Shown piece by piece: positions 1 through 64,000 of a stretch of DNA of 64,000 nucleotides. Source of the stretch: a virus; IMG/VR virus record IMGVR_UViG_3300032285_002723, positions 1-64,000 of that record. The stretch is one strand, 5' to 3'. The notes under the pieces were generated by a model. That model had not been told where the DNA came from, ran no database searches, and worked only from the letters and a program-made list of their open reading frames with translations. The position numbers and the translations under genes are program-made. Within the stretch, counting starts at the first letter, position 1; each line of letters starts with the position of its first letter.

Positions 1-472
1 ATTCTCTGGTGTAGTTACTGCAACTTCTTATAGTGGTTCTGGAACAAATCTAACTGGTATTGTAACTTCTATTGTTGCTGGTACTGGTGTTACTATTTCC
101 AATTCCACAGGGCAAGTTACAGTTAATGCAATACCATCATATTTCATCTCTACTTCTACTACACAGGCAAGCACACTTACAGTAGATTTTACTGGTCCTG
201 ATGTAATATTCTGGCAACCAAGTGCTAATGGAAATAGAACAGTTACACTAACTAATTTTACGGCAAATAGAGGAATTAGGATTTTTATTACTCCTCATAC
301 TGCTGCAAATACTTTTACATTTACTGGAGTAACTGCAAGTCAGTGTAGTAATGGTAGTAATGTTTATCAACTTGGAGGTGGTGGTGCTGCTCAAGCAAGT
401 ATGATGATTGAACTATTTTCAACTTCAACTGCTGTTGGTGGTGTTTGGATATTTGCATACGGTGGGGTTTGA
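1..472 (+). CDS. Virion fibre-like structural protein, C-terminal part (cut by window edge)
   Basis: The open frame enters from the left edge (first full codon at base 2) and ends with TGA at 470-472, giving the last 156 residues. The sequence is rich in Thr, Ser, Gly and Val, with short beta-prone stretches. It has a glycine run (GGGGAAQAS) near the end and finishes WIFAYGGV. This composition is typical of cyanomyovirus tail-fibre or other virion structural proteins. No enzymatic motif is seen. Its exact identity depends on the missing N-terminal part. Confidence 0.7.
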   Translation, partial: FSGVVTATSYSGSGTNLTGIVTSIVAGTGVTISNSTGQVTVNAIPSYFISTSTTQASTLTVDFTGPDVIFWQPSANGNRTVTLTNFTANRGIRIFITPHTAANTFTFTGVTASQCSNGSNVYQLGGGGAAQASMMIELFSTSTAVGGVWIFAYGGV

Positions 473-525
473 TTAAAAATTATAACAAATAAATAAGATA
501 GGATCATTCTTCACACGAGGTCATT

Positions 526-705
526 ATGTCAGTAGCAATCGCATGGGCACTTGCCAATCAAGCACTTATCGCAACTGTTCTTTTTGCAGTTTCGGAAGCA
601 CTTGGAGCAAATCCAAAAATCAAAGCAAACGGTCTTCTTTCACTCATTCTTTTACAAGTCCAAGGACAACTAAAAGCAAAGGGTGGTAAAGATTTAACTC
701 CTTAA
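526..705 (+). CDS. Small hydrophobic conserved-type protein (59 aa)
   Basis: ATG at 526 follows a GAGG-containing leader (516-520) and the frame ends with TAA at 703-705. The protein starts MSVAIAWALANQ and has a mildly hydrophobic helix at about residues 3-25. A second helical part and a basic tail (QLKAKGGKD) follow. It lies between two structural genes and is closed by the terminator at 732-757. No known function is recognised. It could be a small virion or membrane-associated protein. Confidence 0.6.
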   Translation: MSVAIAWALANQALIATVLFAVSEALGANPKIKANGLLSLILLQVQGQLKAKGGKDLTP

Positions 706-731
706 TCATTTATTGATTAATATTTGGGAAG

Positions 732-757
732 GGGGAGTTTGGTACTCCCCTATTTTT
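732..757 (+). terminator. Rho-independent terminator
   Basis: GGGGAGT (732-738) pairs perfectly with ACTCCCC (744-750) around a TTGGT loop and is followed by TATTTTT. It ends the upstream fibre and small-gene unit, directly before a late promoter. Confidence 0.8.
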
Positions 758-764
758 ATAAATA
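757..764 (+). promoter_or_regulatory. T4-type late promoter box
   Basis: There is an exact TATAAATA, the T4-family late (gp55/gp33-dependent) consensus, 31 nt before the ATG of the structural gene at 796. It overlaps the T-tract of the preceding terminator. Confidence 0.7.
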
Positions 765-795
765 AGTTTAGGAAAAAAATTAACGAGAAAAACAC

Positions 796-1824
796 ATGGC
801 ACTTTGGGGTATTTCAACAGCATCTGAAACTGCGGCAAATAATTACGCTATTCCAAAATTTCAAAAAGAAACGGACCGTAACACGAGCCCTTGGAATACT
901 TTTGCAGATGTTCGTGGTTGGATTCAAAGAAGATACAAAACTAAAGAGAATTCAGGAATTTCTACTCGTTATTTTGATGAAATTTTAGTTCCAGTTGTTG
1001 GATTGAATAGTACTAGTGCAGTAGGTGGAACTACTGGCATTGGAACTGCTGGACCAGTTGCAGTGTTCTTTGAAGATCCAAACCAAGCATCACCGATTTC
1101 TGTTGGTGGTGGTGGAACTACTGGTATTGCTACAAATACTACTGGATACGTTCATGTGGTATTCAATGAACTTGTTTTTGCTGGTGCTGGTGCAACAGTT
1201 AGAATTCGTACTTTTGATGCAAATAACGCTAACGAATCAACTCCAATTATTGGATATTCAACAGCCAATACTGGTACTCAATATGCTTGGTCAGGACCTG
1301 CTGCTGCTCATGGATCACCAGGAGTATATACAAGTTTCAGTGGTCAGATCACAAATAGAGTAGCATTTGCATTCACTTCACCAAGCACTGTTCTGACTGC
1401 ACAAGTTGCAATCTCAACAACATTAACCACAACAGGACAAACTGTTGCGGTTGGTGCAACTAACATCTTTGTTGATTCGGTAACGGGTGTTTCTATTGGA
1501 AGTTCTCTTACCGTAGCAGGTAAGCTTACTAATGTTCCTATTGTTGCTGTTGGAACTACTTCTGTTCAGATTGGAACTGCAAGTACAATTGCAAGTACAA
1601 TTACCCAAGGACTTCTTGTTACATACAGCACAAGAACTAATGCCACAAAAATGTTTATTGATATTCCAAATGGATTTGTTGGTGTAATTACAGATGGATC
1701 AAATGGTGTTGGTGTAATTAGTTCGTTTATAACACAATTTGGAGATGTTATTCTTCGCAACGTTGGTGGTGCTGGAACCACTGGTTCAGTTGGACTTGGA
1801 ACCACTGCATTAACAGTTAGATAA
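796..1824 (+). CDS. Virion structural protein (fibre/baseplate-type)
   Basis: This is a 342-residue protein beginning MALWGISTASETAANNY. That N-terminal style recurs in cyanomyovirus structural proteins. The rest is Gly/Thr/Ser/Val-rich with many repeated GTTGI/GTTS-like elements and no catalytic motif. That composition fits a beta-structured virion component. The gene has its own terminator-separated late promoter (757-764), so it is probably expressed late with other structural genes. Function beyond virion structure is not visible. Confidence 0.7.
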   Translation: MALWGISTASETAANNYAIPKFQKETDRNTSPWNTFADVRGWIQRRYKTKENSGISTRYFDEILVPVVGLNSTSAVGGTTGIGTAGPVAVFFEDPNQASPISVGGGGTTGIATNTTGYVHVVFNELVFAGAGATVRIRTFDANNANESTPIIGYSTANTGTQYAWSGPAAAHGSPGVYTSFSGQITNRVAFAFTSPSTVLTAQVAISTTLTTTGQTVAVGATNIFVDSVTGVSIGSSLTVAGKLTNVPIVAVGTTSVQIGTASTIASTITQGLLVTYSTRTNATKMFIDIPNGFVGVITDGSNGVGVISSFITQFGDVILRNVGGAGTTGSVGLGTTALTVR

Positions 1825-1832
1825 AATAAAAT

Positions 1833-2204
1833 ATGAAATTTGATGAATTGAATGATGAAAACTACATAATGTTTGCAATTAAACATTACGAAAATCCTCA
1901 AGCCGTAACGCAAGAGGATTTTTTTGAAGATATGAAAAGGTTTAAATGGATTAAACGATTGTTAAATAAGTATAAAAATACTGGTGATTTGAATATTCAT
2001 TTGACTATTAATCATTTTATTGTATTGTATAATATTTTTGGAGAAGCAACTACACCTTTGCTGTTTTTTAAAATTGATAAAAATCTTTGGAGTGTATTGA
2101 AAACATTTATTGTTTATCTTGGTAGAATTCCTGAATATCCAAAAACATCATTAAATGATATACCTATTGATGAAAAATGTTTTAATATACTTAAATCACT
2201 TTAA
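1833..2204 (+). CDS. Hypothetical protein (123 aa) of cyanomyovirus type
   Basis: The start is ATG at 1833, 8 nt after the preceding stop. The protein is acidic at the N-terminus (MKFDELNDENYIMFAIKHY) and then mixed alpha-helical with hydrophobic segments (LTINHFIVLYNIFGEATT). Its stop overlaps the next ATG (TAATG), indicating translational coupling. I do not recognise a characterised family. Arrangement and composition suggest a conserved phage protein rather than noise. Confidence 0.6.
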   Translation: MKFDELNDENYIMFAIKHYENPQAVTQEDFFEDMKRFKWIKRLLNKYKNTGDLNIHLTINHFIVLYNIFGEATTPLLFFKIDKNLWSVLKTFIVYLGRIPEYPKTSLNDIPIDEKCFNILKSL

Positions 2205-2419
2205 TGAAAAACAAAAGTCTTCAAAAAATTATTGATATTATTCATTCTCTTCATGAAGAAGGTGAAAGTGGTCCTCCTACAAATTCCACAAATCCACCAG
2301 GTCAAATTAATATTGCGGGACTTCCACCAGATAATCCTCCAGTAAAAAGAAAGAATAAATACATATATGGAGCGGGATTCCGCAAAAATTGGTTACAACG
2401 AAGAAACCCACAACCATAA
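2204..2419 (+). CDS. Small proline-rich hypothetical protein (71 aa)
   Basis: The start overlaps the preceding stop (TAATG). After a short N-terminal helix (about residues 1-20) comes a Pro/Asn/Gly-rich linker, and the end is basic and aromatic (YIYGAGFRKNWLQRR). The helix-linker-basic tail layout suggests a small adaptor or virion protein. No family is recognised. It lies in a run of tightly packed small genes ahead of primase. Confidence 0.5.
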   Translation: MKNKSLQKIIDIIHSLHEEGESGPPTNSTNPPGQINIAGLPPDNPPVKRKNKYIYGAGFRKNWLQRRNPQP

Positions 2420-2427
2420 AAAATCCA

Positions 2428-2826
2428 ATGTACACTCCCCCTCAACCACAAACAATAGAAACAAAAGTAGCTATTCTTGAGGAGAAGATTCACACCACCG
2501 AGCAGTTGATGCAACGTATTGAGAGTGCAATTGAAAAAATGAGTGAAGTAAGTGCGAATGTGACTAAAATGTTGGCAGTTCATGAGCAAAAGATTGAAGG
2601 TAATGATAAGGTAGATGCTATTCTATTTGCAAAAATTGACCAGTTAAGCAACAAAATGGATACTGACCATAATGCAGTATTGGATAAATTACAAGGATTG
2701 GAAAAAAAAGTTTGGGTTGGTGTTGGAATTTTTGCAATACTAACTTTAGTCATCAATAATTCTGAAGTGTTCTCAAATATGTTGACAAACACTCAAGACC
2801 ACGGTAGAATGGAGAGACTGAAATAG
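2428..2826 (+). CDS. Coiled-coil protein with C-terminal membrane anchor (XhlA-like architecture)
   Basis: I chose ATG 2428 (MYTPPQPQ) over an upstream TTG because the latter would overlap the preceding gene. After a Pro/Gln-rich start, residues of about 15-100 form a heptad-patterned coiled coil (KVAILEEKIHTTEQLMQRI). A transmembrane helix (VGVGIFAILTLVI) follows near residues 105-120. A coiled coil followed by one anchor resembles haemolysin XhlA-type phage proteins, but similarity is only architectural. The end of this gene contains the promoter at 2782-2810. Confidence 0.6.
   Translation: MYTPPQPQTIETKVAILEEKIHTTEQLMQRIESAIEKMSEVSANVTKMLAVHEQKIEGNDKVDAILFAKIDQLSNKMDTDHNAVLDKLQGLEKKVWVGVGIFAILTLVINNSEVFSNMLTNTQDHGRMERLK
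2782..2810 (+). promoter_or_regulatory. Sigma-70-like early promoter for the primase-nrd operon
   Basis: TTGACA (2782-2787), a 17-bp spacer and TAGAAT (2805-2810) lie inside the 3' end of the preceding gene, 28 nt before the primase ATG. Spacing and -35 are consensus. Confidence 0.6.
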
Positions 2827-2838
2827 TATTCTTTTGTA

Positions 2839-3840
2839 ATGAGTTTTGTTGATTCCAAATATATTGGGTTGGTTTCTTCCCGATTGGATAAATTTGCCAA
2901 GAAAAAAGAAGGTCTTTATAACTTTAGATGTCCTTATTGTGGTGATAGTCAAAAGACAAAAAGTAAAACAAGAGGGTATATTTACCAATTAAAGAACGAT
3001 CACAATTTTAAATGTCATAATTGTGGAACTTCTAGAACATTTACGAACTTTCTAAAAGATATGGATACTGTTCTTTACGACCAGTATGTAATGGAGAGAT
3101 ATAGAGAGGGAACTACCGGAAAAAGGTCTCAAACAAAGACCCCAGAGTTTAATTTTGAGAAACCAATTTTTTCAAAAAAAGCATTTGACCTCCCTACTAT
3201 CGCAGAACTAAATAAAGAACACTCCGCAAGAAAATACCTAGAGGATAGAAAAATACCCAACAACTATCTGCGTGAATTGTATTTCTGTGATAAGTTTAAA
3301 GAATGGACGAATACTCAAAAACATACCTTTGATAAAGTAGAAAAAGACGAACCAAGAATTATTATTCCTCTAATCAATAAAGGGGAAATATTTGGATTCC
3401 AAGGTCGCAGTTTAAATAAAAATTCAAAGGTAAAATACATTACAATTATTCTTGATGATAAACATCCAAAAATTTATAATTTGGATAAACCAGATTACGA
3501 TAAAACTGTTTATGTTGTTGAAGGACCATTTGATAGTATGTTTTTAGACAATTCAATTGCTATGGTTGGTGCAGACATTGACAAAATGTTTTTTATATCT
3601 AACTTTGGAACAGATTTTGTAATGGTATATGATAATGAAAAACGAAACAAACAGATTGTGGATAGAATGGAAAAAGCAATACAAATGCGATTTCCAATTG
3701 TCATTTGGCCAAATGACTTGAAAGAAAAGGATATTAATGATATGATCCTTTCAGGAATTGATGCCACAAAAATCATCAAGGAAAATACTTATATGGGACT
3801 AGAAGCAAAAGCAAAACTTATTGGATGGAAACGAGTATGA
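2839..3840 (+). CDS. 61: DNA primase, T4 gp61-like
   Basis: Primase makes the RNA primers for lagging-strand synthesis with the gp41 helicase. The 333 residues are close to T4 gp61 (about 340). An N-terminal zinc ribbon is visible (CPYC at about 32-35 and CHNC at about 58-61). A TOPRIM-like part follows, with VYVVEGPFDSMFL near residue 225 and a later FVMVYDNEKR. The stop overlaps the nrdA ATG (ATGA), so primase and ribonucleotide reductase are translationally coupled. Confidence 0.85.
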   Translation: MSFVDSKYIGLVSSRLDKFAKKKEGLYNFRCPYCGDSQKTKSKTRGYIYQLKNDHNFKCHNCGTSRTFTNFLKDMDTVLYDQYVMERYREGTTGKRSQTKTPEFNFEKPIFSKKAFDLPTIAELNKEHSARKYLEDRKIPNNYLRELYFCDKFKEWTNTQKHTFDKVEKDEPRIIIPLINKGEIFGFQGRSLNKNSKVKYITIILDDKHPKIYNLDKPDYDKTVYVVEGPFDSMFLDNSIAMVGADIDKMFFISNFGTDFVMVYDNEKRNKQIVDRMEKAIQMRFPIVIWPNDLKEKDINDMILSGIDATKIIKENTYMGLEAKAKLIGWKRV

Positions 3841-6134
3841 GCAACGGTACAAAGGTAATTAAAAGAAGTGGTGATAATGAACCTCTTGATCTAAATAAAC
3901 TCCACTTGATGGTTGAGGAGGCATGTAGGGACCTCTCTGGTGTTTCTGCCTCACAGGTTGAGATGCAATCTGGTATTCAATTTTATAATGGAATTACCAC
4001 AGCAGAAATTCAAGAGATTTTAATTCGTTCGGCATCTGATTTGATTGATTTGGATAATCCAAATTATCAATTTGTTGCAGCAAGACTACTTTTGTTTTCT
4101 GTAAGAAAATCTTTGTATGGAAGAGTTCAAGATCATCCTGCTTTTGTAGACCATATTAAGAATTGTGTTGATGTTGGAGTTTATGATCCAGAAATTTTGA
4201 TCAATTACACAAAAGAAGAACTTGATAAACTTGGTAGTTATATCAAGCATAGTAGAGATTATTTGTTTACTTATGCTGGTCTTCGCCAAGTAGTTGATAA
4301 GTACTTGGTTCAGGATCGCAGTAGTGGTCAAGTATATGAAACTCCCCAGTTCATGTATATGATGATTGCTGCTACTATTTTTGCTAGATATCCAAAAGAA
4401 ACACGTCTTTCATATGTGAAGAGGTATTATGACGCAATCTCAAAACACAGAATCAACATTCCTACCCCAATCATGGCAGGAGTTAGAACACCACTTCGTC
4501 AATTTGCAAGTTGTGTTCTTGTTGATGTTGATGACACCTTGGATAGCATCTTCAGTAGTGATATGGCTATTGGGAGGTATGTTGCTCAAAGGGCAGGTAT
4601 CGGCATCAACGCAGGTCGCATCCGTGGCATCAACGCTAAAATCAGAGGCGGAGAGGTACAGCACACAGGTGTGGTCCCCTTCCTTAAGAAGTTTGAGGCA
4701 ACTGTGCGATGCTGCACACAAAACGGCATCAGAGGTGGTTCTGCTACAGTCCACTTTCCTATCTGGCACCAAGAAATAAGTGATATTCTAGTCTTAAAAA
4801 ATAACAAAGGAACCGAAGACAATCGTGTTCGTAAGTTGGATTATTCTATCCAAATTAGCAAAATCTTCTATGAGCGATTTATTCAGAACGGAGAAATCAC
4901 ACTCTTCTCCCCACACGATGCTCCCGGTCTGTATGATGCTTTTGGAACCGACCAGTTTGACGAGTTATACGTTCAATACGAGAACAATTCGTCTATTCCG
5001 TCAAAAACTATTGGTGCTCAAGAACTCTTTTTGGACCTCCTGAAAGAACGTGCAGAAACTGGTCGTTTGTATATTATGAATATTGACCACTGTAACTCTC
5101 ACTCATCATTTACTGATAAGGTTGAGATGAGCAACCTGTGCCAAGAAATCACACTTCCTACAGTCCCACTTCAACATATTGATGACCCTAATGGAGAGAT
5201 TGCACTTTGTATTCTTTCTGCTATTAACGTCGGTAAAGTAAAAGATGATGAAGAGTTTGAAGACCTTTGCAATCTTTCTGTTCGTGGTTTAGAAGAACTG
5301 ATTGATTATCAAAACTATCCTGTAGTTGCTGCAGAGATTGGAACTAAAGCACGTAGGTCTTTGGGTGTTGGGTATATTGGTTTGGCACATTATCTTGCTA
5401 AACTTGGTTTTAATTATGATACTCAAGAAGCTTGGGATGCAGTTCATCAATTGTCTGAATCATTCCAATATTTCCTTCTCAAAGCATCAAATGAAGTTGC
5501 TAAAGAAAAGGGTGCTTGCGAATACTTCAATCGTACCAAGTATTCTCAAGGTATTCTTCCAATTGATACTTATAAGAAAGATGTAGATGAAGTGTCTTCT
5601 GCTCCTCTTCAACACGATTGGGAAGCATTGAGACAATCAATCAAAGAGTTTGGATTGAGACACTCTACTCTTACGGCACAGATGCCATCTGAATCAAGTT
5701 CTGTAGTTTCAAATGCAACAAATGGAATTGAACCTCCTCGTGGATTCTTATCAATTAAAAAATCAAAGAAAGGACCTCTTAAGCAAATTGTTCCACAGTA
5801 TCAACATCTCAAAAACAATTATACGTTGCTTTGGGATATGCCTAGCAATCGTGGTTATATTAATATTGTTGCAGTTATGCAGAAATTCTTTGACCAAGCG
5901 ATTTCTGGAAACTGGTCGTATAATCCAGAGAATTATGCCAATAATGAAGTTCCTGTTAGCGTAATGGCACAAGATCTTCTTACAACTTATAAACTTGGAT
6001 GGAAGACTTCTTATTATCAAAATACATACGATAATAAGACTGATGAAGTTAAAGAAGATAAAACAAGCATTGATGATTTGGTTAAAGAACTTTTAGACGG
6101 AGGAGAAGAGGATTGTGAATCCTGTAAAATTTAA
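3837..6134 (+). CDS. nrdA: Ribonucleoside-diphosphate reductase class Ia, alpha subunit
   Basis: This enzyme reduces ribonucleotides to deoxyribonucleotides for phage DNA synthesis. The start at 3837 (MSNGTKVIKRSG) is chosen because it overlaps the primase stop. A complete N-terminal ATP-cone spans about residues 5-95. The catalytic-domain signatures are present: FASCVLVDVDDT, NLCQEITLPT and ALCILSAINVGKV carry the three active-site cysteines. The C-terminal redox tail ends DCESCKI. Length (765 aa) is normal for NrdA. nrdB follows immediately. Confidence 0.95.
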   Translation: MSNGTKVIKRSGDNEPLDLNKLHLMVEEACRDLSGVSASQVEMQSGIQFYNGITTAEIQEILIRSASDLIDLDNPNYQFVAARLLLFSVRKSLYGRVQDHPAFVDHIKNCVDVGVYDPEILINYTKEELDKLGSYIKHSRDYLFTYAGLRQVVDKYLVQDRSSGQVYETPQFMYMMIAATIFARYPKETRLSYVKRYYDAISKHRINIPTPIMAGVRTPLRQFASCVLVDVDDTLDSIFSSDMAIGRYVAQRAGIGINAGRIRGINAKIRGGEVQHTGVVPFLKKFEATVRCCTQNGIRGGSATVHFPIWHQEISDILVLKNNKGTEDNRVRKLDYSIQISKIFYERFIQNGEITLFSPHDAPGLYDAFGTDQFDELYVQYENNSSIPSKTIGAQELFLDLLKERAETGRLYIMNIDHCNSHSSFTDKVEMSNLCQEITLPTVPLQHIDDPNGEIALCILSAINVGKVKDDEEFEDLCNLSVRGLEELIDYQNYPVVAAEIGTKARRSLGVGYIGLAHYLAKLGFNYDTQEAWDAVHQLSESFQYFLLKASNEVAKEKGACEYFNRTKYSQGILPIDTYKKDVDEVSSAPLQHDWEALRQSIKEFGLRHSTLTAQMPSESSSVVSNATNGIEPPRGFLSIKKSKKGPLKQIVPQYQHLKNNYTLLWDMPSNRGYINIVAVMQKFFDQAISGNWSYNPENYANNEVPVSVMAQDLLTTYKLGWKTSYYQNTYDNKTDEVKEDKTSIDDLVKELLDGGEEDCESCKI

Positions 6135-6156
6135 AGTTACTACAGAGAAAGAAAAA

Positions 6157-7299
6157 ATGATTGAAGGAATGACCGTATTTAATACTCAAGAGGTAGATGC
6201 CAAAAAGCAACCTATGTTTTTTGGTGCTCCTCTTGGGGTTCAAAGATATGATACTTATAAGTATCCAGTTTTTGATAAACTGACTCAACAACAATTGGGA
6301 TATTTTTGGAGACCAGAAGAAATTTCTTTACAAAAAGATCGTGGGGATTATCAATCTCTTCGTCCCGAGCAAAAGCACATCTTTACTTCTAATTTGAAGT
6401 ATCAAATTCTTTTGGATTCAGTTCAGGGTCGTGGTCCCGGAATGGCTTTTGCTCCTTATTGCTCTCTTCCCGAATTGGAAGCGTGTATGAAAGTTTGGGA
6501 GTTTATGGAGATGATACATAGTCGTTCCTATACATATATTATTAAGAATGTTTACTCTGATCCTACAGAAGTTTTTGATTCCATTTTGAGTAATGAAAAA
6601 ATTCTTGAAAGGGCATCATCAGTAACTGGTGCTTATGATGATTTTATTAATTCCGCACAACATTATGGAAACTCAAATCTTTGGATTCACGCACAAGAAG
6701 GTGCTGGATCAGCAAAAGAAGAAAGGTATGAACTCAAAAGAAAACTTTATCGTGCAGTAGCAAATGTCAACATTCTTGAAGGTATTAGATTCTATGTCTC
6801 ATTCGCTTGCTCGTTTGCATTTGGTGAACTCAAGCTTATGGAAGGATCCGCTAAAATTATCTCTCTCATCGCAAGAGACGAAAATCAGCACCTTGTCATT
6901 ACTCAAAACATCCTCAATAAGTGGCGTGAAGGAGATGATCCAGAAATGCAACAAATTGCTAAAGAAGAAGAGGAATGGGTAAAAGGTGCTTTTGAGAATT
7001 GTGTAAATGAAGAAAAGAGGTGGGCAGAATATTTGTTTAAGGATGGTTCAATGATTGGATTGAACGACAAACTTCTTTGGAGTTATGTTGAGTGGATTGC
7101 GAATCGTCGTATGAAGTCTATTGGTATTAAACCACTTTATGATATTGCTGCGAAGAACAACCCACTTCCTTGGACTTCTCACTGGATTGAATCTAAAGGA
7201 TTGCAAGTAGCACCACAAGAAACAGAAGTTGAAAGTTATATGGTTGGTGGTATTAAACAAGATGTTGAAAAAGATACATTTGCTGGATTTCAACTATGA
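6157..7299 (+). CDS. nrdB: Ribonucleoside-diphosphate reductase class Ia, beta subunit
   Basis: NrdB holds the diiron centre and tyrosyl radical that activates NrdA. T4-like landmarks are visible: TVFNTQEVDAKKQPMFFG at the start, FFWRPEE-type FWRPEEISL, LKYQILLDSVQGR, EMIHSRSYT, NILEGIRFYVSFACSF and IARDENQHL. The start is uncertain. GTG 6115 overlaps nrdA by 20 nt and has a strong GGAGGAG upstream. ATG 6157 gives an N-terminus closer to T4 NrdB, so I prefer it. A terminator closes the operon. Confidence 0.93.
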   Translation: MIEGMTVFNTQEVDAKKQPMFFGAPLGVQRYDTYKYPVFDKLTQQQLGYFWRPEEISLQKDRGDYQSLRPEQKHIFTSNLKYQILLDSVQGRGPGMAFAPYCSLPELEACMKVWEFMEMIHSRSYTYIIKNVYSDPTEVFDSILSNEKILERASSVTGAYDDFINSAQHYGNSNLWIHAQEGAGSAKEERYELKRKLYRAVANVNILEGIRFYVSFACSFAFGELKLMEGSAKIISLIARDENQHLVITQNILNKWREGDDPEMQQIAKEEEEWVKGAFENCVNEEKRWAEYLFKDGSMIGLNDKLLWSYVEWIANRRMKSIGIKPLYDIAAKNNPLPWTSHWIESKGLQVAPQETEVESYMVGGIKQDVEKDTFAGFQL

Positions 7300-7302
7300 T
7301 AT

Positions 7303-7328
7303 GAGGGGTTTTGACCCCTCTTTTTTTT
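7303..7328 (+). terminator. Rho-independent terminator after nrdB
   Basis: GAGGGGT (7303-7309) pairs with ACCCCTC (7314-7320) around TTTG and is followed by eight T. It ends the primase-nrdA-nrdB operon. Confidence 0.9.
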
Positions 7329-7335
7329 ATAAATA
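7328..7335 (+). promoter_or_regulatory. T4-type late promoter box
   Basis: An exact TATAAATA begins in the T-tract of the nrdB terminator and lies 23 nt before the ATG at 7359. Confidence 0.75.
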
Positions 7336-7358
7336 AAAAGAAGGTATTGCTTACTCAT

Positions 7359-9173
7359 ATGTCTGGAACTTTTAAGTTTAAAAGATTTTACAGTGAAGGT
7401 GTTGCAGCAGAACATCCAGATATTGCAGGGCAAAAAGAATTTGCAAATAAAGCAGATGCTGAAGTTGCTCGTAGAAGAGCAGCAAGAGCAAAGAAAGCAG
7501 GACCACAACTTCCTGGTTTTGTTGCGTCAGTAAAGAAAGAAGAAGTAGAAGTTAGTGAAGCAAAGGTTGATAATAGTCTATCAAGAAGTGAAAAGGAAAC
7601 AGCAAGAAATAAAAGAGCAGGAATAACAAATAATCCTTATATTGGAAATGAAAGAGGACAAAACAGATATAGAACAGATAGGCATATGTTTAACTGGGGA
7701 GAAAAAAAACAAAGAGGAAAAAAAGAAGATAATTGGACGAAAACCAAATTTATTAGAGATAAGACAGGTAAAGTTACAAAATATCAAGATTGGCACGTAA
7801 GCAATCAAAATGATAGAAGAGCAAGAATAGAAACCGAAGAGTTTGAACTTGGTGAAAAGATTGATGTAGGTGCTGATGTTAGTAAAACAATCAGTGATTT
7901 CGTTCATTCAAAGAATAAAACATTCAAGGGTGATAGTAAGAAGCAAAGAATTAATAGAGCACTTGGTGCTTATTATGGTGCTCAAAAAGAAGAAAAGAAA
8001 TTTGATGAGGGATATATGCCTCCTACTCAAAAAAGAGCAGATAAAATGATGAAGCAATCGTCAAAACTTCATCACACTGGTTCTGAAAGAGGTGATTTTG
8101 GTCATCCAGAAGCTGAGAAAAAGCATACGCAGGCATCTAATCTTGCTTTTATGTCTCGCAGAATGTCTGATAAAGCAAAAGAAAGAGACAACGAAGCAAG
8201 AAAAAAAGAGTTTAAAGAACAACTTGAACTTCAATTAAGAGCACAAAATGAAGAAAAGGAAATGAAAGGTAAAGATCCTTGCTGGAAAAATTATAAAATG
8301 GTTGGCACCAAGAAGAAAGGATCAAAAACAGTTCCAAATTGTGTTCAAGAAGAAATTGATTATAGTAGTGCTTATGATTATGTAATTGAAATTTTGATTG
8401 AATGTGAATTTGTAGAAGATGTTGATTCTGCTGAAAATATGTTTGATGCTTTAAGTGAAGGTTTTGTGTCTGTAATTCTTGAAGAGTATATTGAAGAGAA
8501 AGCAAGAGGAACTAGACCAAAGAAAACAGTTCACGCATATGATGTTGATGAGACCTTGTTCTCACACGGCAAGAAAGGTAAACCAAATGTAAAGGTTCAC
8601 GTAAAAGATTCATCTGGAAAGAGAGTTAAGAGTTTGAGTAATCAGGAATTTAATACTCATAAACTTGATAAGGGACATTCTTATGATTTTAGTGAGTTCC
8701 AAAGTGCTAAAAAGTTTAAGGAAACTTCAAGTCCAAATAAAAAGGTAATCAAAGATATTAAGAGAAAGCAGGCAAGAGGGCAAAACGTTCACGTTATTAC
8801 TGCTCGTTCCAAATTTGATAAACCAAAAGAGTTTCACGGTCATTTGAAAAAGCACGGTGTTGATGTTCCTATGAATAAAATCCACTATACTGGTGGAATG
8901 AAAGGTGGTGATATTGGAAAGAAAAAAGTAGATGTTGCAAATGCAGTTGCAAAGCAGAGCGGTGCTAAAAAAACTCATATGTATGATGATGCTGCAAAAG
9001 TTCATAAGGCATTTGAGGCAGAGAAAAAGAACAAACCAACTTCTAAAAAAATCAAAACTCATATGGTTGCACCAGACAAAAAGACTGGTGAGTCAAAGGT
9101 TCGTTCTTATCAGGCGACGAAAGAGCAGTTTGATATGACTCCATATGAATACTGGAAGCAATATATTGCTTGA
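7359..9173 (+). CDS. Lysine-rich virion-type protein with C-terminal HAD phosphatase domain
   Basis: The start MSGTFKFKRFYSEG (ATG 7359) is preceded by AAGAAGG and a late promoter. Residues 1-300 are very Lys/Arg/Glu-rich and low in complexity, as in internal head or core proteins. Around residue 305-330 lies a CWKNYKMVGTKKKG...PNCV motif. Residues about 338-380 form a helical module that also ends the 9355 gene product. Residues about 389-560 form a HAD-type domain: YDVDETLF (nucleophile DxD), VITARS (motif II) and HMYDDAAK (DD, motif IV). It is probably late-expressed. The phosphatase substrate is unknown. Confidence 0.75.
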   Translation: MSGTFKFKRFYSEGVAAEHPDIAGQKEFANKADAEVARRRAARAKKAGPQLPGFVASVKKEEVEVSEAKVDNSLSRSEKETARNKRAGITNNPYIGNERGQNRYRTDRHMFNWGEKKQRGKKEDNWTKTKFIRDKTGKVTKYQDWHVSNQNDRRARIETEEFELGEKIDVGADVSKTISDFVHSKNKTFKGDSKKQRINRALGAYYGAQKEEKKFDEGYMPPTQKRADKMMKQSSKLHHTGSERGDFGHPEAEKKHTQASNLAFMSRRMSDKAKERDNEARKKEFKEQLELQLRAQNEEKEMKGKDPCWKNYKMVGTKKKGSKTVPNCVQEEIDYSSAYDYVIEILIECEFVEDVDSAENMFDALSEGFVSVILEEYIEEKARGTRPKKTVHAYDVDETLFSHGKKGKPNVKVHVKDSSGKRVKSLSNQEFNTHKLDKGHSYDFSEFQSAKKFKETSSPNKKVIKDIKRKQARGQNVHVITARSKFDKPKEFHGHLKKHGVDVPMNKIHYTGGMKGGDIGKKKVDVANAVAKQSGAKKTHMYDDAAKVHKAFEAEKKNKPTSKKIKTHMVAPDKKTGESKVRSYQATKEQFDMTPYEYWKQYIA

Positions 9174-9185
9174 TGGAGTAGGAAA

Positions 9186-9317
9186 ATGAATGAGGAGTTT
9201 CAAAAACCTCATAAAAAGAAAACTTTTTCTCAACAAGAGAAACTTTTGAAACTCCAAAATTTATTAAAACAATTAGAAAACAAGAAGAAATCTAGTTATA
9301 AAACAGATAATACCTAA
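9186..9317 (+). CDS. Small basic hypothetical protein (43 aa)
   Basis: ATG 9186 follows GGAGTAGGA (9175-9183), a strong ribosome-binding site. The frame ends at TAA 9315-9317. The product is Lys/Gln-rich with an amphipathic helix (EKLLKLQNLLKQLEN). It lies 12 nt after the HAD-domain gene, so it is probably co-transcribed with it. No function is recognised. Confidence 0.5.
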   Translation: MNEEFQKPHKKKTFSQQEKLLKLQNLLKQLENKKKSSYKTDNT

Positions 9318-9354
9318 ATATTATGAGAAATAAAAAAATTTCCACATTTTTAAA

Positions 9355-10197
9355 ATGAATCACGAAGACCTCAACGTACTTACCCCAAAGAGCTGGGGAA
9401 CGGCAAAGACCTTAAGGGATATTGCTGAAGCTTATTCTTCAGTTTATGAAGGTAAGGGTGATGGCAATCTTGCTAATAACTATCCTCCTTATGACAAAGT
9501 AACCAGAGGAGACGTTATTGCTGGTGCTTTAGGTAAAGATCAAGAAGGTGGAAAGAAAAAGAAGAAAGTAGCAAAAGAAGAGACAGAGATCGTTGATGAA
9601 AAGTATATGGGATTTAAGAAGTTAGAAGCATCTATTGCTGCTAGAGGTGGTGTTCGTGATCCAGGTGCTGTTGCTGCTTCAATTGGACGTAAGAAGTATG
9701 GAAAGGAAAAGTTCCAAAAGGCAGCAGCAACCGACCATAAAATGAATGAAGCAACTGCAATGGCTAAAAGAGGTTATGATGAAACCGAAATTCGTAATAA
9801 GATTGCAAAATCAACAGGTGGTGGAGAGGCTGCTGATAGAGCAAATACATTAGCAGACAAAAAAACTTTTGGTTATGGTAATCCACAAGCAAGAAATAAT
9901 TATGCAAGAAAGCAGATGGGTGATTTCCGTAAGACAACTTCCACAAGTCCTGGTCTTCACGGATACGGTCACAAGTCTGCTGATCCTGCCGTAAAAGCAA
10001 AGCAGGCAGCAAGAGGAGCACAAAGAGGTGCTCTGACTCCTAAAGAGAAAAAGCAACTCAATAGAGAGGCATATGAAGCATATGAAGTTGTAGTATCATA
10101 TTTGTTAGAAAACAATTTTGCAACAACTATGGAAGATGCAAATGCAATTATCAATAATATGAGTGAGAGTTGGTTCAATCAAATTATTGAAGGTTGA
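9355..10197 (+). CDS. Virion-type structural/core protein of cyanomyoviruses
   Basis: This 280-residue basic protein contains IGRKKYGKEKFQKAA near residue 113. It ends in a helical module (AYEVVVSYLLENNF...AIINNMSESW) shared with the HAD-domain protein upstream. The first 90 residues include an acidic/Lys-rich stretch. Late-type context and shared modules suggest an internal virion or scaffold role. The function is not proven. Its operon ends at the hairpin 10220-10242. Confidence 0.65.
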   Translation: MNHEDLNVLTPKSWGTAKTLRDIAEAYSSVYEGKGDGNLANNYPPYDKVTRGDVIAGALGKDQEGGKKKKKVAKEETEIVDEKYMGFKKLEASIAARGGVRDPGAVAASIGRKKYGKEKFQKAAATDHKMNEATAMAKRGYDETEIRNKIAKSTGGGEAADRANTLADKKTFGYGNPQARNNYARKQMGDFRKTTSTSPGLHGYGHKSADPAVKAKQAARGAQRGALTPKEKKQLNREAYEAYEVVVSYLLENNFATTMEDANAIINNMSESWFNQIIEG

Positions 10198-10219
10198 TAT
10201 AATATTACAATTTATTAAG

Positions 10220-10242
10220 GCACCTTGACAGGTGCTTTTTTT
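10220..10242 (+). terminator. Terminator carrying a -35 element across its loop
   Basis: GCACCT (10220-10225), loop TGAC and AGGTGC (10230-10235) are followed by seven T. TTGACA of the next promoter spans the loop and its flanking base pair. Confidence 0.9.
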
Positions 10243-10253
10243 ATGACTATAAT
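10225..10253 (+). promoter_or_regulatory. Consensus sigma-70-like promoter overlapping a terminator
   Basis: TTGACA (10225-10230), exactly 17 bp, then TATAAT (10248-10253). The -35 is part of the terminator hairpin. The only plus-strand gene downstream is the GIY-YIG remnant at 10317. Confidence 0.75.
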
Positions 10254-10284
10254 CACTCTGTTAGGGTTGAAGATAAGTTATATC

Positions 10285-10292
10285 TATAAATA
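10285..10292 (+). promoter_or_regulatory. T4-type late promoter box before GIY-YIG remnant
   Basis: An exact TATAAATA lies 24 nt before the ATG of the truncated endonuclease. It is flanked by a 7-bp inverted repeat, AAGTTAT (10275-10281) and ATAACTT (10290-10296). Confidence 0.65.
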
Positions 10293-10316
10293 ACTTGAAT
10301 ATTATTAGGGACCCGA

Positions 10317-10415
10317 ATGAGTTATGAAAACCCTTGGAGATACAATGGGGAAGTTTTTGAGACAGAAGATATTCAAGAGAATTTTGGATTTGTTTATTTG
10401 ATAGAATGTTTGTAG
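10317..10415 (+). pseudogene. Truncated GIY-YIG endonuclease (N-terminal 32 residues only)
   Basis: The frame reads MSYENPWRYNGEVF, then EDIQENFGFVYLIECL and a TAG stop at 10413-10415. The FGFVYLI block is the start of a GIY-YIG-type domain and resembles EGFVYLITNL of the intact minus-strand gene next door. Everything after the first beta-strand is missing. The remnant keeps its own late promoter. The truncation point lies 9 nt from the end of the opposing endonuclease, which suggests replacement by that element. Confidence 0.6.
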
Positions 10416-10424
10416 AATGATAAA

Positions 10425-11282
10425 TCATTTAAACTCTTTTCTTTGTAAAATATCAATATTTCTATTTTTTTGATATATTGAAAGACCAGCAGCAGTAGAA
10501 ATATATCCAGTGATTAAACATTCCCATAATTTTAAATTATGATTTATTTTATTTTTTATTGTTTTTAAATTTATAGGATTTCCATCAACATAAAATATTT
10601 TATTTTTTTCTATTAATTCTATATACTTGTTCCAATGAATATCTTTTTCTTTCATGTAAGAAATTACACTATCCCAAGTGTTAATTCCATCTGTTATTTG
10701 TTTTTTCCTTGATAAAAATAATTTTTCTTTATGTTCATCAGTAAGTTTTGAACCATACATAGGATTTCCTTCACCAGAAAACATTTCACTCAATCTTTGT
10801 CTAACTTCTGGTCTTTTTGCTGGATTATTATCTCCAATCATTCTATCTTTTACCAATTCTCTAAATTTATCATTCCTTAATACTACTTCATATATTCCTG
10901 TTCTTTCACTTACAAAAAATCTTCCCTCAATATTTGTATTGTAGTATTCATCAGTCATTAATACATTTCGGTTAAATTGTTCATAGGTTTCATAATAAGA
11001 CATAGATTTTTTATGAGCACATATGTATAATATTTCTCTTAAAAAATATTCTTTTCCAATCAAATTAATATCTTCTTTTAATCCATCACAAGAACCATAA
11101 TAATTTCTCCAATCACTTTCTTTCTTTTTTCTCCTTCCAGTTTTTCTATCTTTTTGACGAGTCCAAAAATGTTTCTTGCCAACATACTTTTTATTATTCG
11201 TGAGATTAGTAATTAAATATACAAACCCTTCCATATTTTTTGGAATTTCAATAAAATCTTTTTCGTTATATTTCCATTCCAT
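10425..11282 (-). CDS. GIY-YIG homing-type endonuclease
   Basis: This is a 285-residue free-standing endonuclease on the minus strand within a plus-strand region. The N-terminal GIY-YIG domain is visible: EGFVYLITNLTNNKKYVGKK, an Arg/Lys cluster, then YYGSCDGLKEDI and a later EILYICAHKK. A NUMOD3-like DNA-binding motif (NPMYGSKLTDEHKEKL) lies near residue 175. It has its own late promoter (11307-11314) and a GGAAGAAAG ribosome-binding site. Such genes spread by cutting DNA at intron- or gene-free alleles. Confidence 0.85.
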   Translation of the reverse strand: MEWKYNEKDFIEIPKNMEGFVYLITNLTNNKKYVGKKHFWTRQKDRKTGRRKKKESDWRNYYGSCDGLKEDINLIGKEYFLREILYICAHKKSMSYYETYEQFNRNVLMTDEYYNTNIEGRFFVSERTGIYEVVLRNDKFRELVKDRMIGDNNPAKRPEVRQRLSEMFSGEGNPMYGSKLTDEHKEKLFLSRKKQITDGINTWDSVISYMKEKDIHWNKYIELIEKNKIFYVDGNPINLKTIKNKINHNLKLWECLITGYISTAAGLSIYQKNRNIDILQRKEFK

Positions 11283-11306
11283 AAAAATACTTTCTTCCGT
11301 TAAAAT

Positions 11307-11314
11307 TATTTATA
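11307..11314 (-). promoter_or_regulatory. T4-type late promoter box for minus-strand GIY-YIG gene
   Basis: The minus strand reads TATAAATA, 24 nt before the start codon at 11282. Confidence 0.75.
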
Positions 11315-11430
11315 GAAAATACTTTTGGTCTTTTGTGGTATAGAACACCATAAAGGATATGTTGCTAAAATTTTGAACGTGTGATAGGATATAAACATAC
11401 TTTCAAGGTATTTTAGGAAGGATTACTTTA

Positions 11431-11625
11431 ATGCGACTTCATATCAAGAAAATCTGCAATAATACGATACAACAACATATTGATCGTATGCACGACTTGT
11501 GTGATGAGGGTAGATCAAGAGATGCGGAATGTATCTATAGTGAAATCCGTGATTGGGTAATTCAAAAAGAAAACCTTGAAGTATTATCACTTGATTATAT
11601 CAGCGGAAACTTTTTAGATTTTTAA
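11431..11625 (+). CDS. Small hypothetical protein (64 aa)
   Basis: ATG 11431 follows AGGAAGGA (11414-11421). The product is helical and charged (MRLHIKKICNN, then DLCDEGRSRDAECIYSEIRDW). No domain is recognised. It is flanked by the minus-strand endonuclease and the RNA-like intergenic segment at 11724-11772. Confidence 0.5.
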   Translation: MRLHIKKICNNTIQQHIDRMHDLCDEGRSRDAECIYSEIRDWVIQKENLEVLSLDYISGNFLDF

Positions 11626-11723
11626 CCATTTCTAAATACTGTGATATAATGTAAAAATCCATTTTTGGATTCCTATTATGAGTAGGTTTTAATATTATGA
11701 GAATTTGATTGTGAAAATTAGAG

Positions 11724-11772
11724 CCCAGGAAAGTGCCTCCCGAAAGGGTTGGTGTACCCCCTTTCTATTGGG
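11724..11772 (+). other. Candidate structured RNA or leader hairpin
   Basis: Nested pairings are possible: CCCA (11724-11727) with TGGG (11769-11772), GAAAG (11729-11733) with CTTTC (11761-11765), and an inner arm TGCC-T-CCC-GAAA-GGG-TT-GGTG (11734-11754) closed by a GAAA tetraloop. The element ends 22 nt before the ATG at 11795. No known riboswitch class was recognised. Confidence 0.35.
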
Positions 11773-11794
11773 ATGTAGAATTCAGTAAAACTTA

Positions 11795-12433
11795 ATGCAA
11801 AATTTCTTTACAGTAACCTTGCCCCTTTTGGCAGCGGTTACGACCAATACGGCAACATTGCCTGGTTTATTTCCTCCTCCCCCTGTCGGTGGTCCTCCAC
11901 CGTTTTCTGTTATTAAGGAGTTTGAGACCAAGACAACGACCAAAGAGGTTGTTCCCGAAAAGCCAAAAGAGAAAAGGTTAATTTGTAAAGGGTGTAATGA
12001 AAATGAAAATGTTGCACTGGATTATTTTCAGGACATTGGAATTAAAGATAAAAACGCCCTTGCTACTATCATGGGCAACATTAAACAGGAATCAACATTT
12101 CAGTCTAATGTTTGTGAAGGTGGTAGTAAAAGATCCTACTATAACTGCTACGGTGGTTATGGTTTGATTCAATGGACATCTACTAATCGTTATTATGGAT
12201 TGGGTGATTTTGCTAAAAAGTATGGTGGTTCTCCATCATCACTTAATACGCAACTTCGGTATCTTACAAACGAAGTTCAATGGAAGAGAATTGAAGACCG
12301 TATGAAAAAAAGTGGTCGGTCAATTTATTCTTATATGAACGATGCTTATAGTTGGATTTCGTGGGGACATCATGGTGCTCGCACATCTTATGCCTATGAT
12401 TATGCATCCCGACTGATTCAAGTAGAAGTCTAA
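11795..12433 (+). CDS. Secreted or anchored protein with phage-tail-lysozyme domain
   Basis: This 212-residue protein has a hydrophobic N-terminus (MQNFFTVTLPLLAAVTT) that may be a signal or anchor, then a proline-rich linker. From residue about 75 to the end it carries a tail-lysozyme-type domain. Key features are ALATIMGNIKQEST with the catalytic-type Glu, GGYGLIQWTSTNRY, and a final YDYASRLI. The domain probably cleaves peptidoglycan. A related domain occurs in the hub protein at 51275. With the next gene it could form part of a lysis module. Confidence 0.75.
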   Translation: MQNFFTVTLPLLAAVTTNTATLPGLFPPPPVGGPPPFSVIKEFETKTTTKEVVPEKPKEKRLICKGCNENENVALDYFQDIGIKDKNALATIMGNIKQESTFQSNVCEGGSKRSYYNCYGGYGLIQWTSTNRYYGLGDFAKKYGGSPSSLNTQLRYLTNEVQWKRIEDRMKKSGRSIYSYMNDAYSWISWGHHGARTSYAYDYASRLIQVEV

Positions 12434-12440
12434 TATATAA

Positions 12441-12466
12441 GGGGAGTGTTTATGCTCTCCTTTCTT
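12441..12466 (+). terminator. Probable terminator between lysozyme-domain gene and next gene
   Basis: GGGGAG (12441-12446) pairs with CTCTCC (12455-12460, one G-U pair), followed by TTTCTT. It precedes the ATG at 12467, so some read-through is likely. Confidence 0.5.
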
Positions 12467-12859
12467 ATGTTTAAATTCGGTAAACAAAAACCAGATATAA
12501 AGCAATATGCAATTATAGGAATTGTATTGAGTTCTATTATAGGATTACTTTCCCAATGTACTGGAATTAAACAGAATAATATTTGGGATTTACTTGACGA
12601 AGTTCAAAGAAGATATTTTCCGCATAGTATTATTAACGACTTTATCATTAAAGATCCAGAGAAACTTGATAGAAGGGTTCATAGAGATGTTGATAGAGCA
12701 ATCGCAGAGTATGAACGTTTGACAGGAGACGATGGAAATGTTAGAATATCTAAACCACGATATTCAGAGAAACCACCAGACGGGTCTTATGCCCAATCAG
12801 TTCTTGGAGGCGAAATGAGATTGTGTGCTCCTTGGGTTGAAGATTGCCCAAAAAATTAA
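12467..12859 (+). CDS. Membrane-anchored hypothetical protein (possible spanin-type)
   Basis: I chose ATG 12467 because the upstream GTG lies in a terminator stem. Residues about 10-28 form one membrane segment (YAIIGIVLSSIIGLL) ending in LSQC, which is not a classical lipobox. The rest is soluble and charged. A single anchor with a periplasmic tail next to a lysozyme-domain gene is compatible with a spanin or lysis accessory role, but this is only inferred from context. Confidence 0.55.
   Translation: MFKFGKQKPDIKQYAIIGIVLSSIIGLLSQCTGIKQNNIWDLLDEVQRRYFPHSIINDFIIKDPEKLDRRVHRDVDRAIAEYERLTGDDGNVRISKPRYSEKPPDGSYAQSVLGGEMRLCAPWVEDCPKN
12719..12747 (+). promoter_or_regulatory. Sigma-70-like promoter upstream of tRNA-Gly
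   Basis: TTGACA (12719-12724), a 17-bp spacer and TAGAAT (12742-12747) lie inside the preceding coding region, 114 nt before the tRNA. It would drive tRNA-Gly and perhaps the Dps-like gene. Confidence 0.45.
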
Positions 12860-12861
12860 AT

Positions 12862-12933
12862 GCGAATGTAGTTCAGTGGTAGAACGCTATCCTTCCAAGT
12901 TAGATGTCGTCGGTTCAAGTCCGATCATTCGCT
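12862..12933 (+). tRNA. tRNA-Gly (UCC)
   Basis: The acceptor GCGAATG pairs with CATTCGC. The D arm is GTTC...GAAC, and the anticodon loop CTTCCAA gives UCC. The T arm has loop TTCAAGT and the discriminator is T. There is one T-T mismatch in the anticodon stem. CCA is not encoded. A late promoter box begins at the next base. Confidence 0.9.
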
Positions 12934-12941
12934 TATAAATA
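12934..12941 (+). promoter_or_regulatory. T4-type late promoter box abutting tRNA-Gly
   Basis: An exact TATAAATA starts directly after the tRNA 3' end and lies 13 nt before the Dps-like ATG. This short distance gives a very short leader. Confidence 0.6.
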
Positions 12942-12954
12942 TTTAAAAAGGATA

Positions 12955-13398
12955 ATGGAAACTTTATTTAAATCACTTAGTGATGCTCAAGCGTCACTTT
13001 TTGTTTTATTTCAAAAAACCTGGATTTATCATTGGGATGTTGTTGGACCAGACTTTCATCAACTACACACCATTTTTGGTGAACAATATAATGAAATGTT
13101 TGAAGAGATTGATACTCTCACCGAACATATGAGATATTTGGGAATGAAACCAGTCAGCACTCTCACAAGAATTACTGAAGTAACTCAAATTGAACAAGCA
13201 TCAAATAGTGCCCAAGATATTGGTGCTATGGAAATGGTTAGACAGTTGAGAGATGATAATAAAAAGATTGTAGAAATATTTACAGAAATTTCTGAAGAAG
13301 CAGATAAACAAAAACAATATGCAACTTCAAATTTAGTTCAAACTATAATGGAAAAGCACGGCAAATTCCATTGGATGTTGAGATCTTTTCTTGAATAG
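12955..13398 (+). CDS. Dps/ferritin-like DNA-protection protein
   Basis: The start is METLFKSLSDAQ at 12955; a longer frame would run through tRNA-Gly. The 147 residues match a Dps-type four-helix bundle. Key features are FQKTWIYHWDVVGPDFHQLH (ferroxidase-type His and Asp of helix A), EQYNEMFEEIDTLTEHMRYLG (helix B), and a C-terminal helix HGKFHWMLRSFLE. Dps proteins oxidise and store iron and protect DNA. In a phage of phototrophs it may limit oxidative damage. Confidence 0.8.
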   Translation: METLFKSLSDAQASLFVLFQKTWIYHWDVVGPDFHQLHTIFGEQYNEMFEEIDTLTEHMRYLGMKPVSTLTRITEVTQIEQASNSAQDIGAMEMVRQLRDDNKKIVEIFTEISEEADKQKQYATSNLVQTIMEKHGKFHWMLRSFLE

Positions 13399-13450
13399 AA
13401 ATTAATGCTATAATATAAAAAACTTGACTAATTTAAAGGAATAATTTAAA

Positions 13451-13705
13451 ATGTTAAAGGTAAGATGCAAAATGTGCAACAAAGAGTTGCACTCACATCC
13501 AACACAAACTAAATGCTGTGGATGTGATAATTTAACAACAGTAAAAGATGATAAAATTACTGCATTAGATTTGACTTTGGTAGAGTTAATATCAAAACCA
13601 AATCAACAAAATAATTCTTCTTCTCTTTTTTCAAGAGAAGATCTTGCATATCAAGAAGCAAGAAGAAACCGTAAAATTAGAAAAATGGAGTTTGAAATTA
13701 AATGA
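13451..13705 (+). CDS. Small zinc-ribbon protein (84 aa)
   Basis: The protein has CKMC near residues 6-9 and CCGC near residues 23-26, a likely zinc ribbon, followed by a charged helical tail (SREDLAYQEARRNRK). ATG 13451 is preceded by AAGGA. Its stop overlaps the next ATG (ATGA). The function is unknown. Zinc ribbons of this size in phages are often nucleic-acid- or RNA-polymerase-binding. Confidence 0.6.
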   Translation: MLKVRCKMCNKELHSHPTQTKCCGCDNLTTVKDDKITALDLTLVELISKPNQQNNSSSLFSREDLAYQEARRNRKIRKMEFEIK

Positions 13706-13860
13706 GTTGGGAATCCCCAAAATTTTCAAAAAATGATATTGAATTGCTTACTGTATCATTGGATGATTATATTTTTTATGCTAAACAAGATGGTGGTCCA
13801 GATACACAAGATGTGGAACGTCTTTTGAGTAGATTGGAAGATCATTTAGATAAGTTTTGA
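13702..13860 (+). CDS. Small acidic hypothetical protein (52 aa)
   Basis: ATG 13702 overlaps the stop of the zinc-ribbon gene by 4 nt, which supports translation. The product starts MSWESPKFSKNDIELL and ends in an amphipathic helix (VERLLSRLEDHLDKF). No family is recognised. Confidence 0.55.
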   Translation: MSWESPKFSKNDIELLTVSLDDYIFYAKQDGGPDTQDVERLLSRLEDHLDKF

Positions 13861-13921
13861 TTTTCACACAGTTGTAAATTTTAATAATTATAAATTATAG
13901 TATCCTACTGATACAAAACAA

Positions 13922-14071
13922 ATGGATCAACACACCTATGACAATTGGGTGAAGATAAAGGAAACATTTGAAATGTCTGGAAATATGAAAAATATGTTTT
14001 ATATGAGAGCATGTGAAATTGTTAAAACTAGAAAAGATCCTCTTGCTAAATTTCTTGGTAATCAAAAATAA
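13922..14071 (+). CDS. Small hypothetical protein (49 aa)
   Basis: ATG 13922 opens MDQHTYDNWVKIKETFEMSG and ends at TAA 14069-14071. The product is helical and basic at the C-terminus (KTRKDPLAKFLGNQK). There is no strong ribosome-binding site. Coding-like composition and position in a run of small genes support it moderately. Confidence 0.45.
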   Translation: MDQHTYDNWVKIKETFEMSGNMKNMFYMRACEIVKTRKDPLAKFLGNQK

Positions 14072-14074
14072 GTC

Positions 14075-14103
14075 TTGACAAACCTTTTAATAACTGATAA
14101 AAT
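14075..14103 (+). promoter_or_regulatory. Sigma-70-like early promoter
   Basis: TTGACA (14075-14080), 17 bp and TAAAAT (14098-14103) lie 21 nt before the antitoxin-like ATG and upstream of two tRNA genes. Confidence 0.7.
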
Positions 14104-14124
14104 ATTTTTATATTGATTTGTGAA

Positions 14125-14334
14125 ATGGAAAAGTTTACGGTAGAAGAATTTCAAAAAAATTTTGATAATCTACTAGAAAGAGTAGAAAATGGAGAGTCTT
14201 TTATAGTCACCGATGAAAAAAAAGAGGTGGTGATAATGCCTACAAAAGATTATGAATATATTGTAGATACAGTTGATGGTATTGTAGATGAAGAAGTCAT
14301 ACGCATCCACACTGATCACGAAGAAGGTTCATGA
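14125..14334 (+). CDS. Orphan Phd/YefM-type antitoxin-like protein
   Basis: The start is MEKFTVEEFQKNFDNLLERV at 14125 (69 aa). The fold is that of Phd/YefM antitoxins: a first strand and helix, then ENGESFIVTDEKKEVVIMPTKDY, then an acidic C-terminus that would bind a toxin. No toxin gene follows; the next features are tRNAs. Phage orphan antitoxins can neutralise host toxins, and some act as DNA-binding repressors. It has its own consensus early promoter. Confidence 0.7.
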   Translation: MEKFTVEEFQKNFDNLLERVENGESFIVTDEKKEVVIMPTKDYEYIVDTVDGIVDEEVIRIHTDHEEGS

Positions 14335-14340
14335 GTTTTT

Positions 14341-14428
14341 GCGAGTGAGACTTGGTAGTCAGAGGAGTTTTATAAACTCTTTCCGCCAGATTAGCGGCTT
14401 TGACCTGGTTCGAATCCAGGCACTCGTA
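14341..14428 (+). tRNA. Class II tRNA-like gene, anticodon loop UUUAUAA
   Basis: The acceptor GCGAGTG pairs with CACTCGT (G-U at the end) and the discriminator is A. The T arm CCTGG-TTCGAAT-CCAGG is perfect. A long variable arm (CCGC...GCGG, 14383-14397) makes it class II, as in Leu, Ser and Tyr tRNAs. The stem GGAGT/ACTCT closes the loop TTTATAA, placing UAU at 34-36, which does not match any class II isoacceptor. The D arm is short (GAC/GTC). It may be a divergent or decayed tRNA-Leu. Confidence 0.6.
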
Positions 14429-14430
14429 TT

Positions 14431-14453
14431 GCTATTCGCTATTTGCGAATAGC
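14431..14453 (+). repeat. Perfect 9-bp inverted repeat between two tRNA genes
   Basis: GCTATTCGC (14431-14439) and GCGAATAGC (14445-14453) flank a TATTT loop. There is no T-tract, so it is more likely an RNA-processing or spacer hairpin than a terminator. Confidence 0.6.
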
Positions 14454-14457
14454 GAAT

Positions 14458-14530
14458 GCTCGTTTAGCTATCTGGTGAAAGCACCGATCTCATAAATCGG
14501 CACAGGTCGGATCGTAACCGACAACGAGCA
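14458..14530 (+). tRNA. tRNA with CAU anticodon (Met, or lysidine-type Ile)
   Basis: The acceptor GCTCGTT pairs perfectly with AACGAGC and the discriminator is A. T8-A9 is followed by D stem GCT/AGC. The anticodon stem CCGAT/ATCGG closes loop CTCATAA. The T stem GTCGG/CCGAC has loop ATCGTAA, with A54 and T58 in place of the usual T54 and A58. CCA is not encoded. Confidence 0.8.
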
Positions 14531-14618
14531 CTAGTCTCGGGATGACTTAAAAAGCGCACTGGTCGGGACCCCCTCGAAGTCACGGAGAGACTTTAAAAGT
14601 ACTGGTGGAGCCAATCCA
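14531..14618 (+). other. Intergenic segment with tRNA-like remnants
   Basis: AGTCTC (14533-14538) can pair with GAGACT (14586-14591), enclosing GGTC-GG-GACC (14562-14571). No complete cloverleaf can be drawn, so no tRNA is called. It may be a decayed tRNA or a processed spacer. Confidence 0.3.
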
Positions 14619-14626
14619 TATAAATA
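14619..14626 (+). promoter_or_regulatory. T4-type late promoter box before GIY-YIG gene
   Basis: An exact TATAAATA lies 23 nt before the ATG at 14650. It overlaps the 5' arm (AGTTTTA, 14626-14632) of a 7-bp hairpin whose 3' arm (TAAAACT, 14643-14649) touches the start codon. Confidence 0.75.
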
Positions 14627-14649
14627 GTTTTACATCTAAAAATAAAACT

Positions 14650-15243
14650 ATGGAGACCTATTATACTTATGCTTATTTGAGAGAAGATGGAACACCTTAT
14701 TACATTGGAAAAGGTAAAGGGCGTAGAGCATTTCATAAAAATCATAATGTTCCTCGCCCAAACAAAGATAAAATTTTATTCCTAAAACAAAATCTTTCTG
14801 AAGAAAATGCTTTAAAACACGAAAAATATTTAATATCAATCTTAAATAATTTGTTAAATAAAAAAAGTGGTGGTAAATCTGGTAGTCTTTCTTCACTAAC
14901 AGAAGAGCATAAGAATAAAATCAGTACAAAATTAAAAATTGTCAGACCACTGCAAATTATTACAGAAGACCATAAAAAAAATATTAGTAATTCTGTAAAA
15001 TCCCATTGGCAAAGTTTAACAATAGATCAAAGAGAACAAAGGAATAAAAAAGCAGCAGAAAGAAGAAAAGAAGTTTTACCTTTGAAAACTAATTATCAGT
15101 ATAAGTATTTGATAGATAATAAATCTTTTAATACTTTAAATGAAGTTGGTGAAGTGTATAGTGTGTCATTAGCATCTATTAGAAATAGATGTTTGTCTAA
15201 AAATTTTCCTAATTGGAAAAGAATATCTTTTAAGTTATTATGA
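14650..15243 (+). CDS. GIY-YIG homing-type endonuclease
   Basis: The start METYYTYAYLRED at 14650 (197 aa) places the GIY-YIG core at the N-terminus, as is usual. The core is TYAYLREDGTPYYIGKGK followed by GRRAFHKNH with the conserved Arg. An HEKYLI helix supplies the expected Glu. The C-terminal part (YKYLIDNKSFNTLNEV...IRNRCLS) resembles a modular DNA-binding element. It lies between tRNA genes and the glycan operon and has its own late promoter. Confidence 0.85.
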   Translation: METYYTYAYLREDGTPYYIGKGKGRRAFHKNHNVPRPNKDKILFLKQNLSEENALKHEKYLISILNNLLNKKSGGKSGSLSSLTEEHKNKISTKLKIVRPLQIITEDHKKNISNSVKSHWQSLTIDQREQRNKKAAERRKEVLPLKTNYQYKYLIDNKSFNTLNEVGEVYSVSLASIRNRCLSKNFPNWKRISFKLL

Positions 15244-15354
15244 CCCTATTGTTTTCTTGCTTTTCTCAAGAGCAAGTGGTGCGGATGGGACTCTCTCCCG
15301 CCTGGTTTCCAATTTCCAGTCAAAGAATTGGTGGCGAGCCTGAATGACCTGATG

Positions 15355-15381
15355 GGAGAGTTGCATAAACTCTCCTTTTTT
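15355..15381 (+). terminator. Terminator carrying a -35 element in its loop
   Basis: GGAGAGTT (15355-15362) pairs with AACTCTCC (15368-15375) around GCATA, followed by six T. The 110 nt before it (15244-15354) hold no gene. They have several local inverted repeats, such as CTTGCT/AGCAAG at 15256-15276 and CCAATT/AATTGG. Confidence 0.9.
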
Positions 15382-15389
15382 GGTATAAT
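15361..15389 (+). promoter_or_regulatory. Sigma-70-like promoter of the glycan operon
   Basis: TTGCAT (15361-15366) sits across the terminator stem end and loop. After 17 bp comes TATAAT (15384-15389). The first operon gene begins at 15410. Confidence 0.7.
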
Positions 15390-15409
15390 AATAAAAAAGA
15401 CTTTATTGT

Positions 15410-15910
15410 ATGAAAATTGGTTTTAACTGCAGTTCATTTGATCTTTTCCATGCTGGACATGTCACGATGCTTAAAATGGAAAAAGAAATGTGTGATTATT
15501 TGAAAGTTGCTCTTCAAGTTGATCCGACAATAGATCGTCCCGGAATTAAAAATAAACCAGTACAATCTGCATATGAGCGATATGTTCAACTTCAAGGATG
15601 TAAATATGTTGATGAAATTCTTGTATATGAAACGGAAGAAGATCTTCTCAATTTAATTCAATCACAAACAATTCACATACGGTTTTTGAGTGAAGAATAT
15701 AAAGATAGAGACTTTACTGCAAAACAATATTGTATTGATAATGGAATAGAATTGTTTTTTCATTTGAGAAGACATAAGTATTCTTCAACTGAAATTAGAA
15801 ATAGAGTTCACCATCTTGAAGAGCAAAAAAGATTAAAAAAATCAGAAGAAAATGTAATAGAACAGTATTCTCCAGAAATTTTAGAAAAGTATTCTATTAA
15901 AAATAATTAA
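15410..15910 (+). CDS. Cytidylyltransferase-like nucleotidyltransferase
   Basis: This 166-residue protein has the nucleotidyltransferase fold. FNCSSFDLFHAGHV carries the HxGH CTP-binding motif near residue 15, and YSSTEIRNR near residue 125 is the second signature. Size and motifs match glycerol-3-phosphate-type cytidylyltransferases, which make CDP-linked precursors. It is the first gene of the glycan operon and sits 2 nt before rmlB. The actual substrate is unknown. Confidence 0.8.
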   Translation: MKIGFNCSSFDLFHAGHVTMLKMEKEMCDYLKVALQVDPTIDRPGIKNKPVQSAYERYVQLQGCKYVDEILVYETEEDLLNLIQSQTIHIRFLSEEYKDRDFTAKQYCIDNGIELFFHLRRHKYSSTEIRNRVHHLEEQKRLKKSEENVIEQYSPEILEKYSIKNN

Positions 15911-15912
15911 TT

Positions 15913-16833
15913 ATGACAATTTTAGTAACTGGTGGGTGCGGATTTATTGGTAGTAATTTTATTCATCATTTGAAAAAAAGAACAAGTGAAAAAATCATTT
16001 GTATTGACAAAATGACTTATGCTGCTGATTATGGAAACATTTCAGGTTTAGATATTGATTTGTATCCACTTGATATTAATCATTCTGATTATGTATTTGA
16101 ACAAAATAAAATTAAAACCATTTATCATTTTGCTGCAGAAAGTCACGTAGACAATTCAATTAAAGATTGTTCTGAATTTGTTAGTACAAATATTAATGGA
16201 ACGATTAAACTTTTAACTCTTGCAATGAAGTATGAAGTGGAGAAATTTATTCACATTTCAACTGATGAAGTTTATGGTTCAATTGAAGAAGGTAAATTTA
16301 CAGAAACAACAACTTATAATCCAAGAAATCCATATTCAGCATCAAAAGCAGCAAGTGATCATTTTGTAATGTCGTTTTATAACACTTATGGATTGCCAGC
16401 AATCATTACAAATTGTTCTAATAATTATGGACCAAGACAACACGAAGAAAAGTTAATTCCAAAAACAATTAAAAATTTAATGATGGGAAATAAAGTTCCT
16501 ATCTATGGTGATGGACAACAAATTCGTGATTGGTTATATGTTCAAGATCATTGTGAAGCAATTTCAGTTGTAGCAGAAAAAGGAAAGTTTGGAGAAAAGT
16601 ATAATATTGGTGGAGAATGTGAAGTCAAAAATCTTGAATTAATAAGAAAGATTCTTGACGTTATGGAAAAGGATGAAGATATGATAGAATACGTACAAGA
16701 CCGTCCAGGGCATGACCGTAGATATTCAACTGATATTACTAAAATTAAAACAGAACTTGGTTGGTCTCCTAGATTTAATTTAGAACAAGGATTAAAAAGC
16801 ACAATTAAATGGTATGAATGCAATAGGAACTAA
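15913..16833 (+). CDS. rfbB: dTDP-glucose 4,6-dehydratase-like (RmlB)
   Basis: RmlB converts dTDP-glucose to dTDP-4-keto-6-deoxyglucose. The 306 residues show an N-terminal NAD motif (TGGCGFIGSNF), the family signature STDEVYG near residue 115, catalytic YSASK near residue 145, and NCSNNYGPRQ. These match the extended SDR dehydratases closely, although the protein is somewhat shorter than the usual 330-350. Its last 20 bases overlap rmlC. No rmlA or clear rmlD was found nearby. Confidence 0.88.
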   Translation: MTILVTGGCGFIGSNFIHHLKKRTSEKIICIDKMTYAADYGNISGLDIDLYPLDINHSDYVFEQNKIKTIYHFAAESHVDNSIKDCSEFVSTNINGTIKLLTLAMKYEVEKFIHISTDEVYGSIEEGKFTETTTYNPRNPYSASKAASDHFVMSFYNTYGLPAIITNCSNNYGPRQHEEKLIPKTIKNLMMGNKVPIYGDGQQIRDWLYVQDHCEAISVVAEKGKFGEKYNIGGECEVKNLELIRKILDVMEKDEDMIEYVQDRPGHDRRYSTDITKIKTELGWSPRFNLEQGLKSTIKWYECNRN

Positions 16834-17353
16834 TCTGAAAGATGCTTATGTCATCACAAACAAAAAGTTTGAGGATGAACGTGGTTTCTTTATGGAGTCT
16901 TTTAATTTGAAAGAATTTGAAAAAATTGTTGGAAAATATAATTTTGTCCAAGATAATCATTCAAAGTCATCTAAAGGAGTTTTGAGGGGTCTTCATTATC
17001 AAATTGAACATTCACAAGGAAAACTTGTTCGTTGTATTTCTGGTGCAGTTTATGATGTGATTGTTGATTTGAGAAAATCATCTTCATCATTTGGAAAATG
17101 GTTTGGAATTAAATTATCTGAAAATAATTTGCAATTATGGGTTCCTCCTGGATTTGCTCATGGATTTTATACTTTGACTGATACGGCAGAGTTTTGTTAT
17201 AAAACCACAGATTATTATCATCCAGAATATGATAGGACTCTTCTTTGGAATGATAGTGATCTAGGAATTGAATGGGGACTTAATAAGGAACCAATTCTTT
17301 CCAATAAAGATATAATTGGGAAAACTTTTAAGGAGTGTGAAAAATATGAATAA
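16814..17353 (+). CDS. rfbC: dTDP-4-dehydrorhamnose 3,5-epimerase-like (RmlC)
   Basis: This 179-residue cupin epimerises the RmlB product. Visible signatures are DERGFFMESF, QDNHSKSSKGVLRGLHYQ (with catalytic-type His), GAVYDVIVDLRKSS and WVPPGFAHGFY. Size and order are normal for the family. The gene starts inside rmlB and carries AGGAG near its end, which serves the next gene. Together with RmlB it points to a 6-deoxyhexose pathway. Confidence 0.92.
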   Translation: MNAIGTNLKDAYVITNKKFEDERGFFMESFNLKEFEKIVGKYNFVQDNHSKSSKGVLRGLHYQIEHSQGKLVRCISGAVYDVIVDLRKSSSSFGKWFGIKLSENNLQLWVPPGFAHGFYTLTDTAEFCYKTTDYYHPEYDRTLLWNDSDLGIEWGLNKEPILSNKDIIGKTFKECEKYE

Positions 17354-18170
17354 AATTTCTGTTTATGGATCTACTGGATTTATTGGTGAGGCATTTTGCA
17401 ATCTTTATCCTGATGAAGTTTTCAAAATTCCAAGAGATTCAAGACCACCAGTAACAAAAGATATTCTCTATTTTATTAGTACAACTACAAATTATAATGT
17501 TTATGAAGATCTCAATATTGATATCAATACAAACTTGAATGTTTTAATGGATGTTCTTCAGTACTGTAAAGATAAAGATATTGTTTTTAATTATGTGAGT
17601 GCTGGATTTGTTTATGGTCCAGATATTATTGATGCAAAAGAAACAGATAATCCAGATCCAAGAGGATTTTATTCCATTACAAAAAGAACAGCAGAGCAAC
17701 TTCTTATTTCTTTTTGTAATACTTTTGGTGTCAAATATCGGATTATGCGTCTAGCTAATCTTTATGGAACTGATAAAACTGTATCACCAAAGAAAAATGT
17801 TCTTGGTTATATGGTTTCTTTAATGAGACAAAATAAAGATATTACTCTTTATGATAATGGTGAGGTTCTTCGTGATTATATGCATGTGGATGATGTCTGT
17901 ATTGCTTTAAAACTTATAATGGATAAAGGAAATACCAACGAAATTTATAATATTGCAAGTGGAAATCCAATTCAATTTAGAACCATTATTGAAAAACTTA
18001 AAGAAAAACTTAATAGTGAAAGTAAATTAATTGGCATTGAAACCCCAGAATTTTACAAAATGGTCCAAGCAAAGAATTTTTCTTTGAATGTAGATAAACT
18101 CAAATCTCTTGGATTTGATCCAAAATATACTTTGGATGAAGGATTGGACATTTTATGCTATAATACATAA
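17346..18170 (+). CDS. NAD-dependent sugar epimerase/dehydratase (extended SDR)
   Basis: The start MNKISVYGSTGFIGEAF at 17346 is preceded by AGGAG at 17331 and overlaps rmlC by 8 nt. It has a Rossmann glycine motif, Ser near VSAGFVYG, and catalytic YSITK. Later LRDYMHVDDV is typical of UDP/dTDP-sugar epimerases. It might provide the reductase or epimerase step after RmlC. The sequence does not decide which. Confidence 0.78.
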   Translation: MNKISVYGSTGFIGEAFCNLYPDEVFKIPRDSRPPVTKDILYFISTTTNYNVYEDLNIDINTNLNVLMDVLQYCKDKDIVFNYVSAGFVYGPDIIDAKETDNPDPRGFYSITKRTAEQLLISFCNTFGVKYRIMRLANLYGTDKTVSPKKNVLGYMVSLMRQNKDITLYDNGEVLRDYMHVDDVCIALKLIMDKGNTNEIYNIASGNPIQFRTIIEKLKEKLNSESKLIGIETPEFYKMVQAKNFSLNVDKLKSLGFDPKYTLDEGLDILCYNT

Positions 18171-18190
18171 TATAGAAGTTTGATATTTTT

Positions 18191-19237
18191 ATGAGTCAAT
18201 ATATTAAAAAAGCACTTGTTCTTGGTGCTGGTGGTTTCATTGGAAGTCATATGGTCAAAAGACTACGTTCCGAAGGATATTGGGTTCGTGGTGTAGACCT
18301 TAAGAGACCAGAGTTTTCTTCTACCGAAGCAAATGAATTTATTCAGGGAGATCTTCGTGATATAGATTTTGTTAGTCGTGTTCTTGAATATAGAGGAGAT
18401 GCTGGTAATTTTTACCACTCGGTTCCCTATCGTTATATTCAGACATTTGATGAAATCTATCAGTTTGCTGCTGATATGGGTGGTGCAGGATTTGTTTTCA
18501 CTGGTGAGAATGATGCAGACATTATGCATAATTCTGTAACAATTAATTTGAATGTTCTTGAAGAACAACGTAAAATGAATGAAAGACTTGGTAAAAATAA
18601 CACCAAGATCTTCTATTCTGGATCTGCATGTATGTATCCAGAGCACAATCAACTTGATCCCGATAATCCTGACTGCTGTGAAGAATCCGCTTATCCTGCC
18701 GCACCAGACTCCGAATATGGATGGGAAAAACTTTTTTCGGAACGTCTTTACTTTGCCTACCATAGGAATCATGGTATACCTGTGCGTGTATCTAGGTATC
18801 ATAATATCTTTGGTCCAGAAGGAACCTGGGAAGGTGGACGCGAGAAAGCACCAGCAGCAATCTGTCGTAAAGTAGCATATCTTCCACAGGAAGGTGGCAC
18901 TATTGAAGTCTGGGGTGATGGTAAACAGACTCGTTCATTCCTTTATATTGATGAGTGTATTGAAGCAACTCGTCGTATGATGGATTCTAATTTCATTGGA
19001 CCAGTAAATATTGGTTCAGAAGAAATGGTCACTATCAATCAGTTAGTTGATATTGCTGCTAAAGTTTCAGGTAAAGATGTGCAAAAAATGCACAAGTTAG
19101 ACGCTCCCCTTGGCGTTCGTGGTCGTAATTCTAATAATGATTTAATTCGTAAAGAACTTAATTGGAATTATAATATGACTTTAGAAGAGGGTATTTCAAA
19201 AACTTACAAATGGATTGAGGGACAATTAAATGGTTGA
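18191..19237 (+). CDS. GDP-mannose 3,5-epimerase-like
   Basis: This enzyme class converts GDP-D-mannose to GDP-L-galactose or GDP-L-gulose. The 348 residues contain the diagnostic blocks seen in plant and bacterial GME. They are LVLGAGGFIGSHM, YQFAADMGGAGFV, SGSACMYPEHNQL with Cys147, EYGWEK with Tyr176 and Lys180, SRYHNIFGPEGTW, EGGREKAPAAICRK and GVRGRNSNN. The Cys, Tyr and Lys positions match the catalytic triad within two residues of the plant enzyme. Base composition looks slightly richer in GC than neighbours. Confidence 0.88.
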   Translation: MSQYIKKALVLGAGGFIGSHMVKRLRSEGYWVRGVDLKRPEFSSTEANEFIQGDLRDIDFVSRVLEYRGDAGNFYHSVPYRYIQTFDEIYQFAADMGGAGFVFTGENDADIMHNSVTINLNVLEEQRKMNERLGKNNTKIFYSGSACMYPEHNQLDPDNPDCCEESAYPAAPDSEYGWEKLFSERLYFAYHRNHGIPVRVSRYHNIFGPEGTWEGGREKAPAAICRKVAYLPQEGGTIEVWGDGKQTRSFLYIDECIEATRRMMDSNFIGPVNIGSEEMVTINQLVDIAAKVSGKDVQKMHKLDAPLGVRGRNSNNDLIRKELNWNYNMTLEEGISKTYKWIEGQLNG

Positions 19238-19889
19238 GAATTTTTCTTGGATTGAAGATAGGAAAATTAATTTTAGAGAATATGTTCGTTCTTTGGATGA
19301 TACTAATATAAGTGAAATTTTGGGAGCAATTCCTTCTGGTTGGAATCTACCTCCAAAAAGTCATAATGAGTTTGTTGTTTGGTTGCTGAATAGAATAAAT
19401 CCACAATTAACTGTTGAACTTGGAGTTGATTATGGGTATTCGGCATTTTTTCTTGCATTGAATAATAGAAAAAATAAAGTTATTGGTATTGATTGTTTTG
19501 AAACAGAAAAACATTCCATAAGAGAGTCTGATGATTATCAATTTGTTTTGGATATTAGAGAGAAATTAAAACTTGATAATTTGAAAATTATTAAAGGGTA
19601 CTTTGATGATGTAGCAAAAACTTGGGATCAAAAAATTGATTTGCTTCATATTGATGGTCTTCATGATTATGATAATTGTAAGAATGATTGTGATACTTGG
19701 GCACCATTTTTGCAAGAAAATGGAGTAATTATATTTCATGATACTATATCTGCTCCAGATGGAGTTGGACTTTTCTTCTCTCAACTTGAAGTTCCAAAAG
19801 TAAATTTTGAAAATTCTTATGGTTTGGGTGTTGCTTCAAATGACATAAAATTGATTGAAGAGATTAAAGAAAATTTTAATGTTCAGTAA
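19230..19889 (+). CDS. SAM-dependent methyltransferase (Methyltransf_24 type)
   Basis: This 219-residue class I methyltransferase has motif I TVELGVDYGYSAFFLA near residue 65 and an acidic residue after IGIDCFE. It also has IDLLHIDGLHDYD and VIIFHDTISAP, typical of the methyltransferase family acting on sugars or small metabolites. It overlaps the GME gene by 8 nt, suggesting O-methylation of a sugar made by this operon. The acceptor is unknown. Confidence 0.8.
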   Translation: MVENFSWIEDRKINFREYVRSLDDTNISEILGAIPSGWNLPPKSHNEFVVWLLNRINPQLTVELGVDYGYSAFFLALNNRKNKVIGIDCFETEKHSIRESDDYQFVLDIREKLKLDNLKIIKGYFDDVAKTWDQKIDLLHIDGLHDYDNCKNDCDTWAPFLQENGVIIFHDTISAPDGVGLFFSQLEVPKVNFENSYGLGVASNDIKLIEEIKENFNVQ

Positions 19890-19898
19890 TTCAATTTT

Positions 19899-20756
19899 AT
19901 GAAAATTACAATTTTAGGATCCAGTGGACAAATTGGGTCCTATCTTTCACAATACTTACGTAGTAAAGAACACGTAGTTATTGATTTTGATAAGGTGGAA
20001 ACTCCTAATCACGATATGACTGTTATTCCTAATCAATATCTTGAAAATGCAATTGAGACTGCAGACTTTGTATTCTTTCTTGCATTTGATGTTGGTGGAT
20101 CACGTTATCTGAAAAAGTATCAACATACTTTTCAGTTCATTGATAATAATGCTCGTTTGATGGCAAATGCTTTTGGTCTTCTTCAGAAGTATAATAAGAG
20201 ATTCATTTTTGCTTCATCTCAAATGAGTAATATGAGTTACTCTCCTTATGGAGTTCTCAAGAACGTTGGTGAACTGTATACCAAGTCTTTAAATGGATTG
20301 ATTGTAAAGTTCTGGAATGTTTATGGTATTGAGAATGATCACGAGAAAGCACACGTTATTACAGACTTTATTCGTAAAGGATTTGAGACTAGTGTGATTG
20401 ATATGCTAACCGATGGTCAGGAAGAACGTGAGTTTTTGTATGCTGAAGACTGTTGTGAAGCACTTGAAACTATTATGGAAAATTATTCTTCTTTTACACC
20501 AGAAGATAATCTTCATATTACAAGTTTTAGATCTACAAAAATTCTTGATATCGCCAACATTATTATTGGACAGTTTAATTTGATTGGAAAATATGATATT
20601 AAACTTCAACCATCTGAAGAGAAAGATAGTGTTCAGATGGATAAAAAGAATAAACCAGATACTTATTTGACCAAGTGGTGGACACCCAAAACAACAATTG
20701 AGCAGGGAATTTTAAAAGTGTTTAAAGATATGGAGAAAAATTATGTTAGCATGTAA
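19899..20756 (+). CDS. NAD-dependent sugar epimerase/dehydratase (second SDR)
   Basis: The protein has 285 residues with ILGSSGQIGSYLSQYL at the N-terminus and Ser in FASSQMSN. Its YGVLKNVGE supplies the catalytic Tyr and Lys. VKFWNVYG and EREFLYAEDCCEAL resemble NDP-sugar SDRs. It overlaps the GT11 gene by 14 nt. The exact reaction is unknown. It could make the donor for one of the following transferases. Confidence 0.75.
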   Translation: MKITILGSSGQIGSYLSQYLRSKEHVVIDFDKVETPNHDMTVIPNQYLENAIETADFVFFLAFDVGGSRYLKKYQHTFQFIDNNARLMANAFGLLQKYNKRFIFASSQMSNMSYSPYGVLKNVGELYTKSLNGLIVKFWNVYGIENDHEKAHVITDFIRKGFETSVIDMLTDGQEEREFLYAEDCCEALETIMENYSSFTPEDNLHITSFRSTKILDIANIIIGQFNLIGKYDIKLQPSEEKDSVQMDKKNKPDTYLTKWWTPKTTIEQGILKVFKDMEKNYVSM

Positions 20757-21585
20757 TCAACTTGGTAATAATGGTAGACTTGGAAATCAAATGTTTCAAT
20801 ATGCTGCTTTAAAAGGTATTGCACATCGTAGGGGATTTGATTACTGCATTCCTCCTTTTAATTCTCAAGGAATTGATAATTATGGACTTGGGGATGCTTT
20901 TGATATTCAATCTATTATTGATGTGGCAAATTTTCCATCAGTTGGCGAACCACATTTTCATTATAGTGAAGAGTTTCATAATACTTGTCCTGATAATGTA
21001 ACACTTATTGGATATTTTCAATCTGAAAAATATTTTAAAAATATTGAAGAACAAATTCGTCAAGACTTTATTTTTAAAAAAGAATGGTTGGAACCTTGCT
21101 TGCAATTTAGAAAAGAGTTTGAGGGGCAGGAAATTGCTTTTCTTCATGTTCGTCGTGGAGATCCAAATCTTGTAGATCGTAGGGGATTTAAATGGGCATA
21201 TGTGAATTGTTCTGATCAACATCCAGTTCAACCATTAGAATATTATGAGGAAGCAATTAAACTGCTTCCAGAAGATATGCCAATCCTTGTATTTTCGGAT
21301 TCAATTGAATGGTGTAAAGAACAAGAATTTTTTGCACCAGATCGTTTTATGTTATCTGAACCAGAAGATAAGTATTCTGATGGGGCTTTGGTTCCTTATA
21401 CAGATTTGTGCTTGATGTCTTTGTGTGATCATGCTATAATTGCAAATAGTAGTATGAGTTGGTGGGGTGCTTGGTTGATTCAAAATCCAAATAAAAAGGT
21501 TATTGCACCTAAAATGTGGTTTGGATCTTCGTATTCTCATCATAATACAAAAGACATTTATTGTGATGGTTGGGAGATTCTTTAA
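20743..21585 (+). CDS. Glycosyltransferase family 11 (alpha-1,2-fucosyltransferase-like)
   Basis: GT11 enzymes transfer L-fucose from GDP-fucose to galactose. The 280 residues show the family peptides: GNNGRLGNQMFQYAAL (motif near the N-terminus), FLHVRRGD (the conserved HxRRxD donor site), and ANSSMSWWGAWL near the end. The size matches the family. With GDP-mannose epimerase upstream, GDP-L-galactose could be the donor instead of GDP-L-fucose. No GDP-fucose synthase was found in the window. Confidence 0.9.
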   Translation: MLACNQLGNNGRLGNQMFQYAALKGIAHRRGFDYCIPPFNSQGIDNYGLGDAFDIQSIIDVANFPSVGEPHFHYSEEFHNTCPDNVTLIGYFQSEKYFKNIEEQIRQDFIFKKEWLEPCLQFRKEFEGQEIAFLHVRRGDPNLVDRRGFKWAYVNCSDQHPVQPLEYYEEAIKLLPEDMPILVFSDSIEWCKEQEFFAPDRFMLSEPEDKYSDGALVPYTDLCLMSLCDHAIIANSSMSWWGAWLIQNPNKKVIAPKMWFGSSYSHHNTKDIYCDGWEIL

Positions 21586-22409
21586 TGATCTATGTTTCTG
21601 GATCTAATGGTTTAATAGGTAAAGAGTTGGTTAAAAATTTCAGTAACTATATTCCAATTTCTTATCGCAATCAAGTTCCAGATGTAGAATTTTTACCTAA
21701 TTCTACCTTGGTACATCTATCCTCATCAATTACACCAAGGAACAATCTTACAGATTTGGAAGCATCATTTCAAAGTGATGTGCTGATTCCTTTTCAAATT
21801 TTTAAAAATTATTTAAAAACAAATCCAAATGGAAAAATTATTTTTCTTTCTACTGCTGGCGATTTGCATAGTTCTGAATCCAATATTATAAGTGATGAAA
21901 ATTCATTACCAAATCCAAAATCAATCTATGGCGTACACAAATTACTTTTAGAAAATTATATTAAATTACTTCACAAAACAAACAATTTTTCAAGTATAAT
22001 TTTTAGAGTCACTAATGTTTATGGTGGTGAACCTACACCAAACAGAGTAAATGGATTGATAGATAAACTCATCGTAAGTGATAATATTACAATAACTTCA
22101 AATATTGAAGAATCTATTGATTTTATTCATATGGATGATTTGATTAGTTTGTTGTTAAAATCAATACAAACAAAGTTGAGTGGATATAATTTATTTTTGG
22201 TTGGTAGTTCTAATTCTATTTCTATTCAAGAGTTGATAAAAAAAATTCTTCTTTATGTTTCTCCAACTATTACATATAAAAATGAAAATTCAAAACTTTC
22301 ATACATAAAAATAGACACCACAAAAGTAAAAAAATATTTCAATTGGAAATGTGAATATTCAATTGATAGTGGTATAATTAAACAAGTAAAAACTTTGAAT
22401 TCATTATGA
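21585..22409 (+). CDS. NAD-dependent sugar epimerase/dehydratase (third SDR)
   Basis: I chose ATG 21585 (MIYVSGSNGLIGKEL), which overlaps the GT11 stop as TAATG. The 274 residues include the Rossmann motif, FLSTAGDLHS, YGVHKLLLEN (catalytic Tyr and Lys) and FRVTNVYGG. It is an extended SDR of unknown NDP-sugar specificity. It lies exactly between GT11 and GT6, so it may supply a donor for either. Confidence 0.75.
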   Translation: MIYVSGSNGLIGKELVKNFSNYIPISYRNQVPDVEFLPNSTLVHLSSSITPRNNLTDLEASFQSDVLIPFQIFKNYLKTNPNGKIIFLSTAGDLHSSESNIISDENSLPNPKSIYGVHKLLLENYIKLLHKTNNFSSIIFRVTNVYGGEPTPNRVNGLIDKLIVSDNITITSNIEESIDFIHMDDLISLLLKSIQTKLSGYNLFLVGSSNSISIQELIKKILLYVSPTITYKNENSKLSYIKIDTTKVKKYFNWKCEYSIDSGIIKQVKTLNSL

Positions 22410-23125
22410 AAGTTGCTATTTCATTTTTTGGAACAGGAAGTTATTTAAATTTTCTTCCAAATTGGTATATGTCTATTCAGGATAATTTTCTTCCAGGTAT
22501 AGAAAAAAAATTTATTGTATTTACTGATGGGGAAGGTGATTTTCCAGAAGACGTAATTAAAATAGAAACAGAACATTTTGGATGGCCTGACGTTTTTTAT
22601 AAAACGTTTGAAACAATTTTAAGAGCAAAGGATATTATCAGTGAATGTGATTGGTTCATATCCATTGATGCTGATATGGTAGTCAAAAAAATTGTTTCTG
22701 TTGAAGAATTTTTAGATGATTCAAAAGATTATATTGGCGTTCATCATCCTTGTGCTTATTTAAAACTTCCCCCTCATAATAAGTTTCCTGGATCTTTTGA
22801 TATAAATCCATCATCAAATGCTTATATTACAGAAGATATGGATACTTCTGTTTATTATCAAGGGTGTTTGTGGGGTGGTAAAGTTCCAGAAATTATTGAA
22901 ATGATGGAACTTTTAGACAAATGGACAAAAGAAGATGAAGAAAAAAATACCACACCAGTGTGGTATGAAGAATCATATTTTAACAAATTCTTCATTACAA
23001 ATAAAGATAAAGTGAATACACTTTCTCCATCGTTTGCTTATCCAGAAGATTTTAAACAGTATTGTAATTTTGAAGAAAAAATTACACATATCTCTAAAAA
23101 TAATCAACAATATCATAATCAATAA
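22406..23125 (+). CDS. Glycosyltransferase family 6 (ABO/alpha-1,3-Gal or GalNAc transferase-like)
   Basis: GT6 holds the mammalian blood-group A/B and alpha-1,3-galactosyl transferases. The 239 residues lack an anchor and show the family landmarks: KFIVFTDG, ISIDADMVV (DxD metal site), YYQGCLWGGKVPEI, WYEESYFNKFF and TLSPSFAYP. They align with YYxGGFFGG, WHDESHLNKY and LSPEYLWD of the human enzymes. Cellular bacterial GT6 proteins mostly have NxN in place of DxD. A phage GT6 with DxD is known from cyanophage P-SSM2. Confidence 0.88.
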   Translation: MKVAISFFGTGSYLNFLPNWYMSIQDNFLPGIEKKFIVFTDGEGDFPEDVIKIETEHFGWPDVFYKTFETILRAKDIISECDWFISIDADMVVKKIVSVEEFLDDSKDYIGVHHPCAYLKLPPHNKFPGSFDINPSSNAYITEDMDTSVYYQGCLWGGKVPEIIEMMELLDKWTKEDEEKNTTPVWYEESYFNKFFITNKDKVNTLSPSFAYPEDFKQYCNFEEKITHISKNNQQYHNQ

Positions 23126-23127
23126 CT

Positions 23128-23904
23128 ATGACTAAAAAATTATCAGTTTATTATCATATTTGGAGTCCTGGTGGAACAGATCTTTGGAAATTGATGGTAG
23201 ACGAACAACTTAAAAGAATTTATCGCAGTGGTCTTTCAGAAAATGCTTCTATTTATTGTGCAATCAATGGACCACAAGCAAACCGAATTGCTGAATATGT
23301 TTCTATCTATGATTGGTTGACTATTCTTGATGTTTCAATTGATGAAAGTGAATATGAAGGATTTACTTTAAAACGAGCATATGAAGAAGCACATTTCAAT
23401 CCAGATTTAAAAGCAGTTGCTTATCTTCATACAAAAGGCATCAGTCATATGTGTGGAGTTCGGGATCACTATTCTGATCGTAAGTTTAGGGCAGTGAATA
23501 GTTGGAGGCATCAGATGGAATGGGGAATTCTTGATCGTTGGAAAGAAGCAGTAGAAAAACTTGACGAATATCAAGTTTCTGGTGTAAATTATTGTTTGGA
23601 TCCTTGGCCCCATATGAGTGGAAACTTTTGGTGGGCAAGAGCAGATTATGTTAAAACTTTAATTCATCCCATAAGAGATAGATTTCCAAATGACAATAGA
23701 GATTTTGGACCAATTCAAAGAATGAATTTTGAAAAGTGGATTGGATTAAATAATCCAAAATGCTTCAGTTTTTATGATGCTCCATTTAGTTATGATTTTA
23801 AAGGAATGATACCAGATGTACAACCAACTCCTCCAGGAGAACCACATTGGTTCTGGTTGTATAGAGACGACATTGAACCCTATTATAGAAAGGAAGGTAA
23901 TTGA
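23128..23904 (+). CDS. Glycosyltransferase-like protein with HTKG motif
   Basis: This 258-residue protein begins VYYHIWSPGGTDLW. It contains VAYLHTKGISHM near residue 100 and GNFWWARADYVKTL near residue 165, motifs seen in uncharacterised bacterial glycan-biosynthesis transferases. It ends PHWFWLYRDDIEPYY. It fits 2 nt after GT6 and just before another transferase. The family is recognised only by these motifs, so donor and linkage cannot be given. Confidence 0.65.
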   Translation: MTKKLSVYYHIWSPGGTDLWKLMVDEQLKRIYRSGLSENASIYCAINGPQANRIAEYVSIYDWLTILDVSIDESEYEGFTLKRAYEEAHFNPDLKAVAYLHTKGISHMCGVRDHYSDRKFRAVNSWRHQMEWGILDRWKEAVEKLDEYQVSGVNYCLDPWPHMSGNFWWARADYVKTLIHPIRDRFPNDNRDFGPIQRMNFEKWIGLNNPKCFSFYDAPFSYDFKGMIPDVQPTPPGEPHWFWLYRDDIEPYYRKEGN

Positions 23905-23905
23905 T

Positions 23906-24628
23906 ATGACTTTTGGATGCTTTCATACAGTATATGAAAATAAAAGAGCAACAGAGTTTATTTTGCAAGAGTTTAGAAAATTTTATCCAGATGCTCCTTA
24001 TACTTTAATTTGTGATGGTGGAGTAGATTACTCTGATTTAGCAAAAAAATATAACTGCAAATACGTTCATTCTTATATGCGTATTGGTAGAAGAAATTGG
24101 GGAGATCCTTCTGGAATTTATGGATTTACAAAAGATGAAAGTCTTCATTGGATTCACCATTTTCGTGAAGCAGCAAGACATGTGAAAGAAAATGGTGGAA
24201 CTCATATGATTATGATGGAAGATGATGTTCTTACTCAAGGAGAAGTAAAGATTGATCCATCTTGGGAATGTGCTGGATTTGATGTTCCAGGAAATAAAAT
24301 TGCTCCCAATCTTCTTTCTTATATTACTGATAAGTATGGAGCAAAACCAAATGTAGATTGGTATGGTGCTGGTGGTGGAAGTATCTATAATATTGAAACT
24401 TTTCTAGATAACTATCATAAAATTTATGATTTTATTGATTTTGAATTTGATTATATTTTGGAAAATCTAGATCATAGATTTGGATGGTTGGATCTTTATA
24501 TGCAAATTGCTTATTTTATTTGTGGTAAAGATTATGTTATTAATACCAACCTAACAGAAACTTGGAAGACACCTGATTTTAGGAATTCTCAATACTCACT
24601 TGTTCACGCATACAAAGAGCTTTACTGA
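23906..24628 (+). CDS. Glycosyltransferase, GT-A-like
   Basis: The start MTFGCFHTVYENKRATEF at 23906 gives 240 residues. A likely metal-binding site is IMMEDDVL near residue 95, with the nucleotide-binding N-terminus YTLICDGGVDYSDL. GAGGGSIYN and a Trp-rich end follow (ETWKTPDF). The GT-A fold is inferred from the DD motif and context. The specific family is not identified. It sits 1 nt after the HTKG protein. Confidence 0.65.
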   Translation: MTFGCFHTVYENKRATEFILQEFRKFYPDAPYTLICDGGVDYSDLAKKYNCKYVHSYMRIGRRNWGDPSGIYGFTKDESLHWIHHFREAARHVKENGGTHMIMMEDDVLTQGEVKIDPSWECAGFDVPGNKIAPNLLSYITDKYGAKPNVDWYGAGGGSIYNIETFLDNYHKIYDFIDFEFDYILENLDHRFGWLDLYMQIAYFICGKDYVINTNLTETWKTPDFRNSQYSLVHAYKELY

Positions 24629-24629
24629 T

Positions 24630-25595
24630 ATGAATATTGCAATGATTGGTCCTGGTATTATGCCAATTCCTCCTGATGGTTGGGGAGCAGTTGAAAGTTT
24701 AATTTGGGATTATGCTCTTGAACTTGATAAATTGGGACATACTGGCACTATTATTAATACCCCAAATTGGAATGAGATTTTAAATTATCTGAAAGAAGAT
24801 AATTATGATTTCGCGCATCTTCATTATGATGTATTTCATGAACTTCTAGACCTTATTCCAGATGTTCCTAAAATTGCTTTAAGTAGTCATTATCCTTATA
24901 TTGACCAATCTTATATGCATCGTAGGGATGGATATGATAAAACTTTTGATTTTATTATTAAAAATAAAAAGTATTATATCTTTTGTATTTCTAAAAAAGA
25001 TTATCAAACATTTAAAAATGCTGGTGCTGATGAAAGTAAACTTTTGCTTTCTGAAAATGGAGCAAATCATGAGACCTTTACTTATTCTAAAGAACCAGTA
25101 AAGGCAAATCGTTCATTGTATCTTGGGCAAATTTATCATCGTAAAAAGCAGTGGATATATCAATCTATTGATTGTATTGATTTTGTGGGAAAGGATAGTA
25201 ATTCCACACCTTTTGATGCTTCAATCAATTATCTTGGTGAATGGTCAGATGAACATAAAAAACAACATTTGACTGATTACGGAAATCTTGTTCTTCTTTC
25301 TGATGGAGAAAATGGAACACCATTGGTTGTAAAAGAAGCACTGATTAATGGTCTTGGTGTTGTGATTTCCAAGTATGCTGCTCATGATGTGGACACATCT
25401 CTTCCTTTTATCACCTTAATTGATGATGACAAATTGGAAGATATTGAATATGTGAAAAATAAGATTGAAGAAAATCGTCAAGCATCTTTGCCTATTCGTG
25501 ATGAAATTCGTGACTATGCAATGGAAAACTTTTCTTGGGAAAAACTAGTAAAACTTTATATTCAAAATATTGAAAAAATGGAGCCTATTCAATGA
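24630..25595 (+). CDS. Glycosyltransferase family 4-like (copy 1)
   Basis: The start MNIAMIGPGIMPIPPDGW at 24630 gives a 321-residue GT-B enzyme. The N-terminal block GWGAVESLIW and the C-terminal LLSDGENGTPLVVKEAL (with the EX7E-type Glu pair) are GT4-like. The neighbouring 25592 gene is a clear paralogue, sharing the IPP-GWGAVE start, NYLGEWS and LLSDGE. The stop overlaps the next start by 4 nt. Confidence 0.82.
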   Translation: MNIAMIGPGIMPIPPDGWGAVESLIWDYALELDKLGHTGTIINTPNWNEILNYLKEDNYDFAHLHYDVFHELLDLIPDVPKIALSSHYPYIDQSYMHRRDGYDKTFDFIIKNKKYYIFCISKKDYQTFKNAGADESKLLLSENGANHETFTYSKEPVKANRSLYLGQIYHRKKQWIYQSIDCIDFVGKDSNSTPFDASINYLGEWSDEHKKQHLTDYGNLVLLSDGENGTPLVVKEALINGLGVVISKYAAHDVDTSLPFITLIDDDKLEDIEYVKNKIEENRQASLPIRDEIRDYAMENFSWEKLVKLYIQNIEKMEPIQ

Positions 25596-26545
25596 GAATT
25601 TGTATCATTGGTCCTGGATTTTCGCAGATTCCACCAGTTGGTTGGGGTGCAGTTGAAATTGTAATTTGGGATACAGCAAATACTTTGAAAGAATTGGGTC
25701 ATCAGGTAGACATCATTAATACTACAAATCCACAAGAAATTATTGGAACAATTAATCAAATTAATCCTGATTTTGTTCACGTTCATTATGATGATTATGT
25801 GTTCTTATATCCATATATTCAGTTTCCAAAAGCAATTACAACACATTATGGTTATCTAGAAAGACCAGAAATGTATGGTGCTTATTCTTATAAAGCAAAT
25901 CAATTTGCAAATATCAAACCAAATGTATTTGCTTTATCGGAAGGGATTAAAAATATCTATCAAAATCAAATGAGAATACCAGAGGATAACTTATATGTTG
26001 TTCCAAATGGTGTAACTAATGATAAATTTAGATTTACCGATTCTCCAAAATTTCCAAATAGAAGCATCTATCTTGCAAAAGTAGATTACAGAAAACGTCA
26101 GTGTTTATTTCAAAATATTCCATCAATTTATTATGCTGGAAATATTGTAGATGAAAGATTTGATGTAAATGAAAATTATCTTGGCGAATGGTCAAAAGAA
26201 GATTTATATAATAATTTAACTGATTATGCAAATCTTATTTTGCTTTCTGATGGTGAAGCACATGCTCTTGTTTGTATGGAAGCACTTGCTGCTGGATTGG
26301 GTCTTGTTATTTCTGAATGGGCAACTGCTAATTTGGATTTGGATAAAGATTTTATTACGGTAATACCAGAAAGTAAAATTATTGATTTAAATTATGTATC
26401 ATCAAAAATTGAAGAAAATAGAACTATATCTTTACAAAAAAGAAATGAAATAGTAGAATACTCAAAAGAATTTGCTTGGAAAAAGCAAATTGAAACTTAC
26501 TATATTCCATCTGTAAAAAAAGTCATACAAAAATTTAATGGATAA
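25592..26545 (+). CDS. Glycosyltransferase family 4-like (copy 2)
   Basis: This 317-residue paralogue of the preceding gene begins MRICIIGPGFSQIPPVGW and contains GWGAVEIVIW, NYLGEWSKED and LLSDGEAHALVCMEALAAGLG. The tandem arrangement shows a duplication with divergence, probably giving two related linkages or acceptor specificities. It overlaps the GT25 gene by 8 nt. Confidence 0.82.
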   Translation: MRICIIGPGFSQIPPVGWGAVEIVIWDTANTLKELGHQVDIINTTNPQEIIGTINQINPDFVHVHYDDYVFLYPYIQFPKAITTHYGYLERPEMYGAYSYKANQFANIKPNVFALSEGIKNIYQNQMRIPEDNLYVVPNGVTNDKFRFTDSPKFPNRSIYLAKVDYRKRQCLFQNIPSIYYAGNIVDERFDVNENYLGEWSKEDLYNNLTDYANLILLSDGEAHALVCMEALAAGLGLVISEWATANLDLDKDFITVIPESKIIDLNYVSSKIEENRTISLQKRNEIVEYSKEFAWKKQIETYYIPSVKKVIQKFNG

Positions 26546-27332
26546 AAATAAATCTGTATATAAACTTAAAAATATTCCTCCAATTTATTATTTGAATCTT
26601 GATGGGCAACCAGAAAGAAAACAATATATGGAAGAACAATTTAAATATTGGGAAATTGAAAATTATACTAGAATTTCTGCATATGATGGCAGAACAGATG
26701 ATTTGAGTGATATTATTTCTGGAAGATATCCAGATAATATGACCTCTGGTGAAATTGGATGCACTACTTCTCATTTAAAAGCAATTAAACATTGGATTGA
26801 AACATCAGATTCGCAATGTGCTATCTTTATGGAAGATGATGTTGATTTGCAAATTGCAAAGTATTGGGATTTTACTTGGAAAGATTTTCAATCACTTGTT
26901 CCTTATGATTATGATGTAATTCAACTTGCAATTATTTGTACAGGTCCATTGCATGTCAAACTACATCGTAGATTTGTAAATGATTTTTCAACTGCAGCTT
27001 ATATGATTACTCGTCATCACGCGGAAAAACTGCTTAAATTTCATATACGTAATGAAAAATATAAACTTGATAATGGATCTAAACCTAGAGCGGTTGCAGA
27101 TGATTTGATTTATAATTCTGGAAATACTTTTTCTATTCCAATATTCCTTTATAAAATTGCTTTAGGGTCTTCTATTCATCCTGAACACGTTGACATTTTT
27201 CACAAATCAAGTCATGATGGTCTAGTTGATTTTTGGTCTCAAAATGGAGCAAAAATGAATATTCGTGAATTGATGGATTACGATCCTTATCTTGGAAGGA
27301 TGACTGAAAATCCACCAGAACAAAATACTTGA
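26538..27332 (+). CDS. Glycosyltransferase family 25 (LPS-type)
   Basis: GT25 enzymes add galactose or glucose to lipooligosaccharide or other acceptors. The 264 residues show PIYYLNLDGQPERKQYM at the start and the family block GEIGCTTSHLKAIKHW. The DxD-type site is AIFMEDDVDLQ, and a later AAYMITRHHAEKLL is present. It is the last gene of the glycan operon. A promoter for the porin overlaps its stop codon. Confidence 0.9.
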   Translation: MDKNKSVYKLKNIPPIYYLNLDGQPERKQYMEEQFKYWEIENYTRISAYDGRTDDLSDIISGRYPDNMTSGEIGCTTSHLKAIKHWIETSDSQCAIFMEDDVDLQIAKYWDFTWKDFQSLVPYDYDVIQLAIICTGPLHVKLHRRFVNDFSTAAYMITRHHAEKLLKFHIRNEKYKLDNGSKPRAVADDLIYNSGNTFSIPIFLYKIALGSSIHPEHVDIFHKSSHDGLVDFWSQNGAKMNIRELMDYDPYLGRMTENPPEQNT

Positions 27333-27357
27333 CAAATCACTAAAAGTACCTTAAAAT
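27329..27357 (+). promoter_or_regulatory. Sigma-70-like promoter for the porin gene
   Basis: TTGACA (27329-27334), 17 bp and TAAAAT (27352-27357). The -35 overlaps the GT25 stop. A CATAAATA late-like box lies at about 27385. The porin ATG is at 27455. Confidence 0.75.
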
Positions 27358-27395
27358 ACCATTGTCTTAAGATTTGATTAAGATACATAAATACC

Positions 27396-27421
27396 GAAGA
27401 TTTACTTTGTTGTAAATCTTC
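27396..27421 (+). repeat. 10-bp perfect hairpin in the porin leader
   Basis: GAAGATTTAC (27396-27405) and GTAAATCTTC (27412-27421) flank a TTTGTT loop, 33 nt before the porin start. There is no T-tract, so a stability or regulatory role is likelier than termination. Confidence 0.6.
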
Positions 27422-27454
27422 ATATTGTCGTTTAGTACAAAAAAACAAATTTCT

Positions 27455-28357
27455 ATGAAAATCAAACAACTGATGCTTGCGCCTGTTGCTCTTGGACTGA
27501 TTGCTCCTGCCGCACAAGCAGCAGACATTAATCTTTCCGCAGTCAACCAATATGCTTCGGCAGAACAGGTTACAAGTGTTTCTCAACTGCGTGATGTGCA
27601 ACCTACTGACTGGTCTTATCAGGCAATTTCAAATCTGGTATCGCGTTATGGATGTGTTGCTGGTTTCCCTAACGGAACTTTTCAACCAGGACAGCCTGCC
27701 ACTCGTGCTCAACTTGCTGCTCTGACTAGTGCTTGCTTGGATCGCATTAGTGAGTACCAAACTGCTGCTGATGCTGCTCTTGCTGCTGCTCTTCGTGCTC
27801 AATTCTCTAAAGAGATTGCTGCTACCAACACCCGTGTGAGTGCCCTTGAGGTCGCCGCTGCCCAGAAAGCACAAGGCGTCGGCAACTATCTTGGTCTTGG
27901 TGTTTTGCTAAACAACGTTGGCACTGGTGGGAATCCGAACAACACTGTGTCTGGTGGCACACTACAAGCTCGTTATGCTGTGAAAAACTACAGCAATAAT
28001 AATGCTGTTTCAGTCCGTCCTTACATCAATGCCGTTGCTGGTCCTAACAGTCAAATCGGTGCTGCTGGTGGTGCAACTGCTACTTATGACTTTGCAATCG
28101 CTCGTAAAGCAGGTGTGAGTGCTGCTAACATCTACACTGGTGTTGGTTATCAAGTTCCTTTTGTGAACAACACTCAATCTAACGCTCAAAATGCTGTTGG
28201 TCTTTCCAATGGTCAAGCAGTATTTGTGCTTGGTGCTGAAGGTCGTATCACCAACTCTCTGGTTGGATTTGCTGATCTGAAGTTCCCTACCAACACTTCT
28301 GCTAACAATGGTAGTTACAGTCCTGTGTTTACCACTGGTCTTGGATTTAAGTTCTGA
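27455..28357 (+). CDS. S-layer-homology (SLH) outer-membrane porin-like protein
   Basis: I chose MKIKQLMLAPVALG at 27455 because it opens a clear signal peptide with cleavage near AAQAA (residue 22-23). Residues about 40-92 form a cyanobacterial SLH domain (LRDVQPTDWSYQAISNL, YGCVAGFPNGTFQPG, TRAQLAALTSACLDRI). A short coiled coil follows (about 95-140). The last 155 residues alternate like a small beta barrel and end TTGLGFKF, with a terminal Phe typical of BAM substrates. At 300 aa it is much shorter than normal SomA-type porins. It looks host-derived and GC-rich. Confidence 0.85.
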   Translation: MKIKQLMLAPVALGLIAPAAQAADINLSAVNQYASAEQVTSVSQLRDVQPTDWSYQAISNLVSRYGCVAGFPNGTFQPGQPATRAQLAALTSACLDRISEYQTAADAALAAALRAQFSKEIAATNTRVSALEVAAAQKAQGVGNYLGLGVLLNNVGTGGNPNNTVSGGTLQARYAVKNYSNNNAVSVRPYINAVAGPNSQIGAAGGATATYDFAIARKAGVSAANIYTGVGYQVPFVNNTQSNAQNAVGLSNGQAVFVLGAEGRITNSLVGFADLKFPTNTSANNGSYSPVFTTGLGFKF

Positions 28358-28367
28358 TAATTGATTT

Positions 28368-28393
28368 GGGGTGCTTGACACCCCTTTCTTTTT
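28368..28393 (+). terminator. Porin terminator carrying a -35 element across its loop
   Basis: GGGGTG (28368-28373) pairs with CACCCC (28379-28384) around CTTGA, followed by TTTCTTTTT. TTGACA of the hli promoter spans the loop. Confidence 0.9.
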
Positions 28394-28403
28394 ACTATAT
28401 AAT
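28375..28403 (+). promoter_or_regulatory. Perfect consensus promoter of the hli operon
   Basis: TTGACA (28375-28380), exactly 17 bp and TATAAT (28398-28403), 29 nt before the hli ATG. Its -35 is part of the porin terminator hairpin. Confidence 0.85.
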
Positions 28404-28432
28404 TGAGTAACAATTCGTAACAAAACGAAAAA

Positions 28433-28642
28433 ATGACGATAACGACCAATGAGCACGGGCAACAAAATATGTTTGCGCGTGAACCAAAGATGTACATCTC
28501 TGATGAGGATGCCATCAAGTATGGCATGATGACCCACAATGAGAGAGCAGAACTTGCTAACGGACGCTGGGCTATGCTAGGATTTATTGCAGGCATCGTG
28601 TCTTACGTTGCTACTGGTAAACTATTCTTTGGTGTTTTCTGA
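28433..28642 (+). CDS. hli: High-light-inducible protein (Hli)
   Basis: This 69-residue Hli protein has the chlorophyll-binding helix ELANGRWAMLGFIAGIV near residues 40-56, with the ELxxGRxAM signature. Hli proteins bind chlorophyll and carotenoid in the thylakoid and dissipate excess energy, protecting photosystem II during infection. Its stop overlaps the next small ATG by one base. Confidence 0.92.
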   Translation: MTITTNEHGQQNMFAREPKMYISDEDAIKYGMMTHNERAELANGRWAMLGFIAGIVSYVATGKLFFGVF

Positions 28643-28728
28643 TGTCCGAAGTTATTTTTACAACCACAAGTGTTGCCTTCTTTGTATTATTGGCACACTC
28701 AATTAATCAACTTTCAGAAACTTATTAA
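28642..28728 (+). CDS. 28-residue single-helix membrane protein between hli genes
   Basis: ATG 28642 overlaps the hli stop (TGATG). The frame reads MSEVIFTTTSVAFFVLLAHS and ends INQLSETY. Residues about 5-20 form one membrane helix. An AAGGAG lies right after it for the next hli gene. Size resembles small photosystem or cytochrome-complex subunits, but no known subunit was recognised. Confidence 0.5.
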   Translation: MSEVIFTTTSVAFFVLLAHSINQLSETY

Positions 28729-28739
28729 GGAGAACTAAA

Positions 28740-28859
28740 ATGAAATTTGGATTTACACCTGAAGGAGAGATTTTAAATGGTCGTCTCGCAATGCTTGGAT
28801 TTGTAATCGCAGTTGGAACTTATCTCACCACTGGGCAACTAGTTCCAGGAGTGTTTTAA
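28740..28859 (+). CDS. hli: Short high-light-inducible protein (Hli), 39 aa
   Basis: ATG 28740 follows AAGGAG (28727-28732). The product begins MKFGFTPEGEILNGRLAMLG, with the chlorophyll-binding EILNGRLAM helix, and ends TTGQLVPGVF. It is a minimal Hli with almost no N-terminal extension. It is probably co-translated with the first hli gene. Confidence 0.88.
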   Translation: MKFGFTPEGEILNGRLAMLGFVIAVGTYLTTGQLVPGVF

Positions 28860-28888
28860 AATCCCAACACAAATAGGTATTCATACTT

Positions 28889-28922
28889 ATCCTTGCTCTA
28901 AATATAGGGCAAGGATTTTTTA
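28889..28922 (+). terminator. Terminator of the hli operon
   Basis: ATCCTTGC (28889-28896) pairs with GCAAGGAT (28909-28916), extended inward by further pairs and followed by a T-rich tract. Confidence 0.85.
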
Positions 28923-29024
28923 TTTTAATGGTATACTATTTCTTTTTAGTGTATTTTATTTTAATGATAGTCATAATTATAACAAAGGCATCAAAAACTA
29001 AATAGGATAGTTGTTAAAGATAAA

Positions 29025-29720
29025 ATGAAAATAGATCTTCATAACTTTTTTCTACATTATGATGAAAAGAATCCAAAGCACGTTGCAGCAGTGGAGCAAC
29101 TTGAAAAGGATTTGGAGCAAAAGCAACCAGATTTGATTGAGGATGAATCAAACTGGGTAAGAATTTTCAGAGAGAAGGCACCAGTTCCTGCACAGGTAGG
29201 AGTATTGTCAGTTCCTTATTATCCACAAACAGATAATTATAGAGATGCTAATCGTACTTGCAACAGTTCTTCTTGTGCTATGTGTCTTGAATATCTTAAA
29301 CCAGGTACTCTAAAAGGAGCAAAGGGAGACGATGCCTACATTCAAAAGGTATTCGCAATTGGTGACTCAACAGATCACACAGTTCAAACCCGTGTTCTTG
29401 AGAGCTATGGTGTTAAGTCACAGTTTAGTTACAATCTTTCTTTTTCTGATCTTGATAAGAGTTTATCTGCTGGTAAACCTGTCGTTATTGGTATTCTGCA
29501 TAGGGGTTCTCTTTCTGCACCTACTGGTGGGCACATGGTTGTAGTGATTGGTAAGAAAGGTCAAGACTATGTTGTGAATGATCCTTATGGTTCTCTCAAT
29601 GACGGATATACTGGTTCTGTGACCAACGGTAAAGGTGCCGTATATAAGAAATCAGATTTAACTCATAGATGGTTAGATCATAGTAAAGATAAGACTGGAT
29701 GGGGAAGAATTTTCAAATGA
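29025..29720 (+). CDS. C39-like cysteine peptidase (peptidase_C39_2 type)
   Basis: This 231-residue protein has a charged N-terminal part (about 1-55) and then a papain-like C39 fold. RTCNSSSCAMCLEYL near residue 85 has the catalytic-type Cys, GGHMVVVIG near 168 the His, and YVVNDPYG near 180 the Asp. The stop overlaps the endolysin start by 4 nt. The substrate may be peptidoglycan cross-links or a protein. The coupling to endolysin suggests lysis. Confidence 0.72.
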   Translation: MKIDLHNFFLHYDEKNPKHVAAVEQLEKDLEQKQPDLIEDESNWVRIFREKAPVPAQVGVLSVPYYPQTDNYRDANRTCNSSSCAMCLEYLKPGTLKGAKGDDAYIQKVFAIGDSTDHTVQTRVLESYGVKSQFSYNLSFSDLDKSLSAGKPVVIGILHRGSLSAPTGGHMVVVIGKKGQDYVVNDPYGSLNDGYTGSVTNGKGAVYKKSDLTHRWLDHSKDKTGWGRIFK

Positions 29721-30178
29721 CTTTAAAGGCAGGAATAGATTTAATTAAAAAATTTGAAGGTTGTAGATTAAAATTTTATCCAGATCCTGCAACTGGTGGT
29801 AAACCTTATACAATTGGATGGGGTTCTACCAAAGATACTCACGGCAAACCATTTGGATTGGGAGCAACTATTACTCAAGAGCAGGCAGATACTTTATTGG
29901 AATATACAATAGAGCATGAATATCTACCAGCACTGAATAAAATCCCACACTGGAATGAAATGAATGAGAATCAAAAAGGAGCACTTTTATCTTTTGCTTA
30001 TAATCTTGGTGCTAATTTCTATGGGTCTTCCAATTTTAATACCATAACCAAAGTTCTTAAAAATAAAGAATGGAGCAAAGTTCCTGATGCTCTTTATCTT
30101 TATCGCAATCCTGGTTCTAATGTTGAAGCAGGTCTTGCTCGCAGAAGAAAAGCAGAAGGAGATTTGTGGAAAAAGTAA
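29717..30178 (+). CDS. Endolysin, GH24 (T4-lysozyme-type)
   Basis: The start MTLKAGIDLIKKFEG at 29717 overlaps the peptidase stop (ATGA). The 153 residues are lysozyme-like. KKFEGCRLKFYPDP has the catalytic Glu, YTIGWGSTKDTHG is the active-site beta strands, and ARRRKAEGDLW is the C-terminal signature. It hydrolyses peptidoglycan glycan strands to release progeny. No signal peptide is visible, so release would need a holin. Confidence 0.9.
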   Translation: MTLKAGIDLIKKFEGCRLKFYPDPATGGKPYTIGWGSTKDTHGKPFGLGATITQEQADTLLEYTIEHEYLPALNKIPHWNEMNENQKGALLSFAYNLGANFYGSSNFNTITKVLKNKEWSKVPDALYLYRNPGSNVEAGLARRRKAEGDLWKK

Positions 30179-30289
30179 TTATTCTTTTGTCTCCAAATAT
30201 GCCAATCTTAATATGTAATAGATGCACCAAGCAGTAAAAACTAAACCTGCTCCAAGAATGGTGCATACTCCCCAAGGAAACTCATTCAT
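30179..30289 (-). CDS. 36-residue membrane protein (minus strand)
   Basis: This minus-strand frame begins MNEFPWGVCTILGAGLVF and ends YLETKE, with one helix at about residues 8-29. The start lies 1 nt after the stop of the preceding minus gene, which is preceded by GGAAGG. It converges on the endolysin stop without a gap. The function is unknown; a small holin-like or host-directed membrane peptide is possible. Confidence 0.45.
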   Translation of the reverse strand: MNEFPWGVCTILGAGLVFTAWCIYYILRLAYLETKE

Positions 30290-30290
30290 T

Positions 30291-30482
30291 TCACCTTCCT
30301 TCCTGTTCGTGTATCCATACTTTTAAACCTTTAACGTATTTTCTTAATATCTGTGCCTGTTCTTCGTGCCATGGATCTCTTGTTTCCAATCCGATCCTTG
30401 TGTGATTATCTATTGCTTGTAGTATTTGGTGAATGGGTTTGTTCCAACATTCACGCTTGGGAGTGTTCCACTCTCGTGCCAT
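30291..30482 (-). CDS. Small hypothetical protein (63 aa, minus strand)
   Basis: The minus-strand product MAREWNTPKRECWNKPIHQI is helical and rich in Trp, Arg and Glu, ending VWIHEQEGR. It is the middle gene of a three-gene minus-strand unit. No family is recognised. Confidence 0.5.
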   Translation of the reverse strand: MAREWNTPKRECWNKPIHQILQAIDNHTRIGLETRDPWHEEQAQILRKYVKGLKVWIHEQEGR

Positions 30483-30488
30483 AAGACC

Positions 30489-30602
30489 TCATTTTTTCTT
30501 TCCGCCGTTTTTAGCCTTATTCGCAGTCGCATTACCTTGATTTTGTTTGGATTGCTTTCCACCAGCAGATCCTTTCTTGCCTTTACTTGCTGATTTAGAC
30601 AT
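30489..30602 (-). CDS. Very basic 37-residue protein (minus strand)
   Basis: The frame MSKSASKGKKGSAGGKQSKQ ends AKNGGKKK and is almost entirely Lys, Ser, Gly, Asn and Gln. It is the first gene of the minus unit, after a CATAAATA late-like box in the divergent gap (about 30625-30632). It could be a nucleic-acid-binding or internal virion protein. Confidence 0.5.
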   Translation of the reverse strand: MSKSASKGKKGSAGGKQSKQNQGNATANKAKNGGKKK

Positions 30603-30691
30603 TTTTTGGTATTTGACATACCATTTATTTATGAGAAAATTGCCGAGTATAGGGTATAATAAATACTATTATAGAAAATTTTTTTATATTA

Positions 30692-32782
30692 ATGAGTATT
30701 TTTAAGAAGACTATCAAGTATTCTAAACCTTTGAGGGATTTGGATAACAAGATAAAAAATCTTGATGAGGAACTTGGACAAACAGGAGTCATTGGTGAGC
30801 AAGATGACACTGAAGTTTTGTGTGTTCAAGAGTCTTCCGTAGAAAAATTACCAAAAATATATGATAGACTAGAAGTTCAAAAAGAAAAAGAAACTTTATA
30901 TAATTGGAGAGAATCTTTTATTGTAGAAGAAACTAATGATAAACCTGTAGTAATAGATGAGACTTATCATAAAACTGTAGGTAGAGTTGAAAGATATATT
31001 TCTGAAAGTAATAAAGAACTGATTGAAATAAGAAACCAAGTATTTCAAGAAATTTCCGAATCTACATTATTAAATCTTCCAGAAATCAAATGCAAGATTG
31101 AGAAAGTATTGGAAATTTATGATCAAATACAGGAAGGTTTGTTAAATGAACCACCCTCAACAAAAAATTCTGATCCTCTTACTCCATTAGATCAAAATTT
31201 TGTAACAATAGAAGATTTAAATAAGCACTACAACTTATTTGTAAATCGTATTCAAGAACAGATTGCCACTATTGGTGGTGGTGGTGAATATCGTTTTCAA
31301 TATCTTGATGGTATTGTAGGTATTCAAACAAATTCTGCTTCTTATAATGGTAAGTATTTGCAGTGGAACTCTGCAACCAATAAAGCAGAGTTTGTGACAG
31401 TAAGTAGTGGTGGTAGTAATGGTATATCAACTTATGCATCCATAGCAGGTATAGCAACTTATGCTACATCAGCAGGTATAGCAACTTATGCAACCTCTAG
31501 TGGTATATCAACTTATGCTACATCAGCAGGTATAGCAACTTATGCAACCTCTAGTGGTATAGCAACTTATGCAACCTCTAGTGGTATATCAACTTATGCA
31601 ACAAAAGCAGGAGTATCAACAAATGTAATAGGTGGTATTGCATCAGTAACTTCATTATCAGTTTCCGGTATTACAACTTTAGGTGTAGTTACTTCTGTAA
31701 CTTCAATAAATTTTGCTAGTGGTGGATTATTGGGTGATCCATACCAAGATGGAGGATTTGGATTAAAATCTGCCGGTGGTCAATATAAATATGCTACTAT
31801 TGCTAGTAACAATCTACAGCAATATCTTCAAGTTGATGACAATATAATTTATATTGGAACAGGTTATGCATCAACTACTGGTAATTACAATTGGGTATTT
31901 AAAAAAGATGGTAGTACAGAATTTCCTAATAGTTTAATTCTAGCTCCTGGCAGCCAAAGCATTACTTTACAGAGTGATCAATATTCCCAGTTGATGTGGA
32001 TGAACGCGGATCAGACAGTAGGGCCTAATAAGTTTACCAACGTAGATTTTTTTGTCGCATCTGGATATGCTACTTTAGACATAGGTTATCGTGATGGTGC
32101 TAGTGATCAACAATTCAAATCTTGGCTTTGGAATATAGATGGATTACAATTCCCAGATCTCACATTACAAACTACTGCATTTACTGGTTATGCAGATAAT
32201 GCAGGCATAGCAACCTATGCTGCATCAAGTGGTATAGCAACTTATGCTTCTTCTAGTGGGTTATCCACAAGTTCCACAACTGCTGGTTATGCAACTACCT
32301 CTGGAATTTCTACAACATCACAAGGTCTTACAGGAACTCCAAATATTTCTGTAGGTGTTATAACTGCAACAGACTATCGTATTCAATCTGTTGCAGAAAA
32401 AACTACTCTTGTTGGTCTGAATACTGCTAATTTAGTTTATAATACTGGTGGTGGTAATATTGCAATCTGTACCAATCCAAGTGGTGATATTACACTGAAT
32501 GTAACTGGTATTCCTACTGCTAGTTCCTTTGATAATTACTCACTTGCATTTAGTGTGATTGTAACAAATACGGGAACAGCAAGAAGTTGTACTGCAATTA
32601 CATTAAATGGAGTATCAAGAACAATCAAATGGTTTGGTGGTTCTCTTGCATCGGCAATTTCTGGAGTTACCACATCAAATGGATATGATGTTTATAGTTT
32701 CACCGGAATTAATACCGTAGGTTCGGCAAGTACAACCGCAAATTATATTGTGCTTGGTAGTGTGAATGGAAGTTATAGATAA
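30692..32782 (+). CDS. Tail-fibre-like protein with tandem YAT repeats
   Basis: This 696-residue protein has an N-terminal coiled-coil or charged region (about residues 1-190), then a glycine-rich switch (IGGGGEYRFQYLDG). Seven perfect-period 9-residue repeats follow (GIATYATSA-type, about 244-306), with three degenerate copies later. The C-terminal 200 residues are beta-rich (TNTGTARSCTAITLNG). The layout is that of an attachment or fibre protein. Repeat number may vary by slippage. The next gene starts at its stop (TAATG). Confidence 0.75.
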   Translation: MSIFKKTIKYSKPLRDLDNKIKNLDEELGQTGVIGEQDDTEVLCVQESSVEKLPKIYDRLEVQKEKETLYNWRESFIVEETNDKPVVIDETYHKTVGRVERYISESNKELIEIRNQVFQEISESTLLNLPEIKCKIEKVLEIYDQIQEGLLNEPPSTKNSDPLTPLDQNFVTIEDLNKHYNLFVNRIQEQIATIGGGGEYRFQYLDGIVGIQTNSASYNGKYLQWNSATNKAEFVTVSSGGSNGISTYASIAGIATYATSAGIATYATSSGISTYATSAGIATYATSSGIATYATSSGISTYATKAGVSTNVIGGIASVTSLSVSGITTLGVVTSVTSINFASGGLLGDPYQDGGFGLKSAGGQYKYATIASNNLQQYLQVDDNIIYIGTGYASTTGNYNWVFKKDGSTEFPNSLILAPGSQSITLQSDQYSQLMWMNADQTVGPNKFTNVDFFVASGYATLDIGYRDGASDQQFKSWLWNIDGLQFPDLTLQTTAFTGYADNAGIATYAASSGIATYASSSGLSTSSTTAGYATTSGISTTSQGLTGTPNISVGVITATDYRIQSVAEKTTLVGLNTANLVYNTGGGNIAICTNPSGDITLNVTGIPTASSFDNYSLAFSVIVTNTGTARSCTAITLNGVSRTIKWFGGSLASAISGVTTSNGYDVYSFTGINTVGSASTTANYIVLGSVNGSYR
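31421..31609 (+). repeat. Seven 27-bp tandem repeats in fibre gene
   Basis: Units start GGTATA-GCAACTTATGC and differ by a few bases. Each encodes GI(A/S)TYA plus three residues. Three further degenerate units lie at 32204-32284. The period is a multiple of 3, so changes keep the frame. Confidence 0.9.
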
Positions 32783-33531
32783 TGTCTCCATTTTTAACTA
32801 GAGTTTCATTTAATAAAGGAGTTGGTTCTAGGATTTCTGTAAGTGCTTCTGCTGCTGTTGTATCTCCAAATTTAGTTCTAGATTTAGATGCAGCAAACTA
32901 TTCTGCTATGCCTGCGAATGGTAGCACAATTGCTGGTTCGGGTAGTTACGCTATTAGTGTAGTTAATCCTACTCCAAGAATTAGTTGGAACAGTGCGAAT
33001 GGTGGAGTGTTTAGAGTGACCACAGCATCTACTAATAACTTCTTAACTTTTGGACCAAATTACAGTAGTGGCACACAAGCATTTACAGTAGGAATGGCAT
33101 ATAAGTGGAATGGAGTGACGGCAGGTAGATTGCTAAATGCGAATACGGCAAGTCCAGACTTTCTTATGGGATTATGGGATGCTCCTGCATCTCGTATGAA
33201 TATTGCCTTTGCTGGTGCTTTTACTGGTTCAAGCACTGATGCCGCAGATACCGCTTGGCACTTTATATGGTTTAGTTCAACAGGAGCAACAGGTGCGAGT
33301 AAAGCAAAAAGTTATATAGCAACTAGTACAGCACCAACAGGAACATTTGGAACAAGTTCTACCAACGGTGGTTTCAATGGTTTGAGATTATTTGGTAGAT
33401 ACTCATCTGCAAGTGCTAGTATTGAACAAGTTGATGCTGATGTTGGTTTTGTTAAAGTTTGGAATAAAGAATTAACTTTAGCAGAAATACAAGCAGAACA
33501 CGCAACATACAAAACAAGATTTGGGTATTGA
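32782..33531 (+). CDS. LamG-like structural protein
   Basis: This 249-residue protein has SPNLVLDLDAANYSAMP near residue 28. A beta-sandwich-like body follows, ending FVKVWNKELTLAEIQAEH and YKTRFGY. That ending matches the LamG-like proteins at 35846, 36818 and 37522, though the rest differs. A carbohydrate-binding or host-attachment role on the virion is likely. Its stop codon overlaps the -35 of the psbA promoter. Confidence 0.7.
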   Translation: MSPFLTRVSFNKGVGSRISVSASAAVVSPNLVLDLDAANYSAMPANGSTIAGSGSYAISVVNPTPRISWNSANGGVFRVTTASTNNFLTFGPNYSSGTQAFTVGMAYKWNGVTAGRLLNANTASPDFLMGLWDAPASRMNIAFAGAFTGSSTDAADTAWHFIWFSSTGATGASKAKSYIATSTAPTGTFGTSSTNGGFNGLRLFGRYSSASASIEQVDADVGFVKVWNKELTLAEIQAEHATYKTRFGY

Positions 33532-33556
33532 CAGGATTTCCTGACAGTGCTATAAT
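33528..33556 (+). promoter_or_regulatory. Consensus promoter of psbA
   Basis: TTGACA (33528-33533), 17 bp and TATAAT (33551-33556), followed by a TAATAAATA late-like box. The untranslated leader of about 145 nt (33563-33707) can form CTTCTG/CAGAAG and other local pairs. It is a candidate for a photoRC-type RNA, not recognised with certainty. Confidence 0.8.
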
Positions 33557-33707
33557 AAATAGATGTTAAGGAATCAAGACATTTCTTAATCTTCTGTAAC
33601 CGAGATCATCAGAAGTAAAGCATCTCTCATACCTGTACTGGAGGGTGGTACTGGAATATCTGTACTTGTTCAATTCCCCTTGGACTCATACTTACCCTTT
33701 TACGAAA

Positions 33708-34989
33708 ATGACTGCTACTATTGCTTCACGCAATTCTACTAACCTCTGGAACGATTTCTGTTCCTGGGTTACTTCTACTAATAACCGTCTTTATGTCGGT
33801 TGGTTCGGCGTTCTGATGATCCCAACGTTGCTTGCCGCAACGATTTGTTTCATCATCGCATTTGTCGGTGCTCCTCCTGTGGACATTGACGGCATTCGTG
33901 AACCTGTCTCTGGTTCATTAATGTACGGCAACAACATCATCTCTGGTGCTGTTGTGCCTTCTTCTAATGCTATTGGACTTCACTTCTATCCTATCTGGGA
34001 AGCAGCAAGTTTGGACGAATGGTTGTACAATGGTGGACCTTTCCAACTTGTTGTCTTTCACTTCCTGATTGGTATCTACTGCTATATGGGTCGTGAATGG
34101 GAACTCTCCTATCGTTTAGGTATGCGTCCTTGGATTATGGTTGCTTACAGCGCACCTGTTGCTGCTGCATCTGCTGTATTCCTGGTCTATCCTTTCGGTC
34201 AAGGTTCTTTCTCTGATGCTATGCCTTTGGGCATTTCTGGTACTTTTAACTATATGCTTGTCTTCCAGGCAGAACATAATATTCTGATGCACCCTTTTCA
34301 TATGCTTGGAGTTGCTGGTGTCTTCGGTGGTTCATTGTTCTCTGCGATGCACGGAAGTTTAGTTACTTCTTCATTGGTTCGTGAAACTACTGAAACTGAA
34401 TCACAGAATTATGGTTATAAGTTCGGACAAGAAGAAGAGACATACAACATCGTTGCTGCTCACGGTTATTTCGGTCGCCTTATTTTCCAATATGCGTCAT
34501 TTAATAACTCACGTTCACTGCACTTCTTTTTAGCAGCGTGGCCGGTAGTCGGTATTTGGTTTGCTGCTCTTGGTGTTTCTACCATGGCTTTTAATCTCAA
34601 CGGACTGAATTTTAACCAGAGTATTCTGGATAATCAGAATCATGTTATCAAAACTTGGGCAGATATTTTAAATTCTGCTGGACTCGGATTTGAGGTAATG
34701 CACGAGCGTTTTGTATAAGCATGGCGCTCTTTAAATCGGATGAATTGCTGGAACTCTCTCGTAGACAATCAGCAGCCAAGCCCCAGACGCTTCTGGGGAA
34801 GGTTCAGAGACTAGGTGGTTTCTCAAGCGTGAGATGTAATACACCATTAGCGTCCGACACCAGAAATGGTGATGATATAGTCCTTGCCCCTGGCGACAGT
34901 GGGATTTCAAGAATGCACACAACTTTCCTTTGGATTTAGCATCAGTTGAAGCAACTCCTGTTGCCTTGACTGCTCCAACCATCGGTTGA
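33708..34989 (+). CDS. psbA: Photosystem II D1 protein, split by a group I intron
   Basis: D1 carries PSII electron transfer and the Mn cluster ligands. Phage psbA keeps photosynthesis running during infection. Exon 1 is 33708-34709 (334 codons, [14 protein letters not shown]...VMHER). Exon 2 is 34912-34989 (25 codons, [17 protein letters not shown]...PTIG). Spliced length is 359, normal for D1. Without splicing the frame reads FV and stops. Exon 2 holds His337, Asp342 and Ala344, Mn-cluster ligands, so splicing is essential. Base composition is GC-richer than neighbours. Confidence 0.93.
34710..34911 (+). ncRNA. Group I intron in psbA (202 nt)
   Basis: Exon GAGCGT (34704-34709) pairs with intron GCGCTC (34724-34729), giving the P1 helix with the U-G pair at the 5' splice site. 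CCCCAGA/TCTGGGG (34781-34798) is a hairpin. GACTA (34809-34813) and TAGTC (34878-34882) form the P7-type pairing. The intron ends in G at 34911. The location and size are like the S-PM2 psbA intron (212 nt). Confidence 0.88.
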
Positions 34990-34995
34990 TATAAT
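34966..34995 (+). promoter_or_regulatory. Weak sigma-70-like promoter within psbA exon 2
   Basis: TTGACT (34966-34971), an 18-bp spacer and TATAAT (34990-34995) precede the HNH gene, but a terminator follows at once. Confidence 0.35.
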
Positions 34996-35000
34996 AAAGG

Positions 35001-35026
35001 AGAAACTCTTCGGAGTTTCTTTTTTT
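35001..35026 (+). terminator. psbA terminator
   Basis: AGAAACTC (35001-35008) pairs with GAGTTTCT (35013-35020) around a TTCG tetraloop, followed by six T. Confidence 0.92.
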
Positions 35027-35033
35027 ATAAATA
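35026..35033 (+). promoter_or_regulatory. T4-type late promoter box before HNH gene
   Basis: An exact TATAAATA starts in the T-tract of the psbA terminator and lies 23 nt before the HNH ATG. Confidence 0.78.
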
Positions 35034-35056
35034 ATTATGCACGAAAGAAAACACGA

Positions 35057-35485
35057 ATGACTAAACTCTACTCCGAACTGTATAGAACTTGTATGACTTG
35101 TAGTAAGGAAAAACTTGCTACGGATTTCTATGTGAGAAATAAAGTTACTATGGTTCGGCACTCCATATGTAAAGAATGTGATAAGCAAAGAGTGAGAAAT
35201 AGGCACGAAGAAAATCCAGAACGCACAAAAAATAATGACTTAAAAAGACTTTATGGAATTACTCTTGACGAACATACTCAAATGTTTGATGACCAAAAAG
35301 GTGTTTGTGCAATTTGTAAAGGTGAAGGTGATGGTAAATGGAAGAAACTTTGTGTAGACCACGACCATAAGACAGGAAAAGTTCGTCAGTTGCTTTGTAG
35401 AAATTGTAATATGGTATTGGGTCAGGTAGGGGACAACACAAATCTTCTGGAAGAAATGATTAAATACCTACAAAAGCATCAATAA
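35057..35485 (+). CDS. HNH homing endonuclease (endonuclease VII-like, F-CphI-type)
   Basis: This 142-residue protein has two zinc-binding pairs at the N-terminus (CMTCSKEK and CKEC). The core follows: CAICKGEGDG, LCVDHDHKTGKVRQLLCRNCNMVLG. That is the endonuclease VII/HNH active site. The location directly after an intron-bearing psbA matches F-CphI of S-PM2, a free-standing endonuclease that cuts intronless psbA. It has its own late promoter. Confidence 0.88.
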   Translation: MTKLYSELYRTCMTCSKEKLATDFYVRNKVTMVRHSICKECDKQRVRNRHEENPERTKNNDLKRLYGITLDEHTQMFDDQKGVCAICKGEGDGKWKKLCVDHDHKTGKVRQLLCRNCNMVLGQVGDNTNLLEEMIKYLQKHQ

Positions 35486-35564
35486 AAAATGCTCCTCATC
35501 CTCCTGCTCTTCCAGTTATTCGGAGTGTTCCTCTTTCTAATGTCCTTACTATGATATCCTCAAA

Positions 35565-35756
35565 ATGAATCACAGAAAACATAAACAATCAGAGAATATC
35601 AAAAAGAAACTACTTTCACCAAGTAGAAGTATTCCAGACCCACTAGAAGTAGATGCAGTATGCCCTTATTGTGGAAAGTATGATAAGTCTTGTTCTTATG
35701 TAAATAGTGTAAGTCGTGCTTATGCAAGAGGTGCCTGTGCTAAAAAGAATGCTTGA
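35565..35756 (+). CDS. Small zinc-finger-like protein (63 aa)
   Basis: The start is MNHRKHKQSENIKKK. Residues 30-60 carry CPYCGKYDKSC and a later Cys (ARGACAKK), a possible zinc ribbon, after a basic N-terminus. The function is unknown. It is a likely nucleic-acid-binding accessory. Confidence 0.5.
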   Translation: MNHRKHKQSENIKKKLLSPSRSIPDPLEVDAVCPYCGKYDKSCSYVNSVSRAYARGACAKKNA

Positions 35757-35862
35757 TATTTTTGAGAGAGACCAGGACATTACAGTTTATGAGGAATTTC
35801 ATTACATATACATAACATTAAGAGAAACGATAAGTATTTTAAGAAATGGGAATCAGTTATAA
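35749..35862 (+). CDS. Possible 37-residue protein
   Basis: ATG 35749 overlaps the preceding stop by 8 nt and ends at TAA 35860-35862, overlapping the next start by 17 nt. The product MLDIFERDQDITVYEEFHY is acidic and then beta-prone. There is no strong ribosome-binding site. It could be a real coupled gene or chance. Confidence 0.3.
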   Translation: MLDIFERDQDITVYEEFHYIYITLRETISILRNGNQL

Positions 35863-36547
35863 TCCTCGTATAGTTACTGATGGTCTTGTATTAGCACTGG
35901 ATGCTGGGAATGTAAAAAGTTATCCTGGAAGTGGAACTACTTGGACTGATTTGAGTGGTAGAGGTAATATAGGAACACTGACGAATGGACCTACTTATAA
36001 TAGTGCGAATGGTGGGTCTATTGTTTTTGATGGTGTGGATGATTATGTTTCTTTTGGTAGTTTAGGATCTCAATTTTCTAATTTTACTGTTGAAATTTGG
36101 TTTAAATCTGATTCGGTTGAAAATTATAGAAATCCAATTGATTGTAATTGGTTAGTAGAAAATGGATCCTATAGTAATCTTGGACCAAGACTGGAACAAA
36201 CTTCTGCAGGAAATTTAAGTTGGATTGTAGGATCTGGTAGTGATGTATATTCTTTTGTAACACTTGTGCCTTCTGGATTAAGTTCAATTCCATATCATCA
36301 TGCTGTTATTACTAAGACAAGTTCTACAAATTTTAATGGATATTACAATGGAAATTATACATCAAGTTTATCCTTTAGTGGGTGGGCAGGATCTATGTTA
36401 AATGTAAATATTGGTAAAGGATTTAGTCCTAGTGGTGAAAGGTGGTTTATTGGTAAAATACCTTCAGTAAAAATATACAACAGAGCACTCACAGCAGCAG
36501 AAATCTCACAAAACTTTAATGCTCTCCGTTCAAGGTTCTCAATATAA
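35846..36547 (+). CDS. LamG-like structural protein, paralogue A
   Basis: The protein has 233 residues. The N-terminal third (LVLALDAGNVKSYPGSGTTW, then TLTNGPTYNSANGGSIVFDG) and the end (KIYNRALTAAEISQNFNALR) are nearly the same as in the 37522 gene. The middle (about residues 85-200) is different. Concanavalin-like LamG modules bind glycans, so this is a likely surface-attachment protein of the virion. Confidence 0.75.
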   Translation: MGISYNPRIVTDGLVLALDAGNVKSYPGSGTTWTDLSGRGNIGTLTNGPTYNSANGGSIVFDGVDDYVSFGSLGSQFSNFTVEIWFKSDSVENYRNPIDCNWLVENGSYSNLGPRLEQTSAGNLSWIVGSGSDVYSFVTLVPSGLSSIPYHHAVITKTSSTNFNGYYNGNYTSSLSFSGWAGSMLNVNIGKGFSPSGERWFIGKIPSVKIYNRALTAAEISQNFNALRSRFSI

Positions 36548-36550
36548 ATA
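36543..36550 (+). promoter_or_regulatory. T4-type late promoter box
   Basis: An exact TATAAATA overlaps the stop of LamG paralogue A and lies 14 nt before the next ATG at 36565. Confidence 0.6.
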
Positions 36551-36564
36551 CCTAAAAAACGATT

Positions 36565-36816
36565 ATGTACTCTGATAGAAACTTCCTTATTTTTCCAGTT
36601 GCTGAACTACCAAAAGTAGATTTCTCTCAAGTGTGTGAGACTTCTACTGAAACTGTGCGTAAGAGTGTGGATGAAACCAAGGCATTTGTGAAATGGGATG
36701 GTGAAGCACCTGCATTTGTTGCCGAGATTGAAGATGCAGAAGGACCTTATACTTATGAGGAGATTTTGGTGATTTTAGCAACCGAAGAATGGTCTAAACC
36801 TATGGAGGAAATGTAA
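36565..36816 (+). CDS. Small acidic hypothetical protein (83 aa)
   Basis: The protein begins MYSDRNFLIFPVAELPKVDF and is acidic in the second half (EIEDAEGPYTYEEILVILATEEW). It carries GGAGG at its end, used by the next gene. It lies between two LamG paralogues. It may be a fibre chaperone or small virion protein. The family is not recognised. Confidence 0.55.
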   Translation: MYSDRNFLIFPVAELPKVDFSQVCETSTETVRKSVDETKAFVKWDGEAPAFVAEIEDAEGPYTYEEILVILATEEWSKPMEEM

Positions 36817-36817
36817 G

Positions 36818-37522
36818 GTGGGATTATCTCATAGTCCTTCACTGGTTCTTTCAGGATTAACTTTATGTCTTGATGCTGGGAATACCAAAAGTTATCCTGG
36901 AAGTGGAACCACTTGGACTGATATAAGTGGTAAAGGTAAAAACTTTACTTGGGTCAGTGCTCCTACATTTACATCTAATGGACCATTATCATATTTTTCA
37001 ACATTAGGAAATAGATGTACTGGTCCTGCATCAAATTCTTTTGGTATTGATAACACAAGTGGATATACAATATTTTTAATATGCAAACAAAATGCATTAG
37101 TTACTACGGCAGCATTTAAGTTTTATACTTCTGGTCTTTATGGTAGAGGAATTTTTGTACACTGCACTTGGTCTGATGATGTTGTTTATTTTGACCAGGG
37201 TGGTTGTTGTGGAGCAGATACTAGAACATCTGTTGCAAGTGGAGGTTCTCAGACTTGGAATATTTGGACATTTAGAAGATTTACTAATAGTTCAACAAGA
37301 AGCATTAGTAAAAATGGAACTACATTAATTACAAATACTGCTACAGCAGCAGATATTAATTTAACTTCTACTGGAGTAGATTTGGGTAGTACTGATGAAT
37401 ATGGTGGTAATAGTTCTACTTGGGATGCACAGTTAAATTCCTTTATTGTATATAATCGTGGATTATCTGATGTTGAAGTCTCACAAAACTTTAATGCCCT
37501 TCGTGGGAGGTATGGAATCTAA
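36818..37522 (+). CDS. LamG-like structural protein, paralogue B (GTG start)
   Basis: It starts at GTG 36818, preceded by GGAGGAAATGTAAG. The 234 residues begin GLSHSPSLVLSGLTLCLDAG and share YPGSGTTWTD with the other paralogues. The middle differs. A Cys-containing segment (GGCCGADTRTS) is present. The end FIVYNRGLSDVEVSQNFNAL is conserved. The stop overlaps the next ATG. Confidence 0.72.
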   Translation: MGLSHSPSLVLSGLTLCLDAGNTKSYPGSGTTWTDISGKGKNFTWVSAPTFTSNGPLSYFSTLGNRCTGPASNSFGIDNTSGYTIFLICKQNALVTTAAFKFYTSGLYGRGIFVHCTWSDDVVYFDQGGCCGADTRTSVASGGSQTWNIWTFRRFTNSSTRSISKNGTTLITNTATAADINLTSTGVDLGSTDEYGGNSSTWDAQLNSFIVYNRGLSDVEVSQNFNALRGRYGI

Positions 37523-38244
37523 TGGCAGTTTATGGTGGTCCAAATTCAGTAGTATCTGGATTAGTTTTAGAACTTGATGCTGGAAATTTAAAGAGTTATC
37601 CTGGAAGTGGAACTACCTGGACTGATTTAAGTGGTAAAGGTAATACAGGAACTCTTACGAATGGACCTACTTATAGTAGTGCGAATGGTGGGTCTATTGT
37701 TTTTGATGGTACGAATGATTATATTGATTTATCCAACAGATCACTTCCATTAATAAATGTCTCTCAATTCACATACTCAACGTTTATAAAAATAACAAGT
37801 TCTGCAACATTAGGAACGTTGTTTAGTTTTGGTGACAGTGTTAATTATGCTAATGATGTAATGTTTTTTTATTATTCAGGTAATTCAACTTTAAACTTTC
37901 AAGTTAATAATGGTGGTGATGGTGCAGGATATTTTGCATATAGTATAGGTTCTTGGAGTAATATATCTGTAGTTTATGATGGAACTCAATCAACAAATGC
38001 CACAAGACTTAAAGTTTATCTTAATGGAATTCAGCAAACTTTAAGTTTTGACTATACAGTTCCAGCAACAACATCATCTGCAAACTTTACTGGTGCTGCT
38101 ATTGGCATATATTCTACTAGTGGTTTTACTAGTGATACGATTATAGGTGGAAATGTTGGTACTGCATCACTATACAACAGAGCACTCTCCACAGCAGAAG
38201 TCTCACAAAACTTTAATGCTTTGAGAGGAAGGTTTGGCATCTAA
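37522..38244 (+). CDS. LamG-like structural protein, paralogue C
   Basis: The protein has 240 residues. The first 75 are almost the same as in paralogue A (LVLELDAGNLKSYPGSGTTW, then SGKGNTGTLTNGP). The last 25 (SLYNRALSTAEVSQNFNALR) are also conserved, but the middle is not. The nucleotide identity in the conserved ends is also high, which would support recombination between copies. Confidence 0.75.
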   Translation: MAVYGGPNSVVSGLVLELDAGNLKSYPGSGTTWTDLSGKGNTGTLTNGPTYSSANGGSIVFDGTNDYIDLSNRSLPLINVSQFTYSTFIKITSSATLGTLFSFGDSVNYANDVMFFYYSGNSTLNFQVNNGGDGAGYFAYSIGSWSNISVVYDGTQSTNATRLKVYLNGIQQTLSFDYTVPATTSSANFTGAAIGIYSTSGFTSDTIIGGNVGTASLYNRALSTAEVSQNFNALRGRFGI

Positions 38245-38267
38245 ATAATCATAAGTCGCAGGTACTT

Positions 38268-38639
38268 ATGGTTCCTCTACACTCGTTTAAGGACTATCTG
38301 TTTAATCTTGAAACGACGAGTAAATCAGAAGCAAAACGAATGTGGAGGAAGAATATAAAAGAACAATGGGAACACAAGTGTGCCTATTGTGAATCAGAAG
38401 AAAACATCACACTAGACCACATTACTCCCCAGTGTAAAGGTGGTTTAGACATTAAGACGAATGTAGTTGCTTGCTGCCATTCTTGTAATCAATCCAAGGG
38501 ACATGATCATTGGAAGTTATGGTATGTTCAGCAAGACTTTTACAGTGAAGATAAACTTAATAAAATAGAGGAATGGATGAAACCAGAAGCACCAGCAGAT
38601 CTTTATTCTTATCGCCCAAGAAAAAATATTGCATATTAA
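38268..38639 (+). CDS. HNH endonuclease
   Basis: This 123-residue protein has the core HKCAYCESEENITLDHITPQ followed by GGLDIKTNVVACCHSCNQSKG. Two CxxC pairs bind zinc and DHITP is the first His of the HNH. It is free-standing, next to LamG fibre genes, and without an exact late box upstream. It may promote spread of neighbouring fibre alleles. Confidence 0.85.
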   Translation: MVPLHSFKDYLFNLETTSKSEAKRMWRKNIKEQWEHKCAYCESEENITLDHITPQCKGGLDIKTNVVACCHSCNQSKGHDHWKLWYVQQDFYSEDKLNKIEEWMKPEAPADLYSYRPRKNIAY

Positions 38640-38673
38640 AATAAAATAAATAACCAAGCGTAAATGAATTGAA

Positions 38674-39027
38674 ATGACAGCACAAGAAATATTAGGATCA
38701 CACTACATACTGGACTTATGTTCTTGTGATAATTATCTTTTGAATGATGTAGATCATATTATGGTGTCATTACGAGAAGCAATTGTTCAATCCAATGCAA
38801 CTCTATTGGAAGAACTTAAGTATGAATTTACTCCTCAAGGAGTTACTGCAATATGTTTGTTGTCAGAAAGTCATATAAGCATTCATACTTGGCCAGAGAA
38901 AGAATATGCAGCAGTAGATATTTTTACTTGTGGTGATCATACCAATCCAGATAAAGCTTGTGATTTTATGATAGATGCATTAAAATCAAAGAAACCTACT
39001 ATGACTATAATTAAAAGAGGAATATAA
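38674..39027 (+). CDS. speD: S-adenosylmethionine decarboxylase proenzyme
   Basis: SpeD makes the aminopropyl donor for spermidine and is a known cyanophage auxiliary metabolic gene. The 117 residues contain the prokaryotic cleavage region CLLSESHISIHTWPEKEYA, with pyruvoyl-forming Ser at the ES-H site, then AVDIFTCGDHTNPDKA. Length is normal for the bacterial class. A leader AAATAAATAACC is late-like. Confidence 0.93.
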   Translation: MTAQEILGSHYILDLCSCDNYLLNDVDHIMVSLREAIVQSNATLLEELKYEFTPQGVTAICLLSESHISIHTWPEKEYAAVDIFTCGDHTNPDKACDFMIDALKSKKPTMTIIKRGI

Positions 39028-39071
39028 TTTCTTTTAATTGTGTGAGTAGTTTTAACTATTATTAAAAAATT

Positions 39072-39320
39072 ATGAATTTTACTGTTTATTCAAAACAAGG
39101 TTGTCCATATTGTGATAAAGTAGTTTCAATACTTAATCATATTTCAGGAACTAAAGGTTGTCCAATTAAAGTTTATTCTCTTGGATCTGATTTTACTAGA
39201 GAACAATTTTATAATGAATTTGGAGAAGGGTCTACTTTCCCTCAAGTCATAATGAATGAAATTAAGTTGGGAGGTTGTAGTGACACAGTTAAATATCTCA
39301 CCGAAAACAAAATCATTTGA
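39072..39320 (+). CDS. Glutaredoxin-like protein
   Basis: This 82-residue thioredoxin-fold protein has the dithiol site QGCPYCDKVV near residue 8. It also has FPQVIMNEIKLGGCSDTVKYL, with the cis-Pro and glutathione-contact Gly-Gly. It probably supplies electrons to the phage ribonucleotide reductase, as T4 NrdC does. No linked nrd gene lies nearby; it is 32 kb from nrdAB. Confidence 0.92.
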   Translation: MNFTVYSKQGCPYCDKVVSILNHISGTKGCPIKVYSLGSDFTREQFYNEFGEGSTFPQVIMNEIKLGGCSDTVKYLTENKII

Positions 39321-39351
39321 TATACCAATAAATAGAGGTGTAGAGTTAATA

Positions 39352-39489
39352 TTGGGGGAGAAATCAAAACCCAAAAAGCCAAATCCTTTTTTATTAAAAT
39401 TTGGTAAAATGTTCTCTCTATTTCAAAAAGAGATTCATTTTGAATTTGAGTTTTCAGTTTATATAAAAAAAAGATCTCTCGGAGAATAA
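39352..39489 (+). CDS. Possible small basic protein with TTG start (45 aa)
   Basis: TTG 39352 in frame with the end at 39489 gives a product containing GEKSKPKKPNPFLLKFGK and ending FSVYIKKRSLGE. An ATG start in the middle (MFSLFQKEIHFEF) is possible. Weak AGAGG precedes the TTG. Coding is plausible but uncertain. Confidence 0.35.
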   Translation: MGEKSKPKKPNPFLLKFGKMFSLFQKEIHFEFEFSVYIKKRSLGE

Positions 39490-39491
39490 AT

Positions 39492-39731
39492 ATGGAACCC
39501 GCAATATTAGCTATCTTTTGTTTAGTAACTCTTTTATTTTTTGTTATTGGTGGAGTTATAGGTTGGTTCTTAAACGATATCATTCATGCTTTTTTAAACA
39601 AAGGAAAACATATAATCATGCATCCAGAAATGCTTGATGAGAATGGTAATATTTTACCAGATGAAATACTTGCAATTAGATTTGAAAACGATTATGACGA
39701 CAGCAACAACGACGAAGAAGACGACGACTAA
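39492..39731 (+). CDS. Single-pass membrane protein with acidic tail (79 aa)
   Basis: A hydrophobic helix runs at about residues 3-27 (ILAIFCLVTLLFFVIGGVIG). A polar domain follows, and the tail is very acidic (DYDDSNNDEEDDD). ATG 39492 follows CGGAGAATAAAT. It overlaps the next gene in another frame by 38 nt. The function is unknown. Confidence 0.6.
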   Translation: MEPAILAIFCLVTLLFFVIGGVIGWFLNDIIHAFLNKGKHIIMHPEMLDENGNILPDEILAIRFENDYDDSNNDEEDDD

Positions 39732-40284
39732 TTCTTCTGTAAATATAGAACTTCCTGCTAATCCTTTTGTATTTGAAATTTTTGATCTTGTAAATAAACA
39801 AAGATCAAATTCAAAGAAAGTAGAAATTCTTCAAAAATATGAACATCCATCATTGAAGGCATTGTTCATATGGAATTTTGATGAAACAGTAATTACTGTT
39901 CTTCCTCCTGGAGAAGTTCCATATTCTAATTTAAAATCAGAGCAAAAATTTAGTGGAACTTTAACTAATAAAGTTGACAATCTCATTGACACTATGAGTA
40001 ATAATGAAACGACTTCTCTTGGAAATGCATCAGATTTAACTCAAGGTCACACTACCATTCGTAAAGAATATGTGAGATTTTATAATTTTATCAAAGGTGG
40101 AAATGATTCTCTAGCATCTCTTCGTAGAGAAACAATGTTTATTCAAATGTTGGAAGGTTTGCATCCACTTGAAGCACAAATTGTTTGCCTTGTGAAGAAT
40201 AAAGAACTTCAGAAAAAATATAAAATCACAAAAGAGATTGTTTCTGAAGCATATCCAGATATTACTTGGGGAAACCGTAGTTGA
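39694..40284 (+). CDS. Conserved-type cyanomyovirus protein (196 aa)
   Basis: The start MTTATTTKKTTTNSSVN at 39694 opens a Thr/Lys-rich stretch, then a globular domain (FVFEIFDLVNKQRSNSKKVEIL, KALFIWNFDETVITVLPPG, FYNFIKGGNDSLASLRR). It resembles proteins of unknown function shared among T4-like phages (DUF6433-type). The assignment is tentative. Its helical C-terminus ends DITWGNRS. Confidence 0.65.
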   Translation: MTTATTTKKTTTNSSVNIELPANPFVFEIFDLVNKQRSNSKKVEILQKYEHPSLKALFIWNFDETVITVLPPGEVPYSNLKSEQKFSGTLTNKVDNLIDTMSNNETTSLGNASDLTQGHTTIRKEYVRFYNFIKGGNDSLASLRRETMFIQMLEGLHPLEAQIVCLVKNKELQKKYKITKEIVSEAYPDITWGNRS

Positions 40285-40293
40285 GGAATTTAA

Positions 40294-40557
40294 ATGTCAT
40301 TAAAAATTATTCATGAAAAATGTGATAAGACATTATCAAATAATAAAAGTCTTCCAATAAATTCATATTTGATTACTTATATTGTAGAAGATAAAACTTA
40401 TTATGATATTGTGCAATCAAATGGTAGGGTATCTATATTTGATTCATATTATGATCAATATGGGAAAGGTTCTCTTCAATCAATTGAATGGACTGATGGA
40501 AGAGTAAATCCAAAATTTTATGGAGTAACTAAACCAGAGAGGAAAAGTAAAAAATGA
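40294..40557 (+). CDS. Hypothetical protein (87 aa)
   Basis: The product MSLKIIHEKCDKTLSNNK has a beta-rich middle (SYLITYIVEDKTYYDIVQ) and a basic end (TKPERKSKK). The start follows GAGG 8 nt upstream. Its stop overlaps the next ATG. No family is recognised. Confidence 0.55.
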   Translation: MSLKIIHEKCDKTLSNNKSLPINSYLITYIVEDKTYYDIVQSNGRVSIFDSYYDQYGKGSLQSIEWTDGRVNPKFYGVTKPERKSKK

Positions 40558-40724
40558 ATGATAAATTAGTTGCAAATATTGATCCAGAAGAATTTACAAA
40601 AATTAAAAAGAAATATAAAAAACTAAAGAAGTATATGAAATCTCCACTTTATCAAGTTAAAGTGATGGATGGAACTGAAAAAATTGTAACAAATTTACTC
40701 AAAGAAAATCAACAAGAATTATAA
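40554..40724 (+). CDS. Small basic hypothetical protein (56 aa)
   Basis: ATG 40554 overlaps the preceding stop (ATGAATGA). The product MNDKLVANIDPEEFTKIKKK has a strongly basic helix (KKYKKLKKYMKSP) and a helical C-terminus. It ends 11 nt before the terminator-promoter element at 40736. The function is unknown. Confidence 0.55.
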   Translation: MNDKLVANIDPEEFTKIKKKYKKLKKYMKSPLYQVKVMDGTEKIVTNLLKENQQEL

Positions 40725-40735
40725 GATAATTTAAA

Positions 40736-40762
40736 GGAGACCTTGACATGTCTTCTTTTTTT
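40736..40762 (+). terminator. Terminator carrying a -35 element in its loop
   Basis: GGAGAC (40736-40741) pairs with GTCTTC (40750-40755, one G-U) around CTTGACAT, extended by A-T pairs, followed by seven T. The loop contains TTGACA. Confidence 0.8.
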
Positions 40763-40771
40763 GTGTAAAAT
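40743..40771 (+). promoter_or_regulatory. Sigma-70-like promoter overlapping a terminator
   Basis: TTGACA (40743-40748), 17 bp and TAAAAT (40766-40771) lie 20 nt before the ATG at 40792. The unit contains thyX and phoH. Confidence 0.8.
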
Positions 40772-40791
40772 AATAGAAATATTTCATAATT

Positions 40792-40944
40792 ATGGATAGA
40801 GAAAAAGTTAAACTTATCATACGAAATATGGAACTTCTTGTTGATTCATTAAAAGCAGAGATCTACTTTGATGAATCAATTACTGGCATTGATAAGAATG
40901 TTTATCTTGAACCTAATGATTACGATGAAATTTTTGAAGAATAA
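40792..40944 (+). CDS. Small acidic hypothetical protein (50 aa)
   Basis: ATG 40792 opens MDREKVKLIIRNMELLVDSL and ends YDEIFEE at TAA 40942-40944. A basic first half is followed by an acidic second half. It is the first gene downstream of the composite promoter. No family is recognised. Confidence 0.5.
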   Translation: MDREKVKLIIRNMELLVDSLKAEIYFDESITGIDKNVYLEPNDYDEIFEE

Positions 40945-40962
40945 TAAAATTGAGGACATTTA

Positions 40963-41652
40963 ATGGAACCAACAGTTAGACTTATTTCTGCAACACCAGA
41001 CGCAGAGAAGCATATTGCATATTGTGCTCGTGTAAGTAATCCAAAAAATCAAGAGAACTCAAATTTTGAAGGATTGCTTAAATATTGTATTAAAAACCAG
41101 CATTGGAGCATTTTTGAACATGCTTTCCTTACAGTTGAGATTAACACCTCGTTGGCGATTGCTACGCAGATCTTGCGTCATAGGTCTTTCACCTTTCAAC
41201 AATTTAGTCAAAGGTATGCTGATAGTACGGAACTTCAACTTGAACTTCCTACGCCTGATCTTCGCCGCCAAGACACAAAGAATCGTCAAAATAGCACAGA
41301 CGATCTTGACTATAACGTAAAAGTAAATCTTCAAGAAAGAATTCAAAAGCATTTTGAACGTTCTCTTTCTTTGTATAACGAAATGCTTGAGAAGGGTGTA
41401 GCAAAGGAATGTGCTAGGTTTGTTCTCCCACAGGCAACACAGACCCGTTTGTATATGTCTGGTAGTCTTCGTAGTTGGATGCATTATATTGACCTTCGTA
41501 GTGCTCACGGCACCCAGAAGGAGCATATGGAGGTCGCAGAAGCAATCCGTTGTATCTTTACCTGTCAGTTCCCTACCATCTCTTCTGCTCTTGGTTGGGG
41601 TAGGGAAAATTGTCCCGAATGTCAAGATGCCCCTTCTATTTGCATAGAATAA
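40963..41652 (+). CDS. thyX: FAD-dependent thymidylate synthase
   Basis: ThyX makes dTMP from dUMP with FAD and methylene-tetrahydrofolate, supporting phage DNA synthesis. The 229 residues contain the signature RHRSFTFQQFSQRYAD (RHRxxSxxxxSxR-type) near residue 70. QATQTRLYMSGSLRSWMHYIDLRS follows in the dUMP-binding part. The HxRxAHGTQ-like RSAHGTQKEH is also present. Confidence 0.95.
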   Translation: MEPTVRLISATPDAEKHIAYCARVSNPKNQENSNFEGLLKYCIKNQHWSIFEHAFLTVEINTSLAIATQILRHRSFTFQQFSQRYADSTELQLELPTPDLRRQDTKNRQNSTDDLDYNVKVNLQERIQKHFERSLSLYNEMLEKGVAKECARFVLPQATQTRLYMSGSLRSWMHYIDLRSAHGTQKEHMEVAEAIRCIFTCQFPTISSALGWGRENCPECQDAPSICIE

Positions 41653-41681
41653 ATATTTTTATATAAAATGGAGATTTAATT

Positions 41682-41924
41682 TTGGCAATTTATCCGATTA
41701 TTCATAAAGAAACTGGTGAAACGAAAGTGATTGAAATGAGTGTTCACGATATCACCCAGTGGTATCAGGACAATCCCCAGTGGTCCAGAGATTGGTCACA
41801 AGGATCCGCAAGTCCAGGAGAGGTTGGTGAGTGGAAAGACAAACTCATCAGTCGTAATCCTTCGTGGAATTCTGTACTTGAAAAAGCAGGAAAAATGCCT
41901 GGTTCATCTGTAAAAAAAATCTAA
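41682..41924 (+). CDS. FmdB-like small protein without zinc cysteines (TTG start)
   Basis: TTG 41682 is preceded by GGAG (41671). The product MAIYPIIHKETGETKVIEMS resembles the start of FmdB-type regulator proteins found in marine myoviruses. WYQDNPQWSRDWSQG follows, but the usual CxxC pairs are absent. It lies between thyX and phoH. The similarity is limited. Confidence 0.55.
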   Translation: MAIYPIIHKETGETKVIEMSVHDITQWYQDNPQWSRDWSQGSASPGEVGEWKDKLISRNPSWNSVLEKAGKMPGSSVKKI

Positions 41925-41933
41925 CAAAACATA

Positions 41934-42692
41934 ATGGCAAGACAACGAAAGAGAAGTGGCGATCAACCAATTGGGGTTGATATGACTGCAAAACAATCAA
42001 AAAGAAAAAAACCAATCAATGCCGATTTACTAATAGATATTGAACCCCTTACTGATAATCAAAAGAAACTTTTTGAATCTTATAGTGAAGGAAAACATTT
42101 AGTTGCTTATGGTGCTGCAGGAACAGGAAAAACTTTCATTAGTCTTTATAATGCCTTAAAGGATGTTTTGAATCCTATTACTCCCTATGAACAAATTTAT
42201 ATTGTTCGTTCTCTTGTAGCAACTCGTGAAATTGGATTTCTTCCTGGAGATCACGAAGATAAATCATCACTTTATCAAATTCCTTATAAGAATATGGTAA
42301 AGTATATGTTCCAGATGCCAAGTGATGCAGACTTTGAAATGCTTTATGCTGGATTAAAAGCACAAGAAACTGTTAAATTCTGGAGTACTTCATTTATTCG
42401 TGGAACAACTCTTGATAATTCAATTATTATTATTGACGAATTTCAAAATCTTAATTTTCACGAATTGGATTCTATTATTACTCGTGTTGGTGAAAACAGT
42501 AGAATTGTTTTTTGTGGAGATGCAAGTCAATCAGATTTACAAAAGGCAAATGAAAGAAATGGAATTGTTGATTTTATGAGTATTTTGCGTAAAATGCCAT
42601 CTTTTGATATTGTTGAATTTGGTATTGATGATATTGTTCGTTCTGGACTTGTCAAAGAATACATTGTTGCCAAACTTGAACTCGGGTTGTAA
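41934..42692 (+). CDS. phoH: PhoH-like P-loop ATPase
   Basis: This 252-residue protein has Walker A AYGAAGTGKTFISLY near residue 60. VRSLVATREIGFLPGDHEDK and Walker B NSIIIIDEFQNLNFHELD (IIIDEFQN) follow, then GDASQSD. These are standard PhoH features. PhoH is widespread in marine phages. Its role is uncertain (RNA or phosphate-stress ATPase). The stop overlaps the exonuclease start. Confidence 0.92.
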   Translation: MARQRKRSGDQPIGVDMTAKQSKRKKPINADLLIDIEPLTDNQKKLFESYSEGKHLVAYGAAGTGKTFISLYNALKDVLNPITPYEQIYIVRSLVATREIGFLPGDHEDKSSLYQIPYKNMVKYMFQMPSDADFEMLYAGLKAQETVKFWSTSFIRGTTLDNSIIIIDEFQNLNFHELDSIITRVGENSRIVFCGDASQSDLQKANERNGIVDFMSILRKMPSFDIVEFGIDDIVRSGLVKEYIVAKLELGL

Positions 42693-43369
42693 TGTTTAAC
42701 TATGTAGATTTGGATCTACCCCAATTGGAGAGGGAGACCATTGATGGTGTAAGATATTATAAGGTTCCTAATGAGGATGAGTTAATTAAACTTGTCTCTA
42801 TCACTTCTGTAACCAGTCATAAGAACCGTCAGTTCTTTGCTGACTGGAGAAAGAAAGTAGGAGAAGAAAAAGCAAATAAAATCACAAAGCAAGCAACCAG
42901 TCGTGGGACTGATATGCACACACTTGCTGAAATGTATTTGAAGAATGAAGAGTTCTCTTCTCAAGTTCTTCCAATTTCGCAAATGTTATTTGGAATTGCC
43001 AAACCTTATTTAAATAAAATAAATAATATTCACGCACTTGAAAACTCTTTGTATAGCAAAGTTTTAGGTATTGCGGGAACTGTTGATTGTATTGCAGAAT
43101 ACGATGGTGAATTAGCAGTTATTGACTTCAAGACTTCAAAGAAACCAAAACCAAGAGATTGGATTGAGCATTATTTCGTACAGTGTGCTGCTTATGCTTG
43201 CATGTTATATGAGATGACTGGTATAATGGTAAAGAAGTTTGTAATCATAATGGCTTGTGAAAACGGAGAATGTGAAATTTATGAAGAATACGACAAAGGC
43301 AAGTACATCAAGTTACTCACCGAATATATTAGAGAATTTGTTAGAGATAAACTTCAGCAATATGAATGA
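42692..43369 (+). CDS. PD-(D/E)XK exonuclease (RecB/MGME1-like)
   Basis: This 225-residue nuclease has the catalytic pattern: His in TDMHTLAEMY, GIAGTVDCIAEYDGELAVIDFKTSKK with Asp, acidic and Lys of the PD-(D/E)XK core, then YFVQCAAYACMLYEM. These match Cas4/RecB-like single-strand exonucleases. It probably functions in recombination or DNA processing. The stop overlaps the gp33 start. Confidence 0.82.
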   Translation: MFNYVDLDLPQLERETIDGVRYYKVPNEDELIKLVSITSVTSHKNRQFFADWRKKVGEEKANKITKQATSRGTDMHTLAEMYLKNEEFSSQVLPISQMLFGIAKPYLNKINNIHALENSLYSKVLGIAGTVDCIAEYDGELAVIDFKTSKKPKPRDWIEHYFVQCAAYACMLYEMTGIMVKKFVIIMACENGECEIYEEYDKGKYIKLLTEYIREFVRDKLQQYE

Positions 43370-43616
43370 TAAAATAAAGGAAGAATTGGACAGTAAATTT
43401 ATCTGTCCTCAAAAATTTGCACAAGAGATTGAACAAATTGTAAAAAATTGTAAGGTCAATTATATTGATGCGATCATTAGTTATTGTGAAGAAAATTCAA
43501 TTGAAATTGAAAGTGTATCTAAATTAGTTTCTAAACCACTAAAGGAGAAACTTAAAAATAATGCAACTGAACTTAACTTTTTAAAGAAAACTACTAAAGC
43601 ACGTTTGCCTCTGTAA
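43362..43616 (+). CDS. 33: Late-transcription coactivator gp33
   Basis: T4 gp33 links the sliding clamp to RNA polymerase with gp55 at TATAAATA promoters. The 84 residues show the cyanophage gp33 core: CPQKFAQEIEQIV, NYIDAIISYCEENSIEIESV, SKPLKEKLK and a final LNFLKKTTKARLPL. In T4, gene 33 is close to 59 and 32, as here. The endonuclease at 43727 interrupts that order. Confidence 0.85.
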   Translation: MNDKIKEELDSKFICPQKFAQEIEQIVKNCKVNYIDAIISYCEENSIEIESVSKLVSKPLKEKLKNNATELNFLKKTTKARLPL

Positions 43617-43632
43617 TACTAAACTATATAAT
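43605..43632 (+). promoter_or_regulatory. Sigma-70-like promoter in the gp33 3' end
   Basis: TTGCCT (43605-43610), 16 bp and TATAAT (43627-43632). Start would be near 43639, upstream of the inverted repeat at 43642-43715. Confidence 0.5.
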
Positions 43633-43669
43633 AATGCCTGCGTTGGGTGCAATCTTCACAGGTGGAGAG

Positions 43670-43692
43670 GAGGCAGTAATGCCTCTTTTCTT
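43670..43692 (+). terminator. Terminator inside the inverted repeat
   Basis: GAGGCA (43670-43675) pairs with TGCCTC (43680-43685) around GTAA, followed by TTTTCTT. Confidence 0.75.
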
Positions 43693-43693
43693 A

Positions 43694-43701
43694 TATAAAT
43701 A
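43694..43701 (+). promoter_or_regulatory. T4-type late promoter box before GIY-YIG gene
   Basis: An exact TATAAATA lies 25 nt before the ATG at 43727. Confidence 0.78.
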
Positions 43702-43726
43702 ATAATGCACCCAACTCAAGAGCAGA

Positions 43727-44335
43727 ATGTATTATGTTTATCTCTGGGTAAGAGAAGATAGAACACCCTATTACGTTGGTAAGGGTAAAGAATATAGAGC
43801 GTATGTAAAGCATATTTGGGGGAAAAGATGGATTTCTCCTCCACCAAAAGATAGAATAGTAATAGTTAAATATTTTGATAATGAAGAAGAAAGTTATTTA
43901 TTTGAAGAATGGTTAATATCTACATATAGAAGAAAAACTGAAGGTGGTATTCTTATTAATAGAAGTATAGGAGGAAGAAATAAATCAAGTTTAATAAGAA
44001 GCCAAACAGAAAAACAAAAATTGAGAAATGAATCTTTAAAAAAATACAAACAATCTGAAAAAGGAAGAGAAACTCATAAAAAATGGGTGCAAGAAAATAA
44101 AGAAAAGGTAAGAGAAATTAAGAAAAAATATAGAGATAATAATAGAGAAAAATTAAATGAAAAAAGTAGAAATAGTAAAACAAAAAAAGAATTTAATAAA
44201 AATTATAGAGAAAAAAATAAAGAAAAAATGAAAAAATATCATAAACAATATAGTGAAAAAAATAAAGAAAAATTAAGAGATTATTATAGGCAGTATTACC
44301 AAAAGAAAAAACTTGACGCAGAGAAAATCTCTTGA
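43727..44335 (+). CDS. GIY-YIG endonuclease inserted between gp33 and gp59
   Basis: This 202-residue protein has an N-terminal GIY-YIG domain (MYYVYLWVREDRTPYYVGKGK with YRAY and the LFEEWLI helix). The tail is extremely Lys/Glu/Arg-rich with repeated EKNKEK-MKKYHKQY-like units, probably a DNA-binding region. Its insertion splits the gp33-gp59 gene order. Expression is probably late. Confidence 0.85.
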   Translation: MYYVYLWVREDRTPYYVGKGKEYRAYVKHIWGKRWISPPPKDRIVIVKYFDNEEESYLFEEWLISTYRRKTEGGILINRSIGGRNKSSLIRSQTEKQKLRNESLKKYKQSEKGRETHKKWVQENKEKVREIKKKYRDNNREKLNEKSRNSKTKKEFNKNYREKNKEKMKKYHKQYSEKNKEKLRDYYRQYYQKKKLDAEKIS

Positions 44336-44341
44336 TATAAT
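44313..44341 (+). promoter_or_regulatory. Sigma-70-like promoter for gp59-gp32 region
   Basis: TTGACG (44313-44318), 17 bp and TATAAT (44336-44341) lie inside the 3' end of the endonuclease gene, 24 nt before the gp59 ATG. Confidence 0.75.
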
Positions 44342-44365
44342 ATATTGATAAATGGAGATTGGTAA

Positions 44366-44956
44366 ATGTCCCCTTTTGAAGTTTATAAATTATATATTTC
44401 CATTAAAAATCATTTTTCTAACCCAAAATATGATTATTTTAAATACGGAGGAAAATCAAGAGTAACCGAAACTTCCTTCAAAAAAAGAAAAGATATTTAC
44501 TGGTTTCAAAAAATATCTCGTCAGAAGAATGATGAAGAAATCAAAGCATATTTTGTAGCAAATTTTGCAGAATGTAATGACACACAATCTTTATGGATTG
44601 GTGAGATCATTCAAAATGGTGAAGAGATTTATAACAATTGGTTGAAGAAATCTCAAAGTCTTTTTTACTTATTCAAAACAGAAGCAGAAATTTTTATAAA
44701 CAAAGATAGTTTTGTAGAATTATTTGAAATCAAAAACAATCAGCATCCAGAAATTCTTAAAAAGTATTTTCAAGGAGCAATTAGTTTAGAGACTATGGTA
44801 ATTCTTGATATGATATTGGGTTATGTAAAACAGTTTGATAAGAAACTAACAGATCCAGTGTGGGAAACCGTCAGTTTAAGAATTCAAAAATATATGCCTT
44901 TCATAAATATTGATGTAGCAAAGTATAAGGAAGTTCTCAAGGAGATTGTTTTATGA
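44366..44956 (+). CDS. 59: Helicase loader gp59
   Basis: gp59 loads the gp41 helicase on gp32-coated DNA. The 196 residues align by motif with T4 gp59: YKLYISIKNHF, YDYFKYGGKSRVTETSFKKRKD, YWFQKISRQK, the LETMVILDMILGYV helix and the LRIQKYMPFINID C-terminus. Its stop overlaps the next ATG. Its placement near gp32 matches T4. Confidence 0.88.
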   Translation: MSPFEVYKLYISIKNHFSNPKYDYFKYGGKSRVTETSFKKRKDIYWFQKISRQKNDEEIKAYFVANFAECNDTQSLWIGEIIQNGEEIYNNWLKKSQSLFYLFKTEAEIFINKDSFVELFEIKNNQHPEILKKYFQGAISLETMVILDMILGYVKQFDKKLTDPVWETVSLRIQKYMPFINIDVAKYKEVLKEIVL

Positions 44957-45285
44957 GTGGATTTTTTGATTCGGAAGTGGTTAGAGAATCAATGTCCGAA
45001 CTGGATTCACTTCAAGAACAACTTTTTGTTGATATGCTTCGTCTTCCTATTTTGGATGTTGAAGAAAAGAGAGAACATCTTGAAATGATGACTGATTTCT
45101 TGGAAAAGCAAAAATTGTTTATCTTTAGACTTTCTTTGTCTGATGATCCAAAAGCAATTGAAATGAAAGAGAAAGTTCTTGATTCTGCTAAAATGCTTGG
45201 TCTTAAGAAGGGTCAAACAATTAATGATTTTTACGATATAATGCAAAAAACCATTGATGGTCTTAAAGAAACACTTGACGACTGA
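44953..45285 (+). CDS. DUF1825-family protein, cyanobacterial-type
   Basis: This 110-residue protein begins MSGFFDSEVVRESMSELD and contains DVEEKREHLEMMTDFLEKQ, RLSLSDDPKAIEMKEKV and SAKMLGLKKGQ. These are clear DUF1825 features. DUF1825 proteins are otherwise typical of cyanobacteria. It overlaps gp59 by 4 nt and is followed by the gp32 promoter. Its role is unknown, but its position suggests the replication complex. Confidence 0.82.
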   Translation: MSGFFDSEVVRESMSELDSLQEQLFVDMLRLPILDVEEKREHLEMMTDFLEKQKLFIFRLSLSDDPKAIEMKEKVLDSAKMLGLKKGQTINDFYDIMQKTIDGLKETLDD

Positions 45286-45303
45286 CCTCATACCTGCTAC
45301 AAT
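45275..45303 (+). promoter_or_regulatory. Sigma-70-like promoter of gp32
   Basis: TTGACG (45275-45280), 17 bp and TACAAT (45298-45303), overlapping the DUF1825 stop and 44 nt before the gp32 ATG. Confidence 0.75.
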
Positions 45304-45347
45304 TAATACGAAGAATACTTCAAATACTACTAATACGGAGAATACGA

Positions 45348-46247
45348 ATGTCTTTTGCTGATCTTAAAAAGCAATCCAGTATGGGTTCTTTGACCGAGAA
45401 ACTCATCAAACAAGTTGAAAAACTCAACGATTCTGGTTCTAAAGATGATGATCGTTTTTGGAAACCAGTAATGGGTAAAGGTGATACAGGTTCTGCTGTT
45501 ATTCGCTTCTTGCCTGCTCCAGAAGGATGTGAACTTCCTTGGGCACAAGTGTGGTCTCACGCATTCCAAGGCACTGGTGGTTGGTTGATTGATGAATGCC
45601 TAACTACTCTTGGTCAAAATTGTCCTGTGTGTGAAAAGAATCGTGTTCTGTGGAACTCTGGTTCTGATCGTGATAAAGAAGAAGCACGTAAACAGAAGCG
45701 TAAACTGTCTTATTACAGCAACATCTATGTTGTAAAAGATCCTGCAAATCCTGCTAATGAAGGACGAGTGTTCCTTTATAAGTTTGGTAAGAAAATCTTT
45801 GATAAGATTATGGCTGCTATGCAACCAGAATTTGATGATGAAGAACCAATCAATCCTTTTGATTTCTGGAAAGGTGCGAACTTCAAACTGAAATTGGTGA
45901 AGAAGGATGGTTATTGGAATTATGACAAGTCAGAGTTTGCAAGTCCAGAACCTCTTATGTCTGATGATGACGACCTGGAATCAATCTATAAGTCGCTGAA
46001 TAATCTTGGTGATTTCACTGATCCTTCTAAATTCAAATCTTATGAAGATCTGAAGAAGCGTCTTGATTATGTTCTTGGTCTTCGTGGAACTCCAAAGTTG
46101 CAAGATCCAGAGACAGTTGATGAAGAGGAAGAAGTTGAAGTTTCACGTCCTGTGCGGGAATCTGTTTCAGTTCGTCCTTCTGCTTCTAATGATGATGAGG
46201 ACGAGGATGACGCAATGTCATACTTCCAGAAGTTGGCAGAGTCCTGA
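45348..46247 (+). CDS. 32: Single-stranded DNA-binding protein gp32
   Basis: gp32 coats ssDNA in replication and recombination. The 299 residues have a basic N-terminal arm (MSFADLKKQSSMGS). The zinc-binding set is SHAFQGTGGW (His) followed by CLTTLGQNCPVC. The core has WKGANFKLKLVKKDGYWNYD. The acidic C-terminal tail (SNDDEDEDDAMSYFQKL) binds partner proteins. These match T4-type gp32. The terminator follows. Confidence 0.93.
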   Translation: MSFADLKKQSSMGSLTEKLIKQVEKLNDSGSKDDDRFWKPVMGKGDTGSAVIRFLPAPEGCELPWAQVWSHAFQGTGGWLIDECLTTLGQNCPVCEKNRVLWNSGSDRDKEEARKQKRKLSYYSNIYVVKDPANPANEGRVFLYKFGKKIFDKIMAAMQPEFDDEEPINPFDFWKGANFKLKLVKKDGYWNYDKSEFASPEPLMSDDDDLESIYKSLNNLGDFTDPSKFKSYEDLKKRLDYVLGLRGTPKLQDPETVDEEEEVEVSRPVRESVSVRPSASNDDEDEDDAMSYFQKLAES

Positions 46248-46275
46248 TTTCAAAATCACTTTTTAATTACACTTA

Positions 46276-46305
46276 CCCCCCGAAAAAAATCGGGGGGATT
46301 TTTTT
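46276..46305 (+). terminator. Strong terminator after gp32 between convergent units
   Basis: CCCCCCGA (46276-46283) pairs with TCGGGGGG (46290-46297) around AAAAAA, followed by ATTTTTTT. The A/T symmetry gives it possible bidirectional action for the convergent gp53 unit. Confidence 0.9.
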
Positions 46306-46318
46306 GTCAAAAAGGTTT

Positions 46319-46978
46319 TTATACTCCAGTAAATTGTGGATTATAAGTTTTCTTGTTTAGTTGATTGATGTATTGAGACGATTGATCGTATTTCATAATA
46401 TTTCTCATATCTGTAATTACTACGGATAGGAATTGTGGTTTTAACACTCTAATTTGTCTCTTATCTTCATTGATACCAACTTCATACTCATAGTTTGTAA
46501 CTGCTTTTACTGGATTTGCAGTGATTGCTACATTATCAAAGGTTGTATATGAAACAGTAAAATCTTCATCTACTTCAAATCCAGAACCAATTACAAGACG
46601 ATCATATTGATCTTTGATTTCTGTAGTTTCATAATGATGAACATCTGTTAATGCTGCATCAGATCCATACTTATCAATCATATAGTTATATAAGTCATTA
46701 TTGTTCAATGGCCATTGATCTCTTACGTTTGTAATGTTATTCGTGATTAAAATCACCCAATCAAGTTCTGGATCACCATAAAGTTTTGAAGCAACTACTT
46801 CTGGTCTTTGATCATCAGTAATTTGATAATAATCAAAGGCAGTAATAGCATTAATGACATCAGATCTTATCTTTGCTCTTTTAAAAAGATTTTTGACGGT
46901 AATATAATCTTCATTTGTGCTTGCATTAGGCAAACGAGAAAGATAAGAAATATTTGGAAATTCGTTAAAATATGCCAT
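46319..46978 (-). CDS. 53: Baseplate wedge protein gp53
   Basis: The 219 residues match gp53, which joins wedges during T4 baseplate assembly. They begin MAYFNEFPNISYL and contain TVKNLFKRAKI, then YQITDDQRPEVVASKLYGDPELDWVILI and NVRDQWPLN. The family block PELDWVILITN is diagnostic. It is the last gene of the minus-strand unit gp4-unknown-gp48-gp53. Confidence 0.88.
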   Translation of the reverse strand: MAYFNEFPNISYLSRLPNASTNEDYITVKNLFKRAKIRSDVINAITAFDYYQITDDQRPEVVASKLYGDPELDWVILITNNITNVRDQWPLNNNDLYNYMIDKYGSDAALTDVHHYETTEIKDQYDRLVIGSGFEVDEDFTVSYTTFDNVAITANPVKAVTNYEYEVGINEDKRQIRVLKPQFLSVVITDMRNIMKYDQSSQYINQLNKKTYNPQFTGV

Positions 46979-46979
46979 T

Positions 46980-48512
46980 TTAGTATCCTACATCGTTTGG
47001 TGAAATTGGATAAAGATCGCCAAGAAGATTTTTATCTGCATTTCTTCCATCAAAAATAACACTTTGATAATCAGTATCATAAATTGGTTCAAGTTCTTTG
47101 AATGACATATTCATAATCACAGATACTGGTTGACCATCATCATATGCTGCCCAAGTTCCATCAGCAGTATAATTCATAGAAAAACCAACCAATGCACAAG
47201 TTTTAATTCTATTTACACCTTGGATTGGATTTCCATTAGAAGTTTTGTATTGCAGTTGAAATACATTTGGTGTTCCCAAGAAATATGATGATGCTCCTGC
47301 AGCCGAACCATATACATTAGTTCCTGATTTTTTATCTTGTTTTTTTGCTGCCATTCCTTGTTTAAAGAATCTTATAATTTTATTAATATCTGTTGCTTCT
47401 TCTTTGCTTCTTGGACTCATTCTATACTGGAATGTAAATTCTCTTAATGTTGGTGAATTGAAGAGAAGTTCAAGATTACTATTTGGAACAACTCCAAATC
47501 CTCTTGCTAAAATACTTTCTGGTGATACTGAAAATCCTGCCATTGAAAGAACTTGTGATCCAACTCCAGTTTTGAATAATGCATTTGCTGATTTTGAATT
47601 TATTAATCCATCTGTTAGTGCCGATAATATTGCCGCTTTTACTACTAATCCTCCACCTCCAGAAACTCCCGTTACTCCTCCAATTGCAGTACCACCTAAA
47701 GCCGCTCCTGCATACTTGCCGAGATCACCAATAACTTCTGCAGTAGCAGCAGCAGAAAGATTATTCATATTATCATCACCCCAAGAAACATTATTAGAAT
47801 CAGTCACATTATTTGGCATAGGTAATTTAACAATTCCCAAATATTTTTTTAATGCAGAAGTTTTTTGTAGTCCATTTTTTAATATTTTTACTGCTCCGTC
47901 AGTTCTTCCAAATAATTCGTCTGATTTTGGTGGTTGGTAATGAAATTGTCCTATTTGTAAATAATCTTGTGTTTTATTATATAAAGCATCTTTTGGATAT
48001 TGTAAATTTATTTTTAAATTTTCATCTATAGATCCAAATTGCAAATCGGATTTCAAATCTTTTATATTTAAATCAAATAAAGCTCCTGATAATATTGAAC
48101 CAACAATTGGTATTGCTGTTGCTATTCCTGGATTTGTTCCTGGAAAATAGTTTTGAACCCCTGCTGTTGTAGTTGGATTTTGTGCTGTTGGGTCTATCTT
48201 TAAACCTTTATTTTGTCCTCCACCACGTAAATATGCGGCATTTGTTGCTCTACGTATATCTTCACTTAATTGATTTGCACGTGCAGTTGGTTTAGATGGG
48301 TCGTTATTTGTAAATAATTGTGGATCTTGTATCGCGTCATTTGTCCAATTTCCGTTTTGATAAAATACTGCTGCCCCAAGAGCACCTCTTAATAAATTTT
48401 GTTCCCTTAAACGATAATCTCCAGTGGTTGGATCATATTCAACTCCCAATTGAAGGCCTGTAGGACCTACTGAAGATCTATAAAAATCGTTATTTAAGAT
48501 TTTATATCCCAT
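46980..48512 (-). CDS. 48: Baseplate tail-tube-cap protein gp48-like
   Basis: The start MGYKILNNDFYRSSVG at 48512 is chosen over an upstream one that overlaps the previous gene. The 510-residue protein carries EFTFQYRMSPRSKEEATDIN and IIRFFKQGMAAKK, which correspond to VFTWDLTPRSTEDL of T4 gp48. It also has IMNMSFKELEPIY near the C-terminus. It is longer than T4 gp48 (364) because of an extra Gly-rich region. gp48 caps the tube. Confidence 0.82.
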   Translation of the reverse strand: MGYKILNNDFYRSSVGPTGLQLGVEYDPTTGDYRLREQNLLRGALGAAVFYQNGNWTNDAIQDPQLFTNNDPSKPTARANQLSEDIRRATNAAYLRGGGQNKGLKIDPTAQNPTTTAGVQNYFPGTNPGIATAIPIVGSILSGALFDLNIKDLKSDLQFGSIDENLKINLQYPKDALYNKTQDYLQIGQFHYQPPKSDELFGRTDGAVKILKNGLQKTSALKKYLGIVKLPMPNNVTDSNNVSWGDDNMNNLSAAATAEVIGDLGKYAGAALGGTAIGGVTGVSGGGGLVVKAAILSALTDGLINSKSANALFKTGVGSQVLSMAGFSVSPESILARGFGVVPNSNLELLFNSPTLREFTFQYRMSPRSKEEATDINKIIRFFKQGMAAKKQDKKSGTNVYGSAAGASSYFLGTPNVFQLQYKTSNGNPIQGVNRIKTCALVGFSMNYTADGTWAAYDDGQPVSVIMNMSFKELEPIYDTDYQSVIFDGRNADKNLLGDLYPISPNDVGY

Positions 48513-48514
48513 AT

Positions 48515-49030
48515 TTAAGGAGAAGATAAGTTGTCTGAATAATCCCAAACTTTTGATTTAAATATTGGTTGTCCTCTTCCATCTACAAATTTTTCAGTAG
48601 GAAGTAAAGAAACTTCTCTCCATTCCTTTTCTGGAACTACAAATAAATCAGACATCACACCAGAGAAAAGATATTTATGTAAGGTTTTCTTTGGAGCATT
48701 TACGAATCCAAATTTATTTATGTAGGAATCTGCAACTCCACCACGATACTGGGGATTTAGATAATGAAGATTTGAACCAAAGAACCAACCCTCTCTTTTG
48801 TTGATTTCTATAATATAAGATAGTGGTTGTCTATCCCAGAATTTATATTTTTGTGGATATTTTGCATTATATAAAAAGAAAACTAAATTACCAGGTCTAA
48901 TAAATCCAGTATCTTCTTCACTTATGTCTTGATCTTGAACATTCATAAGTTCATTCATTAAAGAATTAGTCCACCAATCAGTGCTTCTATATTTTTTTCC
49001 TGCTTCTTTGATTATTTTTTCGGCAATCAT
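48515..49030 (-). CDS. Hypothetical protein between gp4 and gp48 (171 aa)
   Basis: The product starts MIAEKIIKEAGKKYRSTDWW and contains FIRPGNLVFFLYNAKYP, PLSYIIEINKREGWFFGSN and LHYLNPQYRGGVADS. It shares a 4-nt overlap with gp4 and is 2 nt from gp48. A head-tail or baseplate role is suggested by context. I do not recognise a T4 counterpart. Confidence 0.65.
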   Translation of the reverse strand: MIAEKIIKEAGKKYRSTDWWTNSLMNELMNVQDQDISEEDTGFIRPGNLVFFLYNAKYPQKYKFWDRQPLSYIIEINKREGWFFGSNLHYLNPQYRGGVADSYINKFGFVNAPKKTLHKYLFSGVMSDLFVVPEKEWREVSLLPTEKFVDGRGQPIFKSKVWDYSDNLSSP

Positions 49031-49494
49031 CTTGTTTGTATTCCTAATTCTTTTTCTGTAAAGATGCGAAATTCATAATTATGATCAGCACACCATTCTT
49101 TTGCAGCACTCCATTTTGCTTGATTGATTGCCCACATTTTCACAGAATATGCCCAAGATTTTGTTCTTCTTTTGGGATTTGTGTCTGGCATTTTTAATTC
49201 TTTTGCTGGTTTGATTTCAACGACAAGTGTTCTGGTATTCCCATCTTTATCTTTATACTTAACAAAAAAGTCAGGAAAGTATCTATGAACCTTATTGTCT
49301 ATTGGTGAGCGATATGGAATCCAAAATTCTTCACTTTTCCAAGTATTAACACTTTCAGTTAAATCACAATATTGCATAAATTTTAATTCATATGAAGATC
49401 TATAAACTATATTGGTTGGATCTCCACCATACTTTTTTGGATTTTGAGGTCTAAATCTTCCTTGCCGATATTTGGAATCGTCTGGATGCGGCAT
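49027..49494 (-). CDS. 4: Head-completion endonuclease-fold protein gp4
   Basis: This 155-residue protein has NPKKYGGDPTNIVYRSSYELKF. IPYRSPIDNKVHRYFPDFFVKYKD follows, carrying the Asp of a restriction-like core, then LVVEIKPAKEL (ExK). These match T4 gp4 (YRSNWE, RRYFMDIW, FFIEIKPKKE). It acts after packaging at the portal. It is the first gene of the minus unit. Confidence 0.88.
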   Translation of the reverse strand: MPHPDDSKYRQGRFRPQNPKKYGGDPTNIVYRSSYELKFMQYCDLTESVNTWKSEEFWIPYRSPIDNKVHRYFPDFFVKYKDKDGNTRTLVVEIKPAKELKMPDTNPKRRTKSWAYSVKMWAINQAKWSAAKEWCADHNYEFRIFTEKELGIQTR

Positions 49495-49525
49495 ACATAG
49501 TATAGAATCTTATACGCATATTTAG

Positions 49526-50347
49526 ATGGCCAGAGCAAATCCATATAGAGTGGATCCTCTTTATGTAAAGATGACTACCCCGAGAGATATGGGGGGATCA
49601 TCTTTGCCTTCAGTTCAACAAATGTTTGGCAATTTGTCTCTTACGAGTCAATTTAAAGTCAATATGTTTTTGGGAGGTGCAACTGGTGAGCAAGATAATA
49701 AATTGTTAAAATATTTAAATGATTGTGGAATAACTAATAATTCGTCAAAAACATTTACTTATGATTTTATGTGTGCGGAAGCAGTTCTTCCTGGAGCAAC
49801 CTTTGATGTTGGAGAAGAAAGTGGAAGTCGTCAGGGTATAATTGAAAGATTTCCAAATCGTAGAGTGTTTTCTGATTTTAATTTAACTTTTTATGTGGAC
49901 AATGAATATAATATTATTCGTTTGTTTGAAGAATGGATGAATTTCATCAATCCAATTTATAGAACTTCTACTAATGGAAGTTCTGAACAACAACCTGCAA
50001 GTCCTAAAGGTCAAGTTGGATTTGAAGATAATGCTAATTATTTCAGATTTAGATATCCAAATCAATACAAAAGAATCATTGAAATTACCAAATTTGAAAG
50101 AGACTTTTTGTTAAACCCAAATGATCCTTATAGTCCCACAAATAATCAAAATCTTTTAACATATCAATTTATTGATGCATTTCCAACTAATATTACTGCT
50201 CTTCCATTATCTTATGAAGGAAGCACAATAACTAAAACAACAATTAATTTTAGTTATACTAGATATACTACATTAAAACATATTGGGGTTGAAATAAGTC
50301 CAAATATACCAAGACCAACAAGTCCAGATCAACCAGTATACCGATAA
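49526..50347 (+). CDS. 54: Baseplate tail-tube-initiator gp54-like
   Basis: This 273-residue protein has the tube-like fold block EAVLPGATFDVGEESGSRQG followed by ERFPNRRVFSDFNLTFYVDN and IIRLFEEWMNFINPI. These parallel NRLSYETDW and ISFRMD in T4 gp54. It starts after the divergent 31-bp gap with gp4. It initiates tube polymerisation on the baseplate. Confidence 0.72.
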   Translation: MARANPYRVDPLYVKMTTPRDMGGSSLPSVQQMFGNLSLTSQFKVNMFLGGATGEQDNKLLKYLNDCGITNNSSKTFTYDFMCAEAVLPGATFDVGEESGSRQGIIERFPNRRVFSDFNLTFYVDNEYNIIRLFEEWMNFINPIYRTSTNGSSEQQPASPKGQVGFEDNANYFRFRYPNQYKRIIEITKFERDFLLNPNDPYSPTNNQNLLTYQFIDAFPTNITALPLSYEGSTITKTTINFSYTRYTTLKHIGVEISPNIPRPTSPDQPVYR

Positions 50348-50377
50348 ATAATTATAACTGAATTACTATAGGTCATT

Positions 50378-51103
50378 ATGCCTTTACCAAAAATTGCTAC
50401 ACCAACATATGAGTTGGAATTGCCATCAACTGGAAAAATAATCAAATATCGTCCATTTTTAGTCAAAGAAGAAAAGATTTTAATTCTTGCATTAGAAAGT
50501 GAAGACGTTAAACAAATCACTAGTGCAATCAAAAATACTTTAAAAGATTGTATTCTTACAAGAGGAATTAAAGTAGAAGAACTTCCTACTTTTGATATTG
50601 AATATATCTTTTTGAATGTTCGTGCAAAATCAGTTGGAGAAGCAATTGAACTGATTATAACTTGTAGTGATGACGGAGAAACACAAGTTCCAGTTAAAGT
50701 TTATATTGATGAAATTGAAGTTCAAAAAGATCCAAAACACACACAAGAAATTAAATTGGATGCCAATTTAGTTCTTAAAATGAAGTATCCATCTTTGAAT
50801 GAATTTATTAAGAATAATTTTGATTTTAGTAGCAATGAAATTTCTTCTATTGATAGATCATTTGATGTAATTTCTTCTTGTATTGATATGGTTTATAATA
50901 ATGAAGATGTTTGGTCAGCATCAGACTGCACCAAAAAAGAATTGACTGATTGGATTGAGACATTAACATCAAATCAATTTAAAATGATTGAAGAATTCTT
51001 TAATACAATGCCAAAACTTGCACACACTTTTAAAGTGATGAATCCAAATACAAAAGTAGAAAGCGAGGTGACGCTGGAGGGATTAACAAGTTTTTTCGGT
51101 TAA
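50378..51103 (+). CDS. 26: Baseplate hub assembly protein gp26-like
   Basis: This 241-residue protein begins MPLPKIATPTYELELPSTGK with YRPFLVKEEKILILALES. NTLKDCILTRGIKVEELPTF and IEYIFLNVRAKSVGE follow. These are the T4 baseplate gp26-type features (pfam T4_baseplate). It is followed by a small protein and the hub proteins, as in T4 gene order. Confidence 0.82.
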   Translation: MPLPKIATPTYELELPSTGKIIKYRPFLVKEEKILILALESEDVKQITSAIKNTLKDCILTRGIKVEELPTFDIEYIFLNVRAKSVGEAIELIITCSDDGETQVPVKVYIDEIEVQKDPKHTQEIKLDANLVLKMKYPSLNEFIKNNFDFSSNEISSIDRSFDVISSCIDMVYNNEDVWSASDCTKKELTDWIETLTSNQFKMIEEFFNTMPKLAHTFKVMNPNTKVESEVTLEGLTSFFG

Positions 51104-51105
51104 TT

Positions 51106-51282
51106 ATGGCTCATATGGATCTTGAGTCATATTTTAGAATCAATTTTTCACTAATACAGTTCCATAAATATTCTTTGACCGAGATTGAGAATCTTATGCC
51201 CTGGGAACGGGACGTTTATTTGGCACTTCTACAGCAGCATATTGAAGAAGAAAATCTAAAGGCACAGCAAAATAATGCGTAA
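51106..51282 (+). CDS. Small hub-assembly protein (58 aa, gp51/tail-chaperone-like)
   Basis: ATG 51106 lies 2 nt after gp26. The product MAHMDLESYFRINFSLIQFH contains SLTEIENLMPWERDVYLALL. The WERDVY motif resembles tail-assembly chaperones linked to the gp26 protein. It overlaps the next gene by 8 nt. T4 gp51 is much longer, so identity is only suggested. Confidence 0.6.
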   Translation: MAHMDLESYFRINFSLIQFHKYSLTEIENLMPWERDVYLALLQQHIEEENLKAQQNNA

Positions 51283-52912
51283 TTCTTTATTTGCACCAGA
51301 AAAAATAATAGGTTCCCAGAAAGGAAGTAAAGAATCAGCACTGAATTTTATTTCTGGTGGATCTCCTATTGGATTATCTATGCTTTCTGGTGCGAAGAAT
51401 AATATTGTTGGATTTAATAGAGCAAAGATTTCACCAAAAAAGAATAATTTGGGATCTTTGATTAGCACTTTAACTACTAATATTTTTAATAATACAAATT
51501 CAGTTTCAAATATTTTTGGAGATAAAAAAGAAAAATCAGAAAAAGGATTTAAACCATTTAATGGATTTTTTGATAAAGTAAAAGAAGCAATTGGATTTAT
51601 TAGTTTCTTTGGTTCAAAGAAAAATTTAGATAAAATCAAAGAAAATATAGAAAATTTAAAAACTACATTTACAGAAACATTTGATGTAGCAAAAGCATTA
51701 AGAAAAGCAATACTTAAAATCATAGAACAACTATCAGGGTTTTCTGGTGGTGGAGGTGGTGGAGGAATAATTGGTGCTATAATGTCAGCACTTGGTGGAT
51801 TGGTTGGTGGATTGATTCCTGGAATGGGAGGAAAACGACCACCAAATGTTGCTGGTCCTGCAATGAAACAAGAAGGAAATTTACTATCAAAAATGCCAAA
51901 AGGATTAAAAGGTGGCGGTGGTGGAATTGGTAAATTGCTTTTGGGTGGTGCTGCTGCTGTTGGAACAGGTGCTGCTATAAGTGGTCTTTCGCAACCTGGC
52001 GGTGAAGATGTTCAACCTGGAGATACCGCACCAGAAGTTCCTGGAAATGTTCTTGATAAATTTAATTCAATTTTGGATAGATTTGATAAAATACTTGATG
52101 GATTGAAGGGAGGAAAGGGAACAAAAGGTTCAGGATCTGGAACAGGATCAAAGTCTTCTGGTTCTGGCACTACTCCTCCTGGTCCTAATCCGACAATAAC
52201 ACCAATTGATACTTCTGGGAAATTATCTGGTTCAACTGCAGCACAGCAAGCATTTACATATTTTAAAAGTAAAGGGTTGTCTGATGAAGATTCTGCAGCA
52301 ATTGTGGGAAATCTGTTGCAAGAAAACAGAGCAATGGATCCAACATTGACTAATAGTATTGGTATGAAGGGAATAGCACAATGGGATGCAAATAGATGGT
52401 CTGGTCTTCAAGCATTTGCAGAAAGTAAAGGATTAGATCCAAATAAACGTGAAACTCAATTGCAATATGTTTATTATGAATTTGCTACTGGAAAAGGAGG
52501 ACTTGGATTAAACAGATTGAAGGGAACTCCCGGAATTGAAGCAAAGACAAAACTTGTAAGAACAGATTATGAGAGACCAGGAGAAGCAGAAGCTAATGAT
52601 GCACAGCGTCTTCAATATGCTAAAGATGTGATGAAATATTCTGGGAAAATACCTACAGCGCCAATAGCACCATCAGTAGAACAGTTGAGAAGAGCACCAG
52701 CAGCAAAAGCATCTGGAGCAGAAGCACCGCAAGTAAGTTTGGTTAATGTTGGTAGTGGAACACCACAAGCATCACCATCACGACCATCAAGCACAACTAC
52801 ACCACCATCACCAACTGGTGGAAATGGACCAACTACTCCATTTTTGCCTTCATATAATCCAGATAACTTCTTAACATTATATTCAAGAATGGTTTATAAT
52901 ATTGTCGGATAA
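51275..52912 (+). CDS. Baseplate hub protein with tail-lysozyme domain
   Basis: The 545 residues have an N-terminal helical/Gly-rich part. Hydrophobic Gly runs at about 150-190 (GGGGGGIIGAIMSALGGLVGG) suggest a hub or tape-measure-like segment. At about 320-450 is a phage-tail-lysozyme-type domain: AFTYFKSKGLSDEDSAAIVG with NLLQENR as catalytic Glu region and GMKGIAQWDANRW. The C-terminus is Pro/Ser/Thr-rich. It replaces the lysozyme that T4 gp5 carries. Confidence 0.75.
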   Translation: MRNSLFAPEKIIGSQKGSKESALNFISGGSPIGLSMLSGAKNNIVGFNRAKISPKKNNLGSLISTLTTNIFNNTNSVSNIFGDKKEKSEKGFKPFNGFFDKVKEAIGFISFFGSKKNLDKIKENIENLKTTFTETFDVAKALRKAILKIIEQLSGFSGGGGGGGIIGAIMSALGGLVGGLIPGMGGKRPPNVAGPAMKQEGNLLSKMPKGLKGGGGGIGKLLLGGAAAVGTGAAISGLSQPGGEDVQPGDTAPEVPGNVLDKFNSILDRFDKILDGLKGGKGTKGSGSGTGSKSSGSGTTPPGPNPTITPIDTSGKLSGSTAAQQAFTYFKSKGLSDEDSAAIVGNLLQENRAMDPTLTNSIGMKGIAQWDANRWSGLQAFAESKGLDPNKRETQLQYVYYEFATGKGGLGLNRLKGTPGIEAKTKLVRTDYERPGEAEANDAQRLQYAKDVMKYSGKIPTAPIAPSVEQLRRAPAAKASGAEAPQVSLVNVGSGTPQASPSRPSSTTTPPSPTGGNGPTTPFLPSYNPDNFLTLYSRMVYNIVG

Positions 52913-54672
52913 TGGAAACTAAACTTTTTTCTCCACTACTGTCATCTGCAAATAATATTGTAAAAATGAAGCGTTCTTTACCAAAAAGAGCAAGGGATTA
53001 TGATGATTTTATTAATTGGTTGGACACAAGCAATAAAGATATTAAAAAAATAAAATTACCAAAAAAGAAGAAAGTAGAAGATCTTCAATTTTCTGTTGGA
53101 TCCTCTCTTGGTGGAGGAGGTGGTGGGAATTTGATTGGTAATTTACTTGGTGGATTAGGTGCTCTTGGTGCAGGATTGGGATTGAGAACTTTATTTAAAG
53201 GAAAAAAGGTTAATAAATTACCAAAAGAAAAGGTTGGCAAAATTAAAGGAATTCCAAATGAAAGATTGAATAATATTAAAGAAGCACCAAAAGGAAGATT
53301 TGGAAGAATTGCTGGACCATTGAATGTTGCTTTTGCTGGTCTTGACTTTATGGGAAGGAAGGGTGAAGGGCAATCAAATCTTCAAGCAGGAGTTGGTGCT
53401 GCTGGTGGAGCGTTGGGTGGATGGGCAGGTGCCGAAGCAGGCGCAGCAGCAGGCGCAGCAATTGGAGCATTGTTTGGTGGAGTTGGTGCAGTTCCAGGTG
53501 CAATAATTGGTGGATTGATTGGTGGAATTGGTGGAGGGCAACTTGGTGGAAATTTAGCAGATAAATTAACTGGTGCTGATAAAATAGATCAGAGACTAAA
53601 ATCACAAGAAAAGAAACAAAAAGAAGCAGCATCTTCAGATATAACTTTTCCAGATATAGTTAATAAATTTGATAAAATCATTAGCAAGTTTGAGAAATTT
53701 GCTACTGGTATGGGTGCTGCAATATCTGGAAAGCAACCATCAAAAGCAGGTAATGGTGAATATGAACCATCAGATCAACCACTTGCTCCAAACGATCCAA
53801 CAGAACCACCACCTCCTCCACTTCCTCCTGGTATCTTTGCAAAAGCACCAGATGAAGTATTATCTGATGCAGCATCATTCCGACAAGCATTTCCATTAGC
53901 AAAAGCAACTCCAAAATCTTCTTTGGAACCTTATGAATTGCAGATGAGAGAAAATGATTCTCTTGGATCTTTGGGAAATGATCCACAAGTAGATCCTGTA
54001 CATACAACAGGATCAGCGCATTATGAAAATAGAGCAATTGATATTCCTGTAAATAATATGGATCTTGGTGATAAAGTTGCTAATTGGTGGAGAGGTAAAG
54101 GATATAAAGTTTTATGGAGAGTTGCGGGGCATTATAACCACGTTCACGTTCAATGGGCAAAAGGACAGAAGAAAGATAAACCAAATTCTCCTCAAAATAA
54201 TAAAGTTAATACAATAACAAAGCAACAATCAATTGAAGATTTTATTAAAGGAACTAAAAGTGGCGATAGAATACTTAATGATCCCAAATTAAAAGCACAA
54301 TTAACAGGAGAAAAATATCAGTTTAAAAATACAATGGTAAAAACACCAGTATCTGATCCTGAAGTGAAACAAGCACAGCAAATGTATAATGCTTATGTTC
54401 GTGATATAAGATCAAGACAACAAGATCAAGTAAAAGCACAAACAGGGGATCAAATACCAACACAAATTTTGACACCACCACCAACTGCAGCACAACAATC
54501 TGCAATATTTTTAATGGGAGATCAAAGTCAACAAGTTGCATCACAACCACAAGTTGTTCCAATTCCAATTGGAAATGGAGGTGGAGGTGTTGCAGTTATA
54601 ATGCCATCCGAAGGTCAGATATTAAATAGTCTATGGACTACAATGCTCCTCACTAATCTTTCTTCAGCATAA
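52912..54672 (+). CDS. Hub/tape-measure-like protein with M15-type peptidase domain
   Basis: The 586 residues carry long Gly/Ala-rich repeats (GLGALGAGLGLRTL and AGAEAGAAAGAAIGALFGG) at about 60-215. Residues about 340-430 resemble an M15/M74-type metallopeptidase. HTTGSAHYENRAIDIPV has His and Asp, and WRVAGHYNHVHVQW has the HxH pair. It probably cuts wall peptides. The stop overlaps the gp27 start. It may serve as the gp29-type length determinant. Confidence 0.72.
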   Translation: METKLFSPLLSSANNIVKMKRSLPKRARDYDDFINWLDTSNKDIKKIKLPKKKKVEDLQFSVGSSLGGGGGGNLIGNLLGGLGALGAGLGLRTLFKGKKVNKLPKEKVGKIKGIPNERLNNIKEAPKGRFGRIAGPLNVAFAGLDFMGRKGEGQSNLQAGVGAAGGALGGWAGAEAGAAAGAAIGALFGGVGAVPGAIIGGLIGGIGGGQLGGNLADKLTGADKIDQRLKSQEKKQKEAASSDITFPDIVNKFDKIISKFEKFATGMGAAISGKQPSKAGNGEYEPSDQPLAPNDPTEPPPPPLPPGIFAKAPDEVLSDAASFRQAFPLAKATPKSSLEPYELQMRENDSLGSLGNDPQVDPVHTTGSAHYENRAIDIPVNNMDLGDKVANWWRGKGYKVLWRVAGHYNHVHVQWAKGQKKDKPNSPQNNKVNTITKQQSIEDFIKGTKSGDRILNDPKLKAQLTGEKYQFKNTMVKTPVSDPEVKQAQQMYNAYVRDIRSRQQDQVKAQTGDQIPTQILTPPPTAAQQSAIFLMGDQSQQVASQPQVVPIPIGNGGGGVAVIMPSEGQILNSLWTTMLLTNLSSA

Positions 54673-55994
54673 TGGCAGTCGCAGTATCGGGTTTAAGATA
54701 TCAATCAGTTACCATTCAATCATTAGATGGTAAGAATAAAATTGATTTAACCAATTCAATTACATCAGTGGATTATTATGAGGATATTTTATCTCCTTGT
54801 ATAACAATGACAATGGATGTTATTAACTCATATTCTATTTTCAATAGACTTCCAATTCGTGGTGGTGAAAGTGTTTCAATGGAAATTGAAACTGCTTCTG
54901 GAACATTCTTATTGGATGGCGACAATGCAATGTATGTGTATAAAGTAAGTAATCTTGATGCACAAAATACAAATGAATCATTCACTTTACATCTTGTTTC
55001 AAGAGAAGGATTGACAAATGAAACTGCAAGATGTCAAACTGTGTATAGAGGAAATTTACAAAATACTGTAACTAAAATTCTCAAAGATGATTTGAAGACA
55101 AAAAAATTCAAATCTGAAAATATAGAACCAACATCAAATTCGTATTCTTTTATTGGAAATAACAAAAAACCATTTCATACTTTACAATGGTTGGGACCAA
55201 AAGCAGTTCCTACAACTTTTGGTGGACCAACAGGAACTTCTGGTGGTGATCAAAGTGGAATAGCAAAAGGAACTGCTGGATTTTTCTTTTATGAAAATAA
55301 AGATGGATTTAATTTTAGAAGCATTGATAGTTTGGTATCAAATACAAGAATAGCAGTATCAAGTGCAAATAAGAAAAAAGTTTATAATTATAGTTACGAT
55401 CAATTTGTAATTGAACATAATAGTTTAAACAATAACTTCAAAATTATTAATTATAATTTTGAAAAAAATATTGATTTAATGAAATCTTTAAGAGTTGGTA
55501 TGTATTCCAACAAAACTTATTTTTATGATCTTTTTAGTAATTCATTGGATGTGTATAAGTATACGCTAAAAGATCAAGTCAAAAATAAACTTGGTGCTGC
55601 TGAAAGTATTGCTGTATCTGATGAATTTGGTGATAGTATTTCTCGTATTATGGTAAAGGTTGCAGATCGTGGAGTATTAAATTCTAATGGTTCTGTGAAT
55701 GATAAGTTAAGAAGTGGTGCTGATATGGCGATGGCATATTCAAGATACAATTTATTATTCAGCCAAGCACTAAATATGAATGTGCCGTTGAATATCAATC
55801 TTAAATGTGGTGATATAATTTATGCACAGTTTCCAAAAATGGAACCTGCAAATACTGGAGAAGTAGATCCAGAACAAAGTGGATTTTATCTAATTAAAGA
55901 ATTAAGACATCATTTTGACCCTACTAATAAAATGCTTACATCTATGAGACTAGTTCGTGATAGTTACGGATTATACGGACCTAAAAACGTTTAA
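54672..55994 (+). CDS. 27: Baseplate hub protein gp27-like
   Basis: The 440 residues begin MAVAVSGLRYQSVTIQSLDG and contain SVDYYEDILSPCITMTMDVI near residue 33. ESFTLHLVSREGLTNE and the C-terminal FYLIKELRHHFDPTNKMLTSM follow. These match the trimeric gp27 hub. It is followed by a small gene and gp5. The 54672 ATG overlaps the previous stop (TAATG). Confidence 0.85.
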   Translation: MAVAVSGLRYQSVTIQSLDGKNKIDLTNSITSVDYYEDILSPCITMTMDVINSYSIFNRLPIRGGESVSMEIETASGTFLLDGDNAMYVYKVSNLDAQNTNESFTLHLVSREGLTNETARCQTVYRGNLQNTVTKILKDDLKTKKFKSENIEPTSNSYSFIGNNKKPFHTLQWLGPKAVPTTFGGPTGTSGGDQSGIAKGTAGFFFYENKDGFNFRSIDSLVSNTRIAVSSANKKKVYNYSYDQFVIEHNSLNNNFKIINYNFEKNIDLMKSLRVGMYSNKTYFYDLFSNSLDVYKYTLKDQVKNKLGAAESIAVSDEFGDSISRIMVKVADRGVLNSNGSVNDKLRSGADMAMAYSRYNLLFSQALNMNVPLNINLKCGDIIYAQFPKMEPANTGEVDPEQSGFYLIKELRHHFDPTNKMLTSMRLVRDSYGLYGPKNV

Positions 55995-55996
55995 AT

Positions 55997-56206
55997 ATGG
56001 AACTACAAGAATTAATTAACGACATATGTGAAGAATTAGAAAATTCTTCAATGAATAGTCAGAGAAGAAGATACTTACAAAATTATTTGCAAGAAATTTT
56101 AGAATATCAAAAAAATAATCCACATAATAAAGAAGTTCCAACTTCATTGGAATTGTTTTGCGATTTAAACCCAAACGCATTGGAGTGTAGAATTTACGAT
56201 GATTGA
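55997..56206 (+). CDS. Small hypothetical protein between gp27 and gp5 (69 aa)
   Basis: The product begins MELQELINDICEELENSSMN and is helical, with a basic middle (SQRRRYLQNYLQEI) and a Cys-containing end (FCDLNPNALECRIYDD). It overlaps gp5 by 8 nt. The position suggests a hub component. Confidence 0.55.
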   Translation: MELQELINDICEELENSSMNSQRRRYLQNYLQEILEYQKNNPHNKEVPTSLELFCDLNPNALECRIYDD

Positions 56207-58442
56207 AGAGTCTTTATTAAAATCCAATTATATCGGTAAAGATGGATTTAATTGGTGGATTGGTCAAGTTGCACATTCAAATTATTGGAAAAAGGCAGCA
56301 GATTATTTCAATGGCGATTGGAATTATCGTTGCAAAGTAAGAATTATTGGATATCATCCTTTTTCTGGATCAGTTTTAAGTGATAATGATTTGCCTTGGG
56401 CACAGGTGATGATAGATCCTGCTTTTGGTAGTGGACAAGGTGGAACAGGAAAAACATTAGATCTAAAAGGTGGAGAAACTTGTTTTGGTTTTTTTATGGA
56501 TGGTGATGACGCACAACAACCAGTAGTTATTGGTCTTCTTCATAGAAGTGATGGAGTTAAGAATTTAATTAGTGAGGAGAATGTACAAGCAGATTTAAGT
56601 TCAGGATTTAAACCATTTACTGGACATCCTGGAAATAAAGTTAAGGCAACACAATTAGAAGCAAGGAAAAGTAAAGAAATAGATCAAACAAATCCAACAG
56701 CATCCACAACACAAGAAACACCTCCAATACCTCTTTCTTTTTCTAATGCGGCAAATCTTAATTTGGGTGTAGGTGCTGGAATTACAAATGCTAATGTTTC
56801 TTGGGATAGTGCAAAAGGATATACATCAGGGATAAAAGGATTTAATCTTAACTTAAATTTGGCAGGAGATAGATTAGTTTGTCAAGCACAATCAACTTAT
56901 GGTATAGAAAAAAAATGTGATAGAACTTATATTAGTGCAAATGGTTGTCAAAATAATTTAATCGGACAAATCACACAAGGACTTCAAGATTTTATTGCAT
57001 TTACAAATGGATTAGATAAGTATTTGAGCACTTATATTGATCCAGTATTAAATGAAATTGTAGATATTGGTCAATCAATTGCGAATTGTGCTAGACAAAT
57101 TGGTGGAATTATAAAATTAATTATTAATAATTTAAGAAATACAATTTTTAAATGTATTGTTTGGGCATTTAGAAAACTTGTAGGATTGGTTGTTCCTCCT
57201 CCACAACAGACAATTGTTTTGGAAGCGATGAAAAAAATATTGGATAGTATTTTTTGTATTTTAGAAAAACTTCCTGCGGGAATTATTGATTATACCAAAG
57301 GTCTTCTTGGTGATTTAGCAGCAAATAATATCAATTCACCAGTTTGTGCTGTGGAGCAATGGACTGCTGGAATTTTAGCAAAAGTAATGGATAGTATGGA
57401 AAGCTCACTTTCTACTATTATGTCTGGAATTGGTTGGTTGACTGGTGGACTTTCAACTGTTTCTGGAATTTTAAATCAAGCAAGTTCATTGGCGTCACAA
57501 ATTTTTAGTTTTCTTGAATGCACTGGTCTTGCTTGTAAAACTCCAAGTGTATGGGCATCTAAATTTGGTCCAAGTGAAAAAGAAGCAGACGATTGGCAAA
57601 AAATGGTTGGTAGTGTGAATGTATTTAAAGGTGTAAGTGATGGGTTAGGTTCATTGGAAGAAGCAATGTATCAAACACCACTTTATGGTGGAATAACTGG
57701 AGAATTTAATAGTATATTTGATCAATGTAATCAAAAAGTTCAAAATCCAACAAATCAAGAAGACATCGTTCCATTACCAGTAGGATCAAAATATTCAACT
57801 TGTGTTCCACCAATTGTTAGAATTTTTGGAGATGGTATGGGTGCGAGAGCAATACCAATTGTAGATTCTACTGGATCTATTTTTTCAGTAGAAATTATTG
57901 ACGGTGGATTTGGATATACAAGTCCCCCAACAATTTCCATTGTTGATAACAGTGGTTGTGGTTCTGGAGCACAAGCACAAAGTATTATTGATCAAGATGC
58001 TGGTAATATTACATCAATTTATATGACTAGTGTTGGGTTTGGATATGCACCTGGAAATTATACAAATATTGGTATTGACACCGCAGGAATTGGAACCAAT
58101 AGAAATATTTCAAATACTGGAAAAGTTTCTGGTTGTATTCAAAATATAATTGTGACTGCACCTGGATATGGTTATACAACAGGAGACCGAATAACTGATG
58201 GGACAAATACTTATGTTCCTATAGTAACTCCTGGTTCTGGTGCAATTATAGGAATTGAACCATTAAGAACTCCAGTTTGCGGATTTGATAAGGCACCAAC
58301 ATTAACTATAAATACCAGATCAGGAGTTGCTGCAGATCTTGTTCCAATTATGAAATTTACTCCAACATATACTACAGTTGATCAAAATAAAGTAAATCAA
58401 GCAGCAATTTCAGGTATTACATCAGTGGTGGATTGTATATGA
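56199..58442 (+). CDS. 5: Baseplate hub/spike protein gp5-like without lysozyme domain
   Basis: The 747 residues start with an OB-fold (about 40-125: CKVRIIGYHPFSGSVLSDND, LPWAQVMIDPAFG, GETCFGFFMDGDDAQQPVV) typical of gp5. The middle is helical with hydrophobic stretches. The C-terminal 200 residues hold repeats of GFGYTSPPTISI/GFGYAPG/GYGYTTGD type. No T4-type lysozyme domain is seen after the OB fold. The separate gene at 58439 continues the needle. Confidence 0.85.
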   Translation: MIEESLLKSNYIGKDGFNWWIGQVAHSNYWKKAADYFNGDWNYRCKVRIIGYHPFSGSVLSDNDLPWAQVMIDPAFGSGQGGTGKTLDLKGGETCFGFFMDGDDAQQPVVIGLLHRSDGVKNLISEENVQADLSSGFKPFTGHPGNKVKATQLEARKSKEIDQTNPTASTTQETPPIPLSFSNAANLNLGVGAGITNANVSWDSAKGYTSGIKGFNLNLNLAGDRLVCQAQSTYGIEKKCDRTYISANGCQNNLIGQITQGLQDFIAFTNGLDKYLSTYIDPVLNEIVDIGQSIANCARQIGGIIKLIINNLRNTIFKCIVWAFRKLVGLVVPPPQQTIVLEAMKKILDSIFCILEKLPAGIIDYTKGLLGDLAANNINSPVCAVEQWTAGILAKVMDSMESSLSTIMSGIGWLTGGLSTVSGILNQASSLASQIFSFLECTGLACKTPSVWASKFGPSEKEADDWQKMVGSVNVFKGVSDGLGSLEEAMYQTPLYGGITGEFNSIFDQCNQKVQNPTNQEDIVPLPVGSKYSTCVPPIVRIFGDGMGARAIPIVDSTGSIFSVEIIDGGFGYTSPPTISIVDNSGCGSGAQAQSIIDQDAGNITSIYMTSVGFGYAPGNYTNIGIDTAGIGTNRNISNTGKVSGCIQNIIVTAPGYGYTTGDRITDGTNTYVPIVTPGSGAIIGIEPLRTPVCGFDKAPTLTINTRSGVAADLVPIMKFTPTYTTVDQNKVNQAAISGITSVVDCI

Positions 58443-59008
58443 GTAATTGTAACGAAAATCAACAAGTAACACAAACCGATTGGTATAGGTTTGAAGCTGG
58501 AACTAAAAGTTTTCAAAACGGTGATATAGAGTTGGGATTGTCAACCCCAACCAAACAAGGAATTAATATGTATAAAAATGGAAATTGTGATTTTGCCATT
58601 AATGGAACACTAAAGGAAGTATCTGGATTTAATGTTAAGTCAGGTGTTCACGCAAGAATCATTGAAGCAGTAAATGGAGATATTCACATTAAAGCAAAGA
58701 ATGGAACTATAACTCTTGAAGCGGCAAATATTCGTCTTGTTGGTGTTGATGGAACGGGTGGTGAAGTAACAATACAAGCATCAAAAACAGTTCATATGGA
58801 TGCTCCTACAGTATCAACACAAGGAACAAATGTAACAATAGCAGGAGCTCAAAGTGCTAGTTTTGCTGGAAGCACTGCAGAAGTTACGGGTAGCGCACAA
58901 ACCACCATAAGTTCTGGGGCAGAATCGGATAGTTCTTCTTTAATGGGACAAATCCTAACTGCAATCAAAAAATTTAAGAAATTCTTTAGTTCTATTTGTT
59001 CTGATTAA
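58439..59008 (+). CDS. Spike-like beta-helix protein (gp5 C-terminal-type)
   Basis: The start MSNCNENQQVTQTDWYRF overlaps gp5 by 4 nt. The 190-residue product contains AVNGDIHIKAKNGTITLEA and AANIRLVGVDGTGGEVTIQ, then ASKTVHMDAPTVSTQG. This is the octapeptide-like beta-helix of the gp5 needle. The end has a Ser-rich segment and a helix (TAIKKFKKFFSSI). It probably completes the puncturing spike. Confidence 0.75.
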   Translation: MSNCNENQQVTQTDWYRFEAGTKSFQNGDIELGLSTPTKQGINMYKNGNCDFAINGTLKEVSGFNVKSGVHARIIEAVNGDIHIKAKNGTITLEAANIRLVGVDGTGGEVTIQASKTVHMDAPTVSTQGTNVTIAGAQSASFAGSTAEVTGSAQTTISSGAESDSSSLMGQILTAIKKFKKFFSSICSD

Positions 59009-59010
59009 TT

Positions 59011-59817
59011 ATGGCAGATCTCACTATTGCGAATGTTGGTGAAAAACTTATAGTCGGGCAACTTGACACATCATTTATAACGGCTGGAGCAAAACTACTT
59101 CCAGGAACTGCTGTTTTAAATGGACCAGTTTTTATTGGACTTACTCCACAAGCAGGTATTGCTCGTGCAACTTGTATGATTGCTCCCGCAATTCCTGTTC
59201 CTGGACTTACTATTCCAGCATCACTTGAAGTTGATGGCATTTCTAATTTTCTTGGTGCTACAAATCAATCAGGGGCATATACTTGCACTGGTGCATCGGT
59301 ATTCAATGGAGCAAATGTTGCAAATGGAACTGTTGTTGTAAACTCACCTACAACAATTAACGGGGCATTTGTAGTCAATGGAGCAACACAGATTAATGGA
59401 TTTTTGAGTTTTACAAGTTCAATTGTTGGAGTAACAAAATCATTTGACATCAAACATCCAACTAAAGAAGGGTATAGATTAAAATACGGTTGTATTGAAG
59501 GTCCAGAATATGGAGTATATTATAGAGGAAGATTAAAGAAATCAAATGTCATTGAACTTCCAAGTTATTGGATTGGATTAATAAATCCAGAAACTATTAC
59601 AGTAAATTTAACTTCACATACTGTTTATCAAGAACTTTTTATTAAAGACATCAATTCCAACAAAATTTTTATAACTAATAATTCTGGAGGAACAATTGAT
59701 TGTAGTTACGTTGTTTATGCAGAAAGATCTGATGTAAATAAATTAATAGTAGAATATGAAAGTGATGCAATGAAAGAAAATGATACAGTAAAACAACAAC
59801 TTGAAGAAGACCTATAA
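59011..59817 (+). CDS. Virion structural protein with KHPTKEGYRLKYG-type C-domain
   Basis: The 268 residues have a repeated beta-rich N-half (GAVFN/GANVANGTVVV). The C-half contains SFDIKHPTKEGYRLKYGC, EGPEYGVYYRGRLKK and PSYWIGLINPETITV. This domain is common in cyanophage structural proteins, sometimes as an assembly module. It ends in a helical acidic tail (KENDTVKQQLEEDL). A fibre or baseplate component is likely. Confidence 0.72.
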   Translation: MADLTIANVGEKLIVGQLDTSFITAGAKLLPGTAVLNGPVFIGLTPQAGIARATCMIAPAIPVPGLTIPASLEVDGISNFLGATNQSGAYTCTGASVFNGANVANGTVVVNSPTTINGAFVVNGATQINGFLSFTSSIVGVTKSFDIKHPTKEGYRLKYGCIEGPEYGVYYRGRLKKSNVIELPSYWIGLINPETITVNLTSHTVYQELFIKDINSNKIFITNNSGGTIDCSYVVYAERSDVNKLIVEYESDAMKENDTVKQQLEEDL

Positions 59818-60839
59818 TGACAAAACAAAATATTATAAACAATTATAATTCAAAAATAAATTTATCAAAAAACCAATTACCCTCATTGGATAGTTATATA
59901 ATTTCTTCGCAGTCTACAATTAATGAACTCAAATCTCCAGTTTCGCAAATAGATGAAAAAATTGCGGAATTGACAGTAGATTTAAATAAAGAAATTTACA
60001 ATCTTTCTATAATTTCAAATGAAGCATTTGATTGTGGATGTGGAACTACAACATTTATTATAGATTATTTGGGAGTTGGATATACTGCAATTTTGGGGGA
60101 TATGTATTATTATGAACACGCAAAAGCACATCGTATAAATGCTGAAAATCCTTCATATTCGGACATATATCCATATGAACCTTTGAATGGAACTGATGGA
60201 TCAACATCATTCAATTCTGGAATAGGTAATAGTACTATTGTTGTAGGTGCAGATTCTAATTCTATTTTGGAATTAATTGTAAACAATCCAGGTTCTGGTT
60301 TTCTGTCTTCCATATATTATGCACAACCTTTAACAGGGGGATCTGGTTCTGGTGCAAAAGCAGATATTGTAGTTTCTACTGGTGGAAGTATCACAAATGT
60401 AATTGTCAATAACGGTGGTAATGGATATTCTGTCAATGATACTTTAACTTCCTCCAATTTTGTTGGTGCATCATTTAAAGTTACTGATATTGGTTCTCCA
60501 ATTCTTGGAATAGGTGAAGACACTTATATTGTAGCAAGTTCTGGTATTGGTAGTGTCTTTATACCTGATATAATCCCAGAAAATTCTAGTTCCTGTCCAA
60601 CTTCTTGTTCTACATATAAAAATCAAGCAGATGTTATTATATCAAAGATTGAAAGAATTAGAAATCAAAGAGATGAAATACTTTCTGGATCCAATGCAAT
60701 TAAAGTTGAAATGAAGCATTTGTATACGGAAAGGTATAGTTATGTTTTTGGAAAAAATAAAGTATTAGAAAGAAACGCAGAATTAAATAATCTCATAAAT
60801 GTTTTAAATACTCCAGAATACAATCAATATTTTGTATGA
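59817..60839 (+). CDS. Virion structural protein with coiled-coil ends
   Basis: The 340 residues start with a coiled coil (about 1-70: KIAELTVDLNKEIY). A beta-rich middle (NPGSGFLSSIYYAQ, NNGGNGYSVNDTL) resembles gp5 C-terminal repeats. It ends with a coiled coil (IERIRNQRDEIL). It overlaps neighbours at both ends by 1-4 nt, which shows coupling within the hub/wedge unit. Confidence 0.65.
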   Translation: MTKQNIINNYNSKINLSKNQLPSLDSYIISSQSTINELKSPVSQIDEKIAELTVDLNKEIYNLSIISNEAFDCGCGTTTFIIDYLGVGYTAILGDMYYYEHAKAHRINAENPSYSDIYPYEPLNGTDGSTSFNSGIGNSTIVVGADSNSILELIVNNPGSGFLSSIYYAQPLTGGSGSGAKADIVVSTGGSITNVIVNNGGNGYSVNDTLTSSNFVGASFKVTDIGSPILGIGEDTYIVASSGIGSVFIPDIIPENSSSCPTSCSTYKNQADVIISKIERIRNQRDEILSGSNAIKVEMKHLYTERYSYVFGKNKVLERNAELNNLINVLNTPEYNQYFV

Positions 60840-61285
60840 GCACTCTTTTAATAGACAATAGAACTGGAATAACTACAACGACTGAATTGTTTGGAGATTT
60901 TTTAAATTTATATTTGAGAGAAAATCCAGAAATAACAGTGATAGGAATTTCTTCTGCATCTTCTACTCAATATTATCAATCAAATACACAAGTTATTCTT
61001 TCTACTACCAATTTAACTACTATTGAAAGATCTCCTATTGATTTGTATCGTTCTATAAAATCACAAGTTCAAATATCTCAAGGATCATTATATCAAGCAT
61101 CAGATATAATGATTATTCACAATGACATTAATTCAAGTATTATAGAACAGGCATCCACAGCAACTAGTAATTATCTTGCAGATTTTTCAACTACAATTCA
61201 AGAAAATAATGCGGTTCTTCAAGTGAAATTGGTAAATCCAGGGAATGCTTCAATTAAAATTTTTAGTCTCAAGTATCCAGTTTAA
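60836..61285 (+). CDS. Small virion structural protein (149 aa)
   Basis: The product begins MSTLLIDNRTGITTTTELFG and includes Ser/Thr-rich beta segments (SSASSTQYYQSNTQVILS). It ends NASIKIFSLKYPV. It overlaps the previous gene by 4 nt and closes the baseplate operon. No homologue is recognised. Confidence 0.6.
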   Translation: MSTLLIDNRTGITTTTELFGDFLNLYLRENPEITVIGISSASSTQYYQSNTQVILSTTNLTTIERSPIDLYRSIKSQVQISQGSLYQASDIMIIHNDINSSIIEQASTATSNYLADFSTTIQENNAVLQVKLVNPGNASIKIFSLKYPV

Positions 61286-61301
61286 AAAGTGGCACAAGAC
61301 C

Positions 61302-61331
61302 TTGAATTCTGCCGTCTTTCTGTGGTAGAAT
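61302..61331 (+). promoter_or_regulatory. Sigma-70-like promoter
   Basis: TTGAAT (61302-61307), 18 bp and TAGAAT (61326-61331), 25 nt before the ATG at 61357. Confidence 0.55.
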
Positions 61332-61356
61332 AAAGAGGTCTCAAACCATACATACA

Positions 61357-61530
61357 ATGCAAATCACCCGAGAAAAACTGACAGATCTCCGACAACTTCA
61401 AGAAGATATGGCATCACATTTTGTCAATGAGAACTTTCCTGTTAGTGGTGAAACATATTGGACTTGTGTGGAATGCCTTGCAACTGCGAAACTTGCTGAA
61501 CTTCGTGGTGAATTGGTTTATGGAGATTGA
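61357..61530 (+). CDS. Small hypothetical protein (57 aa)
   Basis: ATG 61357 opens MQITREKLTDLRQLQEDMAS and ends ELVYGD. A CVEC motif (WTCVECLATAKL) may bind metal. The stop overlaps the -35 of the tRNA-Leu promoter. The function is not known. Confidence 0.55.
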   Translation: MQITREKLTDLRQLQEDMASHFVNENFPVSGETYWTCVECLATAKLAELRGELVYGD

Positions 61531-61555
61531 CAGGGTGGTTGGGATCTGATATACT
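61527..61555 (+). promoter_or_regulatory. Consensus-like promoter of tRNA-Leu
   Basis: TTGACA (61527-61532) overlaps the preceding TGA. After 17 bp comes TATACT (61550-61555), 50 nt before the tRNA. Confidence 0.75.
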
Positions 61556-61580
61556 ATTAAGGTGTGAAGGAAGATGCGCT

Positions 61581-61600
61581 GGAAAGGAGAAATCCTTTCC
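61581..61600 (+). other. 8-bp hairpin with GAAA tetraloop before tRNA-Leu
   Basis: GGAAAGGA pairs perfectly with TCCTTTCC around GAAA and ends 5 nt before the tRNA. It probably marks processing of the tRNA precursor. Confidence 0.6.
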
Positions 61601-61605
61601 GCCTT

Positions 61606-61689
61606 GGGCGTGTGGTGAAATTGGTATCCACAACAAACTTAAAATTTGTCGGCCGTAAGGCCATGCGAGTTCAAGTCTCGCCATGCCCA
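61606..61689 (+). tRNA. tRNA-Leu (UAA)
   Basis: The acceptor GGGCGTG pairs with CATGCCC and the discriminator is A. The anticodon stem ACAAA/TTTGT closes CTTAAAA (UAA). The class II variable arm is GGCC-GTAA-GGCC, and the T arm is GCGAG-TTCAAGT-CTCGC. CCA is not encoded. Confidence 0.93.
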
Positions 61690-61721
61690 TTAAAATAAAT
61701 ATAAGTTATTAAAATAATCAA

Positions 61722-62006
61722 ATGCCTTATAAAATCAGTCAAGCGTTCTGCTGGTATAATAAAGGCAGTATGATTGTCAAAATGTACTTTATAAATGAAA
61801 TTCCATTTACATTTGATGAGTTGCCCGATGGGCATTTATATGATAAAGAGTTAGTAGCAAAAGCAGATCAATATTTAAGATATGAACCAGAAGATTTGTA
61901 TAGAAATTCTTTTTATTTGATAGATGAGGAGTGTCATCCTTGCCTATTTGAGGTTGATTTAGAGAACCCAGAGGATATGCCACAAGATGATGGGTCAGTA
62001 GATTAA
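61722..62006 (+). CDS. Hypothetical protein (94 aa)
   Basis: The product begins MPYKISQAFCWYNKGSMIVK and has a hydrophobic beta part. A longer acidic end follows (FEVDLENPEDMPQDDGSVD). The start is not strongly supported, although the frame is coding-like. It lies between tRNA-Leu and a large structural gene. Confidence 0.5.
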   Translation: MPYKISQAFCWYNKGSMIVKMYFINEIPFTFDELPDGHLYDKELVAKADQYLRYEPEDLYRNSFYLIDEECHPCLFEVDLENPEDMPQDDGSVD

Positions 62007-62045
62007 CTGTCTAAATAAGACAGAAGAAATTATTGTGCGGATAAA

Positions 62046-64000
62046 ATGCCTCTATCTAGGTTAGAAAATTTTCTCGTAAATACTGATGGTAATATCTTAT
62101 ATGTCAATCCATCCGATTTAGATGCTACTGATAGTTTTGATAATAAAGGAAATTCACTTACTCGTCCATTTGTAACCATTCAAAGGGCATTAATAGAGGC
62201 TGCTAGATTTGCTTATCAGAGTGGTCCAAACAATGATAGATTTGACAAAACAACTATTCTTTTATATCCAGGAACCCACTATATTGATAATAGACCTGGA
62301 TACTATGTGAAATCTAGTGCTGGAACTGCACAATACTATGATGCAAATCAAACAGTAGTTTCAGTTCCAGACATTGAACTAACTAATTCTTCTAATTTTG
62401 ATCTTACAAGTTCTAGTAATGTTCTTTATAAGTTTAATTCGGTAGAAGGTGGTGTAATAATTCCAAAAGGAACTTCTATTGTTGGTTTAGATTTAAGAAA
62501 GACAAAAGTAAAACCATTATATGTTCCCGATCCAGAAAATAATTTGGTAGAAAGATCTGCTATTTTTAGAGTTACTGGTGGTTGTTATTTCTGGCAATTT
62601 AGCGTTTTTGATGCAGATAGAGTAGTATATTATAATTACAATTCACAACAGGCATCGCCAACTTATTCACACCATAAACTGACAGTATTTGAATATGCAG
62701 ATGGTGTAAATCTAAAGAATTTAACTGGAACATCTGATCTTCAGATGTATTATTATAAGTTGATGAATGCTTATGGTGCTAATACTGGAAATAGAGAAAT
62801 TATTGATTATCCAGGATCTACTGATTTTGAACCAAATAGTCCAGAATTTAAAATTGTTGGTGATCTAACTTCTGGTGATACTAGAATCCGAGAGTTAAAT
62901 TCAAGTTCAACAGTAGCATCCGTAACAACTGTCTCTGTTCACGGATTGAGTGTTGATGATTCTATTCGTATTGCTGGTGTTAGTTCATCACTTTATAATG
63001 GTAGTTTCAAAGTAGTTGGTGTTACCAGTGAAACAAAATTCACATATCAATTACCATCAGCAGCAATTGACACTGTAGTTACAATTTCAAGTAATGAAAG
63101 AGTTATCATTGAACCAGATAATGTAAATGGAGCATCTCCATATATCTTTAACTGTTCATTAAGATCTGCATATGGAATGTGTGGTCTTCACGCAGACGGA
63201 TCAAAGGCAACTGGATTTAAATCTATGGTTGTTGCACAATTTACTGGAATTGGATTACAAAAAGATGATAATGCTTTTGTAATCTATAATGAGTCTACAG
63301 GTCTTTATGATACAAATGCAACCACTCTTTTGGCAAATAGACCTTTACACGTCAATCAGGAAGCAATTTACAAACCAACATACGAAAATTATCACATCAA
63401 AGCATCAAATGATGCATTTATTCAGGATGTTTCTGTTTTTGCAATTGGATTTGCTCAACACTTTTTAGCAGAAGATGGTGCTGATCAATCAATTACCAAC
63501 TCAAACTCCAACTTTGGTTCTAAATCATTAATTTCAAAAGGATTTAGAAAAGAATCTTTTGATCGTGATGATACTGGATATGTAACTCATATTGTTCCAC
63601 CAAAAGATCTTCAAGAAGATTCATTCAATGCTCTTTGGAGATCGCTTGATGTTGGACTTACCACATCATATACTGGTGTTGGACAAACATCTAGACTTTA
63701 TATTTTAGGTGAAACGGATATTAATAATCCACCATCAAATATCACTAATGGATATAGAGTTGGTTCTAATATTGATGAAAAACTTTATGTTACTGTAAAT
63801 ATTAATGGAGTAGATTATACTTATTCTTCTCCAATTTTAATGCAAGTTCCTACTGGAGAAGGTCCAGTATCACAAAAAACATTTACTGTAACTCAAACAT
63901 TAGGTGTCAATAATATTACCAATTCTATATTAACTTTAAATGCAACTCATAATTTTTACAATGGCGAAACAGTAAGAGTATTCAGTGATAATGCAATTGT
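62046..64000 (+). CDS. Large virion structural protein, N-terminal part (cut by window edge)
   Basis: ATG 62046 opens MPLSRLENFLVNTDGNILYV and the frame runs to the edge (over 651 codons). DSFDNKGNSLTRPFVTIQ with RALIEAARFAYQSG is typical of large cyanomyovirus tail or baseplate proteins. VTGGCYFWQFSVFDAD and later beta-rich segments suggest a surface fibre or wedge protein. The C-terminus is outside the window, so identity is open. Confidence 0.8.
   Translation, partial: MPLSRLENFLVNTDGNILYVNPSDLDATDSFDNKGNSLTRPFVTIQRALIEAARFAYQSGPNNDRFDKTTILLYPGTHYIDNRPGYYVKSSAGTAQYYDANQTVVSVPDIELTNSSNFDLTSSSNVLYKFNSVEGGVIIPKGTSIVGLDLRKTKVKPLYVPDPENNLVERSAIFRVTGGCYFWQFSVFDADRVVYYNYNSQQASPTYSHHKLTVFEYADGVNLKNLTGTSDLQMYYYKLMNAYGANTGNREIIDYPGSTDFEPNSPEFKIVGDLTSGDTRIRELNSSSTVASVTTVSVHGLSVDDSIRIAGVSSSLYNGSFKVVGVTSETKFTYQLPSAAIDTVVTISSNERVIIEPDNVNGASPYIFNCSLRSAYGMCGLHADGSKATGFKSMVVAQFTGIGLQKDDNAFVIYNESTGLYDTNATTLLANRPLHVNQEAIYKPTYENYHIKASNDAFIQDVSVFAIGFAQHFLAEDGADQSITNSNSNFGSKSLISKGFRKESFDRDDTGYVTHIVPPKDLQEDSFNALWRSLDVGLTTSYTGVGQTSRLYILGETDINNPPSNITNGYRVGSNIDEKLYVTVNINGVDYTYSSPILMQVPTGEGPVSQKTFTVTQTLGVNNITNSILTLNATHNFYNGETVRVFSDNAI

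Follow-up and report, generated by a model that had tools for sequence, protein, structure and literature searches.

Phage PA-2 encodes the Lc/NmpC porin, and phage-encoded porins as such are therefore already known; the Lom protein of phage lambda is an eight-strand outer-membrane barrel. A literature search on PA-2/NmpC porin cases returned nothing usable. In diderm Terrabacteria, SLH outer-membrane proteins tether the outer membrane to the wall, the loss of OmpM detaches this membrane, and a pyruvylated wall polymer is bound in vitro by the cyanobacterial SLH domain (PMC10628300). A Synechocystis mutant in slr1908, which encodes an SLH/OprB protein, hypervesiculates (PMC8707739). Among cyanophages, gene p168 of S-PM2 was described in a 2010 review as transcribed early and abundantly, and a protective role against infection or grazing was proposed for its product (PMC2984593). 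A shorter 'S-layer domain protein', T4-GC 425, was found in several cyanophages in a 2010 comparison (PMC3037559).

The window, the whole 64,000-nucleotide stretch analysed here (positions 1 to 64,000 of IMG/VR virus record IMGVR_UViG_3300032285_002723), contains a gene for a 300-residue protein. From its N-terminus on, the protein has a signal peptide, a linker of the porin type, a single SLH domain, and a coiled coil, and its C-terminal region ends in phenylalanine (...TTGLGFKF) (Table 1). An earlier note made from the sequence had proposed this layout, apart from the linker, and it is confirmed by the translation, by the PF00395 match to residues 46-88 (E 6.5e-11), and by an AlphaFold2 model. 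The gene is located after a family 25 glycosyltransferase (GT25) gene and before a high-light-inducible/chlorophyll-binding-like (hli) gene; the note had placed it between a glycan island and hli genes. The dN/dS values of 0.04-0.21 in codon comparisons with relatives indicate purifying selection, and the open reading frame is therefore a gene under selection and not a chance one. Cys67, inside the SLH domain, and Cys94, just past it, are invariant in alignments of the short-barrel and full-length families described below, and may form a disulphide.

Table 1. Features of the SLH-barrel gene and its surroundings, in window coordinates.
Feature	Coordinates	Strand	Basis or remark
Glycosyltransferase family 25 (GT25), upstream neighbour	26538..27332	+	also upstream of both forms in relatives
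Sigma-70-like promoter TTGACA-17-TAAAAT, 11/12	27329..27357	+	sequence match
Leader inverted repeat, 10-11 pairs, sequence type of full-length loci	27395..27422	+	also scored as minus-strand terminator-like site
Leader sequence TGTCGTTTAGTAC	27426..27438	+	recurs upstream of both forms
CDS, outer-membrane protein with SLH, coiled coil and predicted 8-strand barrel	27455..28357	+	300 aa
Signal peptide, residues 1-22 (...AQA)	27455..27520	+	sequence; cleavage site judged by eye
Approximate recombination junction	27553..27568	+	upstream DNA resembles full-length-porin loci, downstream DNA short-barrel loci
SLH domain, residues 46-88	27590..27718	+	profile match
Coiled-coil stalk, helix 104-140	27764..27874	+	AlphaFold2
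Predicted 8-strand outer-membrane barrel, C-terminal Phe	27887..28354	+	AlphaFold2, fold matches, strand pattern
Terminator-like hairpin 3' of gene	28368..28384	+	sequence
High-light-inducible/chlorophyll-binding-like gene (hli), downstream neighbour	28433..28642	+	also downstream of both forms

The N-terminal SLH domain and coiled coil relate the protein to the cyanobacterial SLH/OprB porins (SomA/SomB, Slr1841, Slr1908; NF033921). The linker is also shared, whereas the OprB barrel of the porins is replaced by an unrelated barrel with eight predicted strands. Profile NF033921 (por_somb) covers only residues 39-137 of the window protein (profile positions 1-107 of 485) with a score of 89.2 bits, below the curated cut-off of 100; the full-length phage porin gp283 of S-SRM01 scores 286 bits over positions 1-485. 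A profile search did not detect PF04966 (OprB) in the window protein but found it in the positive control, S-SRM01 gp283 (E 9.8e-15). In a host-porin comparison that covered plasmid-borne porins of cyanobacteria, the matches were restricted to residues ~26-137, with 37-48% identity for the porins listed. The solved structures related by sequence are SLH proteins (Veillonella OmpM1), and their significant matches are limited to the N-terminal region, the SLH domain, and the coil. Because the porin matches are confined to the N-terminal part, the C-terminal 160 residues are not recognisable as the OprB barrel of SomA. The protein is thus a combination of a porin-like SLH domain and coil with a separate barrel, and not the miniature SomA-type porin that the earlier note had suggested; the kinship to the SomA family holds for the SLH and coil part and fails for the barrel. 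The database name 'iron uptake porin' is misleading, because it derives from the SLH and coil part and is silent on the barrel.

The AlphaFold2 model, calculated from 39 sequences, contains a helix at residues 104-140 and eight strands within residues 145-299 (145-157, 160-178, 184-195, 201-218, 221-235, 254-264, 269-278, and 291-299), and thus lacks the approximately 16 strands of an OprB-type barrel. The block-mean pLDDT over the barrel is mostly 74-94, with some loops at 57-71; the SLH part is modelled with a low confidence of 30-60. Hydrophobic residues alternate with polar residues or glycines, so that each predicted strand has one hydrophobic and one polar face. The lowest conservation or the most indels are found mainly in the predicted outer loops L1, L2, and L4. 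Foldseek matched the model to Ail, OmpA, the N-terminal barrel of OprF, and OmpX (TM by target about 0.5-0.69), to NspA, and also to OmpW/OprG. The antiparallel, barrel-like fold is, by prediction, that of the eight-strand outer-membrane barrels of the OmpA/OmpX/Ail type, which supports the part of the earlier note that described a phage-encoded, SLH-anchored outer-membrane barrel. However, the likeness to OmpA, OmpX, Ail, and OprF is not accompanied by detectable sequence homology, and a profile search with the window protein gave no match to families of eight-strand barrels such as PF13505.

Barrels of the OmpA/OmpX type are usually closed or very narrow, normally too narrow for the general diffusion of nutrients, and some small barrels (OmpW/OprG) pass small hydrophobic solutes. 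With eight predicted strands of this type, 'porin' is a poor name for the window protein, and a general pore is unlikely on the basis of the model. OmpA also links the outer membrane with peptidoglycan, through a C-terminal OmpA-like wall domain, whereas the window protein has an N-terminal SLH anchor. Veillonella OmpM1 (8bym/8bys) shares the arrangement of SLH domain, stalk, and outer-membrane barrel, and tethers the outer membrane (PMC10628300), but it is a large-barrel general porin.

Among viral models, Foldseek identified S-PM2 p168 and, with 21% identity and a TM of 0.73 by target, a protein of phage S-CBWM1 that consists of the barrel alone. The S-CBWM1 protein was assigned as gp38 from its length of 156 aa and matches the PF13505-type family only with E 0.41. 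S-CBWM1 gp38 has a barrel of related fold without an SLH anchor, and SLH anchoring is therefore not essential for every cyanophage small barrel. No cellular relative of the barrel was found when 84,980 bacterial and archaeal genomes were scanned twice, once with the entire protein and once with an alignment of the barrel, which is a weak negative because both scans rely on short exact seeds. A PHROGs search with the window protein returned no informative family.

The short-barrel family is, by sequence comparison, already known. S-PM2 p168 ('putative S-layer protein', T4-GC 861) and S-CREM1 gp199 ('iron uptake porin') are end-to-end homologues of the same architecture, with 63-74% identity in the mature protein (residues 29-300 to 45-300), the whole barrel included; the identity of the barrel alone is 68-71%. 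A relative is encoded by 231 IMG/VR stretches, and the best 80 of the 231, which were read, are full-length over the barrel, so that the family includes at least 80 virus contigs. The earlier note considered the protein probably novel, an expectation overturned by these homologues and by the protective role proposed for the S-PM2 protein in 2010. S-PM2 p168 and S-CREM1 gp199 differ from the window protein in leader and signal peptide, and the local gene order in S-CREM1 is unlike that of the window. What appears new is the locus, with its two alternative forms.

The alternative form is a full-length SLH-OprB porin, represented by the ~487-residue gp283 of S-SRM01. A scan with this porin retrieved 506 related stretches, and short-form genes may account for some of them; the best 80 of the 506 align with it from end to end or nearly so. 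This full-length form is widespread among cyanophage contigs (IMG/VR L091-L170; S-SRM01 L085). For one relative of S-SRM01 gp283 (L119), 16 strands are predicted (mean pLDDT 61), and the model matches OmpM1, OprB, and the phosphate porin OprP. The two forms share the neighbourhood of the locus, the type of N-terminus found in the window, promoters, and leaders, but they differ in the predicted barrel, eight strands against 16. The earlier note knew of no characterised phage porin of this kind; true full-length porins are encoded at this locus by other cyanophages, although the window protein is not one of them.

Exactly one form, short or full-length, is present in each of 22 records of 87-284 kb, which may be incomplete; the coexistence of both forms was not seen in any of them. 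The T4-type capsid gene Gp23 was found in 14 of 23 records, with both forms among them, and is absent from the window's own fragment. In samples of the best-scoring 80 loci per form, to which all proportions refer, hli lies downstream of 46 short and 25 full-length loci, and GT25 upstream of 12 short and 25 full-length loci. Dps-like, ferredoxin-like, and peroxiredoxin-like genes, named, like other unprofiled neighbours, from sequence features and annotated relatives, neighbour both forms. In a tree of the neighbouring GT25 (18 distinct rows), the form switches three or more times and shows no clustering. A PstS-like gene lies directly downstream in 31 full-length loci versus one short locus. 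After the removal of near-copies, the proportions are 18/44 and 1/45 (Fisher 4e-6). The PstS family TIGR00975 was detected in 6 of 12 full-length records and in none of 11 short records, the window's included. It is possible from this gene arrangement that the full-length porin and the adjacent PstS-like protein constitute a phage-made phosphate-uptake pair.

A third small barrel, the cyanophage family Phage_OMP (PF24653), takes the equivalent place in phage DSL-LC02 (L082:8950-9321), with glycosyltransferase genes on one side and hli on the other. Like the window protein, it has a signal peptide, but it is 123 aa long and lacks SLH domain and coil. The window protein has no sequence match to this family, and a profile search with a positive control that gave a signal found PF24653 nowhere in the window's record. 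Its coexistence with an SLH form was seen neither in 23 SLH-form records nor in six named phages.

The window gene itself is, from DNA comparison, a recombinant: its leader and signal peptide match those of the full-length form, and the remainder matches the short form. The DNA from ~27351 to 27555, which comprises the leader and the signal-peptide codons, shares 80-84% identity with full-length loci (e.g. L165, L161, L145), and that from 27565 on shares 82-84% with short loci (L001, L002). The signal peptide is of the type of phage full-length porins, unlike those of other short-barrel proteins, and the 15-residue porin-type linker is present in the window protein and in full-length phage porins, but missing from all other short proteins aligned. 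The opposite exchange is seen in two full-length porins (L115, L116), whose signal peptide resembles those of the short-barrel proteins.

Promoter-like sites scoring 10/12 or better are present near the same position in 27 of 58 short and 35 of 57 full-length upstream regions, versus 4% of shuffles in a background of simple mononucleotide shuffling. The downstream hli gene has a separate 12/12 promoter-like site (28375-28403). With its own promoter-like site and terminator-like hairpin, the gene therefore looks like its own transcription unit. It is probably expressed early, by analogy with S-PM2. Right before the start codon (27395-27438), the inverted repeat is combined with TGTCGTTTAGTAC. 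The hairpin type of the window, GAAGATTTAC...GTAAATCTTC, also occurs in full-length loci, and another type is common to short and full-length forms. Since the position of the repeat recurs while its sequence varies among relatives, the comparison suggests a selected RNA or DNA element. TGTCGTTTAGTAC was ruled out as a genome-wide regulatory repeat, as it has a single copy in the 88.6-kb record.

The reading given the most weight, with a probability of about 0.5, is that the protein is an early-expressed, OmpA-like tether between outer membrane and wall that doubles as a surface protein during infection, and not a diffusion porin. A strong host-type promoter would drive the gene, probably early in infection, and the signal peptide would export the product. 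The SLH domain would bind the host polysaccharide linked to the cell wall, as in host SLH porins, the coil would span the periplasm, and the OmpA/OmpX-like barrel would sit in the outer membrane with its loops at the surface. Host SLH porins would probably be supplemented or displaced while the host envelope is remodelled, so that the envelope would be kept intact and its surface changed without added permeability. The short form would be one of two interchangeable forms at the locus, the other being the full-length porin, often with PstS.

The main rival, to which about half as much weight is given, is superinfection exclusion by receptor masking: the barrel loops would cover or displace a receptor, a host porin or LPS, and other phages or sister virions could not adsorb. 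It would fit the variable or indel-rich loops L1, L2, and L4, the glycosyltransferases encoded upstream of the gene here and in many relatives, and the protection from infection or grazing suggested in 2010 (PMC2984593). However, the variability of the loops is only moderate, and the overall dN/dS of 0.04-0.21 gives no sign of diversifying selection. A small pore selective for a metal or another small solute, as the name 'iron uptake porin' would imply, is less likely. The iron-uptake-porin model does match the N-terminus, OmpW/OprG is within the fold matches, and Dps-like genes lie near the locus in some relatives, but the OprB barrel is absent, only eight strands are predicted, and pstS accompanies the full-length form (18/44) and not the short one (1/45). 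The name itself stems from the SLH and coil alone (S-PM2 p168 matches NF033921 only at profile positions 6-71 of 485). Least likely, and improbable, is a structural protein of the virion whose SLH domain binds the host wall at entry. The SLH domains of host proteins bind wall polymers, and the S-PM2 virion genes p173 and p175 are a few genes from p168. Nevertheless, the signal peptide, barrel, and C-terminal phenylalanine are features of export and outer-membrane insertion, and the S-PM2 record flags p173/p175 as virion proteins and p168 just as putative S-layer. Virion mass spectrometry of S-CREM1 found 14 proteins (four structural, nine of unknown function, one without matches), and gp199 is not obviously among them (PMC9964418).

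In a broader and more tentative extension of the tether reading, the locus may be a modular outer-membrane cassette. A constant early promoter, signal peptide, and SLH anchor would be joined by recombination either to a full-size, PstS-coupled phosphate porin or to a closed eight-strand barrel that holds and coats the outer membrane, with host porins displaced. If so, the form carried would determine how permeable the infected cell is and what surface it presents, and lytic cyanophages would rebuild its outer membrane, beyond photosynthesis, with their own wall-anchored proteins from a swappable module. The pstS link with the full-length form makes a simple test possible, phosphate feeding by one form against sealing or masking by the other.

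The surroundings of the gene contain further phage genes. A run of glycosyltransferase and sugar-nucleotide genes at 21570-27332 partly resembles that of phages DSL-LC02/LC03. Downstream, a C39-like peptidase gene overlaps a phage lysozyme gene (29025-30178), and genes related to these two are found repeatedly near the short and the full-length form. An open reading frame of 696 aa at 30692-32782 contains repeats of a GIATYATSAGISTYAT-like unit, has no match in Pfam, and may encode a fibre protein.
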